From contig JAQBYI010000018.1 in assembly GCA_027622655.1 (NCBI GenBank), positions 1 through 59,085 of the forward strand: 59,085 nucleotides of DNA, read 5' to 3'. The stretch's first letter is position 1; every line of letters starts with the position of its first letter. The notes beneath the pieces are model-generated. The model worked only from the letters and a program-made list of their open reading frames with translations, made no database searches and had not been told where the DNA came from. The position numbers and the translations under genes were made by a program. This document shows, one piece after another, positions 1-59,085 of the stretch. The stretch comes from Gemmatimonadota bacterium (GTDB taxonomy: Bacteria; Gemmatimonadota; Gemmatimonadetes; Gemmatimonadales; Gemmatimonadaceae).

Positions 1-1722
1 GGCGGCGGCGGTGGCGGCGCTGGTGGCGGCGCTGGTGGCGGCGCTGGTGGCGGCGCTGGTCCGTCGTCCATTCTGTATTCCCGGCGCGTCGGCAGGAGTC
101 CGCAAGTTTCGGTGCCGAGCGACGCCGTATACTCAGAGAAGCCGGACGCCGCTACGATTCTCGGCGCCGCAAAGCTCATCACGCGGACTGCTGGCGGGTG
201 GTCCATCGGCGTCATGGATGCCGTGACGCAACGCGAGGACGCTCGCCTCACAACGCTTTCGCAGGAAACACGAACGGCCGAAGTCGAGCCCCTGACCAAC
301 TATTTCGCCGGGCGCCTCCGCCGTGATTTTCGTACCGGGCAGTCCACGCTTGGTTTCATCGGCACGTCGGTGGTTCGTCGGTTCGATTCTGACGCGGCCC
401 GCGAGAAGCTTCGATCTTCGGCCTCCGTTGCCGGCCTCGACTTCCGGCACGAATGGAGCAACCGCCAGTGGTCGATGAATGGATACGTCGCGGGCAGCTA
501 CATCCGCGGCGCACCGACAGTGATGATTGCGGCCCAGAATTCGTCGACACGGTATTTCCAGCGCCCGGATGCGGAGCACGTCAGCATTGACTCTTTGGCG
601 ACGGAGCTCTCAGGAGTTGCAGGGCGATTCGATATCGGAAAGCGCGCCGGTACGTGGCGTGGTAACCTCGCGGTCTCGACTACGAATCCTTCGTATGAAA
701 TAAATGACCTCGGATTCCAGACGTCCGCAGACCGCACCAGTCTCGACATCAACTTCTCACATGACCAGACGACGCCGGGAAAGTACTTCCGGCGCTGGAA
801 CGCACGCATAGGTCCTGATATGAACTGGAACTATGGCGGAGACCGCACGGGGCTGGCTTTCGGCGGAGGGGGGAACGGTCAGTTCGCAAACTTCTGGAAC
901 TTCGGCTACAACTTCACCCACACGTTTCGATCGCTTGACGACCGCCTTACCCGCGGGGGCGTAATGGCGCAGACCCCCGCAGGGAATTCGGGGTTTGTGT
1001 TCGTGTCGACGGACAGCAGGCGCCGATACACGGCACGATTGAGCGTGAGCGGTGGCGCCGACGAAGCGGGTGGCTGGCGGTACTCGAACAACCTCTCGTT
1101 CTCGCTGCGTCCAGGAACGAACATCGAAATGGAAATTGGGCCGAACTTCACGCGAAGCGGCACGCCCGCACAGTATCTCACGTCAATTTCCGACGAAACG
1201 GCAACGGCGACGCTTGGACGACGGTACGTTTTTGGCGACTTGGCGCAGACGCAGCTCGGCGTGGAAACGCGACTCAATGTGACGTTCCGGCCGAATCTGT
1301 CGTTGCAGATGTACGCGCAGCCGTTGCTCTCGAGTGGTGACTATCGCGTCATTCGGGAACTTCGAGCGCCAGGCACGTACGAGTTCAACGACTACGGTAC
1401 CGGCACTGGCACGGTCACCACCGATGCGAAAGGAGGTTTTTTGATTGACCCGGATGCGTCCGGGCCTGCGCGAGCGTTCGCGCTCAGCAACCCCGATTTC
1501 GATTTTCGCTCGATTCGCGGAAGTGCGGTGTTGCGCTGGGAATGGCGGGCGGGATCGACACTGTTCTTCGTGTGGCAACAGAATCGCTCTGGGTTGTATT
1601 CCAGTTCGACGACCAATAGCGGGATAGGGCAGTTCGATATTGCGACCGACGGACGTGAGCTGCTCGGGATCCAGCCGGAAAACGTGTTTATCATCAAGGC
1701 GACGTACTGGTTCAACCCGTGA
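1..1722 (+). CDS. DUF5916 outer-membrane protein, C-terminal part (5' end cut by window)
   Basis: The frame is open from base 1 and reads through to the stop at 1720-1722, so the gene starts before the window and about 573 residues are visible. The first ~20 codons form a Gly/Ala tract from a 12-base tandem repeat. Then come the DUF5916 hallmarks ILYSRRVGRSPQ and TILGAAKLITRTAGGWSIGV, followed by alternating beta-strand sequence typical of a large outer-membrane barrel. The protein ends in YWFNP, an aromatic C-terminus as in barrel proteins. DUF5916 proteins usually carry an N-terminal CBM9-like domain, which would lie upstream here; a complete paralogue is at 45791-48043. The biochemical role of the family is not established. 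The next gene overlaps this stop by four bases, so the two are probably co-translated. An internal ATG-like start near 112 would delete conserved sequence and is rejected. Confidence 0.8.
   Translation, partial: GGGGGGAGGGAGGGAGGGAGPSSILYSRRVGRSPQVSVPSDAVYSEKPDAATILGAAKLITRTAGGWSIGVMDAVTQREDARLTTLSQETRTAEVEPLTNYFAGRLRRDFRTGQSTLGFIGTSVVRRFDSDAAREKLRSSASVAGLDFRHEWSNRQWSMNGYVAGSYIRGAPTVMIAAQNSSTRYFQRPDAEHVSIDSLATELSGVAGRFDIGKRAGTWRGNLAVSTTNPSYEINDLGFQTSADRTSLDINFSHDQTTPGKYFRRWNARIGPDMNWNYGGDRTGLAFGGGGNGQFANFWNFGYNFTHTFRSLDDRLTRGGVMAQTPAGNSGFVFVSTDSRRRYTARLSVSGGADEAGGWRYSNNLSFSLRPGTNIEMEIGPNFTRSGTPAQYLTSISDETATATLGRRYVFGDLAQTQLGVETRLNVTFRPNLSLQMYAQPLLSSGDYRVIRELRAPGTYEFNDYGTGTGTVTTDAKGGFLIDPDASGPARAFALSNPDFDFRSIRGSAVLRWEWRAGSTLFFVWQQNRSGLYSSSTTNSGIGQFDIATDGRELLGIQPENVFIIKATYWFNP
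10..60 (+). repeat. 12-base tandem repeat encoding Gly-Gly-Ala-Gly
   Basis: Four near-perfect copies of a 12-base unit (GGTGGCGGCGCT) lie in frame at the start of the visible DUF5916 reading frame and encode a GGAG-type linker. The repeat sits at the very edge of the window, which suggests it may be where the assembly broke. Confidence 0.8.
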
Positions 1723-2729
1723 TCGAAATAGTGCGCCGAATTGGCTGCGTCGCTCTGGCGCTCATACCAACGATCGGGTTTGCGCAGGGAATTCTCGTGG
1801 CCGGCAACAAGCCGGCGAACACGGTAACGCTCGTGGACCTCGCGAGCGGATCGACGCTCGCCACGCTGCCGACGGGACTCGGGCCGCATGAAGCGGCCGC
1901 ATCGCGAGATGGGCACTGGGCGGTGGTGACCGACTACGGAACGGGTGCTGCGCCGGGGAAGTCGCTCACCGTTGTGGATTTGCGCTCGCGTACCGTCGCC
2001 AGGACAATCGACTTGGGTGAGTACCGACGACCACACGGCGTACAGTTCCTGCCGGGCGACTCACTCGTTGCCGTTACGGTCGAAGCGAGCCAGGCCGTGC
2101 TTGTGGTACACGTCGTCACCGGCGCGATTCAGTCTGTCATCAAGACCAACCAGGGCGGCTCGCACATGGTGACCGTGCGCGGGGACGGCCGCGTCGGCTA
2201 CACGTCGAACATCAGTGGCAACTCGATCACCGAAGTGGACTTTGCCACTGGTGCGACGCGATCCCTGGCTGTGGGCAACCAACCTGAAGGTGTTGGGGTG
2301 CGACCCGACGGGCGCGAAGTGTGGGCGGCGAGCAATACCGCGGGCACAATATCAGTAGTCGATGTGCGCGGGTGGCGTATCGCGGCGACACTCACTGTAG
2401 GCGAGCGTCCCTATCGTGTGTCGTTTACGCCGGACGGCAAGATCGCCATTGCGTCGCTCACGGCAAGCAGTCGCGTTCGTCTTTACGACGCGGCGACGCG
2501 CGCTGAGATTGTCACGATTTCGATAGAGGGGCGGAGCGAAGCATCTACGCTCGCCAGCGGCGGCGCGCAGCCTGTCGGCATCGCGTACTCGGCTGACTCA
2601 CGTTTTGCCTACGTCGCATGTCAGGGGATTGACGCGGTGGCGGTGATAGACCTGCGCGAGCATAGGGTCGTGCGAACCATTCCCGTCGGACCAGGGCCGG
2701 ATGCCGTGGCGGTAGCCGAGATCCGCTGA
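1719..2729 (+). CDS. YncE-like seven-bladed beta-propeller protein, exported
   Basis: A 336-residue protein starting at a GTG that overlaps the upstream stop by four bases (GTGA), a usual sign of translational coupling. Residues 1-23 look like a signal peptide ending in FAQ. The rest consists of about seven repeats built around phrases such as TVTLVDLASG, TVVDLRS, SVVDVRGWRI and AVIDLREHRV, each followed by a segment with a turn. This is the YVTN/YncE-type propeller pattern, whose members bind ligands or act as scaffolds and are often not enzymes. The gene stands in an operon with the DUF5916 barrel, so a periplasmic partner role is plausible but inferred. A terminator follows about 33 bases downstream. 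Confidence 0.75.
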   Translation: MIEIVRRIGCVALALIPTIGFAQGILVAGNKPANTVTLVDLASGSTLATLPTGLGPHEAAASRDGHWAVVTDYGTGAAPGKSLTVVDLRSRTVARTIDLGEYRRPHGVQFLPGDSLVAVTVEASQAVLVVHVVTGAIQSVIKTNQGGSHMVTVRGDGRVGYTSNISGNSITEVDFATGATRSLAVGNQPEGVGVRPDGREVWAASNTAGTISVVDVRGWRIAATLTVGERPYRVSFTPDGKIAIASLTASSRVRLYDAATRAEIVTISIEGRSEASTLASGGAQPVGIAYSADSRFAYVACQGIDAVAVIDLREHRVVRTIPVGPGPDAVAVAEIR

Positions 2730-2761
2730 GCCGGATCTCGGAGTTGTTTGCGTACAAGAAA

Positions 2762-2796
2762 AGAGGCCGTACCCACCTTCGGTGAGTCCGGCCTCT
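2762..2796. terminator. Bidirectional terminator hairpin between convergent genes
   Basis: The arms AGAGGCC (2762-2768) and GGCCTCT (2790-2796) enclose an inner CACC/GGTG stem with a TTC loop. An A-rich run before the left arm becomes a T-tract on the minus strand, so it best serves the glutamine synthetase gene ending at 2815, and it also lies just after the propeller gene. Confidence 0.75.
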
Positions 2797-2814
2797 CTGC
2801 TGTCACGTGCGGAC

Positions 2815-5034
2815 CTATACCGGGAAGAGCATCTCTCGGTAGCGCGGAAGCGGCCAGCGCGCGTCGTCGATTTTCGACTCGAGTGCATCCGAGTTGACTC
2901 TCACCTCCGCCATGGCATCGGCCCCGGCTGAAGTCAGGTATTGTGCTTGTTTTGGCGCATCGCCATGCAGCGATTCAGCTTTCGCGATTGTGGCGTGGAG
3001 CGCATGTGACGCCTTGTGCAGGTCGGCGACCAGCTTTGCCACCGCATTCGCGGCGTCTACCTGCGGCACAACCTTCACGCCGGCAGACTTGGCGGCGACG
3101 GCCGAATCAGCAAGCATCGCGAGGTACCCGTGCGCTGCAGGCAGCACCATCGTGTCAGCCATTTCGGCAATGGTATGCAGCTCAATCAATATGTCCTTGA
3201 TGTAGCGCTCAAGGCGAATGTGGTATCGGGACTCCACTTCCTGCTCACTCATGACGCCGAGCGATGTGAAGAGCTTGCGCGCGTGAGGAGTGACAATCTG
3301 TGCCATCGCGTCAGGTGACCGCCGCAGGTTCAGAAGGCCTCGTTTCTTGGCCTCGACAACCCATGCGTCCGAATAGTTGTTGCCTTCAAACCGGACGGCC
3401 TTCGTTTTGCGGAACGCTTCGCTAACGACTTTCAGGATCGCGTTGTCGCGATTCTTGGTCTTCTTCAACTCGACGCGGATGGCAGCAGTAAGCTCACTGA
3501 TCGACTCGGCGACCGTCGCGTTCAGCAGCATCACAGGAAAAGCGATCGACTGCGACGAGCCGACGGCGCGGAACTCGAACTTGGCACCAGTGAAGGCAAA
3601 CGGAGACGTGCGGTTTCGATCGGTGTTGTCCTTGGCGATTTCCGGGAGTTTTGCAACGCCGAGCTGGATCATAATGTCGGCAGCGTTCTTGTTATCCATG
3701 CGACCGGCCGCGATGTCTTCGATGACGCGTGTCAGCATGTGGCCCATGAATACCGAGATGATCGCGGGCGGCGCTTCATTTGCTCCGAGGCGATGTTCGT
3801 TGCCGCTGGACGCGATACCTGCGCGAATGAGCCCCGCATGCTTGTGCACGGCCTTCAACACGGCCGCGAGGAACAGCAGGAACCGAACGTTCTGATGGGG
3901 CGTCTTGCCCGGCTTGAGCAGATTCACACCGTCGAGATCGTTGTCGGCAGTGATCGCCAGGGACCAGTTGCAGTGCTTGCCGGATCCGTTGATGCCGGCA
4001 AACGGCTTTTCGTGCAACAACGCCTGAAGTCCGTGCCGAAGCGCGACCTTCCGCAGAATGCTCATGACGAGCTGATTGTGGTCCACGGCGAGGTCTGTCT
4101 CTTCGAACAACGGAGCCATTTCGAACTGGCACGGCGCGACTTCATTGTGTCGCGTCATGATCGGGACGCCGAGCTTGTAGAGTTCGTGTTCTACCTCGGC
4201 GATGCACGCCTGTACGCGTTCCGGAATGCCACCGAAGTAGTGATCTTCGAGCTGCTGGCCACGCGGCGGGGGGGCGCCGAGAAGCGTGCGCCCACCCATC
4301 ACCAGATCTGGGCGAAGTGCGAAATGCCCGCGATCGATAAGGAAGTATTCCTGCTCTGCGCCGAGCGTCGTGAGCACGCGGAGCGCGCCCTTGTCGCCAA
4401 TCAGGTCGAGCAGTTCGATAGAGCGCTGCGAGAGCACTTCACTCGAACGCAACAGCGGCGTCAACTCGTCAAGCGCTTCGCCGTGGTATCCGATGAATGC
4501 CGACGGGATACACAGTGTCTTGGCTGCCCCCGATTCCATGATGAATACGGGCGACGCCGGATTCCATGCCGTGTAGCCCCGCGCTTCCCAGGTCGCCCGG
4601 AGGCCGCCGGATGGGAATGACGAGGCATCTGGCTCGCTTTGGATGAGCTGATCGCCCGAGAACTTCTCGATCGCCAGACCATTTTCGTCGAAGTTGAGAA
4701 ACGAATCGTGCTTTTCAGCGGTCAGTCCGGTCTGCGGCTGAAACCAGTGGCAGAAGTGCGTGACGCCGCGCGAAACCGCCCATTCCTTGATTACCTGGGC
4801 GACGGTTGGCGCGATCTCGACATCGAGCTTTCCGCCGAGGCGCACGGAAGCAAGAAGTTTGGCGTACAGTTCGGCCGGCAGTTTCGCGCGCATTTGCCGA
4901 GCGCCGAACGTATTGATGCCAAAATATTCCGACGTTGGCGACGGAAGGCCAGCCGCCGCAGGCCGCGGCGTGGCGACAAACCGTGAGCTGATAGCTCGAA
5001 GTGCAGCTGAACGCGGAGACGACGTGTTGGTCAT
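2815..5034 (-). CDS. glnN: Glutamine synthetase type III
   Basis: A 739-residue cytosolic enzyme that makes glutamine from glutamate, ammonia and ATP. The type III form is recognised by length (about 700 or more, against ~450 for type I) and by its motifs: N-terminal YFGINTFGARQMRAKLP, RHNEVAPCQFEMAP, FAGINGSGKHCNWS, HRLGANEAPPAIISVFMG and NRTSPFAFTGAKFEFR. A C-terminal helical part characteristic of this class follows. The ATG at 5034 (MTNTSS) is preferred; a TTG 57 bases upstream would add an odd Pro/Leu-rich extension. No convincing Shine-Dalgarno site precedes it. The 217-base upstream gap holds a clear inverted repeat (5130-5152) that could be a nitrogen-responsive operator. It is a single-gene unit ended by the hairpin at 2762-2796. 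Confidence 0.93.
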   Translation of the reverse strand: MTNTSSPRSAALRAISSRFVATPRPAAAGLPSPTSEYFGINTFGARQMRAKLPAELYAKLLASVRLGGKLDVEIAPTVAQVIKEWAVSRGVTHFCHWFQPQTGLTAEKHDSFLNFDENGLAIEKFSGDQLIQSEPDASSFPSGGLRATWEARGYTAWNPASPVFIMESGAAKTLCIPSAFIGYHGEALDELTPLLRSSEVLSQRSIELLDLIGDKGALRVLTTLGAEQEYFLIDRGHFALRPDLVMGGRTLLGAPPPRGQQLEDHYFGGIPERVQACIAEVEHELYKLGVPIMTRHNEVAPCQFEMAPLFEETDLAVDHNQLVMSILRKVALRHGLQALLHEKPFAGINGSGKHCNWSLAITADNDLDGVNLLKPGKTPHQNVRFLLFLAAVLKAVHKHAGLIRAGIASSGNEHRLGANEAPPAIISVFMGHMLTRVIEDIAAGRMDNKNAADIMIQLGVAKLPEIAKDNTDRNRTSPFAFTGAKFEFRAVGSSQSIAFPVMLLNATVAESISELTAAIRVELKKTKNRDNAILKVVSEAFRKTKAVRFEGNNYSDAWVVEAKKRGLLNLRRSPDAMAQIVTPHARKLFTSLGVMSEQEVESRYHIRLERYIKDILIELHTIAEMADTMVLPAAHGYLAMLADSAVAAKSAGVKVVPQVDAANAVAKLVADLHKASHALHATIAKAESLHGDAPKQAQYLTSAGADAMAEVRVNSDALESKIDDARWPLPRYREMLFPV

Positions 5035-5129
5035 GGAGTTATATGAAAGGGGAATAGGCAGTGTTAGTAGTGGTATGTGCGGAAAATGCAAACTTATGGC
5101 GACAATTAGCGATTTTCAACCCAACATTC

Positions 5130-5152
5130 GCAAATTCGCACTCGGAATTTGC
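5130..5152. promoter_or_regulatory. Inverted repeat upstream of glnN (candidate operator)
   Basis: A perfect palindrome, GCAAATTC then 7 bases then GAATTTGC, lies about 96 bases before the glnN start. It sits in an AT-richer segment of a high-GC window, between glnN and the end of the transporter gene. The 8-base arms and 7-base centre fit a dimeric regulator. No T-tract follows on either strand, which argues against a terminator. Confidence 0.45.
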
Positions 5153-5251
5153 AGATTCAGCGTCAATTGCGGCGCATTTGGCAGTATACGTCGAATCGCC
5201 GGAATGCTCGAGGTGCCTCAAAACAGTGCTAAGTCTTTACAGGACAGTCGG

Positions 5252-6652
5252 TTACCACCAGCCAAGCACTTTCCACCACGCCAGGCCCGAGACTGACCAA
5301 ATGGTGACGGTCGCAAACGAGACGTAGAGGCCGAGTCGCCACCATTCTCGTTGCGTGATGTAGTCCGCGCCGAAATAGATCGGGGCTGTCGTAGTGCCGT
5401 AGTGCGTCAGTGACGCAGAGAGGTTGGAGAAATAGGCCAGCATCGCGACGGCGAGTAGCGGGGGAGTGCCAGCGGCGACGAGCACGACGAGAAAAGGTAT
5501 GAACATCGCCGTGACGTGCGCGGTGATGCTCGCGAATCCATAGTGGGCGTAGAAATAGATGAGTAGCAGCACGGCGAGCGCTGCGCCCCATGCCCACCCG
5601 GTCGTCACAGAGGCCGCAGCCTGCGCGAACTGTTCCGTCAAGCCAGACTTTCCTATGCCCTCGGCCATTCGCACGAGTCCGCCGTACCACAGGAAGACGT
5701 CCCACGCGGCGTGGTCGCCGGTGACGTCGCTCCATTCGAGCACCCCGCTGAGGACGAGCGCGCCAACGCCGACAAGCGCGACTACGGCGTAGTCGATGTG
5801 GTGCAGCGACGAGGTCATCCAGAGACCCGCGACCAACGCGAAGACGGTGAGCATCATTCGCTCGTTGCGCTTCATCGGCCCCATGCGCGCGAGTTCCTCC
5901 GACGCAAGCGTCGCGGCCTGCGGCGTGTGCTTTATTTCGGGCGGATAGAGGCGGAAAAGCAACCACGGCACAAAGGCGAGTGATATCAGCGCGGGAACCG
6001 ACGCGCCAAGGAGCCATGTTGTGTAGCTGAAATCAATCGCTACCGTTTCGCTTGCAAACTTCGCGATGATGACGTTCGAGGCCTGACCGGTGAGGAAGGT
6101 CGCACAGGCGATGACATCGCTCTGGTAGATCGTGACGAGCAGGTACGCGCCAAGGCGGCGAGCGGTGGATCCGGGCCGTGAGTCGTACGCTTCGGCGAGG
6201 CTTCGTGCGATTGGGAAGACGATTCCACCGCACCGTGCGCTGTTGCTCGGCAGGAAGCCCGCGAGGAGCGCGTCGGTGGAGATCAGTGCGTAGGCCAGCC
6301 CAAGCGAACTTCTGCCGATGGCCCTGATGAACAAGAACGCGATACGGCGGCCGAGTCCGGTTTTGAGAACGCCGCGAGCCATGAAGAACGCGGATAGAAC
6401 CAGCCAAACGAGCGGATCGGCGTATCCGGCGAGTGCCTCGCGCGCGGGCATCGTCTTGGTAAGCGCGATCGCCGTGACACCGAGAAAGACCACCGCGCCT
6501 GCTGGAACGGGCCGGATGATTGATCCGATGATGGTGGCGGTGAAGATTGCGAGGAGGTGCCACGACTCCGTCGTGATCCCTTCCGGCACGGGCAACGCGA
6601 GCACCAGGATGGCGGACGCGGCGACGATGGACCAGCGCGTGACGGGTCGCAT
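5252..6652 (-). CDS. DASS/SLC13-family anion (dicarboxylate-type) transporter
   Basis: A 466-residue inner-membrane protein with about 12 hydrophobic segments, the size of the divalent anion:sodium symporter or 2-oxoglutarate/malate translocator group. The motif LPSNSARCGGIVFPI near residue 135 corresponds to the SNT substrate/sodium motif of the family. The second half carries an equivalent segment around NLSASLTHYGTTTAP. The likely substrates are C4 or C5 dicarboxylates or other anions; sequence alone does not decide. The ATG at 6652 has no Shine-Dalgarno site but a TACATT box ends 8 bases before it, suggesting a leaderless transcript. The tRNA-Cys gene is transcribed divergently from the same 80-base gap. 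Confidence 0.82.
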   Translation of the reverse strand: MRPVTRWSIVAASAILVLALPVPEGITTESWHLLAIFTATIIGSIIRPVPAGAVVFLGVTAIALTKTMPAREALAGYADPLVWLVLSAFFMARGVLKTGLGRRIAFLFIRAIGRSSLGLAYALISTDALLAGFLPSNSARCGGIVFPIARSLAEAYDSRPGSTARRLGAYLLVTIYQSDVIACATFLTGQASNVIIAKFASETVAIDFSYTTWLLGASVPALISLAFVPWLLFRLYPPEIKHTPQAATLASEELARMGPMKRNERMMLTVFALVAGLWMTSSLHHIDYAVVALVGVGALVLSGVLEWSDVTGDHAAWDVFLWYGGLVRMAEGIGKSGLTEQFAQAAASVTTGWAWGAALAVLLLIYFYAHYGFASITAHVTAMFIPFLVVLVAAGTPPLLAVAMLAYFSNLSASLTHYGTTTAPIYFGADYITQREWWRLGLYVSFATVTIWSVSGLAWWKVLGWW

Positions 6653-6660
6653 TGGGCGAA

Positions 6661-6666
6661 AATGTA
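6661..6666 (-). promoter_or_regulatory. -10 box (TACATT) for leaderless DASS transporter mRNA
   Basis: On the minus strand TACATT is followed by 8 bases and the ATG at 6652. No Shine-Dalgarno sequence lies between. No good -35 hexamer is visible. Confidence 0.45.
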
Positions 6667-6690
6667 CTGCGTGGACGCGTCGGTCGCGCC

Positions 6691-6719
6691 TTGAGAGGGG
6701 TGTACGCCGCGGCTAGCTT
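6691..6719 (+). promoter_or_regulatory. Sigma-70-type promoter of tRNA-Cys
   Basis: TTGAGA (6691-6696) and TAGCTT (6714-6719) are separated by exactly 17 bases. The expected start of transcription is about 7 bases before the tRNA. This is one of the clearest two-box promoters in the window. Confidence 0.65.
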
Positions 6720-6732
6720 CCTCAGTCGGCGC

Positions 6733-6803
6733 GGCACCGTAGCCAAGTGGTAAGGCAGGAGACTGCAAATCTCTCATCGTCGGTTCGATTCCGACCGGTG
6801 CCT
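6733..6803 (+). tRNA. tRNA-Cys (anticodon GCA)
   Basis: A full cloverleaf can be drawn. The acceptor stem is GGCACCG (6733-6739) with CGGTGCC (6796-6802); the anticodon stem is GGAGA/TCTCT with loop CTGCAAA and anticodon GCA at 6765-6767; the T arm is GTCGG-TTCGATT-CCGAC. The discriminator base is T at 6803 and CCA is not encoded, so it must be added after transcription. The short D arm and small variable loop are normal for this tRNA. Confidence 0.95.
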
Positions 6804-7168
6804 CATCAAGCGAAGCAGGAAAGAGCGGCTAGAAATCGTATTTCGAATCGTGCAACGCGAAATACCAAGCGCGAAACGAGAGACACGAACGACGAAAGCA
6901 GAACCATGCGGCGCCAGTTTTTGAGCTTCGTGCGCAACGAAGTTGGTCATCGCTCGTCAATTCAACGAATGCGAGTTGAGCGGCGCCCCATTGCGTGACT
7001 TGCAGGTGTCGTTGTAGCGTACTGTGTCGACTCGGTATGCGTCCGGGCGCGCTGAGGCGACGAAATGCAAAGGGCCGGGCACTCGTGAGAGTGGCCCGGC
7101 CCTTTTGTTTGCGCGCTGTTCCGTATTGTCGCCAGCGCGCACGGCGCGGTTCGCGACGCGCGGTATCG
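6804..7168. other. Non-coding gap between tRNA-Cys and the amidase gene
   Basis: About 365 bases with no convincing gene. It holds a hairpin-forming repeat, GTATTTCG (6838-6845) with CGAAATAC (6858-6865), which could end the tRNA transcript but lacks a T-tract, and the strong terminator at 7069-7106. A 30-codon ATG frame at 6904 has no family features. I see no attachment-site duplication of the tRNA end and no integrase. Confidence 0.6.
7069..7106. terminator. Strong terminator hairpin downstream of the amidase operon
   Basis: Perfect 12-base arms, AAAGGGCCGGGC (7069-7080) and GCCCGGCCCTTT (7094-7105), enclose an inner ACTC/GAGT stem. T-rich sequence follows on the plus strand and A-rich sequence precedes it, so it can work in both directions. 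It ends the amidase operon on the minus strand. Confidence 0.85.
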
Positions 7169-8869
7169 CTACTGATCGAGCAACGGATACCAGCGTGTTG
7201 GCGCGCGGCGCTCGAGTTGCAGTTCGGCCATCGCGGCAATGCGGAACAGCAACCGCTCGCTCCAGGGACGCCCGATCACTTGCATGCCGACTGGCAGACC
7301 GTTCCGGTCGTACCCTGCAGGAAAACTGATGGCTGGGTGTCCGGTAAGATTCGCAGGAAACGCGAATCGCATTACTTCGGTAGTCATCGAAAGGTCGGAG
7401 CCACCGTGTGGGAGTGCAGCCGGATTGATTTTAGGTGCTACCTGGCCGGTAGCTGGCGTCACGATCGCGTGCACGTCCTGGAACGCGCGGCGCCAATGCG
7501 CGATTGCCCGCGTGCGCATTCGCGTGGCGGTCACAAGTTCTGCCGCGCTAAAGGAGCGCGCGATGGCGATGTTGGCGCGCGTGTCCAGTGAGAACTCGCG
7601 CCGTCGCGCAGGATGGTACGGAGCCATCGCCGCAGCCATTTCGCCGGTGATGATGGCGACATGGGCGATCCGTTCCAGATCGAGTTCTGGAATCTCGACT
7701 TCCACGATTGTCGCGCCGAGCCGTTCGAAGTTGCGGACCATCGCATCGCATCGCGCCACTAAATCGGCGGACGCATGCTGAAACCAAGCGCGATACACGC
7801 CGATGCGGATTCCGCGCAGCGAGCCCGGCGGTGCGACGTCGATTGAAACCGAAGGGTGTGACCGCGAGTTCGGGTCGAGCGCATCGTCGCCCGCCATGAC
7901 AGCGTATGCAGTCGCGCAGTCACGCACCGTCGCGGCGATGGGGCCTATGTGGGCGACGCTCCAGACCAGCGGGGCCGCGCCATGCTCGCTGATGCGACCG
8001 AACGTCGGCTTGATGCCCACCACGCCGCAGAACGCGGCCGGAATGCGAATAGAGCCACCGCCATCGGCCCCAATGGCAACGGGCACCAGACCACTCGCGA
8101 CCGCAGCGGCAGACCCACTGGAGGAGCCTCCCGTGTGGTACGCGTCATCGTAGGGATTCCGCGGCGTCCCGTGGTGTGGATTCAGCCCCGTCACGTTGAT
8201 GCCGATCTCGTGCATGTTCGCCTTGCCGACGATCAGCGCGCCGACAGCGCGCATTCGCGCGACAACTGTGGCGTCCGAATCGGCGGGCGGTCCTCCGAGG
8301 ATCTTCGTGCCGACAGTCATCGGGTACCCGGTCGCGTTCATTTCGTCCTTCACGGCGACCGGGACACCATCCCACGGTCCGAGCGAAGCGCCGGACTTCC
8401 AGCGTGCGGCGCTCGCTCTCGCCTGGTTCATCAGGTTGTCATCGCGCACGGCAATGAATGCACGCAGCGGCCGTGGGCCGGCATCGCTGGCACGCCACTG
8501 TTCGAGAAATCTTGCGGCAACGTCTTCGGGCGAGACCCGTCCCTTGCGATACGCCTTCGTGAAGTCATCCGCCGAGGGAAACTGGAAACCCGGCGCGACC
8601 GGGGGCGGAGCCGGTGCATCACTGTACGGACTGTCGTTCGCGTCGGACGGAGCAAGCGCCGGAATGCCGGGATCGTCGGACGGATGCAGGGGCAGGAATG
8701 TCGGCGGTTCGACGAGGGCGAGCTCGCGGAGGCGAGTGATGCCGGCGTCGCGCTTCAGCTTCTCAATCAGCAACGGGCCAATGAACGGCGCCTCGATCGC
8801 GGCGACCAGCGCGCGCAGGCCGCGGCTACCGAGACGCGGGAGGTCAAGCGACTTGAGGTCGTACGTCAC
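7169..8869 (-). CDS. Amidase-signature family hydrolase
   Basis: A 566-residue enzyme of the GatA/amidase-signature family, which hydrolyses carboxamides. The Ser-cisSer-Lys triad is visible: Lys174 in VAVKDEMN, Ser249 in HTGGSSSGSAA, and nucleophile Ser273 in GADGGGSIRIPAAF. There is no signal peptide. The start is a GTG at 8869 overlapping the stop of the upstream gene (GTGA), so translation is coupled. The same frame runs open up to 9112, but that extra part is Arg-rich and is a shadow of the neighbour. An N-terminal ~90 residues before the core includes a Pro/Ser/Asp-rich linker. The substrate is unknown; its partner is a cyanophycinase-like protein, so peptide or amino-acid amides are possible. 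Confidence 0.88.
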   Translation of the reverse strand: MTYDLKSLDLPRLGSRGLRALVAAIEAPFIGPLLIEKLKRDAGITRLRELALVEPPTFLPLHPSDDPGIPALAPSDANDSPYSDAPAPPPVAPGFQFPSADDFTKAYRKGRVSPEDVAARFLEQWRASDAGPRPLRAFIAVRDDNLMNQARASAARWKSGASLGPWDGVPVAVKDEMNATGYPMTVGTKILGGPPADSDATVVARMRAVGALIVGKANMHEIGINVTGLNPHHGTPRNPYDDAYHTGGSSSGSAAAVASGLVPVAIGADGGGSIRIPAAFCGVVGIKPTFGRISEHGAAPLVWSVAHIGPIAATVRDCATAYAVMAGDDALDPNSRSHPSVSIDVAPPGSLRGIRIGVYRAWFQHASADLVARCDAMVRNFERLGATIVEVEIPELDLERIAHVAIITGEMAAAMAPYHPARRREFSLDTRANIAIARSFSAAELVTATRMRTRAIAHWRRAFQDVHAIVTPATGQVAPKINPAALPHGGSDLSMTTEVMRFAFPANLTGHPAISFPAGYDRNGLPVGMQVIGRPWSERLLFRIAAMAELQLERRAPTRWYPLLDQ

Positions 8870-11505
8870 TTCAGTGCCTTCATGAGCACACCAACATGGC
8901 CGCGCGGGCCGGCGATGAATCCGGCTTCCGCGCCCGCGAACCCGATGCCATACGCCGTCAGTGTATCCGCGTAAAGCCATGAAGCGCCGAAATCGCGGGT
9001 GTACGCGACTCCGATCTGGCCGACGGCGACGAAAATCGGAGGACTTGTGCCCGGAACGTGCACAACGCCGGAAGTCGTGCCATCGGGCCGGCGCACGCCG
9101 GCGGGCGCCCACGTCACGCCGCCATCGAAGGTTCTCAGCGCGAACGACGTGATTCCACGCTCATTTCGGTAGTCGCCACCGACGGCTATTCCGTTCATCG
9201 CATCGGCGAACGCGATGCCAAAAAGGCCCGAGCTAGCACCTCCCGGCATGCCCGTAGAGGCAACAGTCCACGACCGCCCCCGATCGGTCGTGCGATAGAC
9301 GCGCGCCTGGGCTCCTCCGCCCGTGGCGATCCAACCGTTCGACGTACCCTGAACGGTGAGTTGCGTGTTGCTCGCAGCGAACGCGGCTTCATTCGGCAGA
9401 TTCGCCGGAACCCGATCGGCAGGCACTCTTGCCCAGCTCGCACCGCCGTCATCTGTGGTGAGAATCACAAACCGTCCATCGACCGGATCTGAAAACGTGA
9501 AACCGTGACTGGCATCCCAAAATGCCACACCGTCGAGAAAAACGCCCGCGGTGGTGTCGGTCCACGCGAGCGTCCACGTGCGGGCCCCGTCGGTGGTACG
9601 AAAGATCTTTGCCTGACCGCGTTCGGCCGGGCCGGCGCTCACGACGACGGCCGTATTGGCGTCGAACGCCTTGATGCCACGAAAATCGAGTGTTGCGGCG
9701 CCGGGAACGGAATCTACGGTCCAGGTGGTTCCGCCGTCCGTGGTCCGAAACACCTTGCCGCCCGTGCATCCCGCCCAAGCCACCTGTGCGCTCGCCGCGC
9801 TCATGCTGCGGCAGCTGGAGTTGCTCGCGACGGACGCATTGCGAAACAGTGTCCGGTCGCGGCCTTCAAAAAAAAGTCGATCCGCGATGCGTTCGGCCGC
9901 ACCCTTGGCGTCGAAAGTCGGCTGATCGGTGACGATGATGATGGATGCCCGGTGGCCAGGAATTCGTACGAAGGCGCCTTGAGTTCCGTTGGGGTTGATG
10001 AATGCCGACTGCCGCGGGAGTCCGCGCCATGCATCGAGGCGCCATCCGAGTCCGTTGCCAGAACCCCTGCCGCCGCCAGCGGCGAACATTGAATCCGACC
10101 CGGCAACGGTGAGCGCCGTGTAGGCCTGCAGGCCGAGTTCCAGACGGTACAAATCGTCGACGTTCGACACTACAGTGCCGTCTTCCTCGGCACGCGTGCG
10201 CTGTGCACCGCCGGATGAAAGCAGGCGTCGCTGTACGAAAACGGCGACCGTACCACCCGAGCGCTCAGCGACGAGGCGCGCGATTTTCCGGGCGCCTTCG
10301 GGCGCTGTTTGTTCGCGAGTCAGGTATTCACGGATAGTGGTACTTTCGCCAGGAGAGAGCGCATCGTCGAGCGTGAGCCTGTTTTCGCGTGCCAGGGTCA
10401 GCGCGGCCGACGCGAGGAAAACATCGCCGATCTCCCCGATCGGGAAATTCGGCACTCCGGTGACCGGCATGTAGCGTGCCTGTGGCGGGACACCATACCC
10501 AGTGGCCACAAACACGCGGCCTTCCTGTGCGACGTGGACCGTCGCATTACCGCCGTTTGTGTTGAACGCCGCGAACACCGAGTCGACGAACGCGCGCGTC
10601 AGAGGTGAATCATCGATGGCGCGCGACACTACACGACGCTTTCCAAGATCGTACTTGTCTCCGGGAAAGAGCGTGAGAAACGGCTTGCCCGGATCGGTCG
10701 CATCGGCGCCGTTGTAGACGAACGCCTTGTTGCGGCCAATTATTTCGGCGTTGTCGCCCTTGATCAACCAGGCGGTGCCCTCGTCCTCGGAGATGAACAG
10801 CATCTCCGGGTGACGCGGCATCAGGGAGTCGGCGACGTCCGGGAGACGCATGCGGGCGACGACGTGCTGATCAACGCCTGTGTTCCTGAGGTAGCCAAAG
10901 CCTCGGGTGTATCCCGGGTACTCGATAATGCCGTTGTTGTTTGACGGCGCCCCCCGAACCATAAAGCTGCCCAGAATGGATGCGCCTGCCGACGAACCGC
11001 CAACCACGCCGCCGCGACGCAGGACGTTCATGATTTCAGTTTCGGTGCGCGTGCCGCCGTACGAATCGACGAGACGAAACTGCCGGCCGCCTTCGTACCA
11101 GACCCCGCCGGCCCGACGCAGCACGTTCACGAAACTGTCGGAGTTGGCGAGGTCTTTGCGATCCGGATTGGAGTGGAGCACGACGACGTTTGTGGCGCCG
11201 GCTCCTTTCAACCCGTTCGCGCCTCGCCAGTTTGCCGGGTACGCCGTGTCGCCTCCGGCAGTTGGGATGTCGACGATGAGCGCGTTCGGACCACCAGCTG
11301 CGTCAATGAATGCCTTGTACAACTCGGGACCTTGCTGGCCGCCGCCGACGACGAGCAGCGTACCGGTCGGAGGTCCGACGAGCGGGGTTCCACCAGCAAG
11401 AGCCGAACCCGACATACCTCCCGCGCAGGCAGACGCGGCTATGATCGAGAGCAGCGCAACACTTCGGTTGCGCGTGAATCGGCATCGGCTTGGTCGGATT
11501 GTCAC
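8866..11505 (-). CDS. Three-domain lipoprotein: S51 cyanophycinase-like, inactive beta-lactamase-like, Ycf48-like propeller
   Basis: An 879-residue exported protein. Residues 1-27 form a lipoprotein-type signal (IIAASAC, Cys27). Residues ~45-290 match peptidase S51/cyanophycinase, with GTLLVVGGGQ and the nucleophile motif GGSSAGAS (Ser172). Residues ~295-550 resemble a serine beta-lactamase/PBP-like domain (LTLARENRLTLDDAL, GLGWRLDAW), but SxxK is replaced by EIGD (358-361), the YxN motif is missing, and the late HxG is replaced. Residues ~551-879 hold about six BNR/Asp-box repeats (RTTDGGTTWT, RTTDGARTWT, TTDDGGASW, RTTDRGRSWT, RTFDGGVTW) as in Ycf48/sortilin-like propellers. The GTG at 11505 has AAGG eight bases upstream; another GTG lies at 11535. 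The downstream amidase overlaps by four bases. The substrate is unknown. Confidence 0.78.
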   Translation of the reverse strand: MTIRPSRCRFTRNRSVALLSIIAASACAGGMSGSALAGGTPLVGPPTGTLLVVGGGQQGPELYKAFIDAAGGPNALIVDIPTAGGDTAYPANWRGANGLKGAGATNVVVLHSNPDRKDLANSDSFVNVLRRAGGVWYEGGRQFRLVDSYGGTRTETEIMNVLRRGGVVGGSSAGASILGSFMVRGAPSNNNGIIEYPGYTRGFGYLRNTGVDQHVVARMRLPDVADSLMPRHPEMLFISEDEGTAWLIKGDNAEIIGRNKAFVYNGADATDPGKPFLTLFPGDKYDLGKRRVVSRAIDDSPLTRAFVDSVFAAFNTNGGNATVHVAQEGRVFVATGYGVPPQARYMPVTGVPNFPIGEIGDVFLASAALTLARENRLTLDDALSPGESTTIREYLTREQTAPEGARKIARLVAERSGGTVAVFVQRRLLSSGGAQRTRAEEDGTVVSNVDDLYRLELGLQAYTALTVAGSDSMFAAGGGRGSGNGLGWRLDAWRGLPRQSAFINPNGTQGAFVRIPGHRASIIIVTDQPTFDAKGAAERIADRLFFEGRDRTLFRNASVASNSSCRSMSAASAQVAWAGCTGGKVFRTTDGGTTWTVDSVPGAATLDFRGIKAFDANTAVVVSAGPAERGQAKIFRTTDGARTWTLAWTDTTAGVFLDGVAFWDASHGFTFSDPVDGRFVILTTDDGGASWARVPADRVPANLPNEAAFAASNTQLTVQGTSNGWIATGGGAQARVYRTTDRGRSWTVASTGMPGGASSGLFGIAFADAMNGIAVGGDYRNERGITSFALRTFDGGVTWAPAGVRRPDGTTSGVVHVPGTSPPIFVAVGQIGVAYTRDFGASWLYADTLTAYGIGFAGAEAGFIAGPRGHVGVLMKALK

Positions 11506-11581
11506 GTCGGGGCCTTGGGTGAGGTAAATCGGCACAGGACAAACTTCGCGTTCGCGGCTGAATGGCGCGAGAGGCCTTCGC

Positions 11582-11587
11582 TACATT
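11582..11587 (+). promoter_or_regulatory. -10 box (TACATT) close to the Sco1 start
   Basis: TACATT ends 6 bases before the ATG at 11594. The only Shine-Dalgarno-like bases (AAGG) touch the ATG and are too close to act, which suggests a leaderless mRNA. Confidence 0.4.
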
Positions 11588-11593
11588 GAAAGG

Positions 11594-12172
11594 ATGCCCG
11601 CCTCGCGATTGGCCTGCGCAGCGTTGCTGGCGGCCGGTGTTGCGTGCGCTGGAAGCGAAGCGCCGTTGCACGGGGTCGTCATTGATCCACCGCAGGAAGT
11701 ACCGGCGATCCGAATCGCCGACGCTGCTGGCATCACCTTCGATCTGGACGGCGAACGCGGCCGTCGGGCGGCGGCGGTGTTCTTCGGGTACACCCATTGC
11801 CCCGACATCTGCCCAGCGACGCTGGCCGATTGGGCCCGAGCGAAACGATTGCTCGGCGCCGCTGCCGACGGAATTCGCTGGGTATTCGTGAGCATCGACC
11901 CGGCACGCGATACACCGGAGATCGCCCGCAACTACGCAGAGCAATTCGACTCAAGTTTCGTCGGGCTCGCTCCCACGGTAGCGCAGCTCGACTCGTTGAA
12001 ACAGAACCGGGGCTTTGCGGTCACCAACGAAACGAGCCCGGGCATGCCCGGCTATTCTGTCGCGCATCCTGCCGGAACGTTCGTCGTGGATCGCGCCGGA
12101 CGGATTCGCCTCATCTATCCACCCAATACGCACCCAGCTGACATGGCTGCGGACCTCCGGCGGATCGAATGA
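11594..12172 (+). CDS. Sco1/SenC-family copper chaperone, lipoprotein
   Basis: A 192-residue thioredoxin-fold protein that in this family delivers copper to the CuA centre of cytochrome oxidase or acts as a thiol reductase in the periplasm. The CxxxC copper site is Cys69 and Cys73 in YTHCPDICP, and the third ligand His158 is in YSVAHPAGTF. A lipobox (AGVAC, Cys18) anchors it to the membrane. The next gene overlaps the stop by four bases (ATGA), although that gene encodes a glycosidase-like protein with no obvious link. No oxidase genes lie in the window. Confidence 0.88.
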   Translation: MPASRLACAALLAAGVACAGSEAPLHGVVIDPPQEVPAIRIADAAGITFDLDGERGRRAAAVFFGYTHCPDICPATLADWARAKRLLGAAADGIRWVFVSIDPARDTPEIARNYAEQFDSSFVGLAPTVAQLDSLKQNRGFAVTNETSPGMPGYSVAHPAGTFVVDRAGRIRLIYPPNTHPADMAADLRRIE

Positions 12173-13731
12173 CCAGGCGAGTCAGCGCAGGGTGTGTGGT
12201 TGGTTTGTTTGTCCTCGCCGCCACAGACGGGGGAGCGCAGCAGTCACCTTGGGACGCGCCTGTTGTACGCTCGGCACCGTGCCTGGCCATGGAGACTGAA
12301 TGCTCTCCTCCCCACGTACGTCGTGAGTTTCGTGGAGTGTGGGTGGCAACAGTCGGGAACATGGACTGGCCGTCGCGGCCTGGACTTCCGACCGACAGTG
12401 CGAAACGGGAGTTGATTCGAATCCTCGATCATGCCGCGCAGACCGGGCTCAACGCGATTGTGTTCCAGGTCCGACCAGCCGGCGACGCACTGTACGTGTC
12501 GAGAATCGAACCGTGGTCGGAGTATCTCACGGGACGGCAGGGTCGTGCCCCCGATACGGCCTGGGATCCGCTCGCATTCGTTGTCCGCGAAGCGCATGCG
12601 CGTGGACTCGAACTGCACGCATGGTTCAACCCATACCGGGCGAAGGATCCAACCGCAAAGGGACCGATCGCCACGAATCATCTGTCGCGGCAGTATCCGG
12701 CGTATGCCAAGCCGTATGGGCGGTATCTCTGGTTCGACCCGGGCGAACCCGACGTCCGCAAACGTACAGTGCGTGTTGTTCTGGACGTGCTCAACCGGTA
12801 CGACGTCGACGGAATCCACCTTGACGACTACTTCTATCCGTACCCAGAGCAGCGACGCCGGGTCGACATTCCGTTCCCGGACGCGACAACGTTCGCCCTC
12901 TATCGGCGCACTGGCGGGGCGTTGGACCGCGACGACTGGCGCCGTGATAACGTGAATCGGCTGGTAGACACGCTGCGCGCGGAGATCACGAAAGCGAAGC
13001 CGTGGGTGAAGTTCGGCATCAGTCCGTTCGGCATATGGAAGCCCGGTGAACCGAAGACGGTGACCGGGCTCGATGCGTTCACCAAGATATTTGCCGACGC
13101 CCGAACATGGTTGGCCCGTGGTTGGGTGGACTACCTAGTGCCGCAGTTGTACTGGGGCGTGGAACAGGATGGACAGCGATTTGGCGAGTTGCTCCGGTGG
13201 TGGCAGGCGCAGAACGATTCGTCACGCCACATCTGGCCGGGACTCGCCGACTACAAGATCGGTGATGCCAGAGCGAAATGGCGGAGCGGAGAAATCCTCC
13301 GTCAGATCGACACGACCCGCACTGTGCCCGGTGTGGCCGGCGCCGTACACTTTCAGATGACGGCACTGCTTGAGGATCGCGATTCGTTGGCGACCGTGCT
13401 GGCACGCGGACCGTATGCAAGCCGAGCGCTTGTTCCGGCGATGCCATGGAAGGGAGCCGCAGTTCCGCGGACACCGGCGATTGCGATCGTGGAGAGCAGG
13501 CAAGGAGACATGCTGACAATCGCCCGGCGCCCTACCGACGATGTGCGTTGGTGGGTCATTCAGGCGCGCATTGGCACCGACTGGTACGTCCATGTCGTGG
13601 ACGGGGCGTTGTCGGAGATGCCAGTCTCCAGGCTCGAATCGCCGCGCGGCGACCGCCCGGACATCGTCACACTTCTGCCGGTGGGCCGCACCGGTGTGGG
13701 CGGGGTCCCGGTGGCAATTCGCGTGCGGTGA
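12169..13731 (+). CDS. GHL10/DUF187-type glycosidase-like protein, exported
   Basis: A 520-residue protein with a signal peptide (residues 1-23, ending GGAQQ) and a glycoside-hydrolase-like (beta/alpha)8 domain of the GHL10/DUF187 (YngK-like) family. Characteristic segments are REFRGVWVATVGNMDWPS, NAIVFQVRPAGDALY, LELHAWFNPYR, GIHLDDYFYPYP and KFGISPFGIWKPG. Members act on cell-wall or extracellular glycans in some bacteria; the substrate here is unknown. The C-terminal ~100 residues look like a small beta domain. The start codon overlaps the Sco1 stop, so the two are co-translated. Confidence 0.82.
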   Translation: MTRRVSAGCVVGLFVLAATDGGAQQSPWDAPVVRSAPCLAMETECSPPHVRREFRGVWVATVGNMDWPSRPGLPTDSAKRELIRILDHAAQTGLNAIVFQVRPAGDALYVSRIEPWSEYLTGRQGRAPDTAWDPLAFVVREAHARGLELHAWFNPYRAKDPTAKGPIATNHLSRQYPAYAKPYGRYLWFDPGEPDVRKRTVRVVLDVLNRYDVDGIHLDDYFYPYPEQRRRVDIPFPDATTFALYRRTGGALDRDDWRRDNVNRLVDTLRAEITKAKPWVKFGISPFGIWKPGEPKTVTGLDAFTKIFADARTWLARGWVDYLVPQLYWGVEQDGQRFGELLRWWQAQNDSSRHIWPGLADYKIGDARAKWRSGEILRQIDTTRTVPGVAGAVHFQMTALLEDRDSLATVLARGPYASRALVPAMPWKGAAVPRTPAIAIVESRQGDMLTIARRPTDDVRWWVIQARIGTDWYVHVVDGALSEMPVSRLESPRGDRPDIVTLLPVGRTGVGGVPVAIRVR

Positions 13732-13739
13732 AACGCGTC

Positions 13740-13826
13740 CTAAAAAATCTCACGTTTCAGGTACTCGCTCGCCGTGTTGATGGTCACGTCAAAGGGTGCA
13801 GCCGGGGTTACGGGGTCGGGGTTCAT
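13740..13826 (-). CDS. Possible small peptide gene after the rhomboid gene
   Basis: A 28-codon minus-strand ORF ([12 protein letters not shown] start, EYLKREIF end) lies 53 bases after the rhomboid stop. A GTG four codons further up would give 33 residues. Codon use looks natural, but no Shine-Dalgarno site or family match is recognised. It is convergent with the GHL10 gene. It could be a real small ORF, the remnant of a longer one, or chance. Confidence 0.22.
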
Positions 13827-13879
13827 CGTGCTGGCCGGCACACTCTCGGCGATGCAAGTCCGCTGGCGGCCCCGCGATG

Positions 13880-14674
13880 TCAGGATACTGCGGGTCGGTC
13901 GTCGGGCGGAACGAAGTTGGACAGGAACAACCGCTCTTCCGCCGAGAGGCTCGTGAGCCCGGTGGCGCTGATTTTGTCGAGAATGCGGTTCAACTCGTCG
14001 CGATTCACTTCATGCACGGCCGCCACGTCGACGCGTTTCCAATTGGCGAGTTTGTCCTTGTCGGGCTTGGCGATCGTGCTGGCCCGAAACTTCGCGACAC
14101 GCCTTGCGGGGTCGATCATCTTGAGGAAGAGATACGCGCCAGCATAGCCGCCAAGGTGTGCGAAATCGGCCACGCCGCCCCGCGAGCCACCGAACCCACT
14201 GTAGAGTGCGAGCGCCGTAGTGATCACGACAAGCCAGCGCGCCTGAATGGGAATGATTCCCCAGATCATGATTTGCACGCGCGGCCAGAATATCGCGAAC
14301 GCGAGCATCACGCCGAAAACACCCGCCGACGCCCCGATCACGGCGGACCGGGGCGAGAAGATGAACTGAAAGAGAGCGCCCGAGATTCCACTGATGAAAT
14401 AGAGCTGCACAAACCGGCGCGCCCCGATGCGCGACTCTACCTGCGGGCCGAAGAAGAAGAGCCCGATCATGTTGAACAGGATATGTGTGATTGAGGCGTG
14501 CAGGAACATGTAGGTCACGATCGACCACGGCCGGAACAGAACGGCGCGCGGAACGAAGACGAATGGGTTCGCCGGCTGTTGATCGCCAACCGGTCCGATC
14601 AGGTCGGGCGCCATGAATTGCACAAAGAACACCATCACGTTGGCGATCAACAGCCGGCGAACCCATGTGGTCAT
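13880..14674 (-). CDS. Rhomboid-family intramembrane serine protease
   Basis: A 264-residue inner-membrane protein with six predicted transmembrane segments in the first ~190 residues. The catalytic dyad is present: Ser116 in [10 protein letters not shown] and His173 in [10 protein letters not shown]. Asn68 in THILFNMIG is the oxyanion-hole residue. Rhomboids cut membrane proteins within or next to a transmembrane helix. After the membrane core comes a ~70-residue soluble tail ending [16 protein letters not shown], a C-terminal extension seen in rhomboids of related bacteria. The GH20 gene ends upstream, 20 bases before this start, so they may share a transcript. Confidence 0.9.
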
Positions 14675-14694
14675 CAGTTAACTCGAAATCAGGG

Positions 14695-16818
14695 CTACGG
14701 CGTGATGGGCGGCAGCCGGGGCAGGCCCATCGCTTCCATGCTGGGGAGTCGCCTGGTGCGATTGTATTCGGCCCGCGCCTGATTGAACTGATCGATGCGC
14801 CGGATCCACGTTTGAGCGCCGATGTCGTAGCGATTCAGGACGTTGTACAGCCAGTATGGCCGGTTCTCCGCACGCCAACTTCGCTCGTAGAGTTCGCGGC
14901 CGAGGACGTATCCATCGCGAAGATCCTGCGTCCGACTATTGATTTGCGATGCGATCTCGACGAGCTCGCGCGTTGGGTTGGCACCCTTGGCCACCGAATC
15001 GAGCGCGGCGGCATAATGCGAGACGATCTCATCGGCGAACTGGAACTTCATTCCGATGAAGTCGATCCGGCGCGCGCCCATTTCCATGGCGTCGAGCGCA
15101 TCGCGCTCGCGAAGCGCTCCGAGCGAGCCGGCGCGCGCAGCAAGCGCCCGTCGGGCGTGTGCTGTGAGGACGAGGGCGGACTCGGCGAGCACTCGAGCGT
15201 CGCGAGTTGCGCCTCGGAGCTGGTGTCCGGCTACTTGACCTTCGGTACTGAACGGGTCGAGCCAATAGAGGATGTTGGTCGCGTCACTCGGACCGGCCTT
15301 CGCGAGCAGTGCGTGGGCCTGCGACAGCTTCACCTGCGCGGCGTTGATGTTTCCGGTCGGGTCGCCATGGAATTGGAGCCCAAAGCTTGCGGCGAACGCA
15401 GGGATGACAGTTTCGCCCTGCTGCCATGACGCGGCGGCGCCGAAGAGCACACCGTACCACGTCTGGTTGAAGAGACCCTCTCCGTCATCGTCCCAATTCG
15501 TATTCAGCATCCCCGTAGCTCCGAGGCGTTGTCCGTCCCGTACGAAGCCCTGGATGTTTCGTAGTGCCACGTCGTTGTTCGGGTAAACTCGATTCCAGTT
15601 GTTCACTCCGGGGGCAACCCACGTATCGATTCCGGCGTCGGTAAACGGCTTGAGCGACCGTTCGAAGCCGCTGAACGACCAGTAGTTCCACGCAACTGCG
15701 ACCATGCTCTTGGGAAGCGAACTCACGAGTTGCGGCGACGCCTGCGCGATGTCGCCCCAGAAGAGGTAGCGCTTTCCCGGCCTACGGATAGCCGCTTCGA
15801 TTTCCTTGAGAAAATCCATGTACACGACACCAAGCGAATCCTTCTGGACGCGCTCACGCGTCTGCCCACGTCCGAGTTCGAATGTCTCGTCGGCCCCGAT
15901 GTGCACGAATCTAGAGGGAAAGACCGAGTCGATCTCGGCGAACCACTGCTTGATCACTTCGAGCGATCCGGGCTGCCCTGGCGCCAGGACATGGCCGTGC
16001 GGTGTTTCGGCGAGCTGCCCATAAATGTCGTACTTGAGCATGTGGTGCAGGTGACCGAAGGCCTCCTGCTCAGGTACGACATCAATGTGAAACTGGGTGG
16101 CGTACGCGATCAGTTCCGCGACCTCTTCCTGCGTCATTGCGCCGCCGGGCGGCGCCATAATCGGGTGGGACTTGTACTCGAAGGTGTGCTCGTAGTACGG
16201 CGAGTATACGTTCAACTTGTACGCGGCAAACGTCCGAATCTGCGATTTCTGATATTCAAGGGTGGGTAACGGTCCCCTCGACAGGTCATCCTGCATTCCG
16301 CGCCAGCGCATGGCCGGCCAATCACGGATCGCGGCGCTGTAAATGCGAGGCTCGGTGCCGTCGGTGCGCATCAGTTGCTTGACCGTCTGCGCTCCATAAA
16401 AAATGCCGGCGGCCGACGCGGCTATCACGACGGCCCGATCCTCGTTGGTAACGAGCACGTACCCTTCCGCTCGCTGTTCGTCGCCGAGCGTCAATCCGGC
16501 GGCGGCCAGCACCTGTGTTCCGAGCGGAGTGTCCGCGCGCACGAGTAAGACTCGATAGGTACCGGCGGCGGGGTTGGCGACGACGCTTGCGCTCAGGCCA
16601 CGGTCTCGCAGAGTCGACGCGAGATCACCAGCCGCGAATCGGTCCTCGGCGGCGCCGGAGGCCGTGATGCTTACGGTGCGCGGGATCGCGACGTACGAGC
16701 CCTCGGATATCTCGCGAGGCTTGGGAATCAGATGCGGGTCCACGCCCTGTGCCGTCAGAGCGGCGAGCGGCGCACAGAGGAGCAAGACCCCGGCGGCAAT
16801 CGGACTGGAAAAGCGCAT
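14695..16818 (-). CDS. GH20 beta-N-acetylhexosaminidase, exported
   Basis: A 707-residue enzyme removing terminal GlcNAc or GalNAc by substrate-assisted catalysis. Residues 1-24 are a signal peptide ending LTAQG. Residues ~28-160 form the GH20b-like N-terminal domain, followed by the barrel. The catalytic Asp310-Glu311 pair lies in FVHIGADETFELG, and the preceding PEQEAFGHLHHM segment is typical. The last ~180 residues are a helical C-terminal region. Likely role: periplasmic or extracellular breakdown of chitin oligomers, peptidoglycan or glycoprotein sugars. The ATG at 16818 lacks a Shine-Dalgarno site, and TAAGAT ends 6 bases before it. Confidence 0.9.
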   Translation of the reverse strand: MRFSSPIAAGVLLLCAPLAALTAQGVDPHLIPKPREISEGSYVAIPRTVSITASGAAEDRFAAGDLASTLRDRGLSASVVANPAAGTYRVLLVRADTPLGTQVLAAAGLTLGDEQRAEGYVLVTNEDRAVVIAASAAGIFYGAQTVKQLMRTDGTEPRIYSAAIRDWPAMRWRGMQDDLSRGPLPTLEYQKSQIRTFAAYKLNVYSPYYEHTFEYKSHPIMAPPGGAMTQEEVAELIAYATQFHIDVVPEQEAFGHLHHMLKYDIYGQLAETPHGHVLAPGQPGSLEVIKQWFAEIDSVFPSRFVHIGADETFELGRGQTRERVQKDSLGVVYMDFLKEIEAAIRRPGKRYLFWGDIAQASPQLVSSLPKSMVAVAWNYWSFSGFERSLKPFTDAGIDTWVAPGVNNWNRVYPNNDVALRNIQGFVRDGQRLGATGMLNTNWDDDGEGLFNQTWYGVLFGAAASWQQGETVIPAFAASFGLQFHGDPTGNINAAQVKLSQAHALLAKAGPSDATNILYWLDPFSTEGQVAGHQLRGATRDARVLAESALVLTAHARRALAARAGSLGALRERDALDAMEMGARRIDFIGMKFQFADEIVSHYAAALDSVAKGANPTRELVEIASQINSRTQDLRDGYVLGRELYERSWRAENRPYWLYNVLNRYDIGAQTWIRRIDQFNQARAEYNRTRRLPSMEAMGLPRLPPITP

Positions 16819-16824
16819 GGGACA

Positions 16825-16830
16825 ATCTTA
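16825..16830 (-). promoter_or_regulatory. -10 box (TAAGAT) for likely leaderless hexosaminidase mRNA
   Basis: On the minus strand TAAGAT is followed by TGTCCC and then the ATG at 16818. There is no Shine-Dalgarno sequence. Confidence 0.42.
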
Positions 16831-16959
16831 ACGGTGTCAGCAGGCCTGCGGGGCGATGTGCCCGAATCGTCGGAAGGCTGCAATGCGCGCCAACGCGGTG
16901 GTGGCGGGGGCTCGCTTGGAGTTAGAATCTTGATCAACCCATCAGGCAGGAGACGTATC

Positions 16960-18255
16960 GTGAAGTTGATTCACACCCTCGTCATCGGTAGCGCGGCAAT
17001 CACGATTGCCGCGACTGCAGCGACAGCACAACGGGCCGGACAGCAGGCCGCCGCTGAACCAGACCCGGTTATGGAGCTCGTCGGACGCCTCGATCTGGAG
17101 AGGTACAAGGCCACGATCAAGGGGCTGACTGAGTTCGGTGACCGCCGTCAAGGCACTGATCGGAACCGTGCGGCTGTGGATTGGATCGAAGCGCAGCTGC
17201 GGAGCTACGGCTGCCAAAACGTCGAGCGGATTCGCTACGAATACAATCCAGCCCCACCAGCGGCCCGTGGTGGAGGGCAAGCTGGTGCCGGTGCCGGTGC
17301 CGGAGCAGGGGCGGCTCGCGGTGGCCGTGCGGGCGGAGCCGCTGGTGGTGCAGGACGTGGAGCGGGCCAAGGCACGGGCATAGTTTCGGGGCCGGGCGGC
17401 AGCCGCATTCGCGGTTTAAGGGCGCGCACGGGCGTGAATAACGATTCACTCCGGCAGCCAGATACGGCGATTCGCGCGATCAACATGCAGCCGACTTCGC
17501 CGGGCATGCGCGAACAGGTGGTCTGCACAAAGGTTGGTACGACCCGACCGGACGAGATGTACATCGTCGGCGGCCACATGGATGGTCACGGTTGGGGCCA
17601 GGCGGCAAACGACGACGGCTCGGGCTCGGCCATCGTGATGGAGCTCGCGCGCATCTTCTCGATGCCCGACGTGCAGACCGACCGGTCAATTCGTTTCGCA
17701 CTCTGGAACAATGAAGAGACGGGACTGAACGGCGCGCGCGCGTACATCGAGCAGCGCGAAACGCTTCAGGGTAAGGAAAACCCGGTCGGGTCGGGCAGGT
17801 TTCCGGAACCGAAGTGGCTCGGGATGATCCAGCATGACATGATGCTGTTCGACCATGGAATGCCGCGAGCAGACGGCACATTGTCGCCTGAGCAACGTCC
17901 GGAGGCGGATGTGAACGTCGAATTTCAGATCAACTCGATGATGGCGGACGCGTCGATGAAGCTCGCGTTCGTGTTCCACGGCGCGAACCAGAAGTACGCG
18001 ACTGACTATCCGGTGGCCGTGGGACCGAACATGACGAATACCGACTCGGGTCCGTTCCAGGACCTCATTCCGGCGATCAGTCTTCGCGAAAACGAGCGCG
18101 GGGCGCAGATCGGTGGTGGCTGGGACCCGAACTGGCACCAGCCGACCGATGTTTACACGACCTTCAGCGACAAGGATTTTCGGCTCGGGCTGAACGCTGC
18201 TCAGACGACGATGGGTGCGATTGGAACGCTCACCGGAGCAAAGCTCAAGAACTAG
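16960..18255 (+). CDS. M28-family metallopeptidase with Gly/Ala-rich insert, exported
   Basis: A 431-residue zinc aminopeptidase-like enzyme. A signal peptide spans residues 1-24 (ends TATAQ). Zinc ligands and catalytic residues are visible: His206 and Asp208 in GGHMDGHGWG, the Asp in AANDDGSG (~218), Glu252-Glu253 in NNEETG, Asp in QHDMMLFDHG and His in PNWHQPTDV. Residues ~103-146 are a Gly/Ala/Arg-rich stretch inserted before the catalytic core. The GTG at 16960 is chosen because CAGGAG lies just upstream and the signal peptide begins there; the longer frame is Arg-rich and not natural. TAGAAT at 16923-16928 is a plausible -10 box. Confidence 0.88.
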   Translation: MKLIHTLVIGSAAITIAATAATAQRAGQQAAAEPDPVMELVGRLDLERYKATIKGLTEFGDRRQGTDRNRAAVDWIEAQLRSYGCQNVERIRYEYNPAPPAARGGGQAGAGAGAGAGAARGGRAGGAAGGAGRGAGQGTGIVSGPGGSRIRGLRARTGVNNDSLRQPDTAIRAINMQPTSPGMREQVVCTKVGTTRPDEMYIVGGHMDGHGWGQAANDDGSGSAIVMELARIFSMPDVQTDRSIRFALWNNEETGLNGARAYIEQRETLQGKENPVGSGRFPEPKWLGMIQHDMMLFDHGMPRADGTLSPEQRPEADVNVEFQINSMMADASMKLAFVFHGANQKYATDYPVAVGPNMTNTDSGPFQDLIPAISLRENERGAQIGGGWDPNWHQPTDVYTTFSDKDFRLGLNAAQTTMGAIGTLTGAKLKN

Positions 18256-18327
18256 GCATAACTCGGTGGGGCAGCGGTTCGTCGCTGGCTCGGTCTTTGG
18301 ATGACGGGTACATTCAGCCCGTTGAAA

Positions 18328-18333
18328 TATTCT
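18328..18333 (+). promoter_or_regulatory. -10 box (TATTCT) just before the kinase start
   Basis: TATTCT is followed by 5 bases and the GTG at 18339. No Shine-Dalgarno site precedes this start. A second candidate, TACATT at 18309-18314, would give a short leader instead. Confidence 0.35.
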
Positions 18334-18338
18334 GCGCC

Positions 18339-20612
18339 GTGACCAGCTTCGAGCCGCTCCGAAAAGCTCTGGCCGCTACCTACGACATCGAGCGAGAGGT
18401 CGGCCAGGGCGGCATGGCGCGCGTGTATCTCGCGCGCGACCTGAAACATGATCGTCCGGTCGCAATCAAGGTCATCGACGCGGAGGTTGCGGTTGGCCTG
18501 GCGTCGGAGCGCTTTCTGCGAGAAATCCAGATATGCGCGCGCCTGACGCACCCGCACATTCTGCCGCTGCTCGATTCGGGGTTCGCCGACGAGCGACCGT
18601 ACTTTGTCATGCCGTTCGTTGATGGCGAATCCATTCGCGACCGATTGGCGCGGGTGGGACGATTTCCCGTGGACGAGGCGGTACTGCTCGCCCGCGAAGT
18701 GGCCGACGCTCTCGACTATGCGCACGCGGCCGGCATCGTGCATCGCGACATCAAGCCGGAAAACGTGCTGCTGCTCGGGAACCATGCCGTCGTACTCGAT
18801 TTTGGTGTTGCACGCGCTATTTCCACCGCCGCCGAACCGCGGGTTGACTTCACAATGGCCGGAATGGTCGTCGGTACACCGGCCTATATGAGTCCGGAGC
18901 AGGCGTCCGGCGACGCCGTTCAGGATGGTCGAAGCGACATGTACGGGCTCGCGGTCATGCTCTATGAAATGCTGACTGGGTCGCAGCCGTTCAAGGGACC
19001 GACCGCTCAAGCCGTGATATCGAAGCGTTTTCTTGAAGTGGCGCCCGCCGCAGACATCGGGCGCCCTGAGACCCCACCGAACGTTGTGGTCGCAATTGCC
19101 CGCGCGTTGCAACGAGAGCCTGCCGATCGATACGCCACGCTTGGCGAGTTCGGCAAGGCGCTCGCGGATCCGGCTGGTGGAACGTCGGTTTCGATTCGAC
19201 GCGCCTCGGTGCAACCGTCAATCGTGGTCGTGCCCTTTGCCAACGTGGGCGGAAACGAAGAGAATGAATTCCTGTCTGATGGCATCACCGACGAAATCAT
19301 TTCCGTGCTGAGCCGACTGCGCACGTTGCGCGTAGCGGCGCGCACGTCGTCGTACGCCATTCGCAACCAACAAGTGGATATAGCGGCGATCGGGCGCACA
19401 TTGAACGTGGACACTCTTCTGGAAGGGAGCGTACAGCGCGCCGGGGCACGGGTCCGCGTGAAGTCGCGTCTCGTCAAAATTTCGGACGGCGTCGAGCTCT
19501 GGTCAGAGCAGTTTGATCGCGAGTTCGACGACATCTTTGCAATTCAGGACGCTATCAGCGGAGCGATCGCGACCGCCCTCGAGGCGACGATTCTTGGCAC
19601 GGAGAAGGCCGGGGGAGCACTCCGCAGCGCCACGGTCGCCGCCGTGTACGAGCGATACCTCCAAGGGCGGTACGCGTGGAACAAGCGAACCGAGACACAG
19701 CTTGCGCGCGCCGTTGAGCATTTTGAGGCCGCCGTAAAATCCGACCCGAACTTCGCGCCCGCGCATGCCGGGCTAGCCGACGCCTACGCGGTGCTTGGCA
19801 CCTACGGCGCTCAAGCGGCCGCAGACGTCATGCCGCTCGCCCGTGCCAGCGCGCAACGTGCATTGTCGAACGATCCGTCGCTGGCCGAGGCGCACGCCAC
19901 GCTTGGTCTCGTCTCTGCCGTGTACGACCACGACTGGGCGGAAGCGGAGGTGGCGTTTGCGCGTGCAATCACGCTTTCGCCGACCTACGTCACCGCGTGG
20001 CAGTGGCGGGCGATTGCCCTTCACGTTCCGCTCGGGCGAATAGACGAAGCGCGGGCTGACGTCGAAGAGGCCCGGCGGCTCGACCCGCTTTCACTTCCGC
20101 TGGGTGCGACGGCGGGTCTCGTGCACGCGATCGCGGGCGACGTGGGAAGCGCGATTTCGGCCTTCCACGACGTGCTGGCGATTGAACCGAGATTTGGAAT
20201 TGCTCACTTCTTTCTTGGTCACACGCTGATGGGAGCTGGACGGCATGCGGAGGCCGTCGAGAGTTTCTCCAGCGCGATCGCAATCAGCGGCGGATCACCT
20301 GAGATGTCTTCGGGGCTGGCTCAGGCGCAGGCACACCTCGGCGATCGTGCGGCTGCGAAGGCGGAGATCGATCGACTGGTGGCGCTGCGTTCGGAGCGAT
20401 ACGTATCGGCCACGCTGATTGCCCAACTGTACGCGGCCCTCGGGGAACACGATCGTGCGCTCACCTGGCTTCGGACGGCGGCCGACGATCGCGATCCGGA
20501 GTTGGTCTATCTAGGCCGCAAACCGGTGTACGCCGGGCTGCGCAGCAACCCCGCGTTCGACGCTCTCATTGCCGCGACCGGGCTTCAGGCTACGGTGGAA
20601 GGCCAGCGGTAG
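18339..20612 (+). CDS. Soluble Ser/Thr protein kinase with TolB-like and TPR regions
   Basis: A 757-residue protein. Residues ~15-275 are a Hanks-type kinase: glycine loop GQGGMARVYLA, catalytic Lys44 in VAIKVI, HRDIKPENVLL, DFGVARA and GTPAYMSPEQ. Residues ~300-420 match the TolB/FlgO-like segment common in kinase-TPR and cyclase-TPR proteins (SIVVVPFANVGG, FLSDGITDEIISVLSRL, LLEGSVQRAGARVRV). About six TPR units follow (RYAWNKRT, FEAAVKSDPNFAPAHAGLADAY, ALSNDPSLAEAHATLG). No transmembrane helix separates kinase and sensor, unlike many kinases of this type. The GTG at 18339 fits the usual N-terminus; an ATG 42 bases upstream adds an unlikely extension. Targets are unknown. Confidence 0.88.
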   Translation: MTSFEPLRKALAATYDIEREVGQGGMARVYLARDLKHDRPVAIKVIDAEVAVGLASERFLREIQICARLTHPHILPLLDSGFADERPYFVMPFVDGESIRDRLARVGRFPVDEAVLLAREVADALDYAHAAGIVHRDIKPENVLLLGNHAVVLDFGVARAISTAAEPRVDFTMAGMVVGTPAYMSPEQASGDAVQDGRSDMYGLAVMLYEMLTGSQPFKGPTAQAVISKRFLEVAPAADIGRPETPPNVVVAIARALQREPADRYATLGEFGKALADPAGGTSVSIRRASVQPSIVVVPFANVGGNEENEFLSDGITDEIISVLSRLRTLRVAARTSSYAIRNQQVDIAAIGRTLNVDTLLEGSVQRAGARVRVKSRLVKISDGVELWSEQFDREFDDIFAIQDAISGAIATALEATILGTEKAGGALRSATVAAVYERYLQGRYAWNKRTETQLARAVEHFEAAVKSDPNFAPAHAGLADAYAVLGTYGAQAAADVMPLARASAQRALSNDPSLAEAHATLGLVSAVYDHDWAEAEVAFARAITLSPTYVTAWQWRAIALHVPLGRIDEARADVEEARRLDPLSLPLGATAGLVHAIAGDVGSAISAFHDVLAIEPRFGIAHFFLGHTLMGAGRHAEAVESFSSAIAISGGSPEMSSGLAQAQAHLGDRAAAKAEIDRLVALRSERYVSATLIAQLYAALGEHDRALTWLRTAADDRDPELVYLGRKPVYAGLRSNPAFDALIAATGLQATVEGQR

Positions 20613-20673
20613 ATCGCAGATTGTTGAGCGCGCCGACAGCCGATGCAAATGCCGTTCGCCATGGTTGGGGTTC

Positions 20674-20701
20674 TTGCCGACAGTGTTCGCTCGTGTAGAG
20701 T
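20674..20701 (+). promoter_or_regulatory. Promoter of the YdeI-like gene, likely leaderless
   Basis: TTGCCG (20674-20679) and TAGAGT (20696-20701) are 16 bases apart. The -10 box ends 8 bases before the ATG at 20710, so transcription should begin at or next to the start codon. Confidence 0.5.
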
Positions 20702-20709
20702 ATTGCGTC

Positions 20710-21291
20710 ATGCTGATCGGAGAATCGACTTACGCGACATCCCGCTCGGTTTGGCGCAGATGGCTTGCAAGGCATCACACGAAAAAGCGCGAGATCTGGC
20801 TTGTCTATTACAAGAAGAGCTCCGGCAAAACCACGGTTGCTTACGCCGAGGCAGTGGAAGAAGCGCTCTGTTTCGGGTGGATTGACACGACGGTAAAGAC
20901 GATCGACCCAGAGCGATATGCACAGCGGTTTGTGCCGCGAAAGCCGCGGAGCAACTGGTCGACGCCGAATCTGAAGCGCGTAAAGCGTCTTGGGGCCCTG
21001 GGGCTGATGACTCCGGCCGGAGCCGCGCACATTCCCTCGCCTCGCGCGGCGAATGCGTTTCATGCCAAGCATGAAAAACGACTGACCGGAACGATTGCGG
21101 CGCCTCCGGATCTCGCGGCGGCCCTCCGACGAAATGCAAAGGCGTCTGCGGTCTGGAAAACTTTGGCGCCGGGATACAGGCGGCTCTACGTGCGGTGGAT
21201 AACAGATGCGAAGCGGGCCGAAACCAGGACGCGACGAGTTGCCAGTGTGGTGGACCGACTATCGCAGGGCATCAAGCACCCCATGGTATGA
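20710..21291 (+). CDS. YdeI/OmpD-associated family protein
   Basis: A 193-residue cytosolic protein of the YdeI (bacteriocin-protection/OmpD-associated) family. The family signature is the helical N-terminal part SVWRRWLARHHTKKREIWLVYYKK, seen here in pieces such as REIWLVYYKKSS and ALCFGWIDTTVKTIDPERY. A basic segment RFVPRKPRSNWS follows, then a C-terminal region with FLxxL-like helices and WITDAKRAETRTRR. Such proteins have been linked to peptide resistance in enterobacteria, but the mechanism is unknown and transfer of that role here is only a guess. The ATG at 20710 is set by the promoter; the longer frame upstream is not natural. Confidence 0.75.
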   Translation: MLIGESTYATSRSVWRRWLARHHTKKREIWLVYYKKSSGKTTVAYAEAVEEALCFGWIDTTVKTIDPERYAQRFVPRKPRSNWSTPNLKRVKRLGALGLMTPAGAAHIPSPRAANAFHAKHEKRLTGTIAAPPDLAAALRRNAKASAVWKTLAPGYRRLYVRWITDAKRAETRTRRVASVVDRLSQGIKHPMV

Positions 21292-21371
21292 CACACGTCG
21301 CCTTCGGCGCACGGCCGAGCGTAACTTGGGATCATCGGCCAGCTTGTCCGGGCCGCACCCGAGGTGCCGCA

Positions 21372-22781
21372 ATGATTCGTTTTGCCAGACATGCTGTCAT
21401 CGCGGTTTGCGCCGCTGTTTCAGCGGCCGGCTCGCTCGCCGCGCAGGCGTTCGATCAACGGGCTGTGGGACGCGCGGTCTTCAAGGAGTTGATTGAAACG
21501 AACACGACGCCGTCCGTTGGCAATACGACGAAGGCGGCCGAATTGATCGCCGCGCGCTTTCGCGCGGCCGGCTTTCCGGTGGCAGACATCGTTGTCATCG
21601 GTCCCGACGAAACGCACAAAAACCTCATCGTTCGCATCCGCGGGGCGGATCGCACGAGAAAACCAATCTTGTTACTGGCGCATCTCGATGTTGTCGAAGC
21701 GGAGCGGTCGGACTGGTCGATGGATCCGTTCGCGTTCACGGAACGGGACGGCTTCTACTACGGGCGTGGCACGCAGGATGTGAAAGGCGGAGCGGCAACG
21801 CTGGTCACGGCTTTGCTGCGGATGCGGGCTGAGCGCTTCACACCGGCTCGCGACCTGATTCTCGCGCTCACGGCTGGTGAAGAAGGCGGCATGCCAAATG
21901 GAGTGGAGTGGCTCCTCGCCAATCACCGCGACCTGATAGATGCTGAGTATTGCGTGAACATGGACGGCGGCGGCGCCGATTCGGAGAACGGCATTCCGAT
22001 CGCACTCAACATGCAGGCCGCCGAAAAGGTGTACTTCGACGTCACGTTGACCGTGCGCGACAAGGGCGGACACTCGTCGCTGCCGCGGCGGGACAACGCG
22101 ATCAACACGCTCGCGCGCGCGCTGGTGCGGATTTCCGACCACACGTTTCCGGTCGCATTCAACGAGATCACCCGTGCCTACTTCCTGCGTTCCGCGGCAT
22201 TTCACTCCGCCGCGCTCGCCGCTGATCTCAGGGCGGCTGCCACAGAACCCGGTGACAGCGCCGCGATTCGTCGGTTGTCGGACGACGCATGGTTCAACGC
22301 GCTGATGCGCACGACGTGCACCGCTACGTTGCTTTCCGCAGGGCATGCTCCCAACGCCCTTCCGCAGACGGCGACTGCCAACGTCAACTGCAGGCGGCTG
22401 CCCGGTCTGGCGTCCGACAGTCTGATCCGAATCCTGACCAGCGTCATCGCCGACACGAGCGTCGCGCTTACGATTTTGGAAGACGCGCCGCAAAGTCCGC
22501 CGTCTCCGCTCCGGGCAGATGTCGAAGCGGCGGTCCGTGCGGCCAGCGAGGCTATTGCCCCAGGACTGCCGCTCATTCCGACTATGGAGACGGGCGCCAC
22601 GGACGGGCTCTATATCAGGAACGCAGGGATCCCGACCTACGGGCTCAGCGGCATTGCGATTGATACTGACGATATCCGGTCACATGGACGCGACGAACGG
22701 GTGCGTATTGAAGCGTTCGAACGGGGGCAGGAGTTTACCTACCGGCTCCTGCGCATCATTTCGGCGCCGGTGACGCCTTGA
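21372..22781 (+). CDS. M20-family metallopeptidase (dipeptidase/carboxypeptidase type), exported
   Basis: A 469-residue zinc exopeptidase with a signal peptide (residues ~1-25, ending LAAQA). Metal and catalytic residues: LLAHLDVVEAE, DVKGG preceded by YGRGTQ, TAGEEGGMPNGVEW, YCVNMDGGG and a late SHGRDERV. The dimerisation or lid domain begins around KGGHSSLPRRDNAIN. Function: probably trims peptides or N-acyl amino acids in the periplasm. The ATG at 21372 has GAGG seven bases upstream and starts the signal peptide; the longer frame does not look coding. Confidence 0.88.
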   Translation: MIRFARHAVIAVCAAVSAAGSLAAQAFDQRAVGRAVFKELIETNTTPSVGNTTKAAELIAARFRAAGFPVADIVVIGPDETHKNLIVRIRGADRTRKPILLLAHLDVVEAERSDWSMDPFAFTERDGFYYGRGTQDVKGGAATLVTALLRMRAERFTPARDLILALTAGEEGGMPNGVEWLLANHRDLIDAEYCVNMDGGGADSENGIPIALNMQAAEKVYFDVTLTVRDKGGHSSLPRRDNAINTLARALVRISDHTFPVAFNEITRAYFLRSAAFHSAALAADLRAAATEPGDSAAIRRLSDDAWFNALMRTTCTATLLSAGHAPNALPQTATANVNCRRLPGLASDSLIRILTSVIADTSVALTILEDAPQSPPSPLRADVEAAVRAASEAIAPGLPLIPTMETGATDGLYIRNAGIPTYGLSGIAIDTDDIRSHGRDERVRIEAFERGQEFTYRLLRIISAPVTP

Positions 22782-22817
22782 GTTTTTGGCTGTGTCCTGG
22801 CTGCAACGGAGAAGCGA

Positions 22818-22862
22818 ATGAACACAGACGCTACGGATTCGGCTGATGGCACGCGAGAATAA
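22818..22862 (+). CDS. Possible 14-codon upstream ORF overlapping the nitrilase start
   Basis: An ATG with a good Shine-Dalgarno site (GGAG at 22808-22811) opens a 14-residue frame, MNTDATDSADGTRE, that ends with TAA at 22860-22862, inside the nitrilase gene. The nitrilase ATG at 22846 itself has no Shine-Dalgarno site. This arrangement could couple nitrilase translation to a short leader. It could also be chance. Confidence 0.3.
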   Translation: MNTDATDSADGTRE

Positions 22863-23808
22863 GTCGTCGCTCACCGTCGGCGTAGCACAAATCGCGCCGA
22901 TATGGCTCGACCGCGAGCGAACGCTCGCCAAGGTCGGCAGATGGATAACCCGCGCGGCCGACCGAAAATGCAAACTTGTCGCATTCGGCGAGGCGCTTGT
23001 ACCCGGTTATCCGTGGTGGATTGAGCATACGGACGGCGCGCGGTTCAACTCGCCGATGCAAAAACGGCTGCACGCACACTATCTGGATCAAGCGGTGGAC
23101 TTGGATGCAGGGCACCTCGACGCGACGAGCACGCTGGCGCGCAAGCGCAAAATCACGGTCGTGCTCGGCACGATCGAGCGGCCGCGAGACCGGGGCGGCC
23201 ACAGTCTCTATTGTTCTCTCGTCGTAATCGCTGCGGATGGTTCGATCGCGTCGGTTCACCGCAAACTGATGCCGACGCACGAAGAGCGTCTGTCGTGGGC
23301 GCCCGGCGACGGACACGGACTTCGCACACACCGCCTGGGCGCGTTTACACTCGGTGCGTTGAATTGCTGGGAGAACTGGATGCCTCTCGTTCGAGCCGCG
23401 ATGTACGCGCAAGGCGAGGATCTCCACGTCGCGTCGTGGCCGGGAAGCGACTACAACACCCGGGATGTCACCCGTTTTGCGGCACGCGAAGGGCGGAGTT
23501 ACGTCCTCGCAGCGTCGTCGTTGATGCGCAGGCGCGACATTCCGGATTCGGTTCCGCACGCAGCGGCGCTGCGGAAACGTATTCCGCCCGCGCTGGGGAA
23601 CGGCGGATCCTGCATAGCCGGGCCCGACGGCGAATGGATCGCGCCACCGGTGACGGACCGCGAAACGCTAATCGTGCGGACGATAGACCATCGGCGCGTT
23701 CGCGAAGAGCGTCAGAATTTTGACGCGGCGGGCCACTACGGTCGTCCGGACGTTACTCACCTTACGGTCGACCGACGCCGGCAGGGCACAGTGAGTCTCC
23801 GCGATTGA
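22846..23808 (+). CDS. Nitrilase-family C-N hydrolase
   Basis: A 320-residue cytosolic enzyme of the nitrilase superfamily, in or near the true nitrilase branch, which turns nitriles into acids and ammonia. The catalytic triad is complete: Glu49 in AFGEALVPGYPWW, Lys140 in VHRKLMPTHEERLSW and Cys174 in LGALNCWENWMPL. The Cys-Trp-Glu-Asn-Trp run is typical of aliphatic or aromatic nitrilases rather than amidases. The ATG at 22846 gives the expected N-terminus (LTVGVAQIAP). Start selection may depend on the short upstream ORF. It lies 64 bases after the M20 gene and may share its transcript. Confidence 0.87.
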   Translation: MARENKSSLTVGVAQIAPIWLDRERTLAKVGRWITRAADRKCKLVAFGEALVPGYPWWIEHTDGARFNSPMQKRLHAHYLDQAVDLDAGHLDATSTLARKRKITVVLGTIERPRDRGGHSLYCSLVVIAADGSIASVHRKLMPTHEERLSWAPGDGHGLRTHRLGAFTLGALNCWENWMPLVRAAMYAQGEDLHVASWPGSDYNTRDVTRFAAREGRSYVLAASSLMRRRDIPDSVPHAAALRKRIPPALGNGGSCIAGPDGEWIAPPVTDRETLIVRTIDHRRVREERQNFDAAGHYGRPDVTHLTVDRRRQGTVSLRD

Positions 23809-23907
23809 TCCTGGCGCGGTGAAGTTGAGCGGGGCGGTGTTTGACGTGAGCGCCCGGCGCACCGAGATTCGATAGGTCTTTCCCACCAACGAAGAACTGA
23901 GGCAGCC

Positions 23908-25494
23908 ATGGCCCGCAAGAAAGTTACCCGTCGCGAATTTGTCGCCGAATCCGGAACCGTCGCCGCAGGGGCGTTGTTTACGGCCAAAGGGTTCCCCATG
24001 ATCGTTCCGCGCCACGTGCTCGGCGGTCCCGGATACCAAGCACCGAGCGATACCGTCAACTTCGCGGTGGCCGGCTATGGCGGCATGGGCTCGGGGAACG
24101 CTCAACAGCTCGTCCAAACGGAAAACCTCGTCGCGGTGTGTGACGTCGATATGGCTTTCTCGAAATCCAATACGACGAACAAGCTTCGGCCCAACCGCGA
24201 AGGAGTGGTGCGGCCCGAGGCCACGAAACTCAACGAGCAGTTCGACAAGGCGGCAAAATATGCCGACTTCCGTGAGATGCTGGAAAAACAGAAAGACATC
24301 GACGGCGTTGTGATCGCGACTCCCGATCACACGCATGCCGTCATCGCGAAGGCCGCGATGGACCTGGGCAAGCACGTATACGTACAAAAGCCGCTGTGTT
24401 GGAGCGTGCACGAGGCGCGTGTGCTCCGCGCGACGGCGCTCAGCAATCCGAAGCTCGTGACGCAGATGGGCAATCAGGGTCACTCGAGTGAAGGTGCGCG
24501 GCTAATCAACGAATGGATTGCAGCCGGCGTGATTGGTGCGGTGCGCGAGGTGCACGTCTGGACGAATCGCCCGGTTGGTTACTGGCCGCAGGGTGTGCCG
24601 CGTCCCGATCCAACGGCGCTCTCTGCTCCGGGAGCGCCACAGTTCGGGACCTCGTGGAACAACCGCCGTATCAACGACACGATTGCGAGCAGCATGGGCG
24701 CCTACCCGGTGCCTGACGATCTGCGATGGGATCTCTATCTCGGCCCAGTCGCCGAGGACATTGCCTATCACCCGGTGTATCACCCGTTCAACTGGCGCGG
24801 CTGGCTCGACTTCGGTGGCGGTGCGCTCGGCGATATGGGCGCTCATCTCCTTGATCATCCATACTGGGCACTCGGTCTCACGACACCTACGAGCATCGAA
24901 GCGACGAGCACGGCATTTGGCATGGCAACGCTGCCGCCGATGGATCCGTCAGCTGCGCCGAACACGCGCGAGGGGCGGCCGAGGCAGGTGCCGGCTTCGT
25001 TCCCGTTGGCGAGCACGGTGCACTATCAGTTCGCCGCGCGCGGAGACATGCCGGCCGTGAAGCTCAACTGGTTTGACGGTGGCCTGTATCCGCCGCGCCC
25101 TGACCTGCTTCCCGACAGCGAAGTACTGAAAGGCGAAGGCGGGGTGATTTTCTATGGCGAGAAAGGGATCCTGATGAATGACACGTACGGATCCAATCCG
25201 CGCTGCTATCCGGAATCGGTGATGGCTGCAGCGCAGGCCGTTCCGAAGACCATGCCGCGCATTGAGTGGAGCCACGAACTTAACTGGGCCAAGGCGATTC
25301 GTGGTGAAGCCAAGGCGAGTTCACCGCTTGAATACGCCGCGCAACTCACTGAAACGATGCTGCTCGGTGTGGCAGCGCTACGTGCCGGACAAGGGCGAAA
25401 GGTCTACTACGACGGTGCGATGGGCGAGTTCAGCAACGCGCCCGAGGCCAACCAGTACCTCACGCGAGAATATCGGAACGGCTGGGCGATCTAG
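23908..25494 (+). CDS. Tat-exported Gfo/Idh/MocA-family oxidoreductase
   Basis: A 528-residue NAD(P)-dependent sugar dehydrogenase-like protein. Residues 1-35 carry a twin-arginine signal ([10 protein letters not shown], then an Ala/Gly-rich helix), so it is exported folded with its cofactor. The Rossmann part shows [15 protein letters not shown] and [30 protein letters not shown] split over ~60-165; the EKP motif is QKP here. The C-terminal substrate domain includes [20 protein letters not shown]. Likely substrates are sugars or inositols; unresolved. GAGG lies five bases before the ATG. A strong terminator follows. Confidence 0.86.
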
Positions 25495-25508
25495 TACCGA
25501 GAAAAGAA

Positions 25509-25555
25509 GACCGGCCGGCGCCCAGAGGCGTGGACGCCGGCCGGTCGCGTTTTCT
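25509..25555. terminator. Terminator hairpin between convergent genes
   Basis: Perfect 12-base arms, GACCGGCCGGCG (25509-25520) and CGCCGGCCGGTC (25535-25546), are followed by GCGTTTTCTGTT on the plus strand and flanked by an A-rich run on the left. It can stop both the oxidoreductase and the minus-strand gene ending at 25557. Confidence 0.85.
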
Positions 25556-25556
25556 G

Positions 25557-26726
25557 TTATTTGCAGTACTGAAAGACGTCCAGGTACTGCCGAATCTGAT
25601 CCGCGTTGAATCCCTTCATGTGTGCGGCAATGGGACAGAGTAGTTCGTTCTGCCGACTGTTGATGCTCTGTTGCCGGACGTAGCCCTGCGAGGCCGATCG
25701 GATGAACACTGACGTTGAGTCCGTGGGAAGCTTCGCCACATTCTCATAGTATCGGCGCCAGTTATCGACACTCTGAAAGAGGTACTGCTCCACGTTCGAC
25801 ACGTAGATCGCTGGAACCACCGCGCCATTGTCCCGCACGTAACTGCCGAAGGCGCGCAGGGCCTTCGTTCCCGCGAAGTCACCGGTGAACGGAATGATTG
25901 CGTTGCGTTCCTGCATGTCCTTGATCACGCGGAACGCTTCGTCGCTGGCCAAGTATGATCGATGCGTGCCGAGTGAGTCAGTCTCGGTCATGAGGTCGGC
26001 ATAGTTCGGCATTCGGCTGCGGCCGCCGCGAAAACCGCTGCCACCGCGAAAGCCGCCGCCACCGCCATATCCACCACTCATGTTGTACTGCACGCCAGGG
26101 CCGGCGTCGGCGAACGTCAGATAGACGTAATCGATGTACTCGAGATCTTCCTGTGAGAGCGGAAAGCCGTGCGTCTTGGTTAGGCGGTTTTTGATGTCGT
26201 TGAGCGACTGCGCCGCGAACGCCGGGTTCGGCGCTGAGTTCCCGATCAGGGTAAACAACTCTTCCACCCCGACGGCCGTAGATACGGTCTGCGGCCGCTT
26301 GCGTCCGAAGAGCTGGAAGGCGAAGTCCACCCGATTATCCGTTGTTTCGAAGAGCGCTTTGTACATAAGGTGACCGAGGAGATTGCCACGCCGAATATCC
26401 ATGATGAACGCGACCTTCGGCTTGAGCGCGGCGATGAACGTGAAGTTCTGCTCCAGGGCAACGCCGAGATACACGCCGTCAGGGCGCGTCATCTTTGCGA
26501 GCGTTGGTACGACCCACTGGAACGACGTCTCGTTCGAGACGAGGTTGTCGGATCGGAAAAAGCCGTTCGGTTCAGAGAACTCGATCGAGAGCCGCCAGAA
26601 CGTCGAGTCGGCGTAGCGCTCGGGGAGCGTGGACTGCTGGGCTCCACTGGCGGTGCCACACGCGGCGGCGACAAACCAGATCGCGGCGCATGCCAGCGTG
26701 CGCGATGAAACAAACTTCGGCTTCAT
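25557..26726 (-). CDS. LIC_10091-like exported protein of unknown function
   Basis: A 389-residue protein with a signal peptide that could carry a lipobox (VAAACG). The segment SEPNGFFRSDNLVSNE, followed by GVYLGVALEQNFTFIAALKP and FIMDIRRGNLLGHLMYKALF, matches what I recall of the LIC_10091-type family, which has a Rossmann, methyltransferase-like fold of unknown role. A Gly/Arg/Phe-rich insert (GGYGGGGGFRGGSGFRGG) interrupts the middle around residues 245-265. The C-terminal part has NNGAVVPAIYVSNVEQYLF-like sequence in pieces (PAIYVSNVEQYLFQ). The ATG at 26726 has GGGAG eight bases upstream. It is divergent from the amidohydrolase gene. The function is not assigned. Confidence 0.7.
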   Translation of the reverse strand: MKPKFVSSRTLACAAIWFVAAACGTASGAQQSTLPERYADSTFWRLSIEFSEPNGFFRSDNLVSNETSFQWVVPTLAKMTRPDGVYLGVALEQNFTFIAALKPKVAFIMDIRRGNLLGHLMYKALFETTDNRVDFAFQLFGRKRPQTVSTAVGVEELFTLIGNSAPNPAFAAQSLNDIKNRLTKTHGFPLSQEDLEYIDYVYLTFADAGPGVQYNMSGGYGGGGGFRGGSGFRGGRSRMPNYADLMTETDSLGTHRSYLASDEAFRVIKDMQERNAIIPFTGDFAGTKALRAFGSYVRDNGAVVPAIYVSNVEQYLFQSVDNWRRYYENVAKLPTDSTSVFIRSASQGYVRQQSINSRQNELLCPIAAHMKGFNADQIRQYLDVFQYCK

Positions 26727-26937
26727 TCGGGATCTCCCGGCCGTGGTGCACCGTGTGCGCGATGATTCATCCGTCAACTATGGCTCATTTGGTGTACGTC
26801 CGAAACCCACCCTGTTTCGGGCTGCCCTTGGTGTGCATAGCCCGGCCGGGCCGACGCCACACAGACGACCCTCGGCTAGCGGCGATGAGCAGCGCGGAAT
26901 AGCGTACGCTGTGGACGATTCAACGCCGGAGACACCG

Positions 26938-28461
26938 ATGTTCCGTTTTGCACGCGTCACGTTAGCGACGACCTGTTTCTTGCTGGGCGCGACCGCGCTG
27001 GCTGCGCAAACGCGTGGCGTGACGCATGGCATGCGACCACAGCGCCTGGTAATACGTGGAGCTACGATTGTGGACGGCAACGGCACGCCCGCGCGGGGTC
27101 CAGTCGACATAGTTCTGGAAGGAAACCGCATCACTCAGATCGTGGCGCTCGACCCAGTGGCGTTGCGCCGCGGCGACGCGCGACGGCCGACCGGCGACGC
27201 TCAGATCGATGCCACCGGGAAATACGTACTCCCTGGTCTCATCAACGGTCACACGCACATGCAGAGCAATCGCTCGGGGCAGACGCTTGACGGCTTTGAC
27301 TACTATATGAAACTGCAGCTCGCCAACGGCATTACGTCGGTGCGCGAAGTGGGAGCGGAGAACAACAAGGGAAGTATCGAGCTGCGCGAGAAGTCCGCCC
27401 GCGGCGAGATCGTAGCACCGCGGATTTTTGTGTATCCTCAGTTCTGGGCTGAAGAAGGGCGCGATGTGAAGACACCCGATGATGCCCGCGCGCACATCAG
27501 GCGGCTCAAAGCACTCGGCGCCGACGGCGTGAAGTTTGCCGGAATCGATCGTGACCTGATGAAGGCCGCGTACGACGAAGCGCACAAGGTTGGTCTCCCG
27601 ATCGCGCACCACATCGGCGTTGAGGAAACGAATGCGTGGGACGAAGCCGCGTTCGGCGGGCGCTCGATCGAGCATTGGTACGGCGTGCCGGATGCGGCGA
27701 TTCCGGACCTTCGCCAGCGTTTTCCAACCGACTACAACTATCTGGACGAGACGGATCGGTTCCGCTGGGCGGGAAGGCTCTGGCGTGAAGCCGACCCGAA
27801 AATGCTCGACTCGCTCCTCACCACGCTGGTCAAGGCGGGCGTGACGTGGGTGCCTACGATGGACATCTACGAAGCGAGTCGAGACCTACAGCGGGCGCAG
27901 ACACAGCCATGGTTCAAGGACTATCTGCACCCGTCACTCGCGAACTACTTCAAGCCCGATCCATCTAATCACGGCTCATACTTCATCGGCTGGAGCTCGA
28001 CGGATGAGGTGTACTGGAAGGAGAACTACCGCATCTGGATGGCCGCGCTCCGCGACTTCGAGCGCAAGGGTGGCACGATCGGGTGCGGTGACGACGCCGG
28101 CTTCATCTATCAGATGTATGGGTATGGGCTCGTACGTGAAATGGAACTGCACGCTGAGGCTGGCTTCAATCCCCTGCAGGTAATCCAGCACTGCACCGGC
28201 AACAACGCAAAGATTCTTGGGCGTGAAAATGACCTGGGTCGTATTCGCGCCGGCTGGCTGGCTGACCTGATCGTCGTGGACGGAAATCCGCTCGAGGATA
28301 TCAAGGTGCTCTATGCCGGTGGCACGTCCACGATTCGAGATGGCGCAGAGGCTCGTACGCTCGGTCCGGAGTGGGTCATCAAGGACGGCATTCCGTACAA
28401 TGGACCACAGCTGCTTCGCGAAGTGAAGGGGATCGTCGACCGGGCGAAAGCGAGAAAGTAG
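26938..28461 (+). CDS. Amidohydrolase-superfamily metal hydrolase, exported
   Basis: A 507-residue TIM-barrel hydrolase with a signal peptide (residues 1-23, ending ALAAQ). Metal ligands: HxH in INGHTHMQSN, later His in PIAHHIGVEE and RSIEHWYG, and the catalytic Asp in GCGDDAGF. The flanking beta domain shows VIRGATIVDGNGTPA at the start and AGWLADLIVVDGNPLEDI at the end, as in imidazolonepropionase- and prolidase-like members. It probably cleaves cyclic amides or dipeptides outside the cytoplasm; the exact substrate is unknown. GGAGA precedes the ATG; a TACGCT box at 26905-26910 may be the -10. The longer frame upstream is a shadow. Confidence 0.86.
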   Translation: MFRFARVTLATTCFLLGATALAAQTRGVTHGMRPQRLVIRGATIVDGNGTPARGPVDIVLEGNRITQIVALDPVALRRGDARRPTGDAQIDATGKYVLPGLINGHTHMQSNRSGQTLDGFDYYMKLQLANGITSVREVGAENNKGSIELREKSARGEIVAPRIFVYPQFWAEEGRDVKTPDDARAHIRRLKALGADGVKFAGIDRDLMKAAYDEAHKVGLPIAHHIGVEETNAWDEAAFGGRSIEHWYGVPDAAIPDLRQRFPTDYNYLDETDRFRWAGRLWREADPKMLDSLLTTLVKAGVTWVPTMDIYEASRDLQRAQTQPWFKDYLHPSLANYFKPDPSNHGSYFIGWSSTDEVYWKENYRIWMAALRDFERKGGTIGCGDDAGFIYQMYGYGLVREMELHAEAGFNPLQVIQHCTGNNAKILGRENDLGRIRAGWLADLIVVDGNPLEDIKVLYAGGTSTIRDGAEARTLGPEWVIKDGIPYNGPQLLREVKGIVDRAKARK

Positions 28462-28473
28462 AGCGAGGTGGGC

Positions 28474-28965
28474 CTAGGGAGAGGCGCGGACGGCGCGTTT
28501 CAATAGAGCGATCTGGCCTAGGTGATATGCATCATGTTCAATGAGCCCGTTGACCGTTCCGGCACGTGAGATACCGGTGTCCTTGAACGGCGGCGTGTGA
28601 TTCTTCACGTGGATCTGGATGTCCTCCTCGTGCGTTACGTCGATTTCCTCGAGGAGTTGCTTGCGCGCCGTCTTGAGTTGGTTGAGCGCATCGACCCAGG
28701 CTTCGTCAGTATCCGTCTGCGTCTTCGGCCAGTCGCCGCGCTCAGGAGCCTTCGCGCCAGCGCCACGAACACGTGCAGCGACCGCCTCGGTCCACGCCGT
28801 CATATGGAGTACGATCTCCCAGATGGTGTGCGTGTCGGGCGCGACGCGCCGCGATGCTTCGGCCGCGGTGACTCCGTCCAGGATCTTCTCGCTGGAGTCG
28901 CCGTACCATGGATTGCCGTGCCACGTGTCGTGCAGTCGGTGCGTAAGCGTTGCACGAAGGCTCAT
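28474..28965 (-). CDS. DinB-family protein
   Basis: A 163-residue four-helix-bundle protein of the DinB/DUF664-like superfamily. The putative metal-binding His residues are in IVLHMTAWTEAV and LIEHDAYHLGQIALLK, with a third near the N-terminus (LTHRLHDTWHG). Members include thiol-dependent transferases (bacillithiol or mycothiol S-transferases), but many have no known role. The ATG at 28965 has GAGG nine bases upstream; the frame extends 23 codons further without support. It lies 73 bases downstream of the thiolase gene on the same strand's upstream side, and a short gap separates it from the convergent amidohydrolase. Confidence 0.78.
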   Translation of the reverse strand: MSLRATLTHRLHDTWHGNPWYGDSSEKILDGVTAAEASRRVAPDTHTIWEIVLHMTAWTEAVAARVRGAGAKAPERGDWPKTQTDTDEAWVDALNQLKTARKQLLEEIDVTHEEDIQIHVKNHTPPFKDTGISRAGTVNGLIEHDAYHLGQIALLKRAVRASP

Positions 28966-29038
28966 CGTGGCATACCTCGCGAATGGGATAACTGATGATA
29001 GCTGACGTAATGCTGCAGCTGCGGCCCAGCTCATCGAG

Positions 29039-30232
29039 CTAGGCCGCCGCCATCACCTCGAACACGCCGGCTGCGCCCATTCCGCCGCCAATGCACATCG
29101 TGACCATTCCCAATCCGCCGCCTCGGCGGCCGAGTTCGTGGATGAGCTGCGCGGTGAGCTTTGATCCGGTCGCGCCCAGCGGGTGGCCAAGCGCAATCGC
29201 GCCGCCATTGACGTTGACTCGCGAGAGATCCATCTCAAGGTCCTTCACCACTGCGAGCGCCTGAGCGGCGAACGCTTCGTTGAATTCGATCAGCTTCATA
29301 TCCGAGAGCTTGAGGCCCACGCGCGCCAGCGCTTTTGGGACGGCCTTGATGGGGCCAACGCCCATGATGTCGGGCGCGACGCCGGCTGTGGCGAACGATA
29401 CGAAGCGTGCGAGCGGCTTGATGCCAAGTGACTGCGCACGCTCTGCGCTCATGAGCAGGACCGCTGCCGCGCCGTCGGAGTACGGGCTCGCGTTGCCCGC
29501 GGTGACGGTTCCCGTGGGGCTGAATGCGGGCCTGAGCTTGGCCAGTCCCTCCGCAGTTGTGTCGGGGCGAACGAGTTCATCGTTGTCAAACGCGAAAGGC
29601 GTTTCGGTCTTGGTGGCGCCATCCCATGCGGTGCGCGTGACGCCAATCGGCACGATTTGTCCCTTGAACGCCCCGGAGTTCTTCGCGGCGGAGGCCTTAC
29701 GGTGCGACTCGGCCGCGAAGGCATCCTGCGCCTCGCGCGTGATTCCCCAGCGCGCGGCAACGCGTTCGGCGGTGAAGCCCATGCCGATCATCTCTTCCGT
29801 CATCTCCGGATGGAGGCGTGTGTGAAAACCCGACATGGGCACCTGACTCATCATCTCGATTCCGCCCGCGAGGACGACATCGTTCATTCCCGTCATGATC
29901 GCCTGCGCAGCCATTGCCACCGTCTGGAGCCCGGAAGAGCAGAAACGATTGACCGTGGCCGCGGAAATCTCCACCGGAAACCCCGTTCGCAGCAGCGCGA
30001 GCCGGGCGTGATTGAGGCCTTGCGAGCCCTCGGGCATCGCGCAGCCCCAGAGCACGTCGTCGAGCATCGACGCGTCAAACGCCCCTGGCTCCGCGCGGAC
30101 CTCTGCAAGGGCGTGCTTCATGACGGCCGCTGAGAGGTCGATCGGGTGCGTGCCGGCGAGCGAGCCGTCCTTTTTTCCGCGGGCGACGGCGGAGCGGACG
30201 GCAGAGACAATGACGACATCGCGGATTTCCAT
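29039..30232 (-). CDS. fadA: Acetyl-CoA C-acyltransferase (thiolase), beta-oxidation
   Basis: A 397-residue thiolase catalysing the last step of fatty-acid beta-oxidation, splitting 3-ketoacyl-CoA with CoA. The nucleophile Cys98 is in VNRFCSSGLQ; the other catalytic residues are His350 in IALGHPLGATG and Cys380 in MCIGGGMGAAG. The length is normal for the family. GGTGG lies seven bases before the ATG, and TACACT further upstream is a plausible -10. Its pathway partner, a fadN-type multifunctional protein, lies 8.6 kb away on the same strand, not next to it. The desaturase gene is divergent. Confidence 0.93.
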   Translation of the reverse strand: MEIRDVVIVSAVRSAVARGKKDGSLAGTHPIDLSAAVMKHALAEVRAEPGAFDASMLDDVLWGCAMPEGSQGLNHARLALLRTGFPVEISAATVNRFCSSGLQTVAMAAQAIMTGMNDVVLAGGIEMMSQVPMSGFHTRLHPEMTEEMIGMGFTAERVAARWGITREAQDAFAAESHRKASAAKNSGAFKGQIVPIGVTRTAWDGATKTETPFAFDNDELVRPDTTAEGLAKLRPAFSPTGTVTAGNASPYSDGAAAVLLMSAERAQSLGIKPLARFVSFATAGVAPDIMGVGPIKAVPKALARVGLKLSDMKLIEFNEAFAAQALAVVKDLEMDLSRVNVNGGAIALGHPLGATGSKLTAQLIHELGRRGGGLGMVTMCIGGGMGAAGVFEVMAAA

Positions 30233-30332
30233 CGTGATACCACCGTTGGGAAAGTGTAGCGACTGACGAGGCCACCTTCAGAATAACGGCCTACGTGGCT
30301 CCCACGTGCGATGGCGAGCCGAAGGCGGTGTT

Positions 30333-30355
30333 GACCGGGGACAGGGTCCCCGGTC
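30333..30355. repeat. Perfect hairpin in the fadA/desaturase divergent gap
   Basis: GACCGGGGAC (30333-30342) and GTCCCCGGTC (30346-30355) form 10-base arms with a 3-base loop. No T-tract follows. The next ~60 bases (to about 30420) contain the string TGTCATTTTGATGCGG and a GGGGTCAG block, which look foreign to the local style and may be the end of a lost mobile element. An operator role is also possible. Confidence 0.5.
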
Positions 30356-30424
30356 GGGTGTGTCATTTTGATGCGGAAACGGCCCAAAGGGGTCAGTTAC
30401 TCGGCCTGAGGGGGCCTTTGTCGC

Positions 30425-30430
30425 TACATT
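30425..30430 (+). promoter_or_regulatory. -10 box (TACATT) for likely leaderless desaturase mRNA
   Basis: CGCTACATT, followed by AGACCC and the ATG at 30437. The same CGCTACATT string precedes the Sco1 gene. No Shine-Dalgarno site is present. Confidence 0.45.
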
Positions 30431-30436
30431 AGACCC

Positions 30437-31531
30437 ATGCTATCCGTCCCTATCAAATTCGGCGTCAGGTCAGACTTCCGAAAAGAACTCCACGCACGAG
30501 TGGATGCTTACCTCGCTGGATGTGGCAGGCGGGTCCGGGCCCCATTCGCGATGTACCGAAAGTCGTTGGTGATCATCGCCTGGATGGGGGTGTCATACGT
30601 CGGTCTCGTGTACTTCAGCACCCAGTGGTGGCAGGCTGCGATTTGCGGTGTTTCGCTTGCCTTGGCTGCGGCCGGAATGAGCTTCAATATTCCGCACGAC
30701 GCCAGCCACGGGAGCTATTCGACTAATCCCAAACTCAACAGAGCCTTCGCGTTCGCCTTTGATATGATGGGCGCGAGTTCGTACATCTGGCACTGGAAGC
30801 ACAACGTCCTGCACCACGGATTTACCAACATTCCCGGCGTTGACGACGATATCAACCTTGCGGGAATCGGGCGCATGGCGCCGACGCAGAAGCGCTACGC
30901 GTTCCATCGGTTTCAGCACTACTACCTCTGGGTTCTCTACGGGCTGATTACCGTGAAGTGGCAACTGGCGGATGACTATATCTGTCTCATCAGGGCGAGA
31001 ATCGGGTCTGCCAGCATTCCGCGCCCGAAGGGCGCTGAGATTGTGTTATTTGTGCTCGGCAAACTTGCCTGGCTGACGCTGTTTCTCGTGCTTCCTCTGA
31101 CGCAACATTCAATCGGCGTCGTGATTGCCGGATATCTGGCCGTGAACATCATGCTCGGCACGACGGTCGCCGTGGTGTTCCAGATGGCGCACACGGTGGA
31201 GGAAGCGGATTTTGTACCGCCGCCTCCGGGAGCCCCCGAAGAACGCATAAAGAACGAGTGGGCGGCACACCAGGTGGAAACGACGGTGAATTTCGCTCAA
31301 AACTCGGCGCTCTGGACATGGTATCTGGGTGGGCTCAACTATCAGATCGAGCACCATCTGTTTCCAAGCGTCAGTCACATACACTATCCCGACCTTGCTC
31401 CCATCGTTGAAAAGACGTGTTTGGAGCATGGGGTGAGCTACAGCAAGCATCCGACATTCCGGTCGGCAATAGCGTCGCACTTCCGCTGGTTGCGCGAGAT
31501 GTCACGCCCGCCGGAAATCGCGTCGGCGTAG
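30437..31531 (+). CDS. Membrane fatty-acid desaturase (acyl-CoA/acyl-lipid type)
   Basis: A 364-residue di-iron membrane enzyme that introduces a double bond into acyl chains. All three histidine boxes are present: HDASHG, HNVLHHG and QIEHHLFP. The third box in the QxxHH form is characteristic of front-end or linoleoyl-CoA-type desaturases. About four transmembrane segments flank the boxes. It shares a divergent control region with the thiolase gene, tying lipid synthesis and breakdown together by position. No cytochrome b5 domain is fused, so an external electron donor is needed. A strong terminator follows. Confidence 0.9.
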   Translation: MLSVPIKFGVRSDFRKELHARVDAYLAGCGRRVRAPFAMYRKSLVIIAWMGVSYVGLVYFSTQWWQAAICGVSLALAAAGMSFNIPHDASHGSYSTNPKLNRAFAFAFDMMGASSYIWHWKHNVLHHGFTNIPGVDDDINLAGIGRMAPTQKRYAFHRFQHYYLWVLYGLITVKWQLADDYICLIRARIGSASIPRPKGAEIVLFVLGKLAWLTLFLVLPLTQHSIGVVIAGYLAVNIMLGTTVAVVFQMAHTVEEADFVPPPPGAPEERIKNEWAAHQVETTVNFAQNSALWTWYLGGLNYQIEHHLFPSVSHIHYPDLAPIVEKTCLEHGVSYSKHPTFRSAIASHFRWLREMSRPPEIASA

Positions 31532-31553
31532 CGACTAACTGAACACCATACGG

Positions 31554-31589
31554 CGCGGACGCCGGCTTTCGAGCCGGCGTCCGCGTTTT
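31554..31589. terminator. Strong terminator between desaturase and M28 peptidase genes
   Basis: Perfect 14-base arms, CGCGGACGCCGGCT (31554-31567) and AGCCGGCGTCCGCG (31572-31585), enclose a TTCG loop and are followed by TTTT. It ends the desaturase gene; the minus-strand peptidase stop is four bases away at 31593. Confidence 0.9.
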
Positions 31590-31592
31590 GCG

Positions 31593-33434
31593 TCAGCCGC
31601 CGCAGCTCGGATAGCGCGGGTCCGCACCGGCGATCGCCGGTCGGTCCTTCCGCATCGCGATTGCCCACATGACATCGTGGATGAACCTCGCGACGCGTGC
31701 GGAATGGTCGTACTCGATGTATTGCGGCTCGTCCGAAGCTTGGTGGTAGTCCGGGGAATATCCCGTGGAGAAGTAGGTTACGGGCACGCCCTTCCGGACG
31801 TAGTTCACCTGATCGCTTCGGCAGAAGCGATTCATCGGGTTCTCGAACACGTCCCAGGTCTTGTCGATGGCCATCGGCTCTGACCGAGTCGCGTTGACCG
31901 AGTCGATAATGTCGCCGAACTCTCGCGACTCACGCCGGGAGCCAAGCGTCTGTACGGAGGACGGACCGCCGAACTTCACGTAGTCCACTCGGCCCTTTCC
32001 GACCATGTCCATATTGTGCGCCGCGACGATCTTGTCGAGTGGCACGGTCGGATGATCAACAAACCAGCGAGATCCGCGGAGGCCACCTTCTTCGCCCTGA
32101 TGCGAAATGAAGATGATCGAACGCGCGGGCTTTTCCGACGCAAACTGCTCCGCAATCTCGAGCATAACGACGGTGCCCGACCCATCGTCGTCTGCACCGT
32201 TCATGATGGAATCGCGCCGTATGGGGCGGATGCTGCGGGCGTGCGCGATTATCGAGTCAATGGACCGCTGCTGAGACGCGGTCGGTAGGCAAACAGGGTC
32301 GTTGGCGCCCTGACGGCGCGTCACCCAGTTGTAGGCCCGCAGTGAATCGTGGTCAACGGCGTTGGCGTTCGTGCCGACGTGGTCATTGTGAGCACCCACG
32401 AGCACATACTCACCAACTCGCGCCGGGTCGGAGCCGGGAAGCATCGCGACAACATTTCGCGCCGGTGCGTCGGAAAGCTTCCATTCGTAGCTCCAACGAG
32501 CTGTAATCGGCTGGCCCGCATCACCGACGGCGAGCTGCGACACGGGCTTGCCGAAGAGTCGCGCGGCGGCGGCGTACGAGATGACGCCTCCTCCCGGCGC
32601 GGGATTCGCGTCCGGCTGCATTGCACCGCGGGCGACAAACGCATTCTGAACGGTTGCCGGCGCGACAGAATCGAGGCCGATGAAGAGCACTCCGGCCGTG
32701 CCCATCGACGCCACGTTGTTCACTGCGCCGTTTCCACGCCCGCCACGCCCTCCGCGACCACCTCGACCGGCATTCGTCACAGAATCCGTGTACGCTGCCA
32801 TGCGCGCGCCAAAGCGGTCGGGAACATCCTGGCAGGATCGAACCGGTGCCGCGCCGCGCCCGCCGCCAGCGGCAGAGCCAGTGGGAAAGCCACCGGGAAC
32901 GCCGCTGAAGACGACGATCTTTCCACGGAAGATCGTGGGGTCTGCGGCTGTGGCAGCGCTACCCCAGGCGCCGGCATAAACGACCGGTACGTTGGCAACA
33001 TCGAACGTGCTACCGAGCCCGTTGTTGGCTGCCGGCGCCAGCGGGATCCAGTCGCGCGTAGGTGCAAGCGTTGCGCGGCCGACGGTCAGGCGTGACTTCG
33101 CGGCGTCGAAGCCAAGCGGCCCGAACGGCAACGTCTGGAAGAATGTGCCGTTATCACCGGCGGGCTTGAGCCCGAGCCGGCGGAATTCGTCGGCGATGTA
33201 CGTGGTGCCCTTGAAGTTGCCGGGCTCACCGATCCTGCGGCCGGCCATCGAGTCGTCGGCAAACTGATAGAGGCGTGTTCGGAGGTCGTTTGCCGTGATG
33301 GCGGAGACCGTGGGCCGAGGAGCCCAGATGCGCGGGCCCTCGTCGGGCCAGACCGTCCGCGTCGCGGTCCGCGCCTGAGCATGGAGTGCCGGGGCGGCGG
33401 CGAAGATGAGAGCCAGGATCAATTTTCTCGACAC
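31593..33434 (-). CDS. M28-family metallopeptidase with PA-like insert, exported
   Basis: A 613-residue zinc aminopeptidase-like enzyme. A signal peptide covers residues 1-20 (ends ALHAQ). The catalytic zinc site is spread over VGAHNDHVG, NGADDDGSG, SHQGEEGGLRG, AHNMDMVGKG and SPDYHQASDEP. A protease-associated-like region lies before it (residues ~110-330) and includes the Gly/Arg repeat GRGGRGGRGGRGNG. The GTG at 33434 has GGAG upstream and starts the signal peptide. It is a second, longer M28 member beside the one at 16960-18255, probably with a different peptide range. Confidence 0.88.
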   Translation of the reverse strand: MSRKLILALIFAAAPALHAQARTATRTVWPDEGPRIWAPRPTVSAITANDLRTRLYQFADDSMAGRRIGEPGNFKGTTYIADEFRRLGLKPAGDNGTFFQTLPFGPLGFDAAKSRLTVGRATLAPTRDWIPLAPAANNGLGSTFDVANVPVVYAGAWGSAATAADPTIFRGKIVVFSGVPGGFPTGSAAGGGRGAAPVRSCQDVPDRFGARMAAYTDSVTNAGRGGRGGRGGRGNGAVNNVASMGTAGVLFIGLDSVAPATVQNAFVARGAMQPDANPAPGGGVISYAAAARLFGKPVSQLAVGDAGQPITARWSYEWKLSDAPARNVVAMLPGSDPARVGEYVLVGAHNDHVGTNANAVDHDSLRAYNWVTRRQGANDPVCLPTASQQRSIDSIIAHARSIRPIRRDSIMNGADDDGSGTVVMLEIAEQFASEKPARSIIFISHQGEEGGLRGSRWFVDHPTVPLDKIVAAHNMDMVGKGRVDYVKFGGPSSVQTLGSRRESREFGDIIDSVNATRSEPMAIDKTWDVFENPMNRFCRSDQVNYVRKGVPVTYFSTGYSPDYHQASDEPQYIEYDHSARVARFIHDVMWAIAMRKDRPAIAGADPRYPSCGG

Positions 33435-33568
33435 GATGCGCTCCGTACAGTGCGATTTGGGGTCAACCGTCAGTTCCGGAATCTGAGTCAGGTGAGCCCA
33501 CGACGCCATTCCAATTCAGACACAATGCCGAGACTGCCATCGCCGATGTGGGCAGCAAACCGATCTGC

Positions 33569-36097
33569 TCAGTCGCTGCGGAGCGCCATGTTCGGGTCGG
33601 CCTTTGCGGCGCGGCGCGCGGGCGCGGTGCTAGCCGCGAGAGCTGCTGTGAGCAGAACAGCGGCGACAATGCCGAACACTACCGGGTCGCGGGCCGACTG
33701 CTCAAAGAGCAAGGGCTGCACCTGCGAACTCAGTGCGAGCGCAACGGCCGTCCCGGCGGCGATTCCGATCAGCGCGACCTGCAATCCCTGACGCATGACG
33801 AGACGCGTCAAGTCACCGGTCTGTGCTCCGAGCGCGACACGCACTCCGAGTTCGTGCATGCGTTGGGCGACGTTGTACCCTATGACGCCATACAGGCCGA
33901 TGGCGGCGACCACGAGAGCCAGCCCGCCGAACGCGACGAACATCGTGGCGCCGAAGCGCCAGGCACGCTGTTGACTCGAGATCAGGTCGCGCAGCGGGCG
34001 GGTCGTGATGTACGATTGGCCGGGCATCAACGGCTGGAGTGCCTTTCGGATGGTCTCGCCGGCCAGCGCGGGGTCGCCGCGCACCCTGGCGATGAGATAG
34101 CTGCCGCGTTCCGCCCGGTACTGATTCATCGGCATGTAGTAGCGAAACCGGTCGTCGCCATTGAGTTCCTGTTGCGCGGCATCTTCGGCGATTCCGACGA
34201 TGGTCGTGTATTCCGCCGTGTCGCTTCCAACGCGCATCTGTTTGCCGATGGCGTCCTGACACGGCCACAGCACAGCCGCCATTGCCGCGCTCACGACAGC
34301 GACGTTGCCGGTGCCCGCGCGGTCGGTATCGGCGAACGGCCGACCGCGGATGATCTGCGTACCCATCGCGGCGAAATAGTCGGGGGTGGCGGTCTGGTAG
34401 CTGAACCGACCCAGTCGACGGACTGAGTCGATTCCCGCAACGAACAACTGAGTTGATGAAGTGCTCCAAAACGGGACACTGCTCACAACGGCTGCATGCT
34501 CGACGCCGGGCTGCGCTTGAGTGGTCTCTAGCAGGCGCTGGTTGAGCGAGATCAGCTGAGTGTCGGGGAGTGACGTGCCGCGCAGATTGCGACTGACAAG
34601 CACCGCCGGATCGGAATCGAAACCGAGGCGCATGGACCGGACATGCGAGAAACTCTTCACGAACAGTCCGGCGCCGACTAGCAAGACGACTGACATAGTC
34701 ATCTGCAGGATGAGGAGTCCGCTGCGCAGCCTCGAACGGCCGTGCGTTCCTTCCCGGGCGCCGGCCTTGAGGTCGCCGGCGATTCCCGAGCGCCCCGAGA
34801 CGAGGATTGGCGCCAGTCCGGTGAGCACAGCGGCGACAATTGCGAGCCCGGCCGACACGCCGAGCGTGCGCCAGTCTGTAGCCACGGGAATCGCAGCACC
34901 GTCGCCGACAAAGAGTTGACGCAGCGCAGCGCCACCCCATTGGGCGATCAGCACGCCGGCGGCGCAGCCAACCAACGCGAGCATCAAGCTTTCGGTGAAC
35001 CACTGTGCCACAAGGCGACTGCGGGCCACTCCAAGTGCGATGCGCACTGCGGTTTCACGCCGCCGCCGAAGCGCGCGAGAGAGAAACAGGTTCGCGACGT
35101 TCGAGCAGGCAATGAGAAGTACGATGATCGCGATGCCGCCGACCCAGCGTACGGTCTTCGCTTCGACAGACGGATCGGGGCCGGCGGCAGTCTTCAAGGC
35201 ACCGGCAAATGCGCGCGGCCTTGCAATTTCGGCAGGCGTGTTGCGCGGTTCCTGCGCGGTTTGCGCCGCCCAGCTTTTCATGTATGCCTGAGTCAAGTCG
35301 GCGGACGCAGACTCGACGCTCACGTCGGCACTGCGCCGGACCATCATGTCCATCCATCCCCAGTTATAGCGCGTGAAGTACGTGGTTCTGTCGGCCTCGC
35401 CCGGGCTCGATCCTGCGTATGTGGTGATCGGCAGGTAGGCGACTGGCGGGTTGCCATCGAATATTCCCACGAATCCCTTCGGGGTCACACCGACAATCGT
35501 GCTTGGCACGTTGTTGATCTGCAGAACTTCACCCAGCACGTCGTCTCGCCCACCGAACTCGGATTGCCAGAACTCGTAACTGAGTAGTGCGACCTCTGCG
35601 CCTCTGGGCGTCGTGTCCTCCGCGGCTACAAAGAAACGACCGATGGCCGGCTTGGCGTCAAAGAAGTCGAAAAATGTCGCACCTACGACACCGACCTGGC
35701 GTTCACGAGCGGCCGTGCCGGATCCGACGGCGAGCGTACGCGTTGTGAACGGCGCGTACTGACTGAACGTCGTCGTAAATTTTCGAAGGTCGAGGTACCG
35801 GGTGTACTGGCTTACGCCGCCCGTGAATTCCTGACCCCGAAACGTCTCCCGCAAGTACACACGGTTCACGCTCGCCGGGTCGCGCATGTACGGAAACGGC
35901 TTGAACATCAGGCGGTCGACAATACCGAACATCGCCGTATTGGCCCCAATTCCCAGGCCGAGTGTCAGGATGACGGTGATCGTGAACGCCGGCGACCGAC
36001 GAAGGCCGCGGAACGCATACCGTGCGTCTTGCAGGACGGTTTCGAGCCGGGCGGGCATGGCGCGACGTGGCGAGGTGGCGCGTGAGGGGTCGCTCAT
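33569..36097 (-). CDS. ADOP-type orphan ABC permease (MacB/FtsX fold)
   Basis: An 842-residue inner-membrane protein of the duplicated orphan permease group, best known from Acidobacteria. The N-terminus RYAFRGLRRSPAFTITVIL and LGIGANTAMFGIVD are typical. Two FtsX-like cores each follow a periplasmic MacB_PCD domain; the second ends with a PNMALRSD tail. About eight transmembrane segments are predicted. No ATPase gene is adjacent, as expected for this orphan group. The transported molecule is unknown. The ATG at 36097 (MSDPSR) is the likely start; 21 codons upstream look unnatural. A second member is divergent at 36297. Confidence 0.87.
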   Translation of the reverse strand: MSDPSRATSPRRAMPARLETVLQDARYAFRGLRRSPAFTITVILTLGLGIGANTAMFGIVDRLMFKPFPYMRDPASVNRVYLRETFRGQEFTGGVSQYTRYLDLRKFTTTFSQYAPFTTRTLAVGSGTAARERQVGVVGATFFDFFDAKPAIGRFFVAAEDTTPRGAEVALLSYEFWQSEFGGRDDVLGEVLQINNVPSTIVGVTPKGFVGIFDGNPPVAYLPITTYAGSSPGEADRTTYFTRYNWGWMDMMVRRSADVSVESASADLTQAYMKSWAAQTAQEPRNTPAEIARPRAFAGALKTAAGPDPSVEAKTVRWVGGIAIIVLLIACSNVANLFLSRALRRRRETAVRIALGVARSRLVAQWFTESLMLALVGCAAGVLIAQWGGAALRQLFVGDGAAIPVATDWRTLGVSAGLAIVAAVLTGLAPILVSGRSGIAGDLKAGAREGTHGRSRLRSGLLILQMTMSVVLLVGAGLFVKSFSHVRSMRLGFDSDPAVLVSRNLRGTSLPDTQLISLNQRLLETTQAQPGVEHAAVVSSVPFWSTSSTQLFVAGIDSVRRLGRFSYQTATPDYFAAMGTQIIRGRPFADTDRAGTGNVAVVSAAMAAVLWPCQDAIGKQMRVGSDTAEYTTIVGIAEDAAQQELNGDDRFRYYMPMNQYRAERGSYLIARVRGDPALAGETIRKALQPLMPGQSYITTRPLRDLISSQQRAWRFGATMFVAFGGLALVVAAIGLYGVIGYNVAQRMHELGVRVALGAQTGDLTRLVMRQGLQVALIGIAAGTAVALALSSQVQPLLFEQSARDPVVFGIVAAVLLTAALAASTAPARRAAKADPNMALRSD

Positions 36098-36296
36098 ACC
36101 CGAATTTGACACCGGCTGGGGGCATAGCGTTGCGTACGGCCAGGCGGCGAACAAACCCAATCCCCTGACGGGGTGTCAGAAACAAGACGGCCCACGGCTT
36201 CGGTTAGGACTTGCAGGGCCGGCGCGACGTGTGTCCGCAGCCTTCGCGACGGTGCGTACGTAAGCACTGCTAGTCAGGCCCACCGCTGGAGACGAG

Positions 36297-38861
36297 ATGC
36301 AGAACCTGAAAGTCGCCTTCCGTTCGCTCCGCAAGACGCCGTTCGTCACGGTGATCGCAGTAGTGTCGCTTGCCCTTGGCATTGGCGCCAACGCCGCGAT
36401 TTACTCGTCGTTCGACCAGATGCTGCTCAGGCCGGTGCCCGCCGTGCCGAACACCGACGAACTGGTCAAGCTTGGTGCGCCGGGACCGAAGCCGGGGAGC
36501 CAATCGTGCAACGACGCTGGCGGGTGTGACGTAGTGTTCAGCTACCCGATGTTTCGAGACCTCGAGAAGGCGCAGTCGCCGTTCACGGCGATTGCGGCGC
36601 ACAACAGTTTCGGCGCGAATCTCTCGTACGACAACCAGACTGAAAGTGGGCAGGGTCTCTACGTTTCCGGTTCCTACTTCCCCGTGCTCCAGTTGCAGGC
36701 GGCACTCGGGCGGTTGCTGACGCCGGCGGACGATCAGATCATTGGCGGGCATTCGGTGGCAGTCCTCAGCCATGCCTACTGGGAAACACGGCTCGGCGCC
36801 GACAGTACGGTGCTGGACAAGCAAATCCTCGTGCGCGGTCACCCGTTCACGATTGTCGGTGTCGCACCTAAGGGATTCAACGGCATCACGGTGGGCCAGC
36901 GACCGAAGATCTTCATTCCGATTTCGATGCGCGGCGTAATCAGCCCCACGGTGGTGGGCGCGTTCGAGCGGCGAAACTGGTATTGGATATACGTGTTTGC
37001 GCGACGAAAGTCGGGTGTGGAAATCGAGCAAGCTCGCGTGGCGATCAATCAGACGTACCGTCCGATCATCAACGATGTTGAAGCGCCTCTGCAGCAGAAT
37101 ATGAGTCCGGAGACGCTCGAGAAGTTCAAGGCGAAGCTGCTGACGGTAGAGCCTGGCAAGACCGGACAGAGCGGAATCGAACGCGACGCAAAGACGCCGC
37201 TTTTCTTCCTGCTCGCAACGACAGCGATCGTGCTGCTCATTGCCTGCGCCAACATCGCGAACCTCCTCCTTGCACGGGCAGCCAATCGCTCGACTGAGCT
37301 CGCGGTGCGGCTGTCGCTCGGTGCGCGACGGTCGCAGCTCATTGGGCAGCTACTCACAGAGTCGTTCATGCTCGCCACGATGGGCGGCATCGCGAGCATC
37401 ATGGTCGCCAAGTGGACACTGGCGCTGATCATGGCGCTCCTTCCCGCCGAAATCGCGCTCGACATTATGCTCGAGCTTCAGCCGGCCGCCATCGTGTTCA
37501 CGGCGATCGTGGCGATCGGTACCGGCTTTGCGTTCGGAATTCTCCCGGCAGTGCTCAGCACGCGGCCCGACCTCGACGCCGTGTTGCGCGCTGGATCAGG
37601 CAAGATCTCGGGCGCACGGACTGCCGCGCGTTTTCGGACCGCGTTGGCCACGGCGCAGATTGCCCTTTCCATGGCACTGCTGATGACGGCGGGGCTCTTT
37701 CTCAAGAGCCTCGACAAGGTGAGCCGCGCAGATATGGGGCTGAACGTGGACAACGTCGTGACGTTCAGCCTCAATCCGCAACTGAGCGGGTATGAACCGT
37801 CTCGTTCTGCGGTGCTGTTTGCACGCGTCGAACAAGAACTCGCCGCGCTACCCGGTGTGCAGGGCGCGTCGACTGCAATGGTGCCGCTCCTGGGCGGAAG
37901 CAGCTGGGGAAACAGCGTGAGCGTTCAGGGTTTCGAGCGCGGACCCGACACCGACGCAAACTCCCGGTACAATGAGATCGGCCCCGACTACTTCAAGACA
38001 GTCGGCGCGACGTTGCTGGCGGGGCGTGAGTTTACGGCCGGTGATTCGCGCGGCGCGCCTCGCGTTGCCGTCGTCAACGAGACATTCGCAAAGAAGTTCG
38101 GTCTTGGAGCGGACGCCGTCGGAAAGTTCATTGGCGATGGCGCGCGCGATTCGTTGACGATCCAGATAGTGGGACTCGTCAAGGATGCCAAGTATTCCGA
38201 GGTGAAGGACGTCATACCGCCAGTCTACTTCACGCCGTTCAAGCAAGACACAACGGCGGGAACCGCGTACTTCTATGTTCGGGCGTCCGGCGACCCGACG
38301 GCACTGCTCCGGGCGATTCCGGCGCTCATGAAGCGGATCGATCCGACGTTGCCGGTCGATGACTTGAAGACGATGCCGCAACAGGTTCGGGAGAGCGTAT
38401 TTCTCGATCGGATGATCGGAACACTTTCAACGCTGTTTGCCCTGCTGGCGACGCTACTCGCGTCAGTCGGCCTGTATGGCGTGCTCGCGTACTCAGTGAC
38501 GCAGCGTACGCGCGAAATCGGCGTGCGCATGGCGCTCGGTGCTGACCGCGGCCGCGTGCGGACGATGATGCTGCGTCAGGTAGGAATCATGGCAGCAATC
38601 GGCGCGCCGATCGGGGTGGCGGCGGCGATAGGCCTGGCGAAAGGTGCGCAGTCGATGTTGTTCGAGATGCAGGGAACAGATCCGGTCGTCATCGCGGTAT
38701 CTGTGTTGGTCCTGACTACCGTTGCGCTCGGTGCCGGGTTCGTGCCGGCGGTGCGTGCATCGCGCATTGATCCGATGCAGCGTTGCGGTACGAATAGTTT
38801 CGCGATTTCTCAGACCAGAGTCAGTTGCGCAGCGGCTTTCCGGTCTCGAGCATGTGCTTGA
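36297..38861 (+). CDS. ADOP-type orphan ABC permease with shifted C-terminus
   Basis: An 854-residue inner-membrane protein with the same layout as its divergent neighbour: LKVAFRSLRKTPFVTVIA, LGIGANAAIYSSFDQ, a MacB-like periplasmic domain, a first core with LLIACANIANLLLARA and a second with VGLYGVLAYSVTQRTREIGV. Family members end in RASRIDPMxALRYE. Here the sequence reads RASRIDPMQ and then shifts to RCGTNS plus a 24-residue tail. Adding one base near 38780 restores ALRYE and a stop at 38795-38797, before the convergent fadN gene. As written, the tail overlaps fadN by 41 bases. A real frameshift or a sequencing error would explain this. GGAGACGAG precedes the ATG. Confidence 0.86.
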   Translation: MQNLKVAFRSLRKTPFVTVIAVVSLALGIGANAAIYSSFDQMLLRPVPAVPNTDELVKLGAPGPKPGSQSCNDAGGCDVVFSYPMFRDLEKAQSPFTAIAAHNSFGANLSYDNQTESGQGLYVSGSYFPVLQLQAALGRLLTPADDQIIGGHSVAVLSHAYWETRLGADSTVLDKQILVRGHPFTIVGVAPKGFNGITVGQRPKIFIPISMRGVISPTVVGAFERRNWYWIYVFARRKSGVEIEQARVAINQTYRPIINDVEAPLQQNMSPETLEKFKAKLLTVEPGKTGQSGIERDAKTPLFFLLATTAIVLLIACANIANLLLARAANRSTELAVRLSLGARRSQLIGQLLTESFMLATMGGIASIMVAKWTLALIMALLPAEIALDIMLELQPAAIVFTAIVAIGTGFAFGILPAVLSTRPDLDAVLRAGSGKISGARTAARFRTALATAQIALSMALLMTAGLFLKSLDKVSRADMGLNVDNVVTFSLNPQLSGYEPSRSAVLFARVEQELAALPGVQGASTAMVPLLGGSSWGNSVSVQGFERGPDTDANSRYNEIGPDYFKTVGATLLAGREFTAGDSRGAPRVAVVNETFAKKFGLGADAVGKFIGDGARDSLTIQIVGLVKDAKYSEVKDVIPPVYFTPFKQDTTAGTAYFYVRASGDPTALLRAIPALMKRIDPTLPVDDLKTMPQQVRESVFLDRMIGTLSTLFALLATLLASVGLYGVLAYSVTQRTREIGVRMALGADRGRVRTMMLRQVGIMAAIGAPIGVAAAIGLAKGAQSMLFEMQGTDPVVIAVSVLVLTTVALGAGFVPAVRASRIDPMQRCGTNSFAISQTRVSCAAAFRSRACA

Positions 38862-41208
38862 TGCGCGCCTGAGTCTCCTCGGTACCGAGGAGCTTGAGGA
38901 ACGCTTCGCGCTCAAGTTCGAGAATATCCTGCTCCGTGACGTTTCGCGGCGGGCCGTCGCCGCCGGACAGCACGTATGCCACCTGTTTGCCAATAAAAAC
39001 GTCGTGCGCGCTCGCCTGACCGCCTTCCTGGAATGCAAAGAGCGCATAGTTGAGGTTGCCGAGTGCTTCGCGACCGAGTGCGCGGACCGTCTTCATCGTT
39101 GGCGCGACGTAGTCAGGTGCGAGATCGAGCACGCGCGCCTTGGCATCTGCGATGAGCAAGTCGCGGTTCATCGTGATGCGATCAGCGACGGGCCGCAGGA
39201 ATCCCATTTTCCGTGCCTCATGCGCGCTTGTGCTCATCTGCGCGAGCGCGATGAGCTTGAACGCACGCTTGACCGCCTCGAACGGGTCGGCCTCTTCATA
39301 CGGTTCGAGCGCGCCGGTGAACCGGAACAGCATCTCTTTCGTGCCGCACCCGCCTGGAATCAGCCCGACGCCAACTTCAACGAGACCCATGTACAACTCG
39401 GCGTGGGCCTGAATACGATCGGCGTGCAGCGATAGTTCGCACCCGCCACCGAGCGTTAGCCCGAATGGTGCGGCGACGACGGGGAAGGGCGCAAACCGCA
39501 CGCTCATCACGGAATCCTGGAATCGCCGAACTGCCGCGTCGAGCAACGCCCATTCGCCGGCGGCGACGGCGAACGCGACCTGACCAAGATTTGCACCGGC
39601 TGTGAACGTACGCGAATCATCGTTGCCGATCACTAGGCCGACGTACCCTTCTCTGGAAATCCGGTCGATGGTCTGTGCTAGCACATCGAGCACACCGCTA
39701 CTGAGCGTATTCATCTTGCCGCAGAACTCGAGGCAGAGCACACCGTCGCCGATGTCCACGCAACGCGCATCGTCGTTGGCGATGAGCACGTGACCAGCCG
39801 GCCGAAGGCCGACGTCGGGCGGGTTTCCAGCGTTTCGCAGTTCAGCGAGTGAGATTTGTCCCGGCACCGGCTCAGCGACAATGCGCTTCGGGAGAATCCC
39901 GGCCGGCCCGACCGCCTCCGGGCTCTCAAATCCAGGGACCATCACGCCCTTCTTTCCGGTCTTGTAGAAAGCGTTTCCAGTGGCGGCGATCAACGCTGGT
40001 TCCGACAGGCCTGCCGAGTTGAATTCTTTGCGTAACCAGGAAAGTCCCAGCGCGTCCATCACCTTGTACGGGCCTATTTCCCACGCGAATCCCCACTCGA
40101 GCGCACGGTCGACGGATGTGATGTCGTACGCCAGTTCGGGCGTCGTGTCGGCGACGTAGTGCGAACTCTCGACGAACATCCTTCGCAGAAACTCACCGTG
40201 GCGCCCGCGAATGCTGCGTGCCTTTCGCACGCGCTGGGCGGCAGGCAACCTGAGAATCTCGTCCATCGTGGATGTTGAGACTTTCTTCTGCGGGCGGTAT
40301 TCAAGCGTCTTCCAGTCGAGCGTGTGGATTTCCTTGCCGACACGCTTGTAGAACCCTTCGCCGGTTTTCGCACCGAGCCGGTTTTGCTTGACGAGCTCCG
40401 CCACCCACGGCGGCATGGAAAAGTCTTCTCCGGTAGCCAGTGACAGGCCTGCAGTGACGTGCGCCAGCGTGTCGATGCCCGAAAGGTCGCCGGTACGAAA
40501 CGTCGCGCTCTTGGCGCGGGCGATCAGTGGGCCGGTGAGCGTGTCGACTTCGTCAATAGTGAGGTCGAGCTGCATCATGAGCCGCATCGTCGTCGCCCAG
40601 CCTGCGATGCCGATGCGGTTGGCGACGAACCCGGGTGCATCCTTCGCGATGACAATGCCCTTTCCGAGAACACGTTCGTGGAAATGGCGAATCGCGGAGA
40701 TGACATCCTGGGCCGTGTGAGCCGTCGGGATGATCTCCAGCAGGTGCATGTAGCGCACCGGATTGAAATAGTGCGTGCCGCAGAAGTTCCGTTTGAACAC
40801 GGCGCTGCGACCCTGCAGTAGCACGGTCATGGGGATGCCCGATGTGTTGCTCGTCACGATGGCGTTGGGCGCAACGCGCTCGAGCTTCGCGAAGAGTTCC
40901 TGCTTGGGTGCGGCCTTCTCGATGATGGCCTCGACGATCCAATCGCAGCCCGCGAGGAGATCGAGATGATCAGCGGTGTTGCCGGTGGTGATCAGCGCAG
41001 CGCGGTCGGCGTCGAGGAAGGCGGCCGGTTTCGCCTTGATCGCCTTCTCGAGTCCCTTCCTGGCTGGACCGGAGCGATCCGGCGACTTGGGATCGTCGGA
41101 TCCCGGGATGTCGAGCAGAACGGCCGGAATGCCGACCGACGCGGAAAGCGCGGCGACTCCCGCTCCCATGATTCCTGCTCCGACGACTCCAATCCGGCGA
41201 ATGCGCAT
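38821..41208 (-). CDS. fadN: 3-hydroxyacyl-CoA dehydrogenase/enoyl-CoA hydratase (FadN type)
   Basis: A 795-residue bifunctional beta-oxidation enzyme. The N-terminal half is the dehydrogenase: NAD-binding IGVVGAGIMGAGVAAL at the start, VTSNTSGIP and RNFCGTHYFNPVRYMHLLE, then a C-terminal dehydrogenase domain with KTGEGFYKRVG. The last ~330 residues are a crotonase domain (FTAGANLGQ, GLTLGGGCELSLHADRIQA). This order, dehydrogenase first, is the FadN type of Bacillus, the reverse of E. coli FadB. Together with the thiolase at 29039 it gives the hydration, oxidation and thiolysis steps. The upstream gap carries a structured repeat. Confidence 0.88.
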   Translation of the reverse strand: MRIRRIGVVGAGIMGAGVAALSASVGIPAVLLDIPGSDDPKSPDRSGPARKGLEKAIKAKPAAFLDADRAALITTGNTADHLDLLAGCDWIVEAIIEKAAPKQELFAKLERVAPNAIVTSNTSGIPMTVLLQGRSAVFKRNFCGTHYFNPVRYMHLLEIIPTAHTAQDVISAIRHFHERVLGKGIVIAKDAPGFVANRIGIAGWATTMRLMMQLDLTIDEVDTLTGPLIARAKSATFRTGDLSGIDTLAHVTAGLSLATGEDFSMPPWVAELVKQNRLGAKTGEGFYKRVGKEIHTLDWKTLEYRPQKKVSTSTMDEILRLPAAQRVRKARSIRGRHGEFLRRMFVESSHYVADTTPELAYDITSVDRALEWGFAWEIGPYKVMDALGLSWLRKEFNSAGLSEPALIAATGNAFYKTGKKGVMVPGFESPEAVGPAGILPKRIVAEPVPGQISLAELRNAGNPPDVGLRPAGHVLIANDDARCVDIGDGVLCLEFCGKMNTLSSGVLDVLAQTIDRISREGYVGLVIGNDDSRTFTAGANLGQVAFAVAAGEWALLDAAVRRFQDSVMSVRFAPFPVVAAPFGLTLGGGCELSLHADRIQAHAELYMGLVEVGVGLIPGGCGTKEMLFRFTGALEPYEEADPFEAVKRAFKLIALAQMSTSAHEARKMGFLRPVADRITMNRDLLIADAKARVLDLAPDYVAPTMKTVRALGREALGNLNYALFAFQEGGQASAHDVFIGKQVAYVLSGGDGPPRNVTEQDILELEREAFLKLLGTEETQARIKHMLETGKPLRN

Positions 41209-41237
41209 AAGGCTTAGGTCTCGGCTCTAACTGTTAA

Positions 41238-41316
41238 CGGATGAACGCGGACAGGGCGAATGCCAACGGATACTGCAAGCTAATCCGTGGAGGTTGCCTC
41301 AATCCGCGTTCATCCG
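41238..41316. repeat. Nested inverted repeat between fadN and S9 peptidase genes
   Basis: CGGATGAACGCGGA (41238-41251) pairs with TCCGCGTTCATCCG (41303-41316); within the 51-base spacer, ACGGAT (41266-41271) pairs with ATCCGT (41283-41288). The nested layout and the word GGAT(G)AACGCGG suggest a dispersed repeat unit or structured RNA rather than a simple terminator. No T-tract follows. Confidence 0.6.
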
Positions 41317-41324
41317 GTTACTAC

Positions 41325-41360
41325 GAGAGCGCCGAGAGCGCCGAGAGCGCCGAGAGCGCG
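41325..41360. repeat. Four tandem copies of a 9-base unit (GAGAGCGCC)
   Basis: Three exact copies and one with a final-base change abut the S9 peptidase stop at 41361. The unit is non-coding here. Together with the adjacent inverted repeat it forms a compact repetitive intergenic block. Confidence 0.85.
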
Positions 41361-43412
41361 CTATTCCTGCGTAACCGGTTTCATACTCCCGCGCGCGTGC
41401 TGTTTGAACCAGTCGCGCAGGTAGAGCTGCGTGCGGATGAAGTTCGACGGCTTCGAACTGGTGCCGTGCCATTCGTCGTTGAAGCGCACCATCTTGGTCG
41501 GGACCTTCCTGATCTTCAGTGCCTCATAGAACTCTTCCGTCTGTGCGATTGGCGTGCGCAGGTCGTTTACGCCAGTCATCAACATCGTCGGCGTCGTGAC
41601 GTTGCCTACGTACATCAGCGGCGAGCGGGTCAGGTATTCCGACGGATCTTCCCACGGGAGTTTCTCGAAGTTCCGGTACCAGCCCGGGCTGTCAGTGTTG
41701 CCGACGAAACTGAGCCAGTTGATGACCGGACAGTTGGCGGACGCCGCAGCGAAGCGGTCGGTATGGCCAACGATCCACGCAGTGAGCACGCCGCCACCGC
41801 TGCACCCATAAACAAACATGTTCTGCGTGTCGATGTACCCCTTTCCGATGACCTCGTCGACGCCCTTCATCAGATCGTCGTAGTCTTTGCCGGGGTAGGC
41901 ATTCTTGATTGCGTTTCCAAACTTGCTGCCGTACCCGGTGCTGCCTCGCGGATTGGTGTAGAGGGTGACGAATCCGTTCGCGGCGTTTTCCTGATATGCA
42001 AAGTTGAACGCGACGTTGTACATGCTGTGCGGTCCGCCGTGGATCGAAAGCATGAGCGGATACTTCTTGTTCGCGTCGAAGTCCGGCGGCTTCACGATCC
42101 AACCCTGAATTCGAAGTCCATCCACCGAGGTGTACCAGACTTCCTCGACCGCGCCGAGTTTCTTGCCAAACAACACGTCGGCATTGACTTCGGTGAGCTG
42201 CTTGACCTGCCCCGGTGTCCGAACGTTGAACGAGACGATATCGCTTGGTCTGAGCGACGACGTGAGAGTGCCGACCGCGATGCCGCTGGGATGGATATCG
42301 GACACGCTCAACATATGATTGCCGTCGGTAACCTTGCGGGCCTGCCCAGCTGTCGTGACGAAGTAAAGGTTTGCAGAGCCTTCACTTTGCACGGTAAAGT
42401 AGATGCCGCTTCCGTCGGCGGCCCACGTGAGGTTTTGCGGTGACCGATCCATGTCGAGGAGGAGGCGGGAGCCGGATCCGTCGGTGCCCATCAAGTACAG
42501 CTTCGAGTCCGTCCAAGTGTCGGTGGACTGGTCATAACCCGTGTAGGCTATCCACTTGCCGTCGGGCGACACCTCTGGGCTGTTGTCCGGGCCGCTCCGA
42601 GTCGTCAACTGCTTGATCGAACCAGTCGCGATGTCCGCCGTGTACACATCGGACTGGCGCCACTCGTACTCGGCGTCGGGGACGCGCGGTCCCGCCGCGT
42701 AAATCAGCGACTTCCCGTCCGGTGTCCATATGCCGGCTCCCGCGCTCCATTCGCCGGACGTGATCTGGCGTGGTGTCCCACCGTCAGCCGGTACCACGAA
42801 CAAGTGCTGTACCGCGTCGGCGGTGAAGCCCTGACGGTCCTGGCGGTAATCGAGCTTCTCAACCACGCGGGGTGCCTCCGTCCACTTCGCACCACGCGGC
42901 CGAAACTCCGCGAGCTGGCCTTCGGCACGCGCGGCCGGCGCTTTGTTGGGTACTTGGGTGGTGAACGCCAGCGACCTGCCGTCCGGTGACCAACGAACAT
43001 TTCCGGGCGCCGACGTCAGTCGCGTGACCTGTGTGACGGCACCTTCGGCATCCATGTAACGGACGAAAATCTGTGCCGTGTTGTTTGGTTCGCCTTGCGT
43101 GGTGTACACGATGCGCGAACCGTCAGGCGACCAGCTTGGCGCACTGCCATCCACGAGCTTTCGCGACTTCGTGCCGTCGGCGTTCATGATGTAGACGGAC
43201 GACTGTCGCGAGTCGTTCAGCTTGTCGACCCAGGTCCTCGTGTAGATGATCCGCGTGCCGTCGGGCGACATTTGTGGATTCGAAACGCCTTCCCACTCGA
43301 GGTAGTCGGCGAGCGTCAAACGGGTGGATTGCTGCGCCGGGAGAACAGACGAGGTGGACGCGATGACGGCGAGGCCGGTCACGGCAATAGCCAGTGTCCG
43401 CATGGTTTTCAT
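41361..43412 (-). CDS. S9-family prolyl oligopeptidase-like peptidase, exported
   Basis: A 683-residue serine peptidase with a signal peptide (residues ~1-27, ending VLPAQQ). The first ~400 residues are a WD40/TolB-like propeller (SPDGTRIIYTRTW, WSPDGSRIVYT, WTPDGKSLIYAAG, SPDGKWIAYTGY). The C-terminal alpha/beta hydrolase has the nucleophile elbow YGCSGGG (Ser near residue 538), the Asp in MTGVNDLRTP and the His in DEWHGTSSKP. It resembles acylaminoacyl or dipeptidyl peptidases that trim short peptides. AAGGAG lies just before the ATG. It is divergent from the DAACS symporter. Confidence 0.9.
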   Translation of the reverse strand: MKTMRTLAIAVTGLAVIASTSSVLPAQQSTRLTLADYLEWEGVSNPQMSPDGTRIIYTRTWVDKLNDSRQSSVYIMNADGTKSRKLVDGSAPSWSPDGSRIVYTTQGEPNNTAQIFVRYMDAEGAVTQVTRLTSAPGNVRWSPDGRSLAFTTQVPNKAPAARAEGQLAEFRPRGAKWTEAPRVVEKLDYRQDRQGFTADAVQHLFVVPADGGTPRQITSGEWSAGAGIWTPDGKSLIYAAGPRVPDAEYEWRQSDVYTADIATGSIKQLTTRSGPDNSPEVSPDGKWIAYTGYDQSTDTWTDSKLYLMGTDGSGSRLLLDMDRSPQNLTWAADGSGIYFTVQSEGSANLYFVTTAGQARKVTDGNHMLSVSDIHPSGIAVGTLTSSLRPSDIVSFNVRTPGQVKQLTEVNADVLFGKKLGAVEEVWYTSVDGLRIQGWIVKPPDFDANKKYPLMLSIHGGPHSMYNVAFNFAYQENAANGFVTLYTNPRGSTGYGSKFGNAIKNAYPGKDYDDLMKGVDEVIGKGYIDTQNMFVYGCSGGGVLTAWIVGHTDRFAAASANCPVINWLSFVGNTDSPGWYRNFEKLPWEDPSEYLTRSPLMYVGNVTTPTMLMTGVNDLRTPIAQTEEFYEALKIRKVPTKMVRFNDEWHGTSSKPSNFIRTQLYLRDWFKQHARGSMKPVTQE

Positions 43413-43447
43413 ATTGGCTCCTTCTTATGGAATGGCGGGATGACCGA

Positions 43448-43453
43448 TAATAT
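43448..43453 (+). promoter_or_regulatory. -10 box (TAATAT) for likely leaderless symporter mRNA
   Basis: TAATAT is followed by GGAATCC and the ATG at 43461. Two other in-frame ATGs (43440, 43452) lie in or before the box, which favours 43461 as the start if this promoter is used. Confidence 0.42.
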
Positions 43454-43460
43454 GGAATCC

Positions 43461-44750
43461 ATGCCCGCCCCGCCAACCAAACGCCGCACACCTGGTGCGG
43501 CCGTCACCGTTCTTTTGTCGCTCGTTGCCGGAATCGCGGTCGGCGCCCTCATCCAGTCGATGGCGACGCCGGGCTTCGCGCGCGCGGCGGGTAACATCGA
43601 AATGATCGGCACGCTCTGGATCAACTCGATCCGGATGACGGTCATTCCGCTCGTGGCCGCGCTCACCATTTCGTCGGTTGCGACGTCGGGAGACGCGGCC
43701 CGGGTAGGCCGGGTCGGCGGATACGCCGTGGTCGTGTTTGTGGTGATCCTGCTGGCTGGTGGTTTCTTTGCCATGCTGACGGCGCCGATTGCAATGGCGA
43801 GCCTCACCATCCCAGTCGATGTTGCGGAACGGCTTCGGGAGTCAGTTGGTGGGGCCATCGCAGCAGCTCCGCCCGCGATGCCGTCGCTCGCCCAGCGCAT
43901 CGTCGACATCGTTCCGGTGAACCCGATCAAGGCGGCCGCAGACGGTACGCTACTGCCGGTCGTTGTTTTCTCTGTCGCGCTGGGCCTCGCGCTCAGCAGG
44001 GTCGCCGCGGAAAAACGTGAGCCGTTCGTGGAGGTCTGCCGGGCCATTTCGGACGCGCTCATCGTGCTTGTGAAGTGGATCCTGGTGGCCGCGCCGATTG
44101 GGGTCTTCGCGCTGGCGCTCGGACTCGGAGCCAAGATGGGAGCGTCGTCGGCCGGCGCGCTGCTGCACTACATCGTCGTGATATGTGCGGTGTTGTTCGC
44201 GTTTACGGTACTCGTTTATCCGTTCGTCATGATCGCCGGCCGCGCTTCGCCGCGCCGGTTTGCCTCAGCGGTATTGCCGGCGCAGGCGGTTGCGTTCACG
44301 ACCCGGTCGTCGCTCGCGGCGTTCCCGGCGGTGATTGCAGGTGCGCGCAATGTGCTCGGTCTGGGTCCGACGGAAACTGGGTTTACGCTCCCACTGGCCG
44401 TCTCAGTATTTCGTCCAAATGTGCCCATCGCGTGGGTAGTCGGATTCCTCTTTCTTGGAACACTCTACGGGGTGCCCGTCGGAACGCCCGCGCTGGCGAT
44501 GCTCGTCGTAACCTCGACGTTGATTTCATTCAGCGTCCCGGGAATTCCGTCGGCAAGCCTCTTCCTCATTGCGCCGGTGCTCATGGAGTACGGCATCCCG
44601 GCCGAGGGCGTCGGAATTCTGATCGCAGTTGACGCGATTCCCGACATGTTCAAGACGCTGCTCAATGCCACCTCGCACCTCGCTGGCGCCGTGGTTGTGG
44701 AACGAGTGGCTGGCGAAGCGCCGTCAGGTTCCGCGATCGCGCAAGAATGA
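43461..44750 (+). CDS. DAACS-family dicarboxylate/amino-acid:cation symporter
   Basis: A 429-residue inner-membrane transporter of the GltP/DctA family, with about eight transmembrane helices and two re-entrant loops. The serine-rich loop is FTTRSSLAAFPAV. The usual NMDGT sodium/substrate motif is not visible; the matching stretch reads PLAVSVFRPNVPIAWV. This suggests a substrate or coupling ion different from classical glutamate or C4-dicarboxylate carriers. I chose the ATG at 43461 because of the promoter; 43440 and 43452 are alternatives giving 7 or 3 extra residues. The 3' end overlaps the convergent dehydrogenase gene by 27 bases. Confidence 0.85.
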   Translation: MPAPPTKRRTPGAAVTVLLSLVAGIAVGALIQSMATPGFARAAGNIEMIGTLWINSIRMTVIPLVAALTISSVATSGDAARVGRVGGYAVVVFVVILLAGGFFAMLTAPIAMASLTIPVDVAERLRESVGGAIAAAPPAMPSLAQRIVDIVPVNPIKAAADGTLLPVVVFSVALGLALSRVAAEKREPFVEVCRAISDALIVLVKWILVAAPIGVFALALGLGAKMGASSAGALLHYIVVICAVLFAFTVLVYPFVMIAGRASPRRFASAVLPAQAVAFTTRSSLAAFPAVIAGARNVLGLGPTETGFTLPLAVSVFRPNVPIAWVVGFLFLGTLYGVPVGTPALAMLVVTSTLISFSVPGIPSASLFLIAPVLMEYGIPAEGVGILIAVDAIPDMFKTLLNATSHLAGAVVVERVAGEAPSGSAIAQE

Positions 44751-45674
44751 CTCGATGTTCGCGACGGCGAGGGCGAGTCCGCCGTCGATGACTTCGGGGG
44801 TGTTGCCGGCGATGTGCGGAGTGAGCACAACGTTCGGCAGGGCGCGTAGCGGATCTGCGCCCTCAAGCGGTTCCTCGTGGAATACGTCGAGCGCCGCTCC
44901 GGCGATGCGCTCTTTTTGGAGAGCGTCGAGCAGTGCATCGCGATCGACCAATGCGCCCCGAGCGGTGTTCACCAGCCAAGCTGTGGGCTTCATGAGACTG
45001 AGGCGGGAGCGGCTCAGGTAGCCGATCGTCGTGGGGTCGAGCCGCAGGTGGAGCGAGACGACGTCGGATTCCGTCAGGAGTTGTTCAATAGGAACGTGAA
45101 CCGCGCCACACGCCGCTGCGCGGCCGTTGTCGGGTCCCGACGTGGAGGCGAGAAGGTGAACGCCAAACGGCGCGGCAAGCGCAGCAACCCGGCGTCCAAT
45201 CGCGCCCAGCCCGACGATGCCCAGGGTTTTTCCCTCGAGTTGCGCGATCGGCGCGCGGGCCCAGTCGCCTCGTCGGAGTTCCGCGTCGAGCGTGGGGATT
45301 CTCCTGAGACCTGCCAGCATCAGTGCGATTGCGTGCTCGGCCACCGCATTCGCATTGGCACCCGGTGTACCGACGACTGTTACTCCCCGTGCATGGCAGG
45401 CGTCGAGATCGACGTGATCGGTTCCCGTGCCCCAGATGGAGATCAACCGCAGTGTCGAGCACGCGTCCAGCACTTGTGCGGAAAAACGTGCGTGCGCCCG
45501 GATATTCAGTGCGATGGACGCGTTTCCTATCCGTCGAATCAACTCGACTTCCTGATCGGCACCGCGCTCGGAATGGATTGTGACATCGCCCAGCGCGCGC
45601 AGCCGATCCTCCGCGGTTGACCCTGACAGTACACGTGGAAAGTCGTCCGGGACGACGATCTTGAAGCGTGGCAC
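44724..45674 (-). CDS. D-isomer-specific 2-hydroxyacid dehydrogenase
   Basis: A 316-residue NAD-dependent dehydrogenase, probably reducing a 2-oxo acid or acting in a phosphoglycerate dehydrogenase-like step. The NAD-binding motif is GLGAIG (residues 155-160). The catalytic Arg is in NTARGALVDRDAL, the Glu in DVFHEEPLEG and the His in LTPHIAGNT. The GTG at 45674 has AAGGGG upstream and gives the usual N-terminus; the longer frame is a shadow. Its last 27 bases are antisense to the end of the symporter gene. It has no ACT domain, so it is not full-length SerA. Confidence 0.88.
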   Translation of the reverse strand: MPRFKIVVPDDFPRVLSGSTAEDRLRALGDVTIHSERGADQEVELIRRIGNASIALNIRAHARFSAQVLDACSTLRLISIWGTGTDHVDLDACHARGVTVVGTPGANANAVAEHAIALMLAGLRRIPTLDAELRRGDWARAPIAQLEGKTLGIVGLGAIGRRVAALAAPFGVHLLASTSGPDNGRAAACGAVHVPIEQLLTESDVVSLHLRLDPTTIGYLSRSRLSLMKPTAWLVNTARGALVDRDALLDALQKERIAGAALDVFHEEPLEGADPLRALPNVVLTPHIAGNTPEVIDGGLALAVANIESFLRDRGT

Positions 45675-45777
45675 GCTGCAGCCCCTTTCTTTCAGGTTGA
45701 GCCGGTGAACATACGGCGTTTTCGGTGAGTCAACCGCACAAGCGGTGAATTGCCAGCGCTGCGGTGGGGCGTCGGCG

Positions 45778-45783
45778 TACAAT
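45778..45783 (+). promoter_or_regulatory. -10 box (TACAAT) for likely leaderless DUF5916 mRNA
   Basis: TACAAT is followed by TGACGAT and the ATG at 45791, with no Shine-Dalgarno site. Confidence 0.5.
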
Positions 45784-45790
45784 TGACGAT

Positions 45791-48043
45791 ATGAAATCGT
45801 CAAAAATCGTAGCGCTGCTCATTGCGACAGCGCTCGCTCCGTCGCTCCGTGCCCAGCAGCGGCCGGAAGTTCCGCGATCATTTGCGACCCAAGCGCCGCC
45901 GCGTCAGTCAGCAGCCAGCAAGACTCTGGCGGCCGTGGCCGTGACCGGCACGATAGTCGTCGATGGCGTGCTCAACGACGAGGTGTGGCAGCGCGCGCCG
46001 GTTGCCGACGGATTCGTCCAGAGCGAACCAAACACCGGCCAGCCCGCTTCGGAATCAACGGAAGTTCGAGTCGCGTTCGATGCCAATACACTCTACATCG
46101 GCGCCTACCTGCACGACCGCGAACCGGACCGACTCGTCGTCAATGAAATCCGAAAGGATTTCAACGAGACAGACCAGGACGACTTCGAAGTGATTCTCGA
46201 CACCTTTCGCGACCGGCACAACGGATACGTGTTCATCACGAACGTAGAAGGCGCGAAAGCCGACCGGCAGGTTGCGGGCGAGGGGCGGGAGACCAACGCG
46301 AGCTGGGATGCTGTCTGGGATGTAAAGACCAAGCGTGTTGCGGACGGCTGGACGGTGGAGATGGCGATTCCGTTCAGGTCGCTTCGATTCGACGTCAACG
46401 GCGACGGTACGTGGGGCGTGAACTTCTCTCGGCGGATCCGCCGCAAGAATGAGGTGACCTTCTGGGCGCCTATTCCTCGTGAGTTCAACCTCTCGCGCCT
46501 GTCGCTGGCCGGTGATCTGAAGGGCGTACAGCCCGCGCGCGAATCGCGCGATCTGCGCATCAAACCGTATGCGCTTGGACGCACGGTTCGTGGGGTCGGT
46601 GGCAGCGCGTTCACTACGCAGGGCAACTTCGGCGCAGACATCAAAGCCGGCCTCACTCGCGCGCTGACCCTGGACGTGACAGTCAATCCAGACTTTGCGC
46701 AGGTGGAAGCCGACGAACAACAGGTGAACCTGACCCAGTTCTCGCAGTTCTTTCCCGAAAAGCGCGAGTTCTTTCTGGAGAATTCGGGAACGTTCTACGT
46801 TGGTGACGCGGCGAGAAGCAATCGAGCGTTCGTGCCGCCAACGCCGGATGAAGATCTTCTGCTCTTCTTCAGTCGCCGAATCGGAATCACGCCGGGTGGG
46901 CAGCGGGTCACCATTCCCGGCGGCGCGCGGCTGACGGGGACCGTAGGGTCATACGGAGTTGGCGCGCTGGCCATGCAGACAGAGCGAACCGGCTCGACGC
47001 CGGCGAGTACCTACTCAACACTTCGCGTGCGAAAAAATCTTTCGCCCGGCTCGGACGTCGGCCTGATCTACATGGGTCGTGACGCAACCGATTCCACGGG
47101 TGACTACAATCGCGCGTTCGGGGCGGACGCGAATATCCGGTTCCTGGGCAAGGTGGACTGGAACTCATTTGCCGTCGGCTCGCAAACGCCCGGGAAAAGC
47201 GGTGGTCAGTATGCATGGCGCACGTCGCTCAATTACGAGGCGCAGTTCGTGCACGCGAAAGTCGCGGCGCTTGAAGTTGGCGACGGCTTCCGCGACGACC
47301 TCGCCTTCTATCGGCGCACCGACGTCAGGAAATGGTTTCTCGACATTGGCCTTCGCCCACGACCGGAGTGGACGCGCAAGCGCGGGATTCGCGAGTGGCA
47401 TCCGCACATTACATGGAACTACTACAACGATCTGGCGGGCCGCCCGATTGGCAAGAATCTGCACACGGCCAACAGCTGGACCTTCTCGAATGGCGGTTTC
47501 GCCGAGCTCTCGGCGAACGCGAAGTTCGAGCGAATAACGGACTCGCTCAGGCTGAACCGCGGAGATCCCAGCGCGCAGCGGCTGGCGCCCGGCGGCTATC
47601 AGTGGACCGAATGGCGGCTGCGGTATACGACCAATGCCTCACGTCGTGTTTCACTGAACTTTGATGGCATAACCGGGGGGCTATGGAGTGGAACGCAGAA
47701 CACGATCAACACGACCGTGACCGTGCGTCCGACCTATCGCCTGAAAATCTCAACCGGTGTGCAGCACACCAGCGCGAAGCTTGACCGGCCGAACCAGACG
47801 TTCGACGCGACCGTATGGACGGGGCGCGCGAACTACTCGTTTTCGACGAACATGTTCCTTGACGCGCTTGCCCAGTACGACGCGGCGATCAATCAGTTCA
47901 ATTCCAACGTGCGCTTCAACGTGATTCACCGCCCGCTGTCGGACCTGTTCATCGTATTCAATGAGCAGCGGTTCACGACACCTGACGCGCCGGTGGCCGG
48001 GCGGAGCATAATTGTGAAGTTCACGCAAATGATTGCATTCTAG
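45791..48043 (+). CDS. DUF5916 outer-membrane protein with CBM9-like domain
   Basis: A 750-residue protein, complete. Residues 1-22 are a signal peptide (ends SLRAQQ). Residues ~45-230 form a CBM9-like beta-sandwich (VVDGVLNDEVWQRAPVADGF, TLYIGAYLHDREP, TVEMAIPFRSLRF). DUF5916 signatures follow: NPDFAQVEADEQQVNLTQFS and FFPEKREFFLENSGTFYVG. The rest is barrel-like and ends FTQMIAF, a typical barrel terminus with final Phe. The CBM9-like domain suggests binding of a sugar or other extracellular ligand; the actual role is unknown. A terminator follows at 48045. It is a full-length paralogue of the fragment at the window start, lacking the GGAG tract. Confidence 0.87.
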   Translation: MKSSKIVALLIATALAPSLRAQQRPEVPRSFATQAPPRQSAASKTLAAVAVTGTIVVDGVLNDEVWQRAPVADGFVQSEPNTGQPASESTEVRVAFDANTLYIGAYLHDREPDRLVVNEIRKDFNETDQDDFEVILDTFRDRHNGYVFITNVEGAKADRQVAGEGRETNASWDAVWDVKTKRVADGWTVEMAIPFRSLRFDVNGDGTWGVNFSRRIRRKNEVTFWAPIPREFNLSRLSLAGDLKGVQPARESRDLRIKPYALGRTVRGVGGSAFTTQGNFGADIKAGLTRALTLDVTVNPDFAQVEADEQQVNLTQFSQFFPEKREFFLENSGTFYVGDAARSNRAFVPPTPDEDLLLFFSRRIGITPGGQRVTIPGGARLTGTVGSYGVGALAMQTERTGSTPASTYSTLRVRKNLSPGSDVGLIYMGRDATDSTGDYNRAFGADANIRFLGKVDWNSFAVGSQTPGKSGGQYAWRTSLNYEAQFVHAKVAALEVGDGFRDDLAFYRRTDVRKWFLDIGLRPRPEWTRKRGIREWHPHITWNYYNDLAGRPIGKNLHTANSWTFSNGGFAELSANAKFERITDSLRLNRGDPSAQRLAPGGYQWTEWRLRYTTNASRRVSLNFDGITGGLWSGTQNTINTTVTVRPTYRLKISTGVQHTSAKLDRPNQTFDATVWTGRANYSFSTNMFLDALAQYDAAINQFNSNVRFNVIHRPLSDLFIVFNEQRFTTPDAPVAGRSIIVKFTQMIAF

Positions 48044-48044
48044 T

Positions 48045-48080
48045 ATTTCGGGGCGGCGCTTTCCGCGCGCGCCCCGAAAT
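48045..48080 (+). terminator. Terminator after the DUF5916 gene
   Basis: Perfect 10-base arms, ATTTCGGGGC (48045-48054) and GCCCCGAAAT (48071-48080), with a GC-rich loop region. It lies two bases after the stop and is followed by TTTCAC. The S9 gene begins 27 bases later, so some read-through is possible. Confidence 0.75.
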
Positions 48081-48107
48081 TTCACACAAGTTCGCCCCGA
48101 GGTTCTG

Positions 48108-50357
48108 ATGCGTTTTTCAGCTCGCATGGCCAGCGCCACCGCGATTATCGGAGCGCTGTTTCTGGCGCCGACGTCCGTCGTAGTCGCGCAGCACACGCCA
48201 ACGATCAAGCAGTGGCTGGCACCCGGCTATCCGCAATTCATGGTCGCCGCAAAGAAGGCCGACCGAATCGCGTGGCAGGTTTACGACGAGGGAAAGCGCA
48301 ACGTGTACTTCGCGGCCGCGCCCGATTTCAGGGCACGCCGGCTGACGAGTTTTCTCGAGGACGATGGAGTCGAACTCACCAACGTCACTATTTCGGATGA
48401 CGGGTCGGTCGTGGCATTCGTGCGGGGTCTCGCGCCGAACCGCGACGGATGGGTTGCGAACCCGACCGCCAACCCCGACGGCGCCGAACGCGCGATCTGG
48501 GCGATTCGTACGGCGGGCGGTGCAGCGCGGCGTGTGGCGGAGGGAAGCAGTCCGGTTCTTTCGCCCGACGGGCGGCACGTGCTGTTCCTGAAGGACGGCC
48601 AGATCTATCGTGCGTCCACTACCCAGACAGCGCAGTCGAGCAAGATGGACAAAGGCGAAGAGCCGTTCATCAAGGCGTGGGGTTCGCAGAGCAACGCGAG
48701 CTGGTCGCCCGACGGGACGAAGATATCGTTCGTTTCCAATCGCAATGACCACAGCTACATCGCCATCTACGACGTGGCGAAGCGCACCGTGCGCTACATG
48801 GCGCCTGACGTGGACTTTGATTCGAGTCCCACGTGGTCAGGTGATGCCAAGCAGGTCGCGTTCCTCAGGCGGCCCGGCCTGTCGTTCGGCCAGATGATGG
48901 CGAATCAGCCGGGTGGCCTGGCGGCGGGCGGCGCAGCGGTGCTCGGTGGCCGTGGCGGCCGGGGAGGGCGCGGCGGAGGTGGTGGGGGAGGAGGGCGTGC
49001 CGAAAACAGTCGGCCCGGCCTATTCAGTTCGGCATTCGAGGATGGCTCGACGCTCAAGATCATGGTGGGCGATCCGGCGACCGGCGTCTCTCGCGAAATG
49101 TGGCGCAACACCGCGACCGACCTCATGTATACGGCGATCAACGGAATCGTGTGGGCGAATGATGCGATTCTCTTCCAGCTCGAACCGGAGGAGTGGGCGC
49201 GGATGTACTCGCTCAAGGTCAACACGCCTGGTGCGCAGCCCATTGTGTTGACGCCGGGTGAAGGTCAGATGGAGCAGACGGGTATCTCGCCCGACGGAAA
49301 GTGGCTCTTCTATTCAACGAATGTCGGAGACATCGACCGTCGCCACGTCTGGAAAGTTCCCACGGCGGGTGGCGAGGCGGTCCGCGTGACGACGGGAGAG
49401 ATCAACACCTTCCCGGCACCGCTCGCCTCAGGCAACTACGTGGCGACGTTGTCGGCAACGGCGCTTCGTCCGCAGAGCGTGGGCATCTGGCCAACGGCCG
49501 CGAACTCACCTGTGAGCAGCGAGAAGCTGATCTATCCGACGCTGACCAGCGACTTTCCCATGGACGCGCAGGCGACGCCGACGAACGTCACGCTCACCGC
49601 GGCAGACGGGATGAAGTTCAACAACCAACTCTTCCTCCCGAAGGATCTCAAGCCGGGTGAAAAGCGACCGGCGATCATCTTTGTGCATGGTGGGCCGCGC
49701 CGCCAGATGCTGCTCGGCTACCACTACCTCTCGTTCTATCACGTGTTCTACGCGGTGAACCAGTGGCTGACGAGCCAGGGTTACGTGGTGCTCAGCGTGA
49801 ACTACCGGAGCGGCATCGGATACGGAAAGAGTTTCCGCATGGCGCCGAACACCGGCGGGAATGGAAAGTCGGAGTATCAGGACGTGCTGGCTGCGGGGAA
49901 GTACCTGCAGACGCGCGACGACGTTGATCCGAACCGCGTGGGAATCTGGGGCCTGTCGTACGGGGGCCTACTCACCGCCGAGGCGCTCGCGCGCAACTCC
50001 GACGTCTTCATCACGGGCGTTGACCTTGCAGGTGTGCACCTTCAGGGGAATTCGCTCGACACCGCCAGCGTCAGCTACAAGTCGAGTTCGATTTCGCAGA
50101 TCTCCAAATGGACATCTCCGGTGCTGCTGCTGCATGGCGACGACGACCGAAACGTCGCATTCGCGCAGACGGTGGGGCTCGTGCAGTTGCTTCGGGCGAA
50201 CAAGATCTATTACGAACTGATGGTCATTCCCGACGACGTACATGAGACATTGCTGCATTCACGCTGGCTCGACTTCTTCGCGAGAATGGAGCCGTGGCTC
50301 GACAAGTACCTGAAAAAGGCAGAGAAGCCGCCGATTATGGGGGCCGGAAGCCCGTAG
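48108..50357 (+). CDS. S9-family prolyl oligopeptidase-like peptidase with Gly-rich insert, exported
   Basis: A 749-residue serine peptidase with a signal peptide (residues ~1-28, ending SVVVAQ). The N-terminal propeller has WSPDGTKISFVSN and ISPDGKWLFYSTN blades and contains a Gly/Arg insert (GGRGGRGGRGGGGGGGGR) near residue 285. The hydrolase domain carries the nucleophile elbow GLSYGG (Ser near residue 618), Asp in LHGDDDRNV and His in DDVHETLLHS. It resembles DPP-IV/acylaminoacyl peptidases. GAGG lies five bases before the ATG. The ABC ATPase gene begins seven bases after the stop, suggesting one operon of peptidase plus exporter. Confidence 0.89.
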   Translation: MRFSARMASATAIIGALFLAPTSVVVAQHTPTIKQWLAPGYPQFMVAAKKADRIAWQVYDEGKRNVYFAAAPDFRARRLTSFLEDDGVELTNVTISDDGSVVAFVRGLAPNRDGWVANPTANPDGAERAIWAIRTAGGAARRVAEGSSPVLSPDGRHVLFLKDGQIYRASTTQTAQSSKMDKGEEPFIKAWGSQSNASWSPDGTKISFVSNRNDHSYIAIYDVAKRTVRYMAPDVDFDSSPTWSGDAKQVAFLRRPGLSFGQMMANQPGGLAAGGAAVLGGRGGRGGRGGGGGGGGRAENSRPGLFSSAFEDGSTLKIMVGDPATGVSREMWRNTATDLMYTAINGIVWANDAILFQLEPEEWARMYSLKVNTPGAQPIVLTPGEGQMEQTGISPDGKWLFYSTNVGDIDRRHVWKVPTAGGEAVRVTTGEINTFPAPLASGNYVATLSATALRPQSVGIWPTAANSPVSSEKLIYPTLTSDFPMDAQATPTNVTLTAADGMKFNNQLFLPKDLKPGEKRPAIIFVHGGPRRQMLLGYHYLSFYHVFYAVNQWLTSQGYVVLSVNYRSGIGYGKSFRMAPNTGGNGKSEYQDVLAAGKYLQTRDDVDPNRVGIWGLSYGGLLTAEALARNSDVFITGVDLAGVHLQGNSLDTASVSYKSSSISQISKWTSPVLLLHGDDDRNVAFAQTVGLVQLLRANKIYYELMVIPDDVHETLLHSRWLDFFARMEPWLDKYLKKAEKPPIMGAGSP

Positions 50358-50364
50358 GCGCCGT

Positions 50365-51096
50365 ATGATCGTCGTTCGCGAGCTCGCAAAGCACTACGGC
50401 GCGGTGCATGCCGTTGATGGTTTGTCGTTCGACGTGCAGCCGGGCGAAGTACTCGGACTTGTCGGGCCAAACGGCGCTGGCAAGACAACGACACTTCGCG
50501 CGCTGTGCGGGATCATTGTGCCGACGCGTGGCTTGGTGGAGATCGGAGGTCACGACATTCAGCGTGATCCGGTGCCGGCCAAGCGCGCTCTCGCATTCAT
50601 CCCCGATGAGCCGCACCTCTTCGAATACCTGACAGTGGAAGAGCACTTGCGGTTCATCGCCCGTCTTTACGGCGTGGCAGACGCAGAATCGCGAATGGGC
50701 CCGCTCCTCGCCGAGCTCGAATTGTCGGACAAGGCAATGGCGATGCCTCGCGAACTATCACGCGGCATGAAACAGAAGTTGGCGATCGCGTGCGGGCTGC
50801 TGCACGATCCTTCCGTGCTCGTTCTGGATGAACCGCTAACGGGCCTCGACCCAGGCGGCATGCGAAAGATGCGCGCGACGATTGCGGCGCGTGCGCGTGC
50901 TGGTTCGGCCGTCGTCCTCAGTTCGCACCTGCTCCAGCTCGTCGAGGAACTCTGTACCAAGATTCTCGTCATGCGGCAGGGGCGCGCTGTCGCGTTCGGC
51001 ACTATCGATTCGATAATAGCCACGCGGCCTGAGTTCGCGGGTCGTTCGCTCGAGGACGTGTTTCTCACTCTCACGGGCGACGCCGCGCAGCAATGA
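50365..51096 (+). CDS. ABC transporter ATP-binding protein
   Basis: A 243-residue ATPase subunit. Walker A is GPNGAGKTTT (residues 34-43), the signature is LSRGMKQKLAIA, Walker B is VLVLDEPLTGLD, and a switch His occurs in VVLSSHLLQL. The sequence is of the ABC-2 exporter (drug or lipid/polysaccharide) type. It begins seven bases after the S9 stop without its own Shine-Dalgarno site, so it probably relies on coupled translation. It pairs with the permease whose start overlaps its stop by four bases. The exported substrate is unknown. Confidence 0.92.
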   Translation: MIVVRELAKHYGAVHAVDGLSFDVQPGEVLGLVGPNGAGKTTTLRALCGIIVPTRGLVEIGGHDIQRDPVPAKRALAFIPDEPHLFEYLTVEEHLRFIARLYGVADAESRMGPLLAELELSDKAMAMPRELSRGMKQKLAIACGLLHDPSVLVLDEPLTGLDPGGMRKMRATIAARARAGSAVVLSSHLLQLVEELCTKILVMRQGRAVAFGTIDSIIATRPEFAGRSLEDVFLTLTGDAAQQ

Positions 51097-52811
51097 ATCT
51101 CGCCGTGGGAACGTTGGCATACCTTGTCACGCGGACATTTCGCAATCGTGTGATCACGATGGCGCGACGCCTCCGCCAGCCGAAGTACGCTCTGGGGTTT
51201 GCCGTGGGAGTGCTGTACTTCGGGTTCATAGTGTTCGGACAGACGCGCGGGGGAGGCGACGGTCCGAACCTGTTCCAGAATGATTCGTTCCGAGCGCTGG
51301 CGCCGCTCTTCCTCGTGTTGATCCTCGCAATGGGGTGGTTTGCGTCTGGAGCGCAGAGCGCGCTGGCATTTCTTCCGGCCGAAGTAGCGCTCCTCTTTCC
51401 TGCACCAGTGACCCGGCGCGAGTTGATCCTGTACAAACTGGCCGGGGCCCAAATCCCGGTCATCGTAAACGCGCTCATTCTTGCGTTCATTTTTGGTGGC
51501 GGCCTACAAGAGATTCCCCGTTGGCTCGCGTTCGCGTCGCTATGGACGATGTTTGCCACGATCAGCCTGCACAGACTCGGCGCGGCGCTCGTGCGCGCGT
51601 CCCTGGCCGAGCACGGTGTGGCTGGGGCCAAGCGGACGTGGGTGTCATACGTCATCGGTCTGACGGTGCTCGCTGTGATCATACTCGCCGTGGTGCCGCA
51701 CCAAGTGCAGCTCGAAGGCGCGTCGAGCCCAATCGACTTCATGAGTCGGTTCGAACAGCTGCTCTCGGCGCCTGCTGTGCGCGCTGTGCTGTACCCATTC
51801 GCCCTGATGATTGCTCCGGCGTTCGCGCAAACAGTCGGTGAATGGTCGCTGGCGATGATCCCCGCGATTGCGTTGCTCGCAGCTCACCTCATCTGGGTAC
51901 TGCGCAGTGACGTGGCGTTCGAAGAAGCTGCAGTCGAAGCGTCTGCGAAGCGTCAGGCAGTGATCGACAACGTGCGCCGACGCGGCATCAGCGGGGCCAA
52001 CGAAGCAACGCCCAAGGCAACGCGGACTATCCCGCTCGGTTCAACGGGGCATCCGGCGATCGCCATCGTATGGAAAAACCTCCTGGGCCTGATGCGCACG
52101 ACCCGGCCGTCTCAATTCATCGGTATCCTCGTCCTGCCCGTCGTTGCCGCTTTGATTCTTGGCAAACGTTCCGGCGACCCCGCGCTGATCGTTGCGGGTG
52201 TGACCGGCATGATCGCTATGGTCACGTTCATTGCTGGTCCGATGACGGTGCGCAACGACCTCCGTGCGGACCTGCTGAACATTGAATCGCTCAAGACGTT
52301 TCCGTTGCGCGGTCGCGAACTGGTTCTGGCCGAAGTGACGTCGTCTGCGCTTCCGCTCTCGCTGTTTCAGTTCGTGCTGCTTGGCATCGCGGCCGTGGCG
52401 CTGCAGTCCAGTCAGAAACCGCTGCCGTTCGGCGTCACGATTGCCGTAGTCGTCACGCTGCCGATCGCGCTGTTCGGACTCAACCTGTGTTACTCGACGA
52501 TCCAGAACGGTATCGCCGTTCTCTTTCCGGGATGGATCCGTCTTGGCTCCGAAGGGCAAGGCGTCGGAGCCGTGGACATGATGGGGCAGGCAATACTCGG
52601 AATGATGGCGATGCTCATCGCGTTTCTGATCTGTCTGATTCTGCCCGCGCTCGTTGCGTTCATCGTTTTCACGATGGTGAAACCGCCGGCCGTGGTGGCT
52701 GCTGGGTTCGTAATGGTGGTCGGTTCGCTCGCGCTCGTCGGCGAATCGTATGCGATGATGCTCGGTCTCGGGCGCGCGCTCGAGCGGCTGGAGCCGTCCC
52801 AGGTCGGCTAA
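51093..52811 (+). CDS. ABC-2-type exporter permease
   Basis: A 572-residue polytopic inner-membrane protein with about 12 hydrophobic segments, partner of the ATPase upstream (start overlaps its stop, ATGA). The N-terminal half contains a cytosolic loop ahead of the first helix (FRNRVITMARRLRQPKYALG). A conserved-looking motif EVALLFPAPVTRRELILYKL marks the ABC exporter permease group, and a related FPLRGRELVLAE appears in the second half, indicating an internal duplication. The substrate is not predictable. Together the pair makes a two-gene exporter, perhaps for a lipid, peptide or antimicrobial. Confidence 0.82.
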   Translation: MNLAVGTLAYLVTRTFRNRVITMARRLRQPKYALGFAVGVLYFGFIVFGQTRGGGDGPNLFQNDSFRALAPLFLVLILAMGWFASGAQSALAFLPAEVALLFPAPVTRRELILYKLAGAQIPVIVNALILAFIFGGGLQEIPRWLAFASLWTMFATISLHRLGAALVRASLAEHGVAGAKRTWVSYVIGLTVLAVIILAVVPHQVQLEGASSPIDFMSRFEQLLSAPAVRAVLYPFALMIAPAFAQTVGEWSLAMIPAIALLAAHLIWVLRSDVAFEEAAVEASAKRQAVIDNVRRRGISGANEATPKATRTIPLGSTGHPAIAIVWKNLLGLMRTTRPSQFIGILVLPVVAALILGKRSGDPALIVAGVTGMIAMVTFIAGPMTVRNDLRADLLNIESLKTFPLRGRELVLAEVTSSALPLSLFQFVLLGIAAVALQSSQKPLPFGVTIAVVVTLPIALFGLNLCYSTIQNGIAVLFPGWIRLGSEGQGVGAVDMMGQAILGMMAMLIAFLICLILPALVAFIVFTMVKPPAVVAAGFVMVVGSLALVGESYAMMLGLGRALERLEPSQVG

Positions 52812-53001
52812 CCGGCGGAGACAGACCGATTGCCCTTCTGAGTCGTTCGGGACACTCTCCAGTCGTGGTTACCTGTCTGCGCGTCGGAGGAAGATGCCTG
52901 TTACTGACTTTGTGCGTGCTAGTGCGCTGTGAGCGCATCCGTGCCAGATTGATGCCCACGAACGGCGGCGCCCGACTTCCACTCTGCACACCCGGAATTC
53001 C

Positions 53002-54129
53002 ATGACACCCAAAGCCTGGCTCTTTCTGTTGCTTGGACTATTCGTGGCGTATTACTCCGTGTCATGGGTGCGCGGGGCGTCGCTCACCGAATCGGGCCAG
53101 AAAGCGAGCGCAGACCCGACGCCGGCTGGATCGCCGATACCGAAAATGGTGCTGTATGGGATGGTCGGCATGCTCTTCGGCTGGATCAGCGGAGGCGGCG
53201 TGCAAGTGACCGACTGGGTCGTCACCTTCACCTCACCATTCGGAGCCACGGGCACGCCGAGTATGTATGTCGCAATCGCGACGATGACGTTCCTTGGCGC
53301 TGCAATCGGGCTGGTGTTCCACAAGGGGCGCCCTGGGTGGCCGAAGGCGGTCGAATTGTTCATCGGGTTTATCACAAATTTCTTCGACACGCTCGGAATC
53401 GGTTCCTACGCGCCGACCACGGCGATGTGGAAGGCATGGAAGATGGTGGACGACCGCGTCATACCCGGAACGCTGACAGCCGGGCACTTTCCATCGACGA
53501 TAGCGCAGGCCTTCATCTTCATCGCGATCGTCGAAGTCGACTTCAAGACGCTCACGCTGCTCATCCTGGCAGCGGTGCTCGGTGCATGGCTCGGAGCCGG
53601 GGTGGTAGCGACGTGGTCCAAACGAAACGTGCAACTCGGCATGGGTCTCGCTCTACTCGCCGCCGCGGCGCTCTTCGTGATCAAGAATGTCGACGAAATG
53701 CGCGGCACTCCGATGATTGCCGGCGGCACCGCGCTTTCGCTGGCCGGCGTGTATCTGATGGTCGGAATCGTCGGCAACTTCATCCTTGGCGCGTTGATGA
53801 CGATCGGCGTCGGGGCCTATGCGCCAAGCCTGATCATGATTTCGCTTCTGGGGATGAACCCGACGGCCGCGTTTCCCATCATGATGGGCTCGTGCGCGTT
53901 CTTGATGCCGATCGCGAGCGGCCGGTTCGTGAAGAAGGGAAGTTTTGCACTTCGACCGGCGCTCGGTCTGACGTTGGCCGGCGTACCAGCGGTGCTGCTT
54001 GCTGCAATCATCGTGAAATCGCTGCCGCTAACCACGGTGCGCTGGCTCGTCGTCGTCGTGGTTCTCTATACGTCGGTATCGATGCTTCGGTCGGCGCGGG
54101 CGGAACGCATCGCCGCCAAGACAGGCTAG
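53002..54129 (+). CDS. TauE/SafE-family permease
   Basis: A 375-residue membrane protein with about eight to nine transmembrane helices. The repeat-half signatures GMVGMLFGWISGGG and IVGNFILGALMTIGVG match the TauE/SafE (sulfite exporter) family. Members export sulfite, sulfoacetate or other sulfur/organic anions; some have unrelated roles. It is longer than the ~250-residue core owing to a loop after the first helix (ESGQKASADPTPAGSPIP). Start evidence is weak: no Shine-Dalgarno site and no clear -10 box. The tandem cupredoxin lipoprotein follows 31 bases later, so they are probably co-transcribed. Confidence 0.8.
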   Translation: MTPKAWLFLLLGLFVAYYSVSWVRGASLTESGQKASADPTPAGSPIPKMVLYGMVGMLFGWISGGGVQVTDWVVTFTSPFGATGTPSMYVAIATMTFLGAAIGLVFHKGRPGWPKAVELFIGFITNFFDTLGIGSYAPTTAMWKAWKMVDDRVIPGTLTAGHFPSTIAQAFIFIAIVEVDFKTLTLLILAAVLGAWLGAGVVATWSKRNVQLGMGLALLAAAALFVIKNVDEMRGTPMIAGGTALSLAGVYLMVGIVGNFILGALMTIGVGAYAPSLIMISLLGMNPTAAFPIMMGSCAFLMPIASGRFVKKGSFALRPALGLTLAGVPAVLLAAIIVKSLPLTTVRWLVVVVVLYTSVSMLRSARAERIAAKTG

Positions 54130-54160
54130 CACTCAATTCCCCACGCAAGGAACTCCAGCT

Positions 54161-54994
54161 ATGACGTATCCCAGAATAGCAACTCTCACTGCGCTGGTTG
54201 GCGCTACACTCGCGGCGTGCACGGCCTCGGATCAGACGCCGGCAGACACAGCGTTGAATGAAGTGACCTTTCATGCGAATGACTATTCGTTTCAGGGACC
54301 GGACACGATTTCGGCCGGAATGACGCGATTCACGCTGGTGAACGACGGGCCTGGATACCACCACATTCAGCTCGTTCGACTCGACAGCGCGAAGACGCTC
54401 GCCGACCTTGAAACAGCGCTCAAGACACCCGGCATGCCGCCGGGATGGGCGGTGTTCATGCCGGGTCCGAACTCACCCGACCCGAAAGGATCGTCGATTC
54501 TTACGGCAGAGGTCGCTGCGGGCAACTACGCGGTGATCTGCGTAGTGGACATTCCGGAGATGACGCCGTATTTCGCGCGTGGAATGGTGAAGGGACTTAC
54601 GGTCACCGCGGGCACCGGCGCCATGGCTGCGGCCCCAACGGCCGATATCGTATTGACGATGTTCGACTACAACTTCACGCTCTCGACCCCACTCACGGCC
54701 GGTCGCCATGTGATCGAAGTGGTCAATACCGGCCCGCAGCCGCACGAGGTGTTCATAATGCGCCTCGCGCCGGGCAAGACGCTCGACGATTTCGGAAAGT
54801 GGATGGCGACAATGGAAGGAACGCCGCCGGGCACGGCGCTCGGAGGCACCACGTTCGCGCTTCCAGGGGTGAAGAGCTGGATCGAAGTAGACTTTTCCCC
54901 GGGTGACTACGCACTGCTGTGCTTTGTGCCCGACGCAAAGGATGGCAAGCCGCACCTCGAGCACGGCATGGTGCAGCCGTTCAAGATTGAATAG
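54161..54994 (+). CDS. Tandem cupredoxin-like lipoprotein
   Basis: A 277-residue exported lipoprotein (lipobox LAAC, Cys20) made of two similar ~115-residue halves. Half two has a plausible type-1 copper site: His195 in QPHEVFIMRL, Cys254 in YALLCFVPD, then His265/His268 and Met270 in KPHLEHGM. Half one aligns with it (GYHHIQLVRL, YAVICVVDI) and keeps His67/His68, Cys127 and Met142, but the C-terminal histidines are replaced by Tyr137 and Arg140. Half one therefore probably cannot hold copper in the usual way. AAGGA lies nine bases before the ATG. Role: electron transfer or copper handling in the periplasm, inferred. Confidence 0.75.
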   Translation: MTYPRIATLTALVGATLAACTASDQTPADTALNEVTFHANDYSFQGPDTISAGMTRFTLVNDGPGYHHIQLVRLDSAKTLADLETALKTPGMPPGWAVFMPGPNSPDPKGSSILTAEVAAGNYAVICVVDIPEMTPYFARGMVKGLTVTAGTGAMAAAPTADIVLTMFDYNFTLSTPLTAGRHVIEVVNTGPQPHEVFIMRLAPGKTLDDFGKWMATMEGTPPGTALGGTTFALPGVKSWIEVDFSPGDYALLCFVPDAKDGKPHLEHGMVQPFKIE

Positions 54995-55054
54995 ACCGCA
55001 TTCTGAGCAGGTGAACCGCAGTCGCGCAACGCAACCTGTAACGACGAGATACCG

Positions 55055-56413
55055 ATGACCGCCACTGAAACGATGCTCTCAATGCCCGCGACCGATCACG
55101 TTCCGCGGAAATACGACGGTCCTTCGAAAGCCGAAATCATCGCGATGCGGCAGCAGTATACCAATCCCGCTGTTTTCACGATCTACAAGGACCCGCTGCT
55201 CATTGTCGAAGGGCACATGCAGTATCTCTGGGACGAGACGGGCCGGCGTTATCTCGACTGTCTAGCCGGCATCGTTACGATCGGTATTGGTCACGAACAT
55301 CCCAAGTATGTCAAGCGCGTGCAGGAGCAGGTCGCGACGCTGAACCACGCCACGACGATCTACCTGCACCCGAACTTCCCGCTGCTCGCCAAGAAACTGG
55401 CGTCCAAAATGCCGAAGGGGCTCGACGTCACGTACTTCACGAACAGCGGAACCGAGGCCAACGAACTTGCGGTGGCAATGGCGCGGTTGCATACCGGCAA
55501 CTCGGACATCATTGCGCTGCGCCACGCCTACCACGGCAACTCGGCGACGGCGATGGGCCTTACCGGGCTGAACACCTGGAAGTTCGCGCTCGAGCACGGC
55601 GGGCGTGTGCACCATGCGCTGAATCCCGATCCGTACCGAAGCCCGTTCAGCGGAAAGGCCGAGGAAATCTCTCATCTCGCTGCCAACGACGTGCGGGACA
55701 TCATCCGGACGGCAACCCCGGGCAAGGTCGCGGCATTCATCTGCGAGCCGGTGCAGGGCGCCGGCGGCGTGACGCACGGGGCACCCAACTACCTCGGCGA
55801 AGTGTACGGGCACGTTCGCGCTGCTGGTGGTCTCTGCATCGCCGACGAAGTCCAGACTGGATTCGGGCGCACTGGCAATCACTACTGGGGTTTCGAGAAC
55901 TTCGGCGTGGTACCCGACTTTGTAACGATGGCCAAGAGCCTCGGCAACGGCGCGCCCATCGGCGCTGTGACGACCCGCATGGACATTGCCAAGTCGCTAG
56001 CCGGGACGACGCACTTCAATACTTTTGGCGGGAACCCGGTTTCAATGGCGGCTGGGCTGGCCGTGCTCGACATCATCGACGAGGACGGACTGCAGGCGAA
56101 CTGCAAAGCTCGGGGCGCAGAGTTCCGCGCGGGCCTGGAAAAACTCCGGCGCTCCTACTCTGTGATCGGCGACGTGCGTGGCATGGGACTCATGCTCGGA
56201 ATCGAACTGGTGACCGACCACGCGACGCGGGAGCCAGCAAAAGGGCAGACGGTGGACATCCTCGAAGCGACGCGCGAAGCGGGTCTGCTCATCGCCAAGG
56301 GTGGCCTCGACGGCAACGTGCTTCGCGTCAAGCCGCCGATGTGCATTACCGCCGCAGATGTCGAGTTTGCACTCGACGTGCTCGACCGGAGCTTCGCAGC
56401 GGTGAGTGCGTAG
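55055..56413 (+). CDS. Class III aminotransferase (AGXT2-like)
   Basis: A 452-residue PLP-dependent enzyme of the class III omega-aminotransferase family. The PLP lysine lies in [16 protein letters not shown]; other signatures are [29 protein letters not shown] and [14 protein letters not shown]. The overall sequence is closest to alanine-glyoxylate aminotransferase 2, which uses alanine or beta-amino acids with glyoxylate or pyruvate. It may instead act on gamma- or beta-amino acids. The N-terminal ~40 residues are charged and lack a signal, so it is cytosolic. A hairpin terminator lies just after the stop. Confidence 0.9.
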
Positions 56414-56417
56414 CGTC

Positions 56418-56475
56418 AGCTGAGTTGCGCCCTCGAGAAGGTCCTCGGGTGCGCAACAGAAGTCAGCTAGTTTTT
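56418..56475. terminator. Terminator region between aminotransferase and small lipoprotein genes
   Basis: GTTGCGC (56424-56430) pairs with GCGCAAC (56451-56457), with inner CCC/GGG and GAG/CTC pairs and outer AGCTGA/TCAGCT. TTTTT follows at 56471-56475. The 3' flank covers the stop codon of the minus-strand gene (56467-56469). Confidence 0.65.
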
Positions 56476-56970
56476 AGTGTACACAATAGTGTGCGATGTT
56501 GCGCCGTCGAGCTGCACGACGGTGGCCGCCGTCGATGTCCATGTGGCACTCGACGTCGAATTCGTCTCGACGTTCGTGATCACTGCGGTCTTTGCGCCCG
56601 GCGCGACGGTCCATGTGCCGAAGGTGCTGTCGCTGTACGTCGAGAGGTTGCCGGCCACATTTTCGAGCGACACGACCTTCGAGACCCATTTCCCGTCGGC
56701 TGTAATGGCGAGCGTTCCACTTTGCAGCTGGAGCGTGTATCCGGTGTCGGCATACATGGTCCACGGGAGCGGCTTCGCATCCACGGTGCTGAGCGTGTAG
56801 CTCCCGACCGGCGTTGCCGGCCCGTTGGACCCTCCTGGATTGTCGGAACCACCCGGCGCTGTTACGTCTTTACCGGCGCTGCATGCCGAGGTGACCGCTA
56901 ACACAGCGGCCGTCCAGAGCGTCAACCATCGCGGGGAACGACCGGTTGCATGGTGGACAGGCTGGTTCAC
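56467..56970 (-). CDS. Small exported lipoprotein of unknown function
   Basis: A 167-residue protein. Residues 1-30 look like a lipoprotein signal (LTLWTAAVLAVTSAC), followed by a Gly/Pro-rich linker (APGGSDNPGGSNGPATPVG) and a beta-rich domain of about 110 residues (SYTLSTVDAKPLPW, VETNSTSSATWTST). Linker and domain resemble small secreted Gemmatimonadota-type lipoproteins with immunoglobulin-like or lipocalin-like folds, but no family is certain. The GTG at 56970 is the likely start; the long upstream frame belongs to the divergent gene's shadow. No Shine-Dalgarno site is clear. Confidence 0.55.
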   Translation of the reverse strand: MNQPVHHATGRSPRWLTLWTAAVLAVTSACSAGKDVTAPGGSDNPGGSNGPATPVGSYTLSTVDAKPLPWTMYADTGYTLQLQSGTLAITADGKWVSKVVSLENVAGNLSTYSDSTFGTWTVAPGAKTAVITNVETNSTSSATWTSTAATVVQLDGATSHTIVYTKN

Positions 56971-57025
56971 CGCGCGAACACCGGCTAGCGTGGTCACAGG
57001 CAGCGCACCCGACTTGGGAGACGAC

Positions 57026-57379
57026 ATGAGATCGATGGTCATAGGATTGGTCGCCATATGCATGCTCTCAGCGTGTGCGGGCGGAAAGGATGCCCCGACG
57101 GCGCCGGACGATGGGACGCCCGGCGCCGCGATCGTGGAGGTGTTCACTCCGGGTCTCGTTTTCAGCCCCGCGTTCATGACGGTTTCTGTTGGCACGGTCG
57201 TTCGATTCAACATCGCCGGACTCGCGCACGACGTGACGTTTCAGGCGGTCAACGGCGCTCCAGCCAGCATTCCGGTCACGACGAATCAGGTGGTCAGTCG
57301 CACCTTCAACACGAAAGGCGTTTTTCCATTCGACTGCTTCACGCATCCCGGAATGTTCGGTCAGGTGACGGTCGAGTAG
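57026..57379 (+). CDS. Plastocyanin/azurin-like cupredoxin lipoprotein
   Basis: A 117-residue blue-copper-type protein. The signal ends in a lipobox (LSAC, Cys17), followed by a short Asp/Pro/Thr linker. The type-1 copper ligands are visible: His68 in GLAHDVTFQ, then Cys104, His107 and Met110 in FDCFTHPGMFG. The length matches single-domain plastocyanins. It probably carries electrons or copper in the periplasm. GGGAG lies before the ATG. It is divergent from the small lipoprotein gene and ends five bases before the convergent DUF1501 stop. Confidence 0.85.
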   Translation: MRSMVIGLVAICMLSACAGGKDAPTAPDDGTPGAAIVEVFTPGLVFSPAFMTVSVGTVVRFNIAGLAHDVTFQAVNGAPASIPVTTNQVVSRTFNTKGVFPFDCFTHPGMFGQVTVE

Positions 57380-57384
57380 CTGCG

Positions 57385-58722
57385 TCATAGCGTGACGCCG
57401 CGAAATGTTGGCGTCCACGCCGGGAATACCTGGTCGAGCTGCGTATTGCCGAGTCGGTTCTGGACGATTTCCGCGAGCACGTCGCGATAGTCGAGCGTAA
57501 CCTTGAGATCCTGTGATTTTTCCAGATTCTCAATTGCCAGGCCGGGCCAGCCAGGCATTCCGTTGGTTCCGTACGCCAGCACGCGTCCGCCGGCGATGCC
57601 CTGGCCCATGGCGTACATGGTGGACGCGCGGCCGTGATCGGTGCCCTGCGATCCGTTTTCGCGCGCATTGCGACCGAACTCCGAAATGACAACGACCGTC
57701 ACTCGTGTGTTCGTTGCGACGATGTCTGCATGAAACGCAGCGAGCGCGCTCGCGAACTGGTCAGTCAGCGTTGAGAGTGCGCCCACAGTTCCGCCTTGCG
57801 CCGCGTGCGTGTCCCAGCCGCCGATATCCACTTGCGCTGCTTCGATGCCAACGTCGGCCTGAATCAGCGTGGCGACAGACTGGAGTGCGCGGCCGAACGA
57901 CGTATTGGGGTAGACGGCGCCGTTCATCGGCGTATAGCCGGCGAAATTCACGGATTGCAACAATGCAATGGTGTTCACCGCATCGAGCGCTGACGCGTCG
58001 AGCGGCGCCGGCGCGCCGGCGTAGTCGGTGGTGATGACCGCCTGTCGGGCAGCGGCCGTGTTCTGTGCACCGCCGATCGTGAAGTTTGCCGGGTTCGCAA
58101 TGGGAAGCGTCCTTGGTCCGCCGACGAGCGATTTCTGCAGACCGTTGGCGACTCCGAGTGCGCGAAGTACGGCATCGGATTTCATCGGCGGAACGAGCGC
58201 GAGATGACGTCCGAGCCAACCCGTGACGTAGTTCACATCAGCCGGCTTGCCGACCTCCATGTACCGCTGCGCGTCGAAATGCGAACGAGACACGTAGCTT
58301 TGGCCGGCCGCGTGCATCACGAGCAGGTTGCCGCTGGCGAACGCGGGGAGCAGGGACTGCATGGCCGGCGCGAAACCGAACATGTTGTCGAGTGCGGCAA
58401 CCTTCTGATCAGCCGGAAGCGTGGCGTCGGGCGGGGGAATCGCGATCGTCGAGCGGCCGGTGTAGTACGCCGGATCACCGAAGGGCACGCAGAGGTTCAG
58501 TCCGTCGGCACCACCGCGCTGAAAAATCGACACAATGACATCGCGTTCGCCCGCAAACGTCTGCGCGAGCACAATCTTGGGCAGCCACTCGGGAAAAACC
58601 GCGGCCGCGGCCGCGGCGCCGGAGATTCCGGCGGCGGTGGTGACAAACTGACGTCGCGAGAGTTCGCGGTATTCCGAACAGCCGCAGTCGTCATGATCCA
58701 ATTGGTCTGTCATCGCAGTCAT
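57385..58722 (-). CDS. DUF1501 family protein, Tat-exported
   Basis: A 445-residue protein with a twin-arginine signal (LSRRQFVTTAAG) and a sulfatase/phosphatase-like alpha-beta fold. The family signature IFQRGGADGLNLCVPFG is followed by GGWDTHAAQGG and VVISEFGRNARENGSQGTDHGRAS, with the metal-binding His residues of the DUF1501 group. The role of DUF1501 proteins is not known; they are usually encoded beside DUF1800 proteins, as here, where the DUF1800 gene ends seven bases upstream. The two genes form one operon. Confidence 0.85.
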   Translation of the reverse strand: MTAMTDQLDHDDCGCSEYRELSRRQFVTTAAGISGAAAAAAVFPEWLPKIVLAQTFAGERDVIVSIFQRGGADGLNLCVPFGDPAYYTGRSTIAIPPPDATLPADQKVAALDNMFGFAPAMQSLLPAFASGNLLVMHAAGQSYVSRSHFDAQRYMEVGKPADVNYVTGWLGRHLALVPPMKSDAVLRALGVANGLQKSLVGGPRTLPIANPANFTIGGAQNTAAARQAVITTDYAGAPAPLDASALDAVNTIALLQSVNFAGYTPMNGAVYPNTSFGRALQSVATLIQADVGIEAAQVDIGGWDTHAAQGGTVGALSTLTDQFASALAAFHADIVATNTRVTVVVISEFGRNARENGSQGTDHGRASTMYAMGQGIAGGRVLAYGTNGMPGWPGLAIENLEKSQDLKVTLDYRDVLAEIVQNRLGNTQLDQVFPAWTPTFRGVTL

Positions 58723-58729
58723 CTCCGGC

Positions 58730-59068
58730 TTAGTACCACTGGAAGGCTTTGGACGAAATCGCGAGCGAGAGAGTTTCCCGTACTCGCGTGTTGTTGAACG
58801 TGCCGGCCTTGAGATAGTTGAGCAGGCCTGTGCGCGTGGCGAGGTTCATCTCGCCGCCGAAGAAGTTCGTATTGATGAGGTCGATTGCCGCGTCGGGCGT
58901 GCCTGCCAGATACGGAGTGGAGCTGACGATGATGTTGCCGGCGCTCAGGTTTGCGACCGTGCTGGCGAACTGCCAGCGCGGCATCAGGTTTCCAGACCAG
59001 TACTCGAACAGGTCGGGGTGTGCTGGTTCAGCGGGAATGTGACTCTGTGATTGGTGCTGTTTAGACGA
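58730..59068 (-). CDS. DUF1800 family protein, C-terminal end (cut or damaged at window edge)
   Basis: The C-terminal ~112 residues of a DUF1800 protein, ending KAFQWY. The hallmark FEYWSGNLMPRWQF lies near the left end. The frame is open to 59068 and then meets TAG at 59069-59071, although conserved sequence should continue. The preceding residues (SSKQHQSQHIP) do not fit the family well. Either the last ~40 bases of the window are misassembled, or the gene is broken. It sits directly before the DUF1501 gene, as usual for this pair. Confidence 0.7.
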   Translation of the reverse strand, partial: SSKQHQSQSHIPAEPAHPDLFEYWSGNLMPRWQFASTVANLSAGNIIVSSTPYLAGTPDAAIDLINTNFFGGEMNLATRTGLLNYLKAGTFNNTRVRETLSLAISSKAFQWY

Positions 59069-59085
59069 CTACCGCAAGGGGTTCG

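What the first reader, a model, noticed from the sequence alone, without database searches (positions are those of the whole stretch)
8866..11505. Unusual fusion: S51 cyanophycinase-like, catalytically dead beta-lactamase-like, and Ycf48-like propeller domains
One exported lipoprotein carries three regions. The S51-like region keeps its nucleophile motif (GGSSAGAS). The middle resembles a serine beta-lactamase/PBP but has lost SxxK (EIGD), the YxN motif and the late HxG motif, so it is probably a binding module. The C-terminus is a BNR/Ycf48-type propeller with about six Asp-box repeats. I know of no described protein with this order. A coupled amidase suggests a pathway that breaks amide or beta-aspartyl-type bonds outside and then inside the cell.
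Basis: partly seen in the sequence, partly recalled or inferred. Interest (0 to 1): 0.62.

Follow-up and report, generated by a model that had tools for sequence, protein, structure and literature searches.

The report
Swappable-head lipoprotein with dead lactamase domain
A soil-type bacterium makes an exported protein built from an intact peptidase, a worn-out beta-lactamase-like domain and a propeller, and relatives carry different front ends on the same propeller at the same genome position, nearly always beside the same amidase gene, which suggests an exchangeable-head degradation system not described in the papers searched.

Summary
Window 8866-11505 (-) encodes an 879-aa lipoprotein (GTG start, lipobox Cys27). 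AlphaFold2 (pLDDT 88) shows an S51 domain with its full Ser172/His214/Glu242 triad, a beta-lactamase/PBP-fold domain without catalytic residues (VIA-align Z 20.8), and a seven-bladed Ycf48/Asp-box propeller.

The order is not unique. Three congeners have the same protein. Other Gemmatimonadaceae have S51 + INTACT beta-lactamase-like domain (SVTK, YSN, HTG) + propeller. The dead, shortened middle domain defines a large family of stand-alone two-domain proteins. Trees show that the window's S51 belongs to the dead-domain clade (AU p 2e-9 against the intact fusion), while its propeller belongs to the genus's propeller clade. All versions sit at one syntenic locus, nearly always upstream of the same amidase.

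So this is a domain swap in front of a propeller-amidase unit. The propeller gene's stop overlaps the amidase start (RTGA) in 14 of 16 loci, whatever head is attached. The amidase is a full-length homologue of plant FAAH. The S51 is probably not a standard cyanophycinase: substrate residue Arg183 is Asp throughout the family, and the genome has a separate cyanophycin cluster. Substrate and propeller ligand remain unknown.

The parts
8866..11505 (-). Three-domain exported lipoprotein, 879 aa, GTG start (11505), TGA stop (8866-8868)
   Evidence: orthologues in G217, G219, G224 at 72-74%
11425..11505 (-). Signal peptide with lipobox (..IIAASAC27AGG), residues 1-27
   Evidence: sequence; lipobox-like motif in nearly all relatives at this locus
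10621..11367 (-). S51 peptidase domain, residues 47-295; nucleophile S172, H214, E242; Q142, D212, Q213, R218, R220 kept; D223 where cyanophycinase has Arg183
   Evidence: residue roles from PMC3235067
9850..10620 (-). Beta-lactamase/D-aminopeptidase-fold pseudoenzyme domain, residues 296-552; SxxK site = E358-I-G-D361, YxN segment deleted, HTG site = A501-F-I
8869..9849 (-). Seven-bladed Ycf48/Asp-box beta-propeller, residues 553-879
8866..8872 (-). Stop/start overlap GTGA: lipoprotein stop TGA overlaps amidase start GTG; an RTGA overlap is conserved in 13 of 15 relatives that have propeller and amidase
7169..8872 (-). Amidase, 567 aa, start overlapping the lipoprotein stop, no signal peptide recognised by eye; full-length homologue of Arabidopsis fatty acid amide hydrolase
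11594..13731 (+). Divergent SCO1/SenC (11594-12172) and GHL10 glycoside hydrolase-like (12169-13731) genes that mark the syntenic locus

Best explanation
This is a domain-swapped member of a modular exported system of Gemmatimonadaceae. The constant unit is a Ycf48-type propeller lipoprotein whose stop codon overlaps the start of a probably cytoplasmic FAAH-like amidase. The module in front of the propeller varies at the same locus: nothing, an intact beta-lactamase/D-aminopeptidase-like hydrolase, S51 + intact hydrolase, or, in the window's clade, S51 + a dead and shortened hydrolase domain. In the window protein the S51 domain is the only domain with intact catalytic residues. It most likely cleaves Asp-containing peptides or amides in the periplasm or at the cell surface, with a specificity shifted from cyanophycin. 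The dead domain is a maintained scaffold or binding module between S51 and propeller. The propeller holds substrate or partner, and the product is taken up and further hydrolysed by the amidase. Shown here: anatomy, motif state, synteny, stop/start overlap, domain replacement. Inferred: S51 activity and substrate, the role of dead domain and propeller, product hand-over to the amidase.
For: Domains and folds. Intact S51 triad and 5 of 6 substrate residues. Intact versus dead middle domain, no mixtures among the complete domains read. Same locus with different heads. RTGA overlap independent of head. S51 of the window clade does not group with the intact-fusion S51 of the genus (AU p 1.7e-9; with G216 added p 0.009), while its propeller lies in the genus propeller clade (99/98). 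Amidase restricted to genera g1, g10 and g16 of the family. Rough dN/dS (synonymous sites near saturation): S51 0.08-0.13, middle 0.15-0.36, propeller 0.08-0.16, so the dead domain is under weaker but real constraint.
Against: Nothing shows activity, expression or substrate. The amidase also occurs without the propeller (genus g16, G220) and the propeller without the amidase (G063, other genera), so the link is not obligatory. One genome (G216) keeps S51 + dead domain and amidase without the propeller, so the propeller is not always the constant part. The direction of the swap rests on trees of about 250 columns rooted by midpoint.
Confidence: 0.55

Rival explanations
1. It is an extracellular cyanophycinase (CphE-like): the S51 domain releases beta-Asp-Arg dipeptides from cyanophycin of other cells, and the other domains only anchor it.
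For: Closest solved structures are cyanophycinases (VIA-align Z 27.7-28.4); triad and Gln101/Asp172/Gln173/Arg178/Arg180 equivalents kept; the host itself has cyanophycin metabolism.
Against: Arg183, reported critical (PMC3235067), is Asp throughout this exported family (45 of 46 by pattern, the last by eye). TIGR02069 score is 84-87 bits against a cut-off of 126.6, whereas the genome's own intracellular cyanophycinase scores 244.8 and keeps the Arg. The coupled amidase is FAAH-like.
Confidence: 0.2
2. The middle domain is not dead but has a different catalytic arrangement in the old groove.
For: It is under purifying selection (dN/dS 0.15-0.36) and keeps the fold.
Against: The whole YxN segment is deleted and in many relatives most of the helical lobe is gone. 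Only G138, L157 and R159 of the domain are invariant in alignment A2, which points to structure rather than catalysis. It evolves faster than both neighbours.
Confidence: 0.07
3. The fusion is a decaying gene or an assembly artefact, and the protein is not made as one chain.
For: The middle domain has lost catalysis and length; G216 lacks the propeller; expression is unknown.
Against: Four species carry the same open frame at the same locus with 72-74% identity and low dN/dS in all domains; the model is confident across all three domains.
Confidence: 0.03

Closest known systems
Cyanophycinase CphB/CphE (MEROPS S51; PDB 3en0, 7uqw, 7uqv; TIGR02069)
   Same: Fold, Ser-His-Glu triad, GxSxG, Gln101/Asp172/Gln173/Arg178/Arg180 equivalents; exported like CphE
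   Different: Arg183 replaced by Asp; below the TIGR02069 cut-off; fused to two further domains; the host has a separate IadA-cyanophycinase-CphA1 cluster
D-aminopeptidase / AmpH / class C beta-lactamase-like serine hydrolases (PF00144; PDB 1ei5, 2qmi, ClbP 7mdf, Lip3 9sn1)
   Same: Fold of the middle domain (Z 20.8 to 2qmi); intact relatives at the same locus keep SxxK, YxN and HTG (PRK13128 E 1e-33)
   Different: The window domain lacks all three motifs and about 80 residues of the helical part
Ycf48/HCF136 photosystem II assembly factor (PDB 2xbg, 5ojr; PF14870)
   Same: Seven-bladed propeller with Asp-box repeats; lipoprotein in bacteria
   Different: Far below the Ycf48 equivalog cut-off (31 vs 326 bits); fused to hydrolase domains; no photosystem gene among the neighbours scanned
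Plant fatty acid amide hydrolase (PDB 6dhv), for the coupled amidase
   Same: Aligned over residues 2-565 including the N-terminal extension, E 2e-112; amidase signature GGSSSGSAA
   Different: Bacterial gene whose start overlaps the stop of a secreted propeller protein; substrate untested

Membership tests
Cyanophycinase (TIGR02069) | Ser/His/Glu triad with GxSxG | tested here: met
   S172, H214, E242 align with CphB S132, H174, E201
Cyanophycinase (TIGR02069) | Substrate residues Gln101, Asp172, Gln173, Arg178, Arg180 | tested here: met
   Q142, D212, Q213, R218, R220; residue list from PMC3235067
Cyanophycinase (TIGR02069) | Arg183 | tested here: not met
   D223 in the window; Asp in 45 of 46 family members by pattern, the last one Asp by eye
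Cyanophycinase (TIGR02069) | Score above curated equivalog cut-off (126.6 bits) | tested here: not met
   83.6 bits whole protein, 87.4 bits domain; own intracellular cyanophycinase 244.8
Cyanophycinase (TIGR02069) | Release of beta-Asp-Arg from cyanophycin | not testable with these tools
   needs an enzyme assay
Peptidase family S51 (PF03575) | Pfam gathering score and fold | tested here: met
   39.1 vs 23.9 bits; Z 27.7-28.4 to cyanophycinases
Serine beta-lactamase / PBP-like (PF00144) | Fold | tested here: met
   Pfam 34.8 vs 27 bits for the domain alone; VIA-align Z 20.8, 234 residues, 3.1 A to 2qmi
Serine beta-lactamase / PBP-like (PF00144) | Catalytic SxxK, Y/SxN and K/HTG motifs | tested here: not met
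   EIGD, deleted, AFI
Ycf48 (PF14870 / NF010237) | Asp-box seven-bladed propeller (PF14870 cut-off) | tested here: met
   28.6 vs 27 bits; Foldseek to 5ojr/2xbg, best E 1.5e-14
Ycf48 (PF14870 / NF010237) | Ycf48 equivalog score (326 bits) | tested here: not met
   31.2 bits
Plant-type FAAH (coupled amidase) | Full-length similarity including N-terminal region | tested here: met
   query 2-565 to 6dhv 18-604, E 2.3e-112
Plant-type FAAH (coupled amidase) | Hydrolysis of N-acyl amides | not testable with these tools
   needs an assay

The most novel reading that the evidence does not exclude
One chromosomal locus of Gemmatimonadaceae works as a head-swapping station: hydrolase heads (D-aminopeptidase-like, S51 with it, or S51 with a dead D-aminopeptidase-like domain used as a binding arm) are exchanged in front of a constant propeller that docks them or their substrate, and the coupled FAAH-like amidase finishes the breakdown of an N-acylated or unusual (beta-aspartyl or D-) peptide inside the cell.
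Probability: 0.25. Interest if true: 0.62.

Novelty: new variant of a known kind. Interest (0 to 1): 0.47.

Why it matters
It supplies a natural series, from intact enzyme through partly eroded to almost stripped beta-lactamase-fold domains, inside otherwise conserved proteins, so the step from enzyme to pseudoenzyme can be studied with living intermediates. It also links a secreted Ycf48-type propeller to a plant-FAAH-like amidase by a conserved stop/start overlap, which gives a testable role for two poorly understood bacterial families. The S51 clade with Arg183 changed to Asp is a clear candidate for a new S51 specificity.

Tried and rejected
Assembly artefact or pseudogene: rejected by four species with the same open frame at the same locus. 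Window-specific decay of the middle domain: rejected; the dead state is shared by about 35 proteins, including an own-genome paralogue on contig C27. Simple descent from the intact three-domain fusion: rejected by the S51 tree and AU test. Stand-alone propellers outside genera g1 and g10 were checked for the amidase: none of the 18 loci had it nearby. A scan of genome contigs with the full protein gave no relatives, so relatives came from the genome search. Literature searches for the fusion, Gemmatimonadota cyanophycinases, Ycf48-like proteins outside photosynthesis and beta-lactamase-fold pseudoenzymes found nothing that describes this; subscription papers are not held. The context of stand-alone S51 + dead-domain genes was inspected by eye in four genomes; no shared neighbour was seen.

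Full report
CHECK OF THE OBSERVATION. The reading frame 8866-11505 on the minus strand is open, with a GTG start at 11505 and a possible alternative at 11535. The N-terminus (..SIIAASAC27AGG) fits a lipobox, and lipobox-like motifs occur in nearly all relatives at this locus. Pfam recognises S51, Beta-lactamase and PSII_BNR/Sortilin-type repeats in that order. A 67-sequence alignment gave a full-length AlphaFold2 model with mean pLDDT 88.4. Foldseek and VIA-align put residues 48-295 on cyanophycinases (Z 27.7-28.4) and 550-879 on seven-bladed propellers, with Ycf48 among the top Foldseek hits. The middle domain was folded on its own (pLDDT 87.4) and matches PBP/D-aminopeptidase/class C beta-lactamase structures, best 2qmi at Z 20.8, 234 residues, 3.1 A. 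The alignment used for it contains intact homologues, which helps the fold prediction.

STATE OF THE ACTIVE SITES. The S51 domain keeps S172, H214 and E242, equivalent to CphB S132, H174 and E201, and the Gln101/Asp172/Gln173/Arg178/Arg180 equivalents. The residues reported critical in CphB are listed in PMC3235067, citing Law et al. 2009. Arg183 is replaced by Asp223, and by Asp in 45 of 46 sequences of this exported family, stand-alone S51 proteins included. In the 46th (G224) the DQH motif reads DMH, so the pattern missed it; its Asp is visible in the printed sequence. The host's own intracellular cyanophycinase keeps the Arg and scores 244.8 bits against TIGR02069, versus 83.6-87.4 for the window protein and a cut-off of 126.6. 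In the middle domain the SxxK site is E358-I-G-D361, the segment with YxN is deleted and the HTG site is A501-F-I.

RELATIVES. In the genus, three more species have the same three-domain protein (G217, G219, G224; 72-74% identity). G124 and G152 of the same genus, and G127, G075, G293 (two copies), G294 and G295 of genus g10, have the same order. In those whose motifs were read, the middle domain has SxxK, YxN and HTG intact. G118 and G223 have the intact hydrolase plus propeller without S51. G063, G215, G218 and G222 have the propeller alone, as a lipoprotein. More than thirty genomes have a stand-alone S51 + dead-domain protein, including a paralogue in the window's own genome (C27, L043). 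No complete middle domain read mixes the states. The dead domains form a graded series; some have lost most of the helical lobe. In the window's orthologue group the dead domain still shows dN/dS 0.15-0.36, against 0.08-0.16 for its neighbours (Nei-Gojobori, synonymous sites near saturation, so rough).

ONE LOCUS, DIFFERENT HEADS. The propeller gene, whatever its head, lies next to divergent SCO1/GHL10 genes or GHL10 alone and upstream of the same amidase in both genera, where the fetched stretch reaches; G063 lacks the amidase. Its stop codon overlaps the amidase start as RTGA in the window and in 13 of 15 relatives with both parts. G216 kept S51 + dead domain and the amidase but has no propeller, and there the overlap is gone. 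The amidase is found in 25 of 179 family genomes, only in genera g1, g10 and g16. In g16 and G220 it occurs without the propeller. It aligns end to end with Arabidopsis FAAH (6dhv, E 2e-112).

EVOLUTION. The S51 tree places the window clade inside the dead-domain clade (36 rows, 100/99), with the intact-fusion S51 of the same genus outside it. Forcing the window clade and those intact fusions together is rejected (AU p 1.7e-9; with G216 included p 0.009). The propeller tree places the window clade inside the genus's own propeller clade, near the intact fusions. The simplest reading is replacement of the head of a propeller gene by an S51 + dead-domain head within the genus. Recombination and fresh fusion cannot be told apart here.

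HOW IT PROBABLY WORKS. Shown: anatomy, motif state, synteny, stop/start overlap, domain replacement. Established knowledge: S51 enzymes act on Asp-containing peptides (PMC9239234, PMC10206079), and plant FAAH hydrolyses N-acyl amides (own knowledge). Inferred: the lipoprotein faces the periplasm or cell surface, S51 is its only working enzyme, its substrate is not ordinary cyanophycin, the dead domain is a scaffold or binding arm, the propeller binds substrate or partner, and the amidase handles a product inside the cell.

KNOWN OR NEW. All three folds and the amidase are known families. The combination, the intact/dead pair of fusions and the head swap at a fixed locus are not described in any paper found. 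I rate it a new variant of a known kind.

Noticed in passing
G000:C44 (L004 299-2325, L105): The window's genome has a cyanophycin cluster: beta-aspartyl peptidase IadA (388 bits, cut-off 331), cyanophycinase (244.8, cut-off 126.6), CphA1 (1116, cut-off 850) and a second CphA-like ORF (306.6 bits, below cut-off).
   Followed up: partly
window 7169-8872 (-): Bacterial amidase that is a full-length homologue of plant FAAH including the N-terminal extension; in genus g16 it sits next to an enoyl-CoA hydratase-like gene and in G220 downstream of an SDR dehydrogenase-like gene (names by eye), which would fit lipid-amide use.
   Followed up: partly
L067 (G224): The S51 domain of this orthologue has DMH instead of DQH, losing the residue said to position the catalytic His, while the triad stays.
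   Followed up: no
L075 841-2469 and L076 5838-9999: Stand-alone S51 + dead-domain genes lie near an intact beta-lactamase-like hydrolase gene (G118) and next to an AS-family amidase and an M14-like carboxypeptidase gene (G124); names by eye.
   Followed up: no
L040, L073 (G118, G223): The locus gene lacks S51 but has the intact hydrolase domain and propeller, with an S51 + dead-domain paralogue elsewhere: the reverse choice to the window.
   Followed up: partly
L068 (G216): Close relative of the window gene without a propeller: the frame stops at the middle-domain/propeller border and no propeller of this type was found in that genome.
   Followed up: partly
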